The notes below the pieces were generated by a model that did no database searches, was not told where the DNA came from, and saw nothing but the letters and a program-made list of their open reading frames with translations. The translations under genes were made by a program, and so were the position numbers. Positions 1-32,750 of a DNA stretch of 32,750 bases are shown here, in pieces (within the stretch, counting starts at the first letter, position 1; each line of letters starts with the position of its first letter). Source of the DNA: an uncultured Lachnospiraceae bacterium (GTDB taxonomy: Bacteria; Bacillota; Clostridia; Lachnospirales; Lachnospiraceae); assembly GCA_947366105.1 (NCBI GenBank), contig CANAZK010000012.1:1-32750 (forward strand). The letters run 5' to 3'.

Positions 1-679
1 AAATCCGAAGGCAGCCCGTCAATACTGCAAGTTTCAGGCTGTTATTTGTTTTGAGTGCCTCTCCAAGGAGACTTCGGATCAGGGAATGCATCTGGTCATA
101 ATATCCATTTGCATGAGCTTTTGCCAATGGTACATCATATTCGTCAATCAGCAAGATAACTTTTGTACCATGATGCTTTTCCAACAATTCCGACAACACT
201 CTCAGACTATCACCAAATATGGCCTCCGTCATATGATCATCCAAAAGTTTCCGATAATTCGCTTTATCCTGTTCATTCAATGCGTCGCTGTCTAAAAGGT
301 AATACACGTTCGATGCTGTCCTTCTCACAAGTAGAGCCGCCCTTTCAAATGCTGTCTCAAAATTAAGTGCATCAATTCCTTTCAGGGAAATGGATACAAC
401 TGGATATTTCCCCATATATTCTTTACAAAGCACAGTATCTTTTGATATATTCAGTCCATTAAAAATGCTTTTATCTCCATCCAGCGAAAAAAAATGTTCC
501 AACATATTCATATTCAGCGATTTTCCGAATCTCCTTGGACGGGTAAACAGATTTACCGCTCCCCAATTATGAAGTAAATCCGCAATAAGTCCTGTTTTAT
601 CTACATAGTAAAAATCTTCTTTTATCATCTCTTCAAAATTTTCAATCCCAATCGGAAGTTTCTTCTTTCGCATCTCCAT
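1..679 (-). CDS. AAA-ATPase_like family protein (PF09820-type), 3' part cut by the window edge
   Basis: Own translation of the minus strand from ATG at 679: MEMRKKKLPIGIENFEEMIKEDFYYVDKTGLIADLLHNWGAVNLFTRPRRFGKSLNMNMLEHFFSLDG...VILLIDEYDVPLAKAHANGYYDQM. It has the typical N-terminus, a Walker A-like RRFGKS and a Walker B LLIDEYD. The frame is open to base 1. Confidence 0.85.
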   Translation of the reverse strand, partial: MEMRKKKLPIGIENFEEMIKEDFYYVDKTGLIADLLHNWGAVNLFTRPRRFGKSLNMNMLEHFFSLDGDKSIFNGLNISKDTVLCKEYMGKYPVVSISLKGIDALNFETAFERAALLVRRTASNVYYLLDSDALNEQDKANYRKLLDDHMTEAIFGDSLRVLSELLEKHHGTKVILLIDEYDVPLAKAHANGYYDQMHSLIRSLLGEALKTNNSLKLAVLTGCLRI

Positions 680-738
680 CTCTTTCCACACTCCTTCCAT
701 CATTTTCAAGCTATTTCCTGCCTTAGATTGTTAAATAC

Positions 739-747
739 ATTATAGCA
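739..747 (-). promoter_or_regulatory. Candidate extended -10 (TGCTATAAT) for the AAA-ATPase_like gene
   Basis: Minus strand reads ...GTAGTTGCTATAATGTATTT, a TGn extended -10 with perfect TATAAT, about 60 nt upstream of the start codon. No strong -35. Confidence 0.45.
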
Positions 748-784
748 ACTACGCAGCGGCATTTCCATAAAAACCTTCCGGCTG

Positions 785-3166
785 TTACTGTTCATTTCGT
801 GACCAGTAACTTTCAACTCTCATTGTTTCACCGCCTTCAACCTCCACTATAAGTGCTCCATTTTCCTGTGTGGAACAGATTTTACTTCCAACATCTACAA
901 GCCTTTCTATTGTCTCCTGATGCGGATGCCCGTACCGGTTTTCTCGTCCTGCTGAAATAAACGCATACGCAGGCATGACCTGTCGGACAAATTGTTCAGA
1001 TGATGAATTCTTCGAGCCATGATGCGCCACTTTCAAGATCTCCCATGTACAATCCCAGTATTGTTTCTCCAACTGCTCTATAAGCTGTTCTTCCCCTTCT
1101 CCCTCCACATCCCCGGTCAGAAGCATATCGAACTCTCCGAACTTCACTGCCAATACCATAGATGCCACGTTCCCCGATTCGTATTCTCCTTCTGGATCCC
1201 GTCCCTCAGATTTTCCATTCTCCGTCTCCGCTCCTAGATTCCCCGGCTGTATACATGTAACCGCCATTTTCCCTTCCCGGATACTCTGTCCCGCTTCCAT
1301 CACAGCTACACGGACTCCATAGTCTTTCGCCTTCTCTGCCAGCCCTGCCAGCGCCTCATCCCACACCTCCTCTACCGGCAGCACCAGCGTCCCGATCTTT
1401 ACACCAATACTCTGTCTCTCAATCAGCTCTTCTACTCCATTTATATGATCACTATCCCCATGAGAAATCAACACATAATCAATTATTCCCACTCCCCGGG
1501 ATTTTAGAAATGATTCCAGCCTGTATTGTCCCGCCTTTTTGACATCGCTGCTCCCGCCATCCACCAAATAGGTACCGCCCTTTGGACCTTTCATGAAGAT
1601 TCCGTCCCCCTGGCCCACATCCAACACCACGACTGAAAGCTTCCCCGCCTCTCCAAAACGAACCGTCAGAATCATAATTCCCACTGCCCACAGGAGAATC
1701 ACCGCCCAACCTGCTTTTTGTTTTCTGTGACCCCTTTTCTTCCCGCATTTTGTCACTAATAAACTTTGATTCCTTTGTTCCTCACATTTCTTCTTTAATA
1801 ATATATATCTCCATATAAACAACCCCAAAAACAAAATTCCATAATATACCCCCATCTGCCACATAGCAGGTCTTCCGATCACAAGCCTTGCTCCCGGCAG
1901 ACGAAGCATTATCTCACAGCTCATTTTATAAATCCACAAAATTTTGCTACATATCCGAAACAGTAAAACAGATAGAGGAACAACCCACGGTGCAAATAAG
2001 CTTCCTGCCATTCCAAAGAATAATAAGGCAGACATCAGCGGGATTACAAAAAGATTCAAAAGAATTGAATAGAGCGGAAATTCAAAGAAATAATAGAGCA
2101 GAATCGGAAGGATGACCAAATTAATACCCATGCTCGCCACCAGCCCCTGTGAAATCACTTTCCATACATGTTCCCAGGCTCCGATCAGATACACAGACAG
2201 ATTCCCATTACATGCTGCCGGCACAAAGATTCCTTCCTGCAACGCCGGCACTACAGTAAGGATTGCGAACACTGCCCCAAAGGACAGCCAGAATCCTCCG
2301 TCATACAGGCTGAGCGGCCGCCACAGCAGCACTATAACCGCCGCAGACGAAAGCACTGTCGGTGCATCGTAACGCCGTCCTGTCATTTCTGCTCCCACCC
2401 GAAACAGAAACATGATAAGCGCCCGCACCGCAGATACTGTAAGCCCAATCATAAGAATATATAACACTAGAAACAGGATTCCGCATGCCCCGCCAATCGT
2501 GTAAGAACCGGTCAGCCTTCTTAATATCTGATAGATCCCGATTCCGATAAAGGAAAGATGGAGGCCAGAGATCGCAAGCAGATGCCCGATTCCGTTAATC
2601 TGGTATAACTCCAACCGTTCCCTGTCAAGTCTGCTTCTGTCTCCAAGCATAATGGCACTCAGCATTCCGCCGTCTCTTTCACCAAGCGTATGTATAAGAA
2701 TTGCGCTCCACTGTTCACGGAGCGTTGCAAGGCATTCCCTGATTCTCCATTCATCCTTTGAAATCACCTCTGTATGATCCGCAAAGACTGCAAAAGAGAT
2801 TCCCTGCTTTTCATAATAAAACTTTTGATTATAATTTCCCGGATTTCGCGGGGCGTCAAACAGACTGACCTTTCCTTGTGTTTTTACCGTATTTCCAAGG
2901 GAAACCGAAACAAACTCTTTATCGTACACGATCATATTAAATTGTAAATCATTGTTATTTTGACGCGTTATTCCCGCATCTTTGATATATAAGATTTGAT
3001 AATCCTGACGTATCTCTCTCCGATACACCTGACCGGCAGCCGATATGCTGCCGCCGTCCTCTCCTGCGGCGGGAGCGGGACATCTCCCGCGCAATCCCGC
3101 TGCCGCCAACAGAATCTGTATTATGATAATTAGAATGCAGACCATTCCAAGAGGTCTTTTCCTCAT
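785..3166 (-). CDS. comEC: DNA internalization-related competence protein ComEC/Rec2
   Basis: 793 aa. Multi-TM competence domain (GIGHLLAISGLHLSFIGIGIYQILRR) followed by a metallo-beta-lactamase domain (LDVGQGDGIFMKGPKGGTYLVDGG, LISHGDSDHINGV, LKVAHHGSKNSSS). Confidence 0.95.
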   Translation of the reverse strand: MRKRPLGMVCILIIIIQILLAAAGLRGRCPAPAAGEDGGSISAAGQVYRREIRQDYQILYIKDAGITRQNNNDLQFNMIVYDKEFVSVSLGNTVKTQGKVSLFDAPRNPGNYNQKFYYEKQGISFAVFADHTEVISKDEWRIRECLATLREQWSAILIHTLGERDGGMLSAIMLGDRSRLDRERLELYQINGIGHLLAISGLHLSFIGIGIYQILRRLTGSYTIGGACGILFLVLYILMIGLTVSAVRALIMFLFRVGAEMTGRRYDAPTVLSSAAVIVLLWRPLSLYDGGFWLSFGAVFAILTVVPALQEGIFVPAACNGNLSVYLIGAWEHVWKVISQGLVASMGINLVILPILLYYFFEFPLYSILLNLFVIPLMSALLFFGMAGSLFAPWVVPLSVLLFRICSKILWIYKMSCEIMLRLPGARLVIGRPAMWQMGVYYGILFLGLFIWRYILLKKKCEEQRNQSLLVTKCGKKRGHRKQKAGWAVILLWAVGIMILTVRFGEAGKLSVVVLDVGQGDGIFMKGPKGGTYLVDGGSSDVKKAGQYRLESFLKSRGVGIIDYVLISHGDSDHINGVEELIERQSIGVKIGTLVLPVEEVWDEALAGLAEKAKDYGVRVAVMEAGQSIREGKMAVTCIQPGNLGAETENGKSEGRDPEGEYESGNVASMVLAVKFGEFDMLLTGDVEGEGEEQLIEQLEKQYWDCTWEILKVAHHGSKNSSSEQFVRQVMPAYAFISAGRENRYGHPHQETIERLVDVGSKICSTQENGALIVEVEGGETMRVESYWSRNEQ

Positions 3167-3168
3167 AT

Positions 3169-4089
3169 TTATTCATGCTCTACTAATTCAATACTGCGGT
3201 CAAAAGGCTCCGCAAGACTGATACTCCCCTGGAATTTTACTGTTGATTCTCCCTCCACCGCAATCTGTACCCGGCTTACGCTGCAATTGCTGATAATTGA
3301 ATCTACAATTCCATGAATAACAATTTCCGGCTTGGCTTCATAAGAATGTGTGAGAAATTTTTCATCAAAATTCACATAACATATGCCGTCTTTCACCGAT
3401 ACGCTCAATATTTTCGTGTCAGGAGACAAAACAGGCTTCAGATCATTTGTCTGAGGTCCCTTTATCAATTGTTCAACAATACGCTTCTCCATAGAAACAT
3501 TTCCAAAAAACCGGACGTCCACTTTTTCGGAAACCAGCTTCTCTCCGCTTTTATCCGCGAAAAACAAAGTAAGCGTTGCTTTCTGCAATGATTTCAGAGC
3601 CGTACCGGTATTCCTTACAAAGGAATCTTTTCCCATATACCCTATTATCTGCCCGTTTTTTGCAGTCAAAGGCTTCTCTCCCACGTAGATATCCACCATC
3701 TCCACTCCCGGAATCTGTGTCAGGGATTGTACAAGAGCCGCCCTTAAAAGTACCTCCTCTACTTCGTCTGTCTCGCTGTATTTTTCATTCATATAAAGAT
3801 GAAGCTTGTTTTTATCGAGGGCAAAACCCACAGCCTCCACGCCATTGGGAAAAGCGGATTTTATATCCACCGATTCCGGAGGTTCTGAAAGCTTATCCAG
3901 CATTGTCTGCACGGCTTTTTCCGGATCCTCCCCCTCCATTACATATTCCTCGCGCACAAGTCCGGTTCCCTCTCCGTTAATATAAAACAAAAATGGACCT
4001 TTCTTATACTCTTCATCTTTTGACCGGCACCCGGCCATGAGCAGAATAAGTAAAAATCCTGCCAAATATACGCTTCTATGACTTTTCAT
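3169..4089 (-). CDS. GerMN-domain lipoprotein
   Basis: 306 aa with lipobox LLMAGC. Two repeated GerMN-like modules (FYINGEGTGLVREEYVM... and LTLFFADKSGEKLVSEKVDVRF...VEQLIKGP). Confidence 0.85.
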   Translation of the reverse strand: MKSHRSVYLAGFLLILLMAGCRSKDEEYKKGPFLFYINGEGTGLVREEYVMEGEDPEKAVQTMLDKLSEPPESVDIKSAFPNGVEAVGFALDKNKLHLYMNEKYSETDEVEEVLLRAALVQSLTQIPGVEMVDIYVGEKPLTAKNGQIIGYMGKDSFVRNTGTALKSLQKATLTLFFADKSGEKLVSEKVDVRFFGNVSMEKRIVEQLIKGPQTNDLKPVLSPDTKILSVSVKDGICYVNFDEKFLTHSYEAKPEIVIHGIVDSIISNCSVSRVQIAVEGESTVKFQGSISLAEPFDRSIELVEHE

Positions 4090-4100
4090 CCTATCCTCTC

Positions 4101-5573
4101 CTAAACAACATAAGTAAGTGGAACCCGGATCGTAAATGTTGAACCCTCGCCCTCATCGCTGTATACTTTAATGGCTCCCCGGTGCATAATAATTGCGCTT
4201 CGTGCAATCGCGAGACCTAGACCGGTTCCTCCCATTTCTCTTGAGTGGGATTTATCTACACGGTAAAAACGTTCAAAAATATTTTCCGCGTCTTCTTTTG
4301 GAATACCGATACCGGAATCCGCCACCTTCACATAGAAATACTTATGATCCGCATTCAATGAAACATGCACCCAGCCGTTCTCCTTATTATACTTTATTGC
4401 GTTCTCCACCAAATTGGAAAACGCCAGCGACATCTTCACTTCATCTATCTCCGCTGTCACCGGACGGAACGTTTCAAATACAAGCTCAATGTTCCGCTGC
4501 GCCGCAATAGGTCTTAACCGTTTCAATATATGTTCTACCAGCTCATTAATATTTTCCTGTTGTATATTCAGGTTTGCAGACGTCTTATCCATCTTGACCA
4601 AAGAAAGCAGATCATTAATAATCTTGCTCTCACGCTCAATCTCCTCTGCAATATCGCCCATAAACTCCTTGTAAAGCTCCACAGGCACATCATCCTGCGC
4701 AAGCAGTGAGTCTGACAGCACTTTCATTGAAGTCAGCGGCGTTTTCAGCTCATGTGACACATTTGATACAAATTCTTTCCTGGAGTCGTCTACCGCTCTC
4801 ATTCTGACAAGCATCTTATTAAACGCATCTGAAATTAAAGCGGTCTCGGTATATGCCATCTCATGCAGATTCTCAGATTCAAAGCCCTCGTTTACTGCTT
4901 CAATCGCCTTTGTAATTCTCGCGAACGGGTACACCATAAGTTTGGACAACACGACGGCAATGAGAAAAATGAAAACCGCCATTGTTCCTACAAGCACGTC
5001 CGCCATATGCTTCAACGCTTTCTGACTGTCCATATACAAATCTGTAGAAACGCTCATCAAAATGACGCCGATCACCTTTTTACCTTCCTTCACAGGCGTT
5101 GTCACCTCAATATAACTGTTTGCCTCGTCATAAATCGTCGTACTTTTCCCTTTATAACATCGGATAACATCCTCCGATACAACCGTCTTGCCTTCATCCA
5201 GTTCATAAGTGTCTTTGATAATTCTGAATTCATCGTTAATAATTAGAATACGGCCGTTGTAAACATTAGAAAGCTGGACAATCTCAGCATTGATCACTTC
5301 AGATTTGGTATCAGCAATATAATTATAATTTTTCAACTGATTTGATAGAATTGTACACTGATTTTGTATTTCGGCAACATTTGCCGCTACGCTTTTATCC
5401 ACATGACTGTTGAGAATTGCCGCTTTCAAAATCAAACAAGGCACAACCCCCACAGCCGTAAGCAGCACAAGAATGCGCAGACGCAGACTTGTGACTAATT
5501 TGCTCTTAAGCTTTTCCTTAACCTCTAAAATAGTAACCAACTCCCCACTTTGTATATACATACTTCGGTTCAC
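4101..5573 (-). CDS. Sensor histidine kinase (HAMP, HisKA, HATPase_c), WalK/PhoR-like
   Basis: FVSNVSHELKTPLTSMKVLSDSLL (H-box), NLVENAIKYNKENG (N-box), DSGIGIPKEDAENIFERFYRVDKSHSREMGGTGLGLAIA (G boxes). The ORF overlaps the upstream regulator by ~55 nt, so the true start may be further downstream (for example a TTG). Confidence 0.93.
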   Translation of the reverse strand: MNRSMYIQSGELVTILEVKEKLKSKLVTSLRLRILVLLTAVGVVPCLILKAAILNSHVDKSVAANVAEIQNQCTILSNQLKNYNYIADTKSEVINAEIVQLSNVYNGRILIINDEFRIIKDTYELDEGKTVVSEDVIRCYKGKSTTIYDEANSYIEVTTPVKEGKKVIGVILMSVSTDLYMDSQKALKHMADVLVGTMAVFIFLIAVVLSKLMVYPFARITKAIEAVNEGFESENLHEMAYTETALISDAFNKMLVRMRAVDDSRKEFVSNVSHELKTPLTSMKVLSDSLLAQDDVPVELYKEFMGDIAEEIERESKIINDLLSLVKMDKTSANLNIQQENINELVEHILKRLRPIAAQRNIELVFETFRPVTAEIDEVKMSLAFSNLVENAIKYNKENGWVHVSLNADHKYFYVKVADSGIGIPKEDAENIFERFYRVDKSHSREMGGTGLGLAIARSAIIMHRGAIKVYSDEGEGSTFTIRVPLTYVV

Positions 5574-6207
5574 TCGGATTCGGCTCTATCTTCTCGCGAA
5601 GTCTTCTGACATGAACATCCACAGTCCTTGCGTCCCCCGGATATTCATAGCCCCACACAATATTAAGAAGTTCCTCTCTGCTGTATACCTTATCCGGATT
5701 CATCGCCAAAAGCTCAAGAAGATCAAACTCCTTCGCCGTCAGGTTGATTTCCCTTTCCTCTACATAAACCCTCCTGCTCTGACGGTCAAGCTTCATATCC
5801 CCTTTCAAAAAAAGAATATGATTTTCTTTCTGTCTGTCTCTTTTGCCCGTACGTCTCATAATCGCCTTGATTCGAGCTTTCACTTCCAAAATATTAAACG
5901 GTTTCGTTATGTAATCATCCGCCCCATACTCCAGCCCCAGAATCTTATCCATATCATCGTTCTTTGCCGTAAGCATAATTACAGGCACATCGGAGAATTC
6001 ACGTATCATCTGACATACTTCAAAACCCGTGTACTTCGGAAGCATTACATCCAAGAGAATCAGGTCGTATATCTTTTCCTTCACCATGTTCAGCGCTTCC
6101 TCTCCGTCATAGGCACAGTCTACCTCCATATTATCCTGCTCCAGACTGAACCGTATTCCCTTTACGATAAGCTTCTCATCATCTACGATTAAAACCTTTT
6201 TCCCCAT
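5518..6207 (-). CDS. OmpR/PhoB-family response regulator
   Basis: MGKKVLIVDDEKLIVKGIRFSLEQDN...LILLDVMLPKYTGFEVCQMIRE...VIMLTAKNDD...YITKPFN receiver, plus winged helix (REELLNIVWGYEYPGDARTVDVHVRRLREKIE). Confidence 0.95.
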   Translation of the reverse strand: MGKKVLIVDDEKLIVKGIRFSLEQDNMEVDCAYDGEEALNMVKEKIYDLILLDVMLPKYTGFEVCQMIREFSDVPVIMLTAKNDDMDKILGLEYGADDYITKPFNILEVKARIKAIMRRTGKRDRQKENHILFLKGDMKLDRQSRRVYVEEREINLTAKEFDLLELLAMNPDKVYSREELLNIVWGYEYPGDARTVDVHVRRLREKIEPNPSEPKYVYTKWGVGYYFRG

Positions 6208-6218
6208 ATATGTCTCCC

Positions 6219-6836
6219 TTATTTCACTCTAATATCTTCTTTTATTTTATTGAATACGCCGCTTTTAATTCCCTCGATTTTCATAATATCCTCAATCGAA
6301 CGGAACGCTCCGTTTTCCTCTCTGTACCGTATAATGCTCTCCGCCTTTGACTCTCCGATTCCCGTAAGCGTCATCAGCTCCTCTTTCGCAGCGGTGTTCA
6401 GATTCACTTTACCGGCATCTCCCGGCATCCGTCCTTCCATGCCCGCAGAATTTTCCGATTCCTCTTTTCTTGTTTCTTCTTTAGAGGGAACATAAATTCG
6501 TTCCCCGTCTTCCGTAAGCTCCGCCTGATTCAGATACGTCTCGTCTGCCTCGGATGTCATGCCTCCCGCAGCTTCAACAGCCTCGTAAACGCGGCTTCCC
6601 TGCTTCAGCTCATATACTCCCGGCGCAAAAACCGCACCGCATACATAAACAAACTGAGTTCCAACCTCTTTAAGCTCCTTACCGCTCCCGGCATATTCCT
6701 GAAGTTCTTCCTTCTCTTTTGTATCTTCTTCTGTTGCTTCCTTAAGCGTAAATGTCTCTTTTTCTCTACATCCGCAGCATAAACACAGTACAATGCATAT
6801 TCCCAAACAACACATTTTTCTTATTATGTCCCGCAT
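6219..6836 (-). CDS. comEA: ComEA-family helix-hairpin-helix DNA-binding protein with SLBB domain, predicted lipoprotein
   Basis: SLBB region (FVYVCGAVFAPGVYELKQGSRVYEAVEAAGGMTSEAD) and C-terminal HhH (VNLNTAAKEELMTLTGIGESKAESIIRYREENGAFRSIEDIMKIEGIKSGVFNKIKEDI). The N-terminus has a lipobox-like LCCGC. Confidence 0.92.
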   Translation of the reverse strand: MRDIIRKMCCLGICIVLCLCCGCREKETFTLKEATEEDTKEKEELQEYAGSGKELKEVGTQFVYVCGAVFAPGVYELKQGSRVYEAVEAAGGMTSEADETYLNQAELTEDGERIYVPSKEETRKEESENSAGMEGRMPGDAGKVNLNTAAKEELMTLTGIGESKAESIIRYREENGAFRSIEDIMKIEGIKSGVFNKIKEDIRVK

Positions 6837-6896
6837 AAATTCCTCCTTGTAATTCTTTCGTTAAATTACAATACCCCTCTATGCATAGACATAATT

Positions 6897-6925
6897 ATTG
6901 TAACGAATTTCAGGTTAAAATGCAA
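6897..6925 (-). promoter_or_regulatory. Candidate sigma-A promoter of the comEA operon (TTGCAT-N17-TACAAT)
   Basis: -35 TTGCAT (complement of 6920-6925), 17-bp spacer, -10 TACAAT (complement of 6897-6902). It lies immediately after the ydcZ stop codon. A perfect 12-bp palindrome TCTATGCATAGA (6878-6889) lies just downstream. Confidence 0.5.
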
Positions 6926-7357
6926 CTACTTCCATTGGAAGATTCCGACCCCCGCAAGCGCAATTGCCATGCCGATTACCTTTCTCCATTCAAGCGGCTG
7001 CTTATCCACTCCGAAAAGTCCCATAAGTTCGATTACATAAGCCACGATAAGCTGTGCAATTACAATGAGAAGCGCCGCCTTGGCAGGTCCGAGCATCTCC
7101 ATACTCTTAATAACAGTCCATGTAATACCGGCGCCGATCACACCCCCTAAAAGCACATATTTTGGATGTACTTCGGCAATTGCGGCAATGCTGTCTCTTC
7201 CGGCGATAAACCATGCTGCCGCACAGACCAAAAATGCCGTAAGCTGAACCCAGCCGTTTGACACCCACATTCCCGTTGTTTTCGTAACCTGCGTGTTGAA
7301 TACTCCCTGCACGCTCATAAGCGCTCCCGATATAAGCGCAATAATAAATCCAATCAT
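6926..7357 (-). CDS. ydcZ: DMT-family transporter, YdcZ/DUF606-like
   Basis: 143 aa hydrophobic protein MIGFIIALISGALMSVQGVFNTQVTKTTGMWVSNGWVQLTAF...IELMGLFGVDKQPLEWRKVIGMAIALAGVGIFQWK, typical of single-domain YdcZ proteins. RBS AGGAGG. Confidence 0.85.
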   Translation of the reverse strand: MIGFIIALISGALMSVQGVFNTQVTKTTGMWVSNGWVQLTAFLVCAAAWFIAGRDSIAAIAEVHPKYVLLGGVIGAGITWTVIKSMEMLGPAKAALLIVIAQLIVAYVIELMGLFGVDKQPLEWRKVIGMAIALAGVGIFQWK

Positions 7358-7417
7358 TGGTATTCCTCCTTAGAAAATTTTCCTAACATAAGAATACCCA
7401 ATAATTGGATTTTTATT
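7340..7417 (-). promoter_or_regulatory. Long near-perfect inverted repeat enclosing the ydcZ RBS and start codon
   Basis: Arms 7340-7365 and 7392-7417. In the minus-strand mRNA, AAUAAAAAUCCAAUUAUUGGGUAUUC pairs with GAAUACCAAUGAUUGGAUUUAUUAUU: 25 pairs including one G-U, with two single-nt bulges. The intervening 26 nt contain TTAGGAAAATTTTCTAA and the Shine-Dalgarno. Confidence 0.8.
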
Positions 7418-7423
7418 CCTGAT

Positions 7424-8608
7424 TTACGCTCTCAAAGCCATCTTAAGTTTTTCAATCATCTCGTCCACATGCTCTTTTGTAATCACAAGCGGAGGCAGCA
7501 TGCGGAGAACATTCCCTCCTGCCGAAATAACAATCAAGCCTTCCCGCTGTGCGTTGGCAATGACTTCTCCCACCGGTCTTTCCAAAGCCAGTCCCTGCAT
7601 CAGACCCTTTCCACGCCTAGCCGCCACAGTATCACATTCCTGTACCAGTCCATCTAATTCGGCTTCAAAATAAGCGCTGATTTCCTTTACATGGTCTAGA
7701 ATCTTCTCCTCCTCAAAGATATCAAGAACTGCGCTTACCGCCGCGCATGCAAACGGATTGCCGCCATAGGTTGTTCCGTGGTCTCCCGGCTTTAACGAAT
7801 ATTGGGCAGCTTTCTCCGTCATGGCAAACGCCCCCACAGGCACGCCGTTTCCGACAGCCTTTGCAATACACATAATATCAGGCCGAATACCGTAATCCTG
7901 CCATGCAAACATAGAACCCGTTCTTCCCATGCCGCACTGAATTTCATCTAAGATAAGTAAAATATCCTCTCTGTCACAAAGCTCTCTTACACCTTTTAAG
8001 AAATCAGGGTCAACCGGATAAATTCCGCCTTCTCCCTGAATAGTCTCCATGATAATTGCACAAGTCTTATCCGTTACCTGCGCTTTTACACTCTCAATAT
8101 CATTATATTCCGCAAACCTTACTCCTTTAATAAGCGGTTCAAACGGCGTCCGATAATCCTCCGTACCCGTCACAGATACGGCTCCCATGCTTCTTCCATG
8201 AAAGGAACGGTTCATTGCAATAAATTCATATTTTCCCGATTCCTTTGCATATGCATATTTTCTTGCAGCTTTCAGCGCGCCTTCAATGGCTTCCGTTCCG
8301 CTGTTTGTAAAAAATACCCGGTCCATCTGCGCTGCTTTTTTTAATTTCTCCGCCGCGTCTGCAATCGGCGCCGTGTAGAATAAGTTAGATACATGCAGAA
8401 GCTTATCCACCTGCTCTTTTAACGCCTTCTTATATCTCTCATGACTGTATCCAAGCGAGCACACCCCAATGCCCGCCGCAAAGTCCAAATATTTCTTACC
8501 ATTTACATCGCAGAGATATACGCCCTCTCCTTTATCAAGTATAATCTGATAACGGTTGTAAGTATGCAAAAGAGCCTGCTCCGCTTTTTCAATATAATTA
8601 TTCTCCAT
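7424..8608 (-). CDS. argD: Acetylornithine aminotransferase
   Basis: [56 protein letters not shown]...[21 protein letters not shown]...[14 protein letters not shown]...[17 protein letters not shown]. The ORF track begins at 8626; MENNYIE at 8608 is the more likely start. Confidence 0.95.
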
Positions 8609-9497
8609 GATAAAACCTGCTTCCATCGTTCTTCAAAATCGCTGTTCCAATACCTTTATGCGTAAAGATTTCAAGCAGAAGGCAGTGGGGAATACGTCCG
8701 TCCAAAATATGAACTCTCTCCACGCCGTTCTCAATAGCTTCAATACAATTCTGAAGCTTTGGAATCATTCCTCCGCTGATACTTCCATCCGCAATAAGAC
8801 CTTTCGCTTCATCAACGGTAATTTCCGCAATAATCGTATCCGGGTCAGACGAATCTCTGTACACCCCTTCGATATCGCTTAAAAATGCAAGCTTCTCTGC
8901 GCCTACTGCCTTTGCGATAGCGCTTGCCGCATCATCCGCATTGATATTATATGTATTATATTCATCATCAAGTCCCACGGAGCATACGATCGGAAGAAAG
9001 TCTTTCTCCAATAAATCATATAAAACCGAGGCATTGACGTCTTTCACATCCCCGACAAAACCAATGTCCTCGCCGTCTGTATACTTCTTGTCTACTTTCA
9101 GAAGCGCGCCGTCCTTGCCGCTGATACCGATCGCCCTTACACCGAGGGACTCCACAAGCTGTACAAGACTTTTATTCACCCTCCCCAAAACCATCTCGGC
9201 AATCTCCATTGTCTCAGCGTCCGTCACACGAAGCCCGTTCTTAAACTCCGGCTCCTTTCCGGCTTTCTCCACCCACTTATTGATATCTTTTCCGCCGCCG
9301 TGAACGATAATCGGCTTAAATCCAACCAGTTTCAAAAGTGTCACGTCTTCAATTACATTTCTTTTTAATTCCTCATCGAGCATAGCGCTTCCGCCGTATT
9401 TTACAACGATGATTTTACGGTTAAATCTTTGGATATAAGGGAGAGCCTCGATAAGCACCTCCGCCTTGTCCAAATATTTCTGCATATTGGCTTTCAT
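8598..9497 (-). CDS. argB: Acetylglutamate kinase
   Basis: [39 protein letters not shown]...[16 protein letters not shown]...[58 protein letters not shown] precedes ATG at 9497; the track ORF extends to 9521. Confidence 0.96.
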
Positions 9498-9545
9498 ATT
9501 ACTCCTTCTCTCCAATCTCATGACTGCATTCCTCCAAAGTTTCCC

Positions 9546-10769
9546 CTATGAGCGATAGTCTGCGTTAATCTCAATATATCCGTGGGTCAAATCGCAGCCC
9601 CATGCCGTTGCTTTCGCATCGCCCATCTTCACGTCCGCTGTTGCGGCGACTTCCGGCTGTGATAAAATCTCTGTCGCCTTCTCTTCGCTGAAATCAAGCG
9701 CCACGCCGTTTTCGGCAATCTGAATCTTACCCGCCCTGCTTTCAAAGAATAAGTCTACCTTCTCCGGGTCAAACTGTGCCCCGGAATATCCCATAGCACA
9801 GATAATGCGTCCCCAGTTGGCGTCATGTCCTGCAATGGCTGTCTTTGTAAGATTGGAACATGCAATGGCCTTACTCAATTTTACTGCCGCCTCCTTTGAT
9901 TCGGCGCCGATAACGTTCACTTCAAATAATGCCGTCGCTCCTTCGCCGTCCCCCGCAATCTTTTTCGCAAGATATTCATTGACTGTATGAAGCGCCTCTG
10001 CAAATCTGAAGTAGTCTTTGGATCCCTCTGCAATCTCCTCATTCTCCGCCATACCGTTTGCCATAACAAGCACCGTATCGTTTGTGGATGTATCTCCGTC
10101 TACAGAAATCATATTATATGTATCATTCACATCTTCGCTTAATGCCTTCTGAAGCGCAGATTTTGAAATGACTGCATCTGTTGTTATAAAGCTCAGCATA
10201 GTACACATATTCGGATGAATCATACCGGAACCCTTCGCCATGCCGCCTATCGTAACCGTTTTCCCCCCGGCCTCAATCTCTACGGCAATCTCTTTCTCGC
10301 ATGTATCGGTTGTCATGATGGCCTTTGCCGCCGCAGTTCCGGCTTCAAGAGTATCTGCCTTAGCTTTTGCAAGCATTGCCACTCCGTTTTGGATTCTGTC
10401 AATCGGAAGCTGTCTGCCGATAACGCCGGTGGAACCTAACAGAACGCTGTCCGCCGGAATGGAAAACTCCCTTGCAGCCGCATCTGCCGTGTCTTTGCAG
10501 TAACCATATCCTTCCTGTCCCGTGCATGCATTGGCAATCCCTGAGTTCACAATAACTGCCTGTACAAACGGGCTTTCCTTTACAATTTTCTGATCCCATG
10601 TAACCGGTGCAGCCTTAGCCACATTTGTTGTAAATGTTCCTGCCGCTACACACGGTTTCCGGCTGTACACCGCCGCCATATCCGTACGGTTCTTATACTT
10701 AATTTCTGCCGCTACGCCTGCTGCCTCAAATCCTTTCGCCGCGGTTACCCCGCCTTGAATCCTTTTCAT
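9546..10769 (-). CDS. argJ: Bifunctional ornithine acetyltransferase / N-acetylglutamate synthase
   Basis: IQGGVTAAKGFEAAGVAAEIKYKNRTDMAAVYSRKPCVAAGTFTTN...GMIHPNMCTMLSFITTD...KKIAGDGEGATALFEV (autoprocessing GEGAT motif). Confidence 0.96.
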   Translation of the reverse strand: MKRIQGGVTAAKGFEAAGVAAEIKYKNRTDMAAVYSRKPCVAAGTFTTNVAKAAPVTWDQKIVKESPFVQAVIVNSGIANACTGQEGYGYCKDTADAAAREFSIPADSVLLGSTGVIGRQLPIDRIQNGVAMLAKAKADTLEAGTAAAKAIMTTDTCEKEIAVEIEAGGKTVTIGGMAKGSGMIHPNMCTMLSFITTDAVISKSALQKALSEDVNDTYNMISVDGDTSTNDTVLVMANGMAENEEIAEGSKDYFRFAEALHTVNEYLAKKIAGDGEGATALFEVNVIGAESKEAAVKLSKAIACSNLTKTAIAGHDANWGRIICAMGYSGAQFDPEKVDLFFESRAGKIQIAENGVALDFSEEKATEILSQPEVAATADVKMGDAKATAWGCDLTHGYIEINADYRS

Positions 10770-10784
10770 ACGCTTCTTCTCCTT

Positions 10785-11228
10785 CTATTTATTAAATGCT
10801 GTAATATTTGCTTCATTCAACGTAAAATCATAATAATTCAAATCTCGCCTCTTCGTCCAGCCGATTTCGTTCCAAAAGGCATTCCCGATATCGTTTTCCG
10901 TAAATGCGATGAGACAGACCTTGTTAATCTCCTCTTCCTTAAGGGCTTCCATTGCCCTCACAACCATAGACTTGCCGATTCCATGCATACGGTAAGCAGG
11001 ATCCACGCATACGTGGTAAAAGCTCCCTCTCCTTCCGTCATGACCGCAGAGAATACTTCCAACGATTTTCCCGTCCTCCTCCGCCACAATACTTGTTGCA
11101 GGATTGCGTCTTAAGAACCTTTCAACCCCCTCCTTGGAATCATCCATGCTCCGTATTCCAAAACCCTTTATTTTCTTCCAAAGGGCAAATACTTCATCGT
11201 AATCCTCAATTGTCATCACTCGTATCAT
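10785..11228 (-). CDS. GNAT-family N-acetyltransferase (YpeA-like) inside the arg gene block
   Basis: 147 aa MIRVMTIEDYDEVFALWKKIKGFGIRSMDDSKEGVERFLRRNPATSIVAEEDGKIVGSILCGHDGRRGSFYHVCVDPAYRMHGIGKSMVVRAMEAL, with a RxxGxG/A-type acetyl-CoA motif (RMHGIGKS). Confidence 0.88.
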   Translation of the reverse strand: MIRVMTIEDYDEVFALWKKIKGFGIRSMDDSKEGVERFLRRNPATSIVAEEDGKIVGSILCGHDGRRGSFYHVCVDPAYRMHGIGKSMVVRAMEALKEEEINKVCLIAFTENDIGNAFWNEIGWTKRRDLNYYDFTLNEANITAFNK

Positions 11229-11272
11229 ATGATTTCTCCTGATATTTTCTATAATTATAGAATCTTATACGG

Positions 11273-12313
11273 TTACGGAAACATCGGAACAAGATTCAGT
11301 CCTTCTGTCTCCGGCAGACCAAACATTAAGTTCATGTTCTGTACAGCCTGTCCCGCCGCGCCTTTTACTAAATTGTCCATAGCCCCCATCATAATGATGC
11401 GGTTTGTTCTTGGGTCAATCTTGAAGTTCACGTCTACATAATTACTTCCCTCTACCCATTTTGTCTGCGGACACACATCCTTATCAAGCACACGGACAAA
11501 TTTCTCATTGTCATAATATTTATCGTATACCGCCTTGATTGCTTCGTAATTTGTTTCCTTCTTAAGGGAAGCGTACGCCGTCACAAGAATTCCACGATTC
11601 ATAGGTACAAGGTGCGGTGTGAAATTGATAGTCGTGTTCTCGCCTGACGCATACCCTAACTGCTCTTCAATCTCCGGCGTATGTCTGTGTCCCGCCACAC
11701 CGTAAGCTTTTATATTTTCATTCACTTCACAATAAAGATTGTCCGTCTTGGCTCCTCTTCCTGCGCCCGATGTACCTGATTTTGCATCGATAATAATTGT
11801 ATTCATGTCAATCAGACCTTCTTTGGCAAGGGGATAGACGGATAAAAATGAACATGTAGGATAGCAGCCCGGATTGGCAATAAGTCTTGCATTTCTAATT
11901 GCTTCCCTGTTCACTTCACATAAGCCGTAGACTGCTTCTTCTATAAACTGCGGCGCCGGATGCTTAATTTTATACCATTCTTCATAAATATTCACATCTT
12001 TAATACGAAAATCCGCACTTAAATCCACAATCTTTACCTTGGATAATATCTCCTCACTCACAAGAGATGCACATAAGCCCTGCGGTGTTGCCGTGAATAT
12101 CACATCCACTTCATCCGCCAACGCCTCCATATTATCATCCATGCAGACCGCATCCACAATCTGAAACATATTCCGGTAAACGTCTGCATACCTCTTATCT
12201 ATATAGCTTCTGGAGCCGTACCATTTGATTTCCACATCCTTGTGCCCCATTAATATTCTTACAAGTTCCCCTCCCGCATAGCCGGTGGAACCTATGATTC
12301 CTGCTTTAATCAT
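11273..12313 (-). CDS. argC: N-acetyl-gamma-glutamyl-phosphate reductase
   Basis: MIKAGIIGSTGYAGGELVRILMGHKDVEI...LIANPGCYPTCSFLSVYPLAKEGLID...DAKSGTSGAGRGAK...AYGVAGHRHTPEIEEQL. Confidence 0.96.
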   Translation of the reverse strand: MIKAGIIGSTGYAGGELVRILMGHKDVEIKWYGSRSYIDKRYADVYRNMFQIVDAVCMDDNMEALADEVDVIFTATPQGLCASLVSEEILSKVKIVDLSADFRIKDVNIYEEWYKIKHPAPQFIEEAVYGLCEVNREAIRNARLIANPGCYPTCSFLSVYPLAKEGLIDMNTIIIDAKSGTSGAGRGAKTDNLYCEVNENIKAYGVAGHRHTPEIEEQLGYASGENTTINFTPHLVPMNRGILVTAYASLKKETNYEAIKAVYDKYYDNEKFVRVLDKDVCPQTKWVEGSNYVDVNFKIDPRTNRIIMMGAMDNLVKGAAGQAVQNMNLMFGLPETEGLNLVPMFP

Positions 12314-12327
12314 CTATGTACCCGCCT

Positions 12328-12343
12328 TTCAAAATATGCATTC
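12328..12343. promoter_or_regulatory. ARG-box-like site near the argC transcription start
   Basis: TTCAAAATATGCATTC resembles ArgR/AhrC half-sites (ATTCA / TGCAT) and sits between the argC -10 and start codon. Confidence 0.3.
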
Positions 12344-12349
12344 TGCTTT

Positions 12350-12377
12350 ATTTTACACCCTCATACAGATTTGTCAA
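12350..12377 (-). promoter_or_regulatory. Candidate argC promoter (TTGACA-N16-TAAAAT)
   Basis: Minus strand TTGACA (complement of 12372-12377), 16-bp spacer, TAAAAT (complement of 12350-12355). Confidence 0.6.
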
Positions 12378-12467
12378 GTAGTCCTTTTCATTTTTATGCA
12401 TATTATTCATTATTTATGTAATATTATGCACTTATTTACTGGTTTTTGCAAATATTCAAATTTTGTA

Positions 12468-12496
12468 TTGCATATTTATGCTTTATGGTGTATATT
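12468..12496 (+). promoter_or_regulatory. Candidate argG promoter with an overlapping ARG-box-like operator
   Basis: TTGCAT (12468-12473), N17, TATATT (12491-12496). TTGCATATTTATGCTT (12468-12483) overlaps the -35; its reverse complement AAGCATAAATATGCAA matches 12 of 16 positions of ATGAATAAAAATTCAA (AhrC-type consensus recalled from B. subtilis). Confidence 0.45.
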
Positions 12497-12540
12497 ATCA
12501 TTGTTGAATCTGTGAAAATATTGTTAGGAGGCATTTTAAT

Positions 12541-13758
12541 ATGAAAGAAAAAGTAGTTTTAGCATACTCAGGAGGACTTGATACTACGGCTATCATCCCA
12601 TGGTTAAAAGAAAATTTTGATTATGAAGTTATCTGCTGCTGCATCGACTGTGGTCAAGGCGAAGAATTAGACGGTTTGGAAGAAAGAGCCAAATTATCAG
12701 GCGCTTCCAAATTATATATCGAAAATATCATCGACGAGTTCTGTAATGATTATATCGTTCCATGCGTGCAGGCAAACGCTGTATACGAGAATAAATATCT
12801 CCTTGGAACATCCATGGCGCGCCCTGGAATTGCAAAAAAATTAGTTGAGGTTGCAAGAAAAGAAGGCGCAACAGCTATCTGCCACGGCGCAACAGGCAAG
12901 GGAAACGATCAAATCCGTTTTGAACTTGGCATCAAAGCCCTTGCTCCTGACATTAAAATTATTGCACCTTGGAGAATGACAGACATTTGGACTATGCAGT
13001 CCCGTGAAGATGAGATTGAATACTGCAGGCAGCACGGCATTGATTTACCGTTTGATGCAAGCCACAGCTACAGCCGCGACCGTAACTTATGGCACATCAG
13101 TCATGAGGGGCTTGAGCTGGAGGATCCTGCACAGGAACCGAATTTTGACCACCTATTAGTTCTTGGCGTGACACCTGAAAAGGCTCCGGATCAGGGTGAA
13201 TATGTAACGATGACGTTTGAAAAAGGAGTTCCTGTCAGTATAAACGGTGAAAAACTGAAAGTATCGGAAATCATCACAAAATTGAATGAACTTGGCGGAA
13301 AACACGGCGTCGGTATCTGCGATATCGTGGAGAACCGTGTAGTAGGAATGAAATCACGCGGCGTATACGAGACTCCGGGCGGAACAATTCTTATGGAGGC
13401 CCACCAGCAGTTGGAGGAACTTGTATTAGACCGGGCTACATATGAAGTGAAAAAAGACATGGGTAACAAGCTTGCTCAGATTGTATACGAAGGTAAATGG
13501 TTCACTCCGCTTCGCGAGGCTGTCCAGGCATTTATCGAGTCTACGCAGGAATATGTGACAGGAGAGGTAAAATTCAAGCTCTATAAAGGCAACATTATCA
13601 AAGCCGGAACAACTTCTCCATACTCCTTATACAGCGAATCACTGGCAAGCTTCACAACGGGCGAATTATACGACCATCACGATGCAGACGGATTCATCAA
13701 TCTTTTCGGACTTCCGCTTAAGGTCCGCGCGCTGAAAATGGCGGAGGCTGAAAAATAA
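12541..13758 (+). CDS. argG: Argininosuccinate synthase
   Basis: [59 protein letters not shown]...[27 protein letters not shown] upstream. Confidence 0.97.
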
Positions 13759-13803
13759 TTATAAAAAATTCCCTCTTACGGAATTTACCGTAAAAAAGGT
13801 TCA

Positions 13804-13852
13804 CCGGAAAGCAGACTTCATCAACTGAACGCTTTCCGGCGGCCTTTTTATT
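13804..13852 (+). terminator. Intrinsic terminator after argG
   Basis: CCGGAAAGC (13804-13812) / GCTTTCCGG (13831-13839), followed by CGGCCTTTTTATTT. Confidence 0.75.
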
Positions 13853-13870
13853 TCATCTTTATATATCTTT

Positions 13871-14947
13871 CTACGGAAGTATAATCCGCATAAACTGCAT
13901 GAATTGGGATTCCTCATTCATACTGCCCGCAAGTTCCTGTATATTCACAGTGACACTGGTCGTAACGGCATCTCCATACACTGGTTCTGCAGCATATTTC
14001 TCATATATATTGACCGCCTCCTCCTTTACCTGCGCTTCACTGTAATAGGTTCCTCCCTCCAATTCTTCCATTGCCTTTTGGAGACTTAAATTCGGAACTA
14101 CATCCACCTCTACTATATAGGAATATTCAGATTCACGTCTTGGAATTCCCACAGTATAATTGCAATTTGCCATTATTGTCTTTAACGCAGCCTCCACACG
14201 CATATTCTGTTCTTCAGAAAGTCCGATACCGTCTATTTCTTCAAACGCTTCCTCATACCATGCCATGACTTCTTCATCGGTCATTCCTGTATGTTCACAG
14301 TATCTGTCAATCTCTCCTTTGAACATTGCATCCATATACGCCTTCAAAAAGTCCTGCCTGTCAAATGCCCTGGCAATTATATTGTATGAGTTCATATACC
14401 CCGGAAGAGCTTTCTGCAGCAGTATAAGCATATCTTCCGAAGATACCTCCAGCTTGTCTCCAGATTTCTTTACTTCCACATACTCCCACGTCTCTTCTTT
14501 GTATACAGGATCTTCCAAAAGAGAAATGTCCTGTATCACAACATTTTTAAGCTCTGCCTGAAAATCCGCCGACTGCATATTTTCCGCATATGCAATATCT
14601 GCAGCTTCCAAAACGGCCTTCATATCCAACGGCTTAAAGTTCATTTTCACACGATATCCGTTTTCGCCGTTGCTTTCTGCCGCCTCCGCCTTAAACTCAA
14701 CTTTTTTCAAAGCCGTTTGGAGCAGCTTAAGATATTCTTCCTTGGCATTCTCAGGAAACGCAATCGTAAACTCTTCCTGCCTTGATGCTGTCCCGGCGTC
14801 CAAAAGTTCTGTAAGTCTGTCATGATCCTCCTTTATCTCGGTAATCTCTTTACCGACCTGCTCCGTGACTTTTTCTGCATCACCGCACCCGGCAAAAAAC
14901 AGCGCCGCCGCTATTGCCAGCATAAATGCCGCCGCTCTCTTTCTCAT
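13871..14947 (-). CDS. Predicted lipoprotein of unknown function (DUF5105-like architecture)
   Basis: 358 aa with signal peptide and lipobox LFFAGCG, then two similar alpha/beta modules. Strong RBS AAAGGAGGG. Confidence 0.7.
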   Translation of the reverse strand: MRKRAAAFMLAIAAALFFAGCGDAEKVTEQVGKEITEIKEDHDRLTELLDAGTASRQEEFTIAFPENAKEEYLKLLQTALKKVEFKAEAAESNGENGYRVKMNFKPLDMKAVLEAADIAYAENMQSADFQAELKNVVIQDISLLEDPVYKEETWEYVEVKKSGDKLEVSSEDMLILLQKALPGYMNSYNIIARAFDRQDFLKAYMDAMFKGEIDRYCEHTGMTDEEVMAWYEEAFEEIDGIGLSEEQNMRVEAALKTIMANCNYTVGIPRRESEYSYIVEVDVVPNLSLQKAMEELEGGTYYSEAQVKEEAVNIYEKYAAEPVYGDAVTTSVTVNIQELAGSMNEESQFMQFMRIILP

Positions 14948-15014
14948 AAGTTATCCCTCCTTTAATCCTGTTAAGGATATATTACACTATAATGGAGGTA
15001 ACTTACAATAGCTC

Positions 15015-17018
15015 TTACAGAAAATCCGGCAGCATTCCCTTTCGGATATAGTAGGTTTCTGTGTCATATTTTGTTGTAATCTCAACATGCAAACCGCGCT
15101 CTGTCGTCGATTTGATAAAATCATCGCCTATACGGAGGCCGTCAAGCACCTCCTGCATCTGCTCCGCTTCCGTCACCTTAATATTTTGTGCATCCGTATA
15201 TGTGTTTTCGTTTTCCTCTCCCCGGAAGTCCTTAATGTCCATGCTTATTATATCCTCCGGCTTCAGTTCTCCCGGAACCTCAATATACTCCTCCAGCACG
15301 CGGATCATATCCGTAAATTCAGCATAAATCGGAAAATAAGTATCCCCGTCTCCTTTTTCGGAACATATAAGCTGCCCGATCACATTCCCGTCAGTAAATA
15401 CGGATAAAGGCTGTGTTTCCATCTCGGCAATATATGCATCCATAATATTCTTCATCCTATCTATTGGGACTGGAACCACCGTGGTTTTTCCTAAGATATC
15501 CTTAAAGGAATAAGTGTGAAACGTTTCTTCTTCCATTTGGTCAAGTCCTAACACCTCTCTGCGGTATTCCTTCATTTGGAACAACCCCTCTATGCAGTCA
15601 AATAAAGTTTCCTCTTCTACCCAGTAACTTCTGTATACTGTTTTTCCATTTTTCAAATAGCAGGCAATCGTCACAAAGTTTTCGTCTCCTGAATCATGCT
15701 TTCCTACCCGGCCTATTCCGTCTTGGGCCGCTTCATAAATACCGTCAAAATCCTGAACTTTCCTTTTTGCCAATACATCTTTGTACCGCTCTCCGTCCCA
15801 CCAGTAACCTCCGTACGGAGAAACGCCGTTCAACGAATAGGTGTCGATGGACATCGCCTCTATCTCTTCCTTTTTCGGAAGGTATGAATTATATCCTGTT
15901 AAGTCAAAACGAATCACCGCACATATTGCAGCCGTAAGTAAAAGCGCCGCTCCCAGTGAGATTTTCTTTTTGAATATCATCTTAACATCCATTGAATAGA
16001 TAAACTCGATTACGGCACACACTATAATAACAGCCAGAATACTTATAAAGAACAGCCACCCCGTACTCATTTCTCCCTGTGTATTATTTTGGCTGCTCAC
16101 CGTAACTCCAAACAAAAGACCCGCCGTCACTGCAGCCAAAAACTTAATAACAGGCTCTGACTTCTTAAATGCCATCGCCTTTCCGGCTCCCTCTGCCGGA
16201 CGAAATTTATATAGAATAAGCGCAGCTGCAGATGCTGCTAAAACAGCTATAACCGATATAATAATTGATGTTGTAATGCTGTCCCCTTGTCCGTACTTGT
16301 CGGCAATCACATAATATGCCATAATCGGAGACGCCGTCATCGCACGCTTCCCGTAAATATTGCCCATAAAGCCATACATTGCGCCCGTCGTCATATAAGT
16401 CTCGTAAGCCTGCAGCATAATATACTCTTTCAAGGCAATTACAGTCGGTCCATAGAACATCAGCACACAAACTCCCAATAATCCGGTGATGCTCTTTCCT
16501 GTGAGAATAATAGCAATAGATGTAACCGCATATATTAACAGGAAAAACAGGATATTGGCGCCGATTATCAAAAGAGCACTGCCAAAAACCTCCGGAACGG
16601 CAATACGATTAACAGCTCCCATTATCATATGCAAAATATAGCCGAGCACATATGGCGCCATAATCTGCAAAAGGCTGCTCACATAAGTCACAGCAAACCA
16701 TTTCTCCCTTCTGACCGGAAGGCTGTTATAGAAATCCAGCTGTTTCTTGGAATGCAGATGAGAAAAAGAGGTAATACCGCTGATAATCGCTCCCATCACT
16801 ATCAAAGGAGACATTTTTACATCGCCAAGTCCCATTATATCATGCTGAAACCAAATTTGGATTTCTTTGGCAGTCGAGTAGGCAAGCTGTCCCTCATATT
16901 GAATCATTGTGGAAATGGGAATAATAACAACAAACAGGGTGATAAACATCAGGAACATCCATACCCTCTTTTTTATATCTTCTTTCAATAATTTATAAAA
17001 TGAAATTCTTGATGTCAT
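15015..17018 (-). CDS. ABC-2 type transporter permease with C-terminal extracytoplasmic domain
   Basis: 667 aa. N-terminal FYKLLKEDIKKRVWMFLMFITLFVVIIP..., several TM segments (HLHSKKQLDFYNSLPVRREKWFAVTYVSSLLQIMAPYVLGYILH), then a soluble C-terminal domain. Overlaps the upstream ATPase ORF. Confidence 0.82.
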   Translation of the reverse strand: MTSRISFYKLLKEDIKKRVWMFLMFITLFVVIIPISTMIQYEGQLAYSTAKEIQIWFQHDIMGLGDVKMSPLIVMGAIISGITSFSHLHSKKQLDFYNSLPVRREKWFAVTYVSSLLQIMAPYVLGYILHMIMGAVNRIAVPEVFGSALLIIGANILFFLLIYAVTSIAIILTGKSITGLLGVCVLMFYGPTVIALKEYIMLQAYETYMTTGAMYGFMGNIYGKRAMTASPIMAYYVIADKYGQGDSITTSIIISVIAVLAASAAALILYKFRPAEGAGKAMAFKKSEPVIKFLAAVTAGLLFGVTVSSQNNTQGEMSTGWLFFISILAVIIVCAVIEFIYSMDVKMIFKKKISLGAALLLTAAICAVIRFDLTGYNSYLPKKEEIEAMSIDTYSLNGVSPYGGYWWDGERYKDVLAKRKVQDFDGIYEAAQDGIGRVGKHDSGDENFVTIACYLKNGKTVYRSYWVEEETLFDCIEGLFQMKEYRREVLGLDQMEEETFHTYSFKDILGKTTVVPVPIDRMKNIMDAYIAEMETQPLSVFTDGNVIGQLICSEKGDGDTYFPIYAEFTDMIRVLEEYIEVPGELKPEDIISMDIKDFRGEENENTYTDAQNIKVTEAEQMQEVLDGLRIGDDFIKSTTERGLHVEITTKYDTETYYIRKGMLPDFL

Positions 17019-17895
17019 ATCCCTCTACCTCCATTTCACTAATAAATATTTCTTCCAACGACAGCGGAATACTCTCCATAAAGATCGGCTCTTTTTCCTC
17101 TACCCGGCTCATTATCTCTTCCCTTGTCCCCCGTGAAATAAAACTCAGAACCGAACCTCTCTTCTCATGCTGCAAAACCTCCAGTTCCGAAAGAAGTTTT
17201 TCCTCCATAACCGAGTTTTGAATCACACACTGTACTTTATGAATGTGGAATTTCATGTCCTCCAAATCCCTCGTGAAAAGAATCCCTCCCTTATGAAGCA
17301 GACCTACGGCGTCGCAGATGTCCTCCAGCTCCCTCAAATTGTGAGACGCAATAATCGGCGTAAACTCCCTGCTGAGCGTTTCTGACGCAAACAGACTTTT
17401 GACAGCCTGGCGCATAACCGGGTCAAGCCCGTCAAATGTTTCGTCACAGAGAAGATATTTCGTATTAGAGCAGACTCCAAGAAGCATGGAAACCTGCTTT
17501 TTCATTCCCTTGGAAAATGTACTTATTTTTCTCTCTTGTTCTATGTGGAATTTCTCCGCCAATTTATCAAACTGTTCTGCATTGAATTTCCTGTAAATCA
17601 TCTTGTAATAATTCTTCATTGTCTTCGCAGTCGCATTCGGGAGAAAATACGCCGTATCAGACAGGAAACAGACTTCTTCCTTCACGGAGCTGTTTTCATA
17701 TACCTCTTCGCCGTCAATCAGAATCTGACCCTTGTCCGGCTTCAAAACACCGCTCAGCAGTCTTAAAAATGTACTTTTCCCGGCGCCGTTACTGCCTACC
17801 AGTCCAAAAATCTGACATTCAGAAATCGTTGTACTGACAGAATCAACCGCCTTTATATTGTCAAATGTTTTCGTAAGTTCCCTTACCTCTATCAT
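16993..17895 (-). CDS. ABC transporter ATP-binding protein
   Basis: MIEVRELTKTFDNIKAVDSVSTTISECQIFGLVGSNGAGKSTFLRLLSG (Walker A), ISTFSKGMKKQVSMLLG (signature), YLLCDETFDGLDP (Walker B-like). RBS GGGGAGAGACAGAT precedes ATG 17895; the track ORF starts at 17940. Confidence 0.93.
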   Translation of the reverse strand: MIEVRELTKTFDNIKAVDSVSTTISECQIFGLVGSNGAGKSTFLRLLSGVLKPDKGQILIDGEEVYENSSVKEEVCFLSDTAYFLPNATAKTMKNYYKMIYRKFNAEQFDKLAEKFHIEQERKISTFSKGMKKQVSMLLGVCSNTKYLLCDETFDGLDPVMRQAVKSLFASETLSREFTPIIASHNLRELEDICDAVGLLHKGGILFTRDLEDMKFHIHKVQCVIQNSVMEEKLLSELEVLQHEKRGSVLSFISRGTREEIMSRVEEKEPIFMESIPLSLEEIFISEMEVEGYDIKNFIL

Positions 17896-18266
17896 ATCTG
17901 TCTCTCCCCTTTCCAGCAGTTTTCCAGCACCGCCTGACATTGAACCAACGTAATTCCAAGCGCTCTGCCTTCTTCCAAAAGCGTCGCCAGCTTTTCTATA
18001 AACGTATTTTTCTTCTGCTCAATCAGCACATCGCTTTCTGCCACGAAGTTCCCTCTTCCTTTCACAGGATAGATATACCCCTGCTGCTCCAGCACTGTAT
18101 ATGCTTTTTGTATGGTATTCGGATTAATAGACAACTCAACAGCAAGGGAGCGTACAGACGGCATTTGGCTTCCCGGAGGTAAAACTCCCTTTAAAATTAA
18201 TGTTTGAAACCGCTCCACAACCTGTTCATAAATGGGAGCCCTATTGTGATAATCAATTGTAACCAT
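17892..18266 (-). CDS. GntR-family transcriptional regulator, YtrA-like
   Basis: MVTIDYHNRAPIYEQVVERFQTLILKGVLPPGSQMPSVRSLAVELSINPNTIQKAYTVLEQQGYIYPVKGRGNFVAE. RBS AAAGGAGAAGAC precedes ATG 18266. Confidence 0.93.
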   Translation of the reverse strand: MVTIDYHNRAPIYEQVVERFQTLILKGVLPPGSQMPSVRSLAVELSINPNTIQKAYTVLEQQGYIYPVKGRGNFVAESDVLIEQKKNTFIEKLATLLEEGRALGITLVQCQAVLENCWKGERQI

Positions 18267-18284
18267 GTCTTCTCCTTTCTCAAG

Positions 18285-18319
18285 TTCTAAGTGTACTATC
18301 ATTATTAGTACACTTAGAA
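18285..18319. promoter_or_regulatory. Perfect 14-bp inverted repeat, candidate GntR/YtrA operator
   Basis: TTCTAAGTGTACTA (18285-18298), 7-nt spacer, TAGTACACTTAGAA (18306-18319). It overlaps the -10 of the promoter listed next. Confidence 0.75.
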
Positions 18320-18346
18320 TATAACATAATACAAGTACTGCGTCAA
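18318..18346 (-). promoter_or_regulatory. Candidate promoter of the gntR-ABC operon (TTGACG-N17-TATATT)
   Basis: Complement of 18341-18346 is TTGACG; complement of 18318-18323 is TATATT; 17-bp spacer. Confidence 0.65.
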
Positions 18347-18363
18347 GATTTAGAAAACTGATT

Positions 18364-19335
18364 TTATCCCATCACTTCTTCTATTACGCGCATTGCATTT
18401 CCCGACCATATTTTATCAATCTGTCCTTCCGAGAAGCCGTCCTTCTGAAGCTGGTGACAGAGAATATCCATCTTTTCGCTTTTATCTATCTCAAGAGTTC
18501 CGTCACTGTAGTCAAACCCGTCAAAATCTGTTCCGACAGCCACCGCGTCGATTCCGGCCATATTTACCATATGCTTTATATGCCTTGCCAAATCCTCCCT
18601 CATCGCAATCATATCTTCCCTGACAAATCTAGGATAGAAATTCACTCCCGCCACGCCGCCTTTTTCTCCCAGCGCCTTTAACATCTCATCCGTCAGGTTC
18701 CTCGGATGAGCGCAAAGACTCCTTGCATTAGAGTGGGAAGCAACAATCGGCGCTTTGCTGAAACGGACCGCATCCCAGAATCCTCCGTCCGACATATGCG
18801 CCACGTCCACAAGCATTCCCAGCTCATTCATCCTCTCTATTACCTCAAATCCAAATGCTTTCAAGCCTTTTTGCATAATCTCTGCGTCCGTGCTGTTGGG
18901 AAAGCCCATACAGTTTTCAAAATTCCACATCAATGTTACCAGCCTGATTCCTTCACGGTAAAGCTCATCAAGCTTATGGATATCATGATTGATAATTCCC
19001 CCTTCTTCCAACGTAAGAACAGCAGAAATTTTCCCTGTTTCCTTATTATGCAGAATATCCTGTGCATTTAACGCTAACGCCATCTCCTTGGAACAGGCTC
19101 CCACCTCTTCCTTTATTCGCCGTATCATGCACATAGCACGTTCATAAAGCCGTTCATATTTATCCTCGCCCTGAAACTGTTTCAAATATATAAAATTTGC
19201 AAAAAACTGTGCCATTGTTCCTGCTTTTTTCATTCCTTCCAAGTTTACGCTGAAGGGATTCTCCCTGAGACTTTCTCCATTTTTGCTGTCTAATATTTTT
19301 CCGGCGGTGTCACAATGCATATCAATTAAATTCAT
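18364..19335 (-). CDS. Membrane (renal-type) dipeptidase, peptidase M19
   Basis: MNLIDMHCDTAGKILD..., TLEEGGII, LVTLMWNFENCMG, MLVDVAHMSDGGFWDAVRFSKAPIVASHSNARSLCAHPRNLTDEML, VAVGTDFDGFD. Confidence 0.93.
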   Translation of the reverse strand: MNLIDMHCDTAGKILDSKNGESLRENPFSVNLEGMKKAGTMAQFFANFIYLKQFQGEDKYERLYERAMCMIRRIKEEVGACSKEMALALNAQDILHNKETGKISAVLTLEEGGIINHDIHKLDELYREGIRLVTLMWNFENCMGFPNSTDAEIMQKGLKAFGFEVIERMNELGMLVDVAHMSDGGFWDAVRFSKAPIVASHSNARSLCAHPRNLTDEMLKALGEKGGVAGVNFYPRFVREDMIAMREDLARHIKHMVNMAGIDAVAVGTDFDGFDYSDGTLEIDKSEKMDILCHQLQKDGFSEGQIDKIWSGNAMRVIEEVMG

Positions 19336-19400
19336 ATTTCCGTTCTCCTTGAATATTTTATAGTATTATAGTCTATTATATTGAAAAAAGGAATAATACT

Positions 19401-20096
19401 ATGAAGCCTAAAATCGGAATCGTAGTCTGCGGACTTTACGAAAACAAACAATTTGTTACCAATACTTATATACAGTCTGTCCGTTACGCCGGCGGACTGC
19501 CGTTTCTCATTCCACTTGTAAAATCCAATACCGTGATCCGCGATTATATACAGCTCTGCGACGGTTTCCTTTTCTGCGGAGGCGCTGATATTACTCCCCT
19601 TCTCTTCGGGCAGGAGCCGGTAAACGGAATCGGAGAAACTAATATCACATTAGATATCTTCCAGATCCGGCTGATGAAAAACGTTCTGCAGGCAAAGAAA
19701 CCCGTGCTTGCCATCTGCCGCGGCATACAGATTCTGAATGTGGCATGCGGCGGCACAATCTATCAGGATATCTCGTTAAAGCCCGGCGATACCCTGAACC
19801 ATATGCAGCGCTCCGACTCCCGGAAAGACATCAGTCACAAAGTAACGGTAAAACCCGGAACCATTCTGCATCAGATTGCCGGAAGCGTTCTTTACACGAA
19901 CAGTTTTCATCATCAGGTACTAGATATATTGGGAGACGGATTAATTGCGTCCGCCCATACTTCCGATGAAACCATTGAGGCTGTTGAAATGCCGGAACAG
20001 TCTTTTGTTGTCGGCGTGCAATGGCACCCTGAAGCAATGTACCGCACTTCCTCTACCATGCGTGAATTATTTTACAGATTTGTTCAGGCGGCATAA
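19401..20096 (+). CDS. Gamma-glutamyl-gamma-aminobutyrate hydrolase family protein (peptidase C26, class I GATase)
   Basis: MKPKIGIVVCGLYENKQFVTNTYIQSVRYAGGLPFLIPL...FCGGADITPLLFGQEP...KPVLAICRGIQILNVACGGTIYQDI...NSFHHQVLD...VVGVQWHPEAM. Confidence 0.93.
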   Translation: MKPKIGIVVCGLYENKQFVTNTYIQSVRYAGGLPFLIPLVKSNTVIRDYIQLCDGFLFCGGADITPLLFGQEPVNGIGETNITLDIFQIRLMKNVLQAKKPVLAICRGIQILNVACGGTIYQDISLKPGDTLNHMQRSDSRKDISHKVTVKPGTILHQIAGSVLYTNSFHHQVLDILGDGLIASAHTSDETIEAVEMPEQSFVVGVQWHPEAMYRTSSTMRELFYRFVQAA

Positions 20097-20127
20097 CTCT
20101 TTGGTTCTGCCGCCTGTTTCTTAATTC
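20085..20127 (+). terminator. Intrinsic terminator that includes the stop codon of the C26 hydrolase
   Basis: CAGGCGGCA (20085-20093) / TGCCGCCTG (20108-20116), then TTTCTTAATTCTT. The left arm encodes the last residues QAA. Confidence 0.7.
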
Positions 20128-20157
20128 TTCAGAATTGTCAAATATAAATTTATTTTT

Positions 20158-21126
20158 TTACTCAAACGGATACTTCACACCCCAGTCTGCTCTCAGCCTG
20201 TCCATCAGTTCCATCATAACGATCGTTTCTGCATGAGGCATCTCCTCACATTCCAGTTTGCCCTCGCGGATTGCTTTCATGGAGGCGCGCACCTGATACT
20301 CAAACCCGGTAATCTGCTCCGGAACTTTCATTTCTCTTACAAGCTTTCTGTCCTTGGTATATACCTTAATCATGCTGATATTATTAATATTTTCGGCAAT
20401 AATATAGCCCTTTGTTCCGTAAATGATTCCATACTGTTCTGTTCCGGCAAGCATTCCGCTGTGAGCCGTCGCCAGTACGCCGTTATCATATTTCAAAATA
20501 ACCACGTTCTGCTCATCGACTCCTGTTACTGTCTTCGTGCATGTGGAAATAACCTCTCTCACATCATTTCCGAGTATCATGCTGATAAATGTAAGAGGAT
20601 AAATTCCCACATCCAAAAGCGCGCCGCCTGCAAGTTCCGGCTTCTGAAGCCTTTCCACATTCTTAATATCGTATCCTAGATTTGCGGTGACAGACGTAAT
20701 CTCTCCAATCTCTCCCCCTTCAATAATTTCCTCCAGCATCCTCCTTGACGGCAGGTAACGGACCCATATTGCCTCTGTAATAAATACCTTCTTTTCCTCT
20801 GCGTATGTAATCAGTTCTCTTGCCTGGGCAGCATTAGCTGTAAATGCCTTCTCACACAACACCGGTTTCCCATGGGCAATACAAAGCTTTGCATGTTCAA
20901 AATGATGGGAATGCGGCGTAGCTATATAAACCAGTTCTACATCAGGGTCGCTTACAAGTTCCTCATAAGAACCGTATGCCTTTTGAATCCCGAACTCTTC
21001 CGCGAATTTTTCTGCCTTTTCTTTTCCTCTTGAAGCAACTGCAAAACAGACGGCATCATCCATGCGGTTCAATGTTCTTGCCATATTACGCGCGATATTT
21101 CCAGCTCCTAAAATTCCAATGTTCAT
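20158..21126 (-). CDS. Gfo/Idh/MocA family oxidoreductase
   Basis: MNIGILGAGNIARNMARTLNRMDDAVCFAVASRGKEKAEKFAEEFGIQKAYGSYEELVSDPDVELVYIATPHSHHFEHAKLCIAHGKPVLCEKAFTANAAQARELI. RBS TTAGGAGGACGAAT precedes ATG 21126; the track ORF starts at 21195. Confidence 0.93.
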   Translation of the reverse strand: MNIGILGAGNIARNMARTLNRMDDAVCFAVASRGKEKAEKFAEEFGIQKAYGSYEELVSDPDVELVYIATPHSHHFEHAKLCIAHGKPVLCEKAFTANAAQARELITYAEEKKVFITEAIWVRYLPSRRMLEEIIEGGEIGEITSVTANLGYDIKNVERLQKPELAGGALLDVGIYPLTFISMILGNDVREVISTCTKTVTGVDEQNVVILKYDNGVLATAHSGMLAGTEQYGIIYGTKGYIIAENINNISMIKVYTKDRKLVREMKVPEQITGFEYQVRASMKAIREGKLECEEMPHAETIVMMELMDRLRADWGVKYPFE

Positions 21127-21239
21127 ATTCGTCCTCCTAATTTTTCTATTACAATGTTCTATTATTATAGCATATCTTTTCACATTTTCAGCCATACTAA
21201 CCGTGTAAAATAAAATTTTATTTTAAGGAGGAAATTATC

Positions 21240-21422
21240 ATGGCTGATATTTCTATTTTGGACTTACAGAATCTTCGTCACTTAATTGGCGGTTATTCCA
21301 CAACACACTGTAAAATGACAGACTACGCGTCCCAGGCTCAGGATCCTGAGATTAAACAGCTGTTTCAGGACAGTGCAGACTGTGCAATGAAAAACAAGCA
21401 GGAATTAATGAAATTCTTATAG
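21240..21422 (+). CDS. Small CotF-like spore-coat-associated protein
   Basis: 60 aa MADISILDLQNLRHLIGGYSTTHCKMTDYASQAQDPEIKQLFQDSADCAMKNKQELMKFL. RBS AAGGAGG. Sits 12 nt upstream of a CotF-family gene. Confidence 0.7.
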   Translation: MADISILDLQNLRHLIGGYSTTHCKMTDYASQAQDPEIKQLFQDSADCAMKNKQELMKFL

Positions 21423-21434
21423 GAGGAGCAGATT

Positions 21435-21692
21435 ATGGACGAAAAGACAATGGTATCAGACGCACTCGTAGGTGTAAACGGTGAGTTAAAAATGTTTGGG
21501 GATATGATTCCACAGACAGAAAACAAAGAGTTAAAACAATGCTTAAAGCAAATCCGTAACAGTTGTGAAATGTCACAGGAAAAACTCTATCATATCGCAC
21601 GTGAAAAGAGCTATTATGTTCCTGCAGCTAAAGCAACCGAGGAAGAAAAGCAGCATGTAAAATCCATCTTATCCCAGGGAACAATGAGATAA
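21435..21692 (+). CDS. CotF-family spore coat protein
   Basis: 85 aa MDEKTMVSDALVGVNGELKMFGDMIPQTENKELKQCLKQIRNSCEMSQEKLYHIAREKSYYVPAAKATEEEKQHVKSIL, typical of CotF domains. RBS AGGAGGAG. Confidence 0.8.
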   Translation: MDEKTMVSDALVGVNGELKMFGDMIPQTENKELKQCLKQIRNSCEMSQEKLYHIAREKSYYVPAAKATEEEKQHVKSILSQGTMR

Positions 21693-21711
21693 ATGTATAA
21701 ACTCTAAACAG

Positions 21712-21808
21712 ACGGCATAGGCCTCACAATTTCAGCAACAGTAAAGCCACAAGACATACTTTGCAAACAGCAGTGGCTAAACTGTTGCAAATTGTGGGCT
21801 TTTGCCGT
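21712..21808. repeat. Long imperfect inverted repeat / extended hairpin between the spore-coat genes and the ABC-F gene
   Basis: ACGGCATAGGCCTCACAATTTCAGCAACAGTAAAGCCAC (21712-21750) against GTGGCTAAACTGTTGCAAATTGTGGGCTTTTGCCGT (21773-21808). About 32 of 36-39 positions pair; central loop of 22 nt. Confidence 0.8.
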
Positions 21809-21816
21809 TATTTTCA

Positions 21817-21846
21817 TTGATTTTCCAGTCTCCGCTGTGATATAGT
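21817..21846 (+). promoter_or_regulatory. Candidate promoter for the ABC-F gene (TTGATT-N18-TATAGT)
   Basis: TTGATT 21817-21822, 18-bp spacer, TATAGT 21841-21846. The leader contains a small hairpin, GTCTG-ACGTG-CAGAC. Confidence 0.4.
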
Positions 21847-21908
21847 AGTCAGGAACGTCTGACGTGCAGACATACAAATGATTTTATTATACAAGGAGAT
21901 TTACATAA

Positions 21909-23465
21909 ATGAGTATTTTAAATGTTGAACACTTATCACACGGCTTCGGTGACCGAGCCATCTTCAACGATGTTTCCTTCCGTCTTTTAAAAGGAGAACA
22001 TATCGGACTTGTAGGCGCAAACGGAGAAGGAAAGTCCACTTTCTTAAATATCGTTACCGGAAAACTTCAGCCAGATGAAGGTAAGATTGAATGGGCAAAA
22101 AATGTCCGCACAGGCTACCTTGACCAGCATACAGTTCTCGAAAAAGGCATGACTGTCCGCGATGTATTAAAATCCGCTTTTGCCTATTTATTTGAAATGG
22201 AAGAAAAAATGAATGAAATCTGTGACGCTCTCGGGTCCGCGGATGAACATGAAATGGAAGCTCTAATGGAGGAACTTGCCGTCATTCAGGACACACTTAC
22301 GCTTCATGATTTCTATATTATTGACGCCAAAGTGGAAGAAGTCGCCCGTGCACTCGGACTTTTGGATATCGGACTTGACCGTGATGTGACAGACTTAAGC
22401 GGCGGACAAAGGACTAAAGTCCTGCTCGCCAAGCTTCTATTGGAAAAACCTGACATTCTGCTTCTCGACGAGCCGACCAATTACCTTGATGAAGAACATA
22501 TTGTATGGCTCAAACGCTATTTAATTGACTATGAAAATGCTTTTATCCTGATATCACATGATATCCCGTTTTTAAATGACGTAATCAATATTATTTATCA
22601 CATGGAAAATCAGGAACTGACCCGCTATGTAGGCGATTACGACCATTTCCAAACAGTTTACAAAGTCAAAAAAGCCCAGTTAGAAGCCGCATATAAACGA
22701 CAGCAGCAGGAAATCAGCGAGTTAAAAGATTTTGTCGCCAGAAATAAAGCACGTGTTTCCACACGAAATATGGCAATGTCCCGTCAGAAAAAACTGGACA
22801 AAATGGATATGATTGAACTGGCAGCAGAAAAGCCAAAACCAGAATTCAACTTCAAAACAGGACGCACGCCGGGCAGATACATATTTGAAACAAAAGACCT
22901 TGTAATCGGCTATGACGAACCATTGTCCAAACCGATTTCGCTTTCCATGGAACGAGGACATAAAATCGCCCTTACCGGCGCAAACGGCATCGGAAAAACA
23001 ACTTTATTAAAAAGCATTCTCGGACTGATCCCGTCGCTGAAAGGTTCTGTGGAACTTGGCGAAAATTTGCTCATCGGATATTTTGAACAGGAATCCGCTC
23101 CTGATAATAAGACCACATGTATAGAAGAAATTTGGAAAGAATTTCCATCATACACACAATATGAGGTTCGCTCCGCTCTCGCCAAATGCGGACTTACAAC
23201 GAAACACATCGAAAGCCAGGTACGCGTGCTAAGCGGCGGAGAACAGGCAAAAGTAAGACTCTGCAAACTCATAAACCGCGAAACAAATATCCTGCTCCTT
23301 GACGAACCGACAAACCATTTGGATACAGATGCAAAAGAAGAACTGAAACGCGCCCTGCGCGAATACCGCGGCAGCCTTCTTCTCATCTGCCATGAGCCGG
23401 AATTCTACCGCGATGTCGTAAACGAAGTGTGGGATTGCGCAAAATGGACTACGAAAGCTCTGTAA
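21909..23465 (+). CDS. ABC-F family ATP-binding cassette protein (tandem NBDs, no TM domain)
   Basis: 518 aa. Two Walker A motifs (GLVGANGEGKST, ALTGANGIGKTT), two signature motifs (LSGGQRTKV, LSGGEQAKV), and two LLDEPTN motifs. Confidence 0.95.
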   Translation: MSILNVEHLSHGFGDRAIFNDVSFRLLKGEHIGLVGANGEGKSTFLNIVTGKLQPDEGKIEWAKNVRTGYLDQHTVLEKGMTVRDVLKSAFAYLFEMEEKMNEICDALGSADEHEMEALMEELAVIQDTLTLHDFYIIDAKVEEVARALGLLDIGLDRDVTDLSGGQRTKVLLAKLLLEKPDILLLDEPTNYLDEEHIVWLKRYLIDYENAFILISHDIPFLNDVINIIYHMENQELTRYVGDYDHFQTVYKVKKAQLEAAYKRQQQEISELKDFVARNKARVSTRNMAMSRQKKLDKMDMIELAAEKPKPEFNFKTGRTPGRYIFETKDLVIGYDEPLSKPISLSMERGHKIALTGANGIGKTTLLKSILGLIPSLKGSVELGENLLIGYFEQESAPDNKTTCIEEIWKEFPSYTQYEVRSALAKCGLTTKHIESQVRVLSGGEQAKVRLCKLINRETNILLLDEPTNHLDTDAKEELKRALREYRGSLLLICHEPEFYRDVVNEVWDCAKWTTKAL

Positions 23466-23469
23466 AATA

Positions 23470-23540
23470 TGTGAAAAAACTGTGAAAGGGGACGTAGCAC
23501 TTTGTAAGTTTGCTACGTCCCCTTTCACAGTTTTTTCACA
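23470..23540. repeat. Palindromic element copy A: 30-bp perfect inverted repeat with core GGGGACGTAG-N15-CTACGTCCCC; likely bidirectional terminator
   Basis: TGTGAAAAAACTGTGAAAGGGGACGTAGCA (23470-23499), 11-nt loop, TGCTACGTCCCCTTTCACAGTTTTTTCACA (23511-23540), perfectly complementary. Core 23488-23522 is shared with copy B. Confidence 0.92.
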
Positions 23541-24001
23541 ATTTCTTTTCCGTCCAACTCGCACCGAATCAGCTCGTCTCCACGATATTGAAGTTTCATT
23601 GAGAAAAATGGAGCTTCTTTTTTTAGCAAATCAAAAAAAATCCGATCCCCTGTCCATAGATTCAAATTATCTATCTCGTCCTTCGAAACCCATTCTAATG
23701 TCCCTTCATTACAGTCAATAAGTTCTCCTTCAAAACCATCTGCTGTGTAAAGGCAGATATACTCTGACTCATTATCATTAAAATTAAATGTGAGTATCCC
23801 ACGAAACCGGTATGACGTCAACGTCAAACCGGTTTCTTCTTTTACTTCACGGAGCAGGCAGTCCTCCGGGCTTTCGCCCTCCTCGAAATGTCCGCCTACA
23901 CCAATCCATTTATCTTTATTCACATCATTTTTCTTGCTCACTCTGTGAAGCATTAAATATTTGCCGTCCTTCTCGATATAGCATAATGTTGTTAATTCCA
24001 A
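23525..24001 (-). CDS. NUDIX hydrolase (8-oxo-dGTP diphosphatase-like)
   Basis: 158 aa with NUDIX box GGHFEEGESPEDCLLREVKEETGL. The stop codon and last four codons lie inside palindrome A. Confidence 0.93.
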   Translation of the reverse strand: MELTTLCYIEKDGKYLMLHRVSKKNDVNKDKWIGVGGHFEEGESPEDCLLREVKEETGLTLTSYRFRGILTFNFNDNESEYICLYTADGFEGELIDCNEGTLEWVSKDEIDNLNLWTGDRIFFDLLKKEAPFFSMKLQYRGDELIRCELDGKEIVKKL

Positions 24002-24519
24002 GTCTTTTCTTCTCCTTCTTTTTTCCTGCGAAGCATTACTACACCTGCAATCACAATGCAGACACCGATTGTTCCCCCAAATACAAGTGAAGATACACTA
24101 TAAAATATATCATACAAAAATCCCGGTATAATATTCCAAAATACTGCTGTAATCTCCCGCACGATAACGCACACTCCAACAAAAATAATTACTCCCGCAA
24201 TAATTGCCCGGTATCTATCCAACAATTCTTCCTTGTTTTTCAAAATAAAGTCCAAGTTGAATAAATATTTGTCCTCTTCTGCCTGAAAATCTTCTTCTGA
24301 CATATTCTTCAAATTATGTGTGTGGAAGAAGCTGTAAAACCATACAATCGGTAAAAGTGTGGCAATCCATTCCATCCTAAGAAACGCCGTCAATGCTACA
24401 ATTCCCCAAAAGGCTGCCATAATGCTGATTCCCTGCTTTTCAAATCCCATATTGAGCTGTCCCGCCCCCGGAATCAACGAACATATAAAATTAATAAATC
24501 CTTTCTTTTGCTTTTTCAT
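23992..24519 (-). CDS. Small membrane protein of unknown function (multi-TM, TM2-like N-terminus)
   Basis: MKKQKKGFINFICSLIPGAGQLNMGFEKQGISIMAAFWGIVALTAFL..., several TM helices. Overlaps the NUDIX gene start by 10 nt. The track ORF starts at 24537. Confidence 0.7.
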   Translation of the reverse strand: MKKQKKGFINFICSLIPGAGQLNMGFEKQGISIMAAFWGIVALTAFLRMEWIATLLPIVWFYSFFHTHNLKNMSEEDFQAEEDKYLFNLDFILKNKEELLDRYRAIIAGVIIFVGVCVIVREITAVFWNIIPGFLYDIFYSVSSLVFGGTIGVCIVIAGVVMLRRKKEGEEKTWN

Positions 24520-24615
24520 TCCGATTCCTCCAATCAATTCTCTTTTTATTGATTACAGTATAGCGATAAATAATTAGGATTCCTTGCAAAATTTTTTAAG
24601 ATTTGCTTAAGATTA

Positions 24616-25836
24616 CTATTTTATCTCCAGCTTCTCCTGCACAACCACGCAGCCCGCAAGATCGCCGATTACATTTACGCAGGTAGCCCCCATATCGCAG
24701 AGCGTATTAATACTGATATAAACACCCATGACGCCTGCCGGAAGTCCCGCCATTGCAGCAAGCGCCGCAAATGATGCAATCGCACCTCCCGGAATTCCCG
24801 GTGTCCCCACTGACAGAAGTACATTCGCCAAAAGCATTACTACCATAAGAGAAATACTTACATTGATTTCACACACATTTGCAAAGAACATAATCATAAA
24901 TGACATGAGAATCGAAACTGCGTCCATATTCACTATCGCTCCAAGCGGAATCACGATACTGCTTACTTTATTAGATACACCAAGCTCTTCTTCTACACAC
25001 CGCTTACTAATCGGAATTGTCGCCGAACTTGAACAGGTTCCGAATGCATTAAGCGCCGCCGGCATGATGGACTTGAAGAATTTGAACACACTGGTTTTTC
25101 CCATAAATTTAACTGCAAGCCCGTATACAATAAATGCAAATCCAAAGAATGCCACATACAAAATCGCAAGCTGTGTTGCCAGCGAAACGATTGTGGACGT
25201 TCCGTTTGCTTCTACCACCGGTACGATTGTACAAAATACACCAATCGGTGTAAAGTACATTACAATACTGATAACGCGCAGACACACTTCATTCAAGGAA
25301 TCAATTACTTTCAAAAGCGCCTCGCCCTTCTCGCCGACTGCAATTAAAGTAAATCCTACAATCATGGCAAACACAAGCACCTGAAGCATATTTCCCTCTG
25401 CAAATGCCTTTATGGGATTTGCCGGAATCAGACCTTTTAATGTATCAAGAATTCCGGTGAATTCTGAAGCTTGAATATCAGATGCCGCCATCTCGAACTT
25501 CACACCTTTCCCAAGTCCCATTATACGCGGAATAATCAGTCCTCCAAAACTCGCAATCCCTGTCGTCACAATGAAAAACAGCATTGCCCCGCCGGTAATT
25601 TTACCTGTTGTTCTCATATTACCGATACTTGCAGTTCCCATGACAATGGAACAAAATACCATTGGGAAAATCATCATGTTCAATGCATTCATATAAATGC
25701 CGCCAATTAAATCCGTCACTGTAAGAACCGGCGTAAATCTGTCTGCAAGAAAAAGTCCCGTCAAAATACCGAAAACGAGTCCGGTAAAAATTGCAGACGT
25801 AATATGTTTCTTGTACCACTCATAAAAATTTCTCAT
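24616..25836 (-). CDS. Dicarboxylate/amino acid:cation symporter (DAACS/SDF family)
   Basis: 406 aa ...NAFGTCSSSATIPISKRCVEEELGVSNKVSSIVIPLGAIVNMDAVSILMSFMIMFFANV...GTPGIPGGAIASFAALAAMAGLP, with conserved serine-rich and TPGIPGG motifs. Confidence 0.93.
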   Translation of the reverse strand: MRNFYEWYKKHITSAIFTGLVFGILTGLFLADRFTPVLTVTDLIGGIYMNALNMMIFPMVFCSIVMGTASIGNMRTTGKITGGAMLFFIVTTGIASFGGLIIPRIMGLGKGVKFEMAASDIQASEFTGILDTLKGLIPANPIKAFAEGNMLQVLVFAMIVGFTLIAVGEKGEALLKVIDSLNEVCLRVISIVMYFTPIGVFCTIVPVVEANGTSTIVSLATQLAILYVAFFGFAFIVYGLAVKFMGKTSVFKFFKSIMPAALNAFGTCSSSATIPISKRCVEEELGVSNKVSSIVIPLGAIVNMDAVSILMSFMIMFFANVCEINVSISLMVVMLLANVLLSVGTPGIPGGAIASFAALAAMAGLPAGVMGVYISINTLCDMGATCVNVIGDLAGCVVVQEKLEIK

Positions 25837-25884
25837 TTGTCTCTCTCCTTAAGATATATTTTATCAACTTATACTCTGCTTTCA

Positions 25885-26412
25885 TCAGCCTTTCAACTCC
25901 ACCCGCATTAAGTCCCTGTGAGGATTAGGTTTTGCAAGTCCGATATATGCGGTCTCGCCTTCAAATGCTCCGAAGCTTTCCTGAAGTATCTGAAATGCCG
26001 TAAGCATCTGCTCCTTCGACAACGTCTTTCCAACCGTGGTGTGCGGAACCCATTGCAGCGGCCTATAAAACCTGTTGACCTCTGCCCCCTCGATGCCTGA
26101 AAGACAACCGTTAATCTCACAGGACAGCCCGTGCAGATACTTATTTAGAACGGGCATAATATAAATCACATACGGAAGAAACGTTCCTACTGAACACCAT
26201 GTAACAGAACCTCTTTCTAATTCCGCAAATTTCCTCTCCAAAATCTGTATAACCCTTTTTTCATCCCGTGTTTCAAATGCTGAAACAGTGATATGCGGCG
26301 GAACATTTCCGTGCGTCATAAATGTGTTCCTCGTCTTTTCTGCCACCGCATTAATATATCGTTGTATTCTTTTATTCGTTTCATCATCAAAATAAACTGA
26401 TACCAAATACAT
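25885..26412 (-). CDS. 2'-5' RNA ligase / 2H phosphoesterase family protein
   Basis: 175 aa with two HxT/S-like motifs: PPHITVSAF and WVPHTTVGKTL. Confidence 0.8.
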   Translation of the reverse strand: MYLVSVYFDDETNKRIQRYINAVAEKTRNTFMTHGNVPPHITVSAFETRDEKRVIQILERKFAELERGSVTWCSVGTFLPYVIYIMPVLNKYLHGLSCEINGCLSGIEGAEVNRFYRPLQWVPHTTVGKTLSKEQMLTAFQILQESFGAFEGETAYIGLAKPNPHRDLMRVELKG

Positions 26413-26503
26413 AAACTATTCCGCCTTTATTTCACCTATCTATCTTCCCACTAACTATATGCATAATATTATAGCCGAAAAAACAAAATTTACCAATTCC
26501 CAA

Positions 26504-26532
26504 TTGCAAACTTTTTGCCCAAAGAGTATAAT
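26504..26532 (+). promoter_or_regulatory. Candidate promoter TTGCAA-N17-TATAAT for the YczE-like gene
   Basis: TTGCAA 26504-26509, 17-bp spacer, TATAAT 26527-26532; about 38 nt upstream of the ATG. Confidence 0.7.
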
Positions 26533-26570
26533 GCCTTTAGACTTAAAAAGAATAAAGGAATTTAAAAATC

Positions 26571-27215
26571 ATGAATTTAAAAATTAATTTGCGACAAATT
26601 GCATTACTGATTTTCGGACTGTCTGTTGCACATTTGGGTGTAACCTTTTTCATACAGTCCGACTTGGGAGCCGATCCGTTCAACGTGCTTGTCCAAGGAA
26701 TTTTCAGAAGTCTCCCTCTGCCGGATGCATTTCAGTGGAGCCACGGAAGAACACACATTATGATATCACTTATTATCATACTTGCACTGTTGATAATCGA
26801 CAGAAGCTACATAAAAATCGGAACCGTTATCTGTATGATACTTGGCGGACCAATTATTGACATATTCACACTGCTTCTTGGGGATTTCCTCAACAGCGTA
26901 CTTTCAATGCCTTTACGCGTACTCATGCTGGTTGCAGGGTGCATCATCTTAGCGCTGGGCATGACTATCGTTATTAAATCCGAAGCCGGAACCGGTCCTA
27001 ATGACCTTGTTGCAATTGTGATAAGCGACAAGTCAAAAAAAGCCTTTGGCATTATCCGTATTCTTACAGACGTCTGTTTTGTGGCAGTCGGTTTTATACT
27101 TGGCGGCACCTTTGGAGCTGGAACCATTGTCTGCGCATTTATCGTTGGACCTGTGGCGCAGATTTTCATGCCGTATGCAGAAAAATTCTGTAAATGGGGC
27201 ATGGGAAATAAATAG
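26571..27215 (+). CDS. YczE/YyaS/YitT-family membrane protein
   Basis: 214 aa ...VAHLGVTFFIQSDLGADPFNVLVQGI...GMTIVIKSEAGTGPNDLVAIVISDK...LGGTFGAGTIVCAFIVGPVAQIFMPYAEK. Confidence 0.88.
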   Translation: MNLKINLRQIALLIFGLSVAHLGVTFFIQSDLGADPFNVLVQGIFRSLPLPDAFQWSHGRTHIMISLIIILALLIIDRSYIKIGTVICMILGGPIIDIFTLLLGDFLNSVLSMPLRVLMLVAGCIILALGMTIVIKSEAGTGPNDLVAIVISDKSKKAFGIIRILTDVCFVAVGFILGGTFGAGTIVCAFIVGPVAQIFMPYAEKFCKWGMGNK

Positions 27216-27259
27216 CATTCTTTCACTGCCTGTTTCCAGTGTCGCCTTCCCCGCCCTTA

Positions 27260-28000
27260 CTACTCGCTTACCCTTACTGCATGGATCAGAAATCTGTCCT
27301 CGTTTCCTGCCGCCGTACACGTAGAGAGACTTACAATCTGTGACTGCGCCGTCACATTAATATCTATCTGATAATTTGATTCCGCTCTGATTTTCTCAAT
27401 ATAGCGTACATATTCTTCCTCCGAATTGTACACTTTCTTATAACTGTCTGACGTACTTTTCACGACCCCCGCAGAAAATACTTTGTATTTCCTCTCATAT
27501 CCGTCCGGCGTGTAAATATAAAAATAAGGATGTTCTTCACAGAAAGATTTTTCCGCGTACTCCTCCAGTTTTCCGAACATGCTTCCGTTATTCATACGAT
27601 GTCCGTAGATAAATGTATTTTTGTCTGAAAAATCTCCCGCATTCTCCATATCTACGAACAAGGTTCCGTATGAATTTTCAACATATCCAAAAGTCTTAGT
27701 TAAATATTCCTGATTATCCTTACTATGCACAACCGGATAACTGATAACCTCCGGCTCCTCAAACCGAATCCATGCGACCACATCCGGATTCATTTCTCTC
27801 AGCTTTTCAAAATCTACTGTAAACTCCTCTTCCTGATTAATTACAAGATCTTGAATTTTCTTATATTCATCAGTCCCTTTCTTGTAAGAAGAAAGTATTT
27901 TATAAAGCTGGAATGCCGAGAATGATAATACACAGACTGCTGCTGCCAGTATAATCCATGTCAGCACACTCCCTTTTCTTTTCCTTTGTTTACGTTTCAT
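27260..28000 (-). CDS. srtB: Class B sortase
   Basis: 246 aa with N-terminal TM anchor; NPDVVAWIRFEEPEVISYPVVHSKDNQEYL, FIYGHRMNNGSMFGKLEEYAEKSFCEEHPYFYIYTPDG, QIVSLSTCTAAGNEDRFLIHAVRV (catalytic H, C and R). Confidence 0.92.
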   Translation of the reverse strand: MKRKQRKRKGSVLTWIILAAAVCVLSFSAFQLYKILSSYKKGTDEYKKIQDLVINQEEEFTVDFEKLREMNPDVVAWIRFEEPEVISYPVVHSKDNQEYLTKTFGYVENSYGTLFVDMENAGDFSDKNTFIYGHRMNNGSMFGKLEEYAEKSFCEEHPYFYIYTPDGYERKYKVFSAGVVKSTSDSYKKVYNSEEEYVRYIEKIRAESNYQIDINVTAQSQIVSLSTCTAAGNEDRFLIHAVRVSE

Positions 28001-28018
28001 AATTTCAACTTTCCCTTC

Positions 28019-28915
28019 TTAAAATTTTCTCCCATTACTCCACATTTGATTTAGCCGTTCTCCCGCTTCATATGCTCTAGCAAGATATTCCTTTTCGTCT
28101 TCCTTACAGCCTCCCACTTCCATTGTAAGCGGAAGTTCATACGCCGATTCCGAGAGTGCACTCATTACCTCTGCCCAGTCGATATCCCCCTCTCCCGGGA
28201 GCATATGATAATCCACCGTACCATAATTATCATGTAAGTGTACAGAATAAATTCTCTCGCCATATCTTCTGATAATCTCCGGCATGCGTTCTCGCCAAAG
28301 CATATAAGCATGTCCTGTATCAAAACAGAATCCTAAGAACCTTGAAGGATACTTTTCCATCACCCAGTCCCATTGCTGCGTCATATATTTTTCCGGCATG
28401 TCAAACATATTCTCAATGCAGATTCTGACGCCTTTTTCTAAACAATACGGCATAAGCTCATCCATTGATTTTTCTATATTTTCATAGAATTCCACTGTTG
28501 TTAATTCCCCTTTTTGAATGGAGATAAACGGCACATACAAGTGCAGTACAATTTCTGCCGCGCCAATAAAAGCCGCCAAATCAACTCTGTTCTTAATCAG
28601 CTCTACTCCCGCTTTTCTGCAGCATTCACGGCTGGCTGTATAATCTCGTCTGTACTGTGCGCCGCGGACATTTACGTCTCTTTTAGTTCCTTTCGATGCA
28701 TGAAGCGACTTCGCCTTTAAATGACAGCATTCCATCCATTCCTTTATCTGCTCCATTTCATATTTCGAATACGTATAATCTCCATCCCACTCATGACACC
28801 AGTGTATATGGGAAAATCCGGCTTCTGCTATATTCTTCAGAAGCCGTTCAACATCCTCAAATCCTGCACTTTCCCCATGAAAATCCGTCGCAATCGCAAG
28901 TTCTGTTTTACTCAT
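28019..28915 (-). CDS. Sugar phosphate isomerase/epimerase (xylose isomerase-like TIM barrel)
   Basis: 298 aa ...GVRICIENMFDMPEKYMTQQWDWVMEKYPSRFLGFCFDTGHAYMLW...RIYSVHLHDNYGTVDYHMLPGEGDIDWAEVM. Confidence 0.9.
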   Translation of the reverse strand: MSKTELAIATDFHGESAGFEDVERLLKNIAEAGFSHIHWCHEWDGDYTYSKYEMEQIKEWMECCHLKAKSLHASKGTKRDVNVRGAQYRRDYTASRECCRKAGVELIKNRVDLAAFIGAAEIVLHLYVPFISIQKGELTTVEFYENIEKSMDELMPYCLEKGVRICIENMFDMPEKYMTQQWDWVMEKYPSRFLGFCFDTGHAYMLWRERMPEIIRRYGERIYSVHLHDNYGTVDYHMLPGEGDIDWAEVMSALSESAYELPLTMEVGGCKEDEKEYLARAYEAGERLNQMWSNGRKF

Positions 28916-28940
28916 ATTCTATCTCCCGTCTCCCAACTGC

Positions 28941-29972
28941 CTACCATATTCCAAGCACATGCTGCATTGCAAGACTCACCAGTGTAATTCCTGCCCAACA
29001 CGCCATTCCCATCAAAATAGGCTTGCCGCCGTTTTTGATAAGTTTCACAATATTTGTATTCAATCCGATTGCCGCCATCGCCATAATTATAAAAAACTTC
29101 GACAGATCTTTAAGCGGTGCAAACACCTCTGCGGACACCCCCATAGATACGGCAATTGTAGTCACAACAGAAGCTCCTACAAAAAATAAAATAAAAAACG
29201 GAAATACTTTTTTCATGGATACCTTTTCCGCCCCTGCATTTTCTGCCTTTCGCGCCCAAAGGAATGCCAACGCCAAAGTGATCGGTATAATTATAAGAGT
29301 TCTTGTAAGCTTTACTGTTACCGCTTTGTCAAGCGTTGCACTTCTAAGCCCATACATACTGTCCCATGTGGATGCTGCCGCCGTTACCGAAGACGTATCA
29401 TTAATCGCCGTTCCCGCAAATATTCCAAATGCCTCCCCGGAAGTCCGTGAGAATTCAAGCATTGTGCCAAACGCAGGGAATAAAACCGCCGCCAGCACAT
29501 TAAAGAAAAAGATAACGGAAATCGCCTGTGCCACCTCCTCGTCATCCGCATCTATGACCGGCGCTGTGGCTGCAATCGCAGAACCGCCGCAGATGGACGA
29601 ACCTACGCCGATAAGTATTGAAATCTTTTCAGGAATATGTATCACACGATGCAGCACATACGCAATAACAAGCGAAACTGTAACCGTGGATAAAATAATC
29701 GGAAGAGATTGTTTCCCCGTCTGCAGAATTACCTGCAGATTCAAGCCAAACCCAAGCAGGATAACTGCATACTGCAGGATTTTCTTAGATGTATATTTAA
29801 TCCCACTCTCCAATTTCCCCTTCTCTTTTATAAAAATTGTAATCACCATGCCTGCAATTATTGCAATTACAGGTCCCCCTGCAATAGGAAATTTATTTCC
29901 CAATAACCATGCCAAAACTGCAATGATAAAGCACAATAATATTCCCCAACCATTCTTTTTCACAAAACTCAT
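28941..29972 (-). CDS. YeiH-family putative sulfate exporter (Cons_hypoth698)
   Basis: 343 aa ...FPIAGGPVIAIIAGMVI...YAVILLGFGLNLQVIL...IGVGSSICGGSAIAATAPVIDADDEEVAQAISVIFFFNVLAAVLFP...GTAINDTSSVTAAASTW. Confidence 0.93.
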   Translation of the reverse strand: MSFVKKNGWGILLCFIIAVLAWLLGNKFPIAGGPVIAIIAGMVITIFIKEKGKLESGIKYTSKKILQYAVILLGFGLNLQVILQTGKQSLPIILSTVTVSLVIAYVLHRVIHIPEKISILIGVGSSICGGSAIAATAPVIDADDEEVAQAISVIFFFNVLAAVLFPAFGTMLEFSRTSGEAFGIFAGTAINDTSSVTAAASTWDSMYGLRSATLDKAVTVKLTRTLIIIPITLALAFLWARKAENAGAEKVSMKKVFPFFILFFVGASVVTTIAVSMGVSAEVFAPLKDLSKFFIIMAMAAIGLNTNIVKLIKNGGKPILMGMACWAGITLVSLAMQHVLGIW

Positions 29973-30073
29973 AACATTCCTTTCCCTTTCTTTCTAGTCT
30001 GTTTCAAGTATAACATCTAACAAGCAGATACGCAAACTCAACTGAGAATACAGTAAAATTGCACTTTGGGACA

Positions 30074-30135
30074 CCCCAAAACTTCATTGGGGACGTAGTA
30101 AAACTACACTTTGCTACGTCCCCAATGATAGTTTT
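30074..30135. repeat. Palindromic element copy B: core GGGGACGTAG-N15-CTACGTCCCC with extended arms and an overlapping alternative hairpin
   Basis: Core 30089-30123. Perfect 15-bp arms TCATTGGGGACGTAG (30084-30098) / CTACGTCCCCAATGA (30114-30128), then AAAACT/AGTTTT after a 1-nt bulge. Alternative hairpin CCCCAA-AACTTCA-TTGGGG at 30074-30092. Confidence 0.9.
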
Positions 30136-30931
30136 AAGACCCGCTTGATTTGTAATGTCTGACTCCAAACCTCCAAAATGCATATGCCAAAACAAGAAAC
30201 CAACACGCTGCAAACGGAAGAAACATGTATACCATAGTTTCTCTTCTGCCTAATACATACAATAACGGATAATATTGTATCAGTGCATATGGTACAATAA
30301 AAGTAGTAAAAATAAGCATCTTCTGTCCATATACCCCTATCGGATATTTTCCAAACTCTCTTGCGCCGTCTGTAAATATATTCATAAACTCCAATCCTTC
30401 CAGCGTAAAGAAGCAGAAGGAAGCATGAATAATAAAAAGACCGGTAAAAACGGCTGTCCCTCCGATAATCATAAATGTAACCGTAAGTATTTTTGCAAAA
30501 TTCCACTCTATGCCGCAGTGCCGTACTCCGTATACAAACATAATAACCGACTGAAGCATTCTGCCAATTCTCGTAAGCTCAAATTTACTTCCAAGTACCT
30601 GAAGCATTTCATTTTGCGGACGGACCAGCACTCTGTCGAACTCCCCGGTTCGCACCATTCCCGAAAAGACATCAAATCCACGCACAAACATTTCCGCCGT
30701 CGAAAACTCTAACAGCACAATCGAAAAGCATAATAATACTTCACTGTAAGTAAATCCTTCTACTTTTGAAAATCTTTGAAACATGAAAAAGATACCCAAA
30801 AACACATTGAAAGATATCAGGAACTGTCCGATTGTTGTCAGAAAAAATGATGTTTTATACTGCATGATACACCGCACATTTATCTCCACATAATGCATAT
30901 ACAGTTTGAGCGATTTTCTGATTTTTCTCAT
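30134..30931 (-). CDS. ABC-2 family transporter permease (DUF990 / ABC2_membrane_6 type)
   Basis: MRKIRKSLKLYMHYVEINVRCIMQYKTSFFLTTIGQFLISFNVFLGIFFMFQRFSKVEGFTYSEVLLCFSIVLLEFSTAEMFVRGFDVFSGMVRTGEFDRVLVRPQNEMLQVLG. The track ORF starts at 30955. Confidence 0.88.
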   Translation of the reverse strand: MRKIRKSLKLYMHYVEINVRCIMQYKTSFFLTTIGQFLISFNVFLGIFFMFQRFSKVEGFTYSEVLLCFSIVLLEFSTAEMFVRGFDVFSGMVRTGEFDRVLVRPQNEMLQVLGSKFELTRIGRMLQSVIMFVYGVRHCGIEWNFAKILTVTFMIIGGTAVFTGLFIIHASFCFFTLEGLEFMNIFTDGAREFGKYPIGVYGQKMLIFTTFIVPYALIQYYPLLYVLGRRETMVYMFLPFAACWFLVLAYAFWRFGVRHYKSSGS

Positions 30932-30935
30932 CCTC

Positions 30936-31739
30936 CTAACCTCCCAGCACCACAATGTGTCTTTCCGCCTTCTTACAAAGCATTTTTCCTGCCGCCGTCA
31001 CAACCACCAGCCAAAACACCTGCAATATAACCGCATTTCTCATTTCGTCCACACTCATGCTTCCGCTGTAAATACGAAACGGCACATTCTGCATAGATGC
31101 AAACGGCAGTATTTCCATAATTTTCTGAAGCCTTTCCGGGAAAAACGGCAGCGGAATAACCGCGCCCGCGAAAAACTCTGATGCCGATATGAATAACATT
31201 CTAAGTCCCATTGATGATATCGTAAAAAACGTCAGCATATATACCATCATGCAAAGTGATACTGCCACGGCAAGCCCCAAAAACATCGTTATTATAAAAA
31301 GGGCAAAATTTCCCATGCCTGCCGGCATTGTAATCCCATAAGGTTTTGGCAGAAACACCGCAACGAAAAGTATTGGAAAACACCGTAATACTGCCATCGA
31401 CATCCTTTTTGCCATACTTCTGAAAAACCACAAATTATAGATATCAATCGGCCTGCAAAGCTCATACACAACATTCCCGCTTAGAATCATGTCAAAAATT
31501 TCGTTTTCCATCATCCATGCCATATAAAATGCCAAGAACGCCTGCTGCAGCCATATATAAGAAGATGTTGCCGAAAAACTCATAGGAAACGCACCCGCAT
31601 CTGCCTTGTAAAAGGCGCGGAATATCATAATCTCCATTCCTCCCCACACAAACTGCGTCACAATTCCGGCAATCGCTGCAGTCCGGTACTGCATCCCCGT
31701 AATAAACCGCAGCCGAAACAAAGATAAATATTTCTTCAT
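30936..31739 (-). CDS. ABC-2 family transporter permease (second subunit)
   Basis: 267 aa MKKYLSLFRLRFITGMQYRTAAIAGIVTQFVWGGMEIMIFRAFYKADAG...FDMILSGNVVYELCRPIDIYNLWFFRSMAKR. Directly between the ATPase and the other permease. Confidence 0.88.
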   Translation of the reverse strand: MKKYLSLFRLRFITGMQYRTAAIAGIVTQFVWGGMEIMIFRAFYKADAGAFPMSFSATSSYIWLQQAFLAFYMAWMMENEIFDMILSGNVVYELCRPIDIYNLWFFRSMAKRMSMAVLRCFPILFVAVFLPKPYGITMPAGMGNFALFIITMFLGLAVAVSLCMMVYMLTFFTISSMGLRMLFISASEFFAGAVIPLPFFPERLQKIMEILPFASMQNVPFRIYSGSMSVDEMRNAVILQVFWLVVVTAAGKMLCKKAERHIVVLGG

Positions 31740-31748
31740 ACTGCCCTC

Positions 31749-32537
31749 CTATATATCATAGGAACAATATAGTTCCGCCACTGTCTCGTCAATATTTTCA
31801 TTTCCATGCTTAATGTCTTCAAGCGTCCCGTCAAGCAGTATCTTTCCTTTTCCAATCAGCAGAATACGGCTTGCCAATGCCTCTATATCCTGCATATCAT
31901 GAGTCGTCAAAATCACAGTTGTGCCGTTTACCTTATTTTGCTTCAGAATAAAATCACGCACCGCTAGTTTGGAAACCGCGTCAAGCCCAATCGTCGGCTC
32001 GTCTAAAAACAGAATCCTGGGACGATGTAATAGAGATGCCGCAATCTCACAACGCATTCTCTGACCTAATGATAACTGACGTGCCGGAGAACGCAGCAGC
32101 TCCTTTAAATCCAACAACTCTGTCAGTTCTTCAAGACTTTGTTTATAAAGGGTATTTGAAATAGAATAGATATCTTTCAATAATTCAAAAGAATCTATGA
32201 CAGGAACATCCCACCACAGCTGGGAACGCTGCCCAAACACAACGCCAATCTCCCTCACATGTTCAATCCTGTTCTTGTATGGGATTCTCCCGTCTACAAG
32301 AACCCGGCCGCTGTCCGGTGTCAATATCCCGCTTAGAATTTTAATCGTAGAGCTTTTACCCGCCCCATTGGGTCCGATGTAGCCCACCATCTCTCCGTCA
32401 TCAATGGTAAAACACACATCATTCAGAGCATGAATCTCCTCATACTCCCGGTGAAAAAGCGCTTTTACCGCCTCACCGAAACCTGCATTTCTCTTTGCAA
32501 TCTTATACGATTTGCATACATGTTCCATCGTAATCAT
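31749..32537 (-). CDS. ABC transporter ATP-binding protein (partner of the DUF990-type permeases)
   Basis: 262 aa MITMEHVCKSYKIAKRNAGFGEAVKALFHREYEEIHALNDVCFTIDDGEMVGYIGPNGAGKSSTIKILSG, LSLGQRMRCEIAASLLHRPRILFLDEPTIGLD. Confidence 0.94.
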   Translation of the reverse strand: MITMEHVCKSYKIAKRNAGFGEAVKALFHREYEEIHALNDVCFTIDDGEMVGYIGPNGAGKSSTIKILSGILTPDSGRVLVDGRIPYKNRIEHVREIGVVFGQRSQLWWDVPVIDSFELLKDIYSISNTLYKQSLEELTELLDLKELLRSPARQLSLGQRMRCEIAASLLHRPRILFLDEPTIGLDAVSKLAVRDFILKQNKVNGTTVILTTHDMQDIEALASRILLIGKGKILLDGTLEDIKHGNENIDETVAELYCSYDI

Positions 32538-32658
32538 TACTGCTTCCTCCTGGTAGTTATATTTTCATATCTTGCCAAGTCGGTCTGGCTCTGCCGGATT
32601 TTACCGGTCAGATACCGAAGGTAAAATATCCAGTTGTACCTCTTGCGAAGTTCCTTTC

Positions 32659-32686
32659 ATTATATCATGTCTCCGTCGGCTGTCAA
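32659..32686 (-). promoter_or_regulatory. Strong candidate promoter (TTGACA-N16-TATAAT) of the right-hand ABC operon
   Basis: Complement of 32681-32686 is TTGACA; complement of 32659-32664 is TATAAT; 16-bp spacer. It implies a leader of roughly 110 nt. Confidence 0.7.
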
Positions 32687-32750
32687 CATAATCAGAACTT
32701 GAGTTTCCGCAGATTTATCCACAGAACCCTAATACCTTCAGCTTTATTAT

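Follow-up and report, generated by a model that had tools for sequence, protein, structure and literature searches.

The external transcripts of the IS10 transposase gene and of lacI-lacZ fold to hide the ribosome-binding site (RBS), whereas the transcript from the gene's own promoter does not. In Bacillus subtilis, a hairpin of 20+ bp at sigG (spoIIIG) has been proposed to block translation of mRNA reading through from the sigE operon, whereas mRNA made from the promoter of sigG itself is unable to fold into it (PMC5942855). A second, small leader hairpin of five pairs forms in sigG's own mRNA, where it occludes the RBS with a 2-4-fold effect (PMC5942855). In yeast, LUTI mRNAs are longer, poorly translated isoforms that begin upstream of the productive promoter and also repress transcription at the proximal promoter (PMC8153250).

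The argD-ydcZ junction in the window, which is the whole 32,750-nucleotide stretch of DNA analysed here, taken from a draft genome of Lachnospiraceae, can be compared with these systems. The minus-strand arginine genes end with argD, followed by ydcZ (Table 1), whose product scores 97.5 bits against PF04657, above the curated cut-off of 24, and thus belongs to the DMT/YdcZ transporter family. Because the two genes are co-directional and a terminator scan of the junction was negative, read-through from argD into ydcZ is possible, and argD is the likely source of read-through mRNA. The stem described in the original prediction was confirmed pair by pair. Nucleotides 7417-7392 pair with 7365-7340 on the minus strand in 25 pairs, among them a single G-U that involves the G of the AUG (7355 with 7403), with two 1-nt bulges at 7345 and 7397, and the stem begins 6 nt after the argD stop codon (7426-7424). 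The inner self-complementary loop segment was also found (7386-7380 with 7376-7370). As predicted, the ydcZ RBS is hidden, the stem covering the end of the Shine-Dalgarno sequence (SD), the AUG and the following codons. The SD lies mostly in the enclosed loop (7371-7365), as had been claimed, but its last G belongs to the stem and most of it is paired in the MFE structure. The MFE of the junction was −33.6 kcal/mol (z −7.38), whereas 200 dinucleotide shuffles gave −14.2 ± 2.6 kcal/mol and never reached so low a value. With its 25 pairs, the hairpin has the 20+ pairs over the RBS that define the sigG-type lock.

Table 1. Features of the argD-ydcZ junction and related sigG loci.
Feature	Position	Strand	Basis
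argD (acetylornithine aminotransferase)	7424..8626	minus	ORF; Pfam PF00202 and NCBIfam TIGR00707 above cut-off
ydcZ, 143-aa membrane protein, DMT/YdcZ family	6926..7357	minus	ORF; Pfam PF04657, E = 1.1e-27
5' arm (anti-RBS arm)	7392..7417	minus	25-bp stem with 7340-7365; covariation in relatives
3' arm: spacer, AUG (7357-7355), first ydcZ codons	7340..7365	minus	sequence, fold
Shine-Dalgarno AAGGAGG of ydcZ	7365..7371	minus	sequence
Inner self-complementary loop segment TTAGGAAAATTTTCTAA	7370..7386	minus	fold
-35-like element GAATA, predicted forespore promoter	7414..7418	minus	alignment to relatives' GNATA
-10-like element GGGTATTCT (relatives: GGATATACT)	7391..7399	minus	comparison with relatives
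Predicted short-mRNA start, about 7 nt past the -10	7382..7385	minus	inferred from promoter position only
sigG loci with spacer complementary to start-codon region	L287 (own genome, G000:C107), L281-L293		

A search of 6600-7700 for an intrinsic terminator, with its GC-rich stem and ensuing U run, was negative, which leaves the earlier suggestion of a partial terminator unsupported. A sigma-70 promoter scan gave nothing on the relevant strand, and a plasmid collection searched with the junction gave no match. The hiding of the SD and AUG by a stem would also suit a riboswitch or an RNA thermometer controlling ydcZ, and a temperature- or ligand-responsive switch had been among the original suggestions. 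However, no Rfam family matched at gathering score in the window, loop sequence and length vary, the stem has a very high stability, and the predicted start site is downstream of the 5' arm, so that we regard such a switch as extremely improbable. The loop also holds an 11-codon frame (ATGTTAGGAAAATTTTCTAAGGAGGAATACCAATGA; 7389-7354, minus strand), with an ATG at 7389 and a stop that overlaps the ydcZ AUG (ATGA). Because it lacks an SD and is situated upstream of the predicted short-mRNA start, we set it aside as a leader ORF; it is probably due to chance. Elsewhere in the window, one of its most stable short folds (−52 to −53 kcal/mol on both strands) sits between convergent genes at about 23445-23560 and is probably a bidirectional terminator.

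For comparison with relatives, we used 110 distinct ydcZ upstream regions, to which 40 more distant ones were later added. In the related ydcZ genes, about 120 in all, the 5' arm has the form of a sporulation-type promoter with the consensus GNATAAAA-AACCRRTCATT-GGATATACTA, in which the spacer forms the reverse complement of the ydcZ start codon and first codons. A GNATA...GG-NN-ATACT element stands 22-107 nt ahead of the start in most of the 110 regions; it consists of GNATAAAA followed by GGATATACT(A), with about 15 nt from NATA to GG. Most -10 positions are 88-98% conserved in the 87 best aligned promoters, and the GG opening the -10 is present in 98% of them. The original prediction had seen no separate promoter in the gap. 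This is probably wrong, since the relatives place one inside the 5' arm, and it is likely this overlooked promoter that gives the hairpin its meaning.

The -35 and -10 of ydcZ are similar to the boxes of sporulation sigma factors, which in the relatives' genomes are like GGTAACACT at spoIIR (sigma-F), CACATACTA at SASP genes (sigma-G) and GCATATACT at spoIVA (sigma-E), the last with a -10 that mostly starts with GC. In C. difficile, sigma-F promoters are distinguished by a G upstream of the -10, and sigma-G promoters by an A downstream of it (PMC3789822). The ydcZ promoters have both marks. From these motifs, namely the likeness of the boxes and the two marks, we infer a forespore-type promoter that is sigma-F and/or sigma-G-like. 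The -10 of the window (GGGTATTCT) reads ATTCT in place of the conserved ATACT, one strongly conserved A being T, and this change also makes the stem longer. The promoter score of the window is 13.9, whereas most relatives score 20-27, and because its -10 breaks one of the best-conserved positions, the window's promoter may be weak or different. It is accordingly conceivable, although unlikely, that the same hairpin works with a promoter that is now inactive in the window or is read by a different sigma factor, such as mother-cell sigma-E, whose promoters here also have ATAA and ATACT boxes; the nearly invariant GG of the ydcZ -10, as opposed to the usual GC at spoIVA, argues against the latter. 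An exact-pattern promoter search of 21 genomes was discarded because its seven sites did not exceed the count of a reversed-pattern control.

Taken with the comparisons below, we consider it probable that the junction stem-loop acts as a read-through lock and that its 5' arm contains a promoter. The argD read-through mRNA would carry this arm, which would pair with the start region of ydcZ (SD, AUG and first codons) and hide it, so that ydcZ should not be translated from it. The putative forespore promoter (sigma-F and/or sigma-G) in the arm would give an mRNA that starts downstream of the arm, lacks the stem and can be translated. Since translation would occur only from the arm-free mRNA, ydcZ output would be confined to the forespore, and the gene would be kept silent until sporulation despite its position behind a vegetative arginine operon.

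The promoter spacer and the start site covary. AACCCGGTCAT pairs with ATGACCGGGTT in L084, TCCCATCAT with ATGATGGGA in L239, and CCTGCC with GGCAGG in L228, while the pair CCGGTCAC and GTGACCGG in L085 contrasts with CCGGTCAT and ATGACCGG in L135. Two of the GTG starts (L085 and L109) pair their G with C. Across 57 aligned sequences, 89.4% of the cells were paired, compared with 34.7-58.5% when the partner was slid. Double-changed cells numbered 58 against 20.9 ± 5.2 in shuffles, and the covariation test score was 0.324 against 0.227 ± 0.009 in the same 57 sequences, whose relatedness means that the shuffle counts are not probabilities. Over 113 loci, a register-free swap test gave −13.0 kcal/mol with own arms against −8.8 kcal/mol with swapped ones, and over the 37 most distant loci the corresponding values were −10.8 and −6.7 kcal/mol; 0 of 10,000 permutations were as low in either set. 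Compensatory change in the upstream arm, the check proposed with the original prediction, was thereby found in the relatives. There were 109 G-U cells and 10 A-C cells, where shuffles give 127 and 29, and much of the excess of G-U over A-C is due to composition. In some distant species (L021, L028 and L236, judged by eye), the promoter pairs with the SD instead. A generic fold-back scan from -130 to -40 without promoter anchoring was weak for ydcZ and too noisy to separate the gene sets.

A DNA-level inverted repeat that serves as an operator, with a regulator binding both promoter and start region, might explain why the promoter spacer is itself partly palindromic (CCAATCATTGG). It appears very improbable, however, because the distance between the -10 and the start codon ranges from 22 to 107 nt, the arm tracks the start codons base by base, G-U included, with 10 A-C mismatches against 29 expected, and the arm is lost where read-through is blocked (discussed below).

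The cost of opening the RBS was modelled for long and short mRNAs, the latter with an assumed start 7 nt past the -10. The modelled median over 97 loci was 20.8 kcal/mol for the long and 6.0 kcal/mol for the short mRNA, and the corresponding values in the window were 23.7 and 6.1 kcal/mol. In this model, own arms contributed +14.9 kcal/mol to the cost, swapped arms +6.3 kcal/mol and shuffled arms +1.7 kcal/mol.

If the arm serves to silence read-through, it should vanish where read-through cannot occur. Counting an arm as present at z ≤ −2, we found it in 0/9 loci where a terminator or an opposing gene precedes the promoter (median z −0.4) and in 120 of the remaining 139 (median z −5.5; Fisher 9e-8, Mann-Whitney 1e-5). 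The nine blocked loci belong to different genera as far as their handles show, except L036 and the window's own group, and because several of them also score poorly as promoters, only about four (L012, L014, L036 and L240) are clean contrasts. In L012 and L036, argD lies upstream, a terminator occupies the gap, and there is no arm. Strong arms and no terminator were found in L013, L015 and L017, where the upstream gene is a solute-binding-protein-like ORF (named by eye from sequence), whereas L014, with an upstream ORF of the same kind, has a terminator of −18.6 kcal/mol and no arm. In L007, from the window's genus, the gene has moved from argD to behind a strong hairpin and the arm is lost; this locus was left among the 139, outside the nine, because its U run is weak. 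Exposed loci without an arm include L105/L222, L234 and L132. L105 (Lachnoclostridium sp. An181) and L222 form an exception, with ydcZ right behind argD and a good promoter but no complementary arm.

These loci also bear on translational coupling, in which ribosomes ending argD would melt the stem, and ydcZ would be translated in parallel with argD. The closeness of the argD stop to the stem in the window, only 6 nt, and the presence of argD upstream in most loci would fit such coupling. However, the arm is kept with an ABC solute-binding-protein-like ORF, argB or another ORF upstream, and with gaps of 60-150 nt to argD; the strict coupling originally proposed is therefore unsupported. A terminating ribosome would get only to the base of the 25-bp stem, and coupling leaves the conserved promoter within the arm unexplained. 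We judge it to be quite improbable, although in the window itself some coupling could operate.

A role of ydcZ in sporulation, as the read-through lock would imply, is consistent with its distribution. The gene is present in 219 of 256 spoIVA-positive Lachnospiraceae genomes and in 7 of 141 spoIVA-negative ones (Fisher 4e-61). Our literature search found no paper linking DUF606/YdcZ to spores. The analysis marks ydcZ out as probably a forespore gene of gut Lachnospiraceae, for which sporulation matters in host-to-host spread.

A similar complementarity exists at sigG in the window's genus, including the window's own genome (L287), where the promoter spacer (e.g. AGAGCCATC) is complementary to the sigG start (ATGGCTCT). 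The duplex of arm and start had z values of −3.8 to −8.9 in 8 of 10 loci of the genus, the exceptions being L284 and L290. SASP genes and spoIIR showed no such complementarity (median z −0.5 and −0.8, respectively). At spoIVB, in the own genome (L310, G000:C114) and in L307, L308, L309, L311, L313, L315 and L316, an intrinsic terminator directly follows a sigma-G-like -10 (CACATACTA). This hairpin has −11 to −19 kcal/mol in full but only −3 to −7.5 kcal/mol from +7. The forespore spoIVB mRNA would start inside the 5' arm of the terminator, by which read-through could be stopped and the gene's own mRNA spared. We tentatively suggest, as a serious possibility, that spore-forming Lachnospiraceae repeatedly build forespore promoters whose sequence is antisense to the start region downstream (as at ydcZ and sigG), or let transcription begin within a terminator arm (as at spoIVB), so that only forespore-started mRNA is productive, as a general means of silencing inside vegetative operons. 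The ydcZ finding itself extends what had been proposed once, for sigG of B. subtilis, to a recurring design that is strongly supported by comparison and in which promoter and start-codon sequences evolve together. It also calls for caution, as RNA-seq signal at such genes in growing cells need not be evidence of protein.

The proposed ydcZ lock has the arrangement that has been proposed for the read-through hairpin of B. subtilis sigG, and sigG of the window's genus is likewise arranged; we place the ydcZ element in the sigG-type kind. It differs in that the gene is another one, the upstream operon is for arginine synthesis, the arm covers the promoter itself, and covariation extends over many genera. 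The small sigG leader hairpin, like the ydcZ stem, occludes the RBS of a forespore gene, but it forms in the gene's own mRNA, whereas the ydcZ stem would form only in read-through mRNA. The protection of IS10 and lacI-lacZ follows the same read-through principle as proposed for ydcZ; it concerns mobile-element and sugar-operon genes and, unlike ydcZ, involves no sporulation promoter. Yeast LUTIs act through upstream reading frames and not through an RBS hairpin. They resemble the proposed ydcZ lock in that the long isoform is poorly translated, and differ from it in that the proximal promoter is repressed as well.
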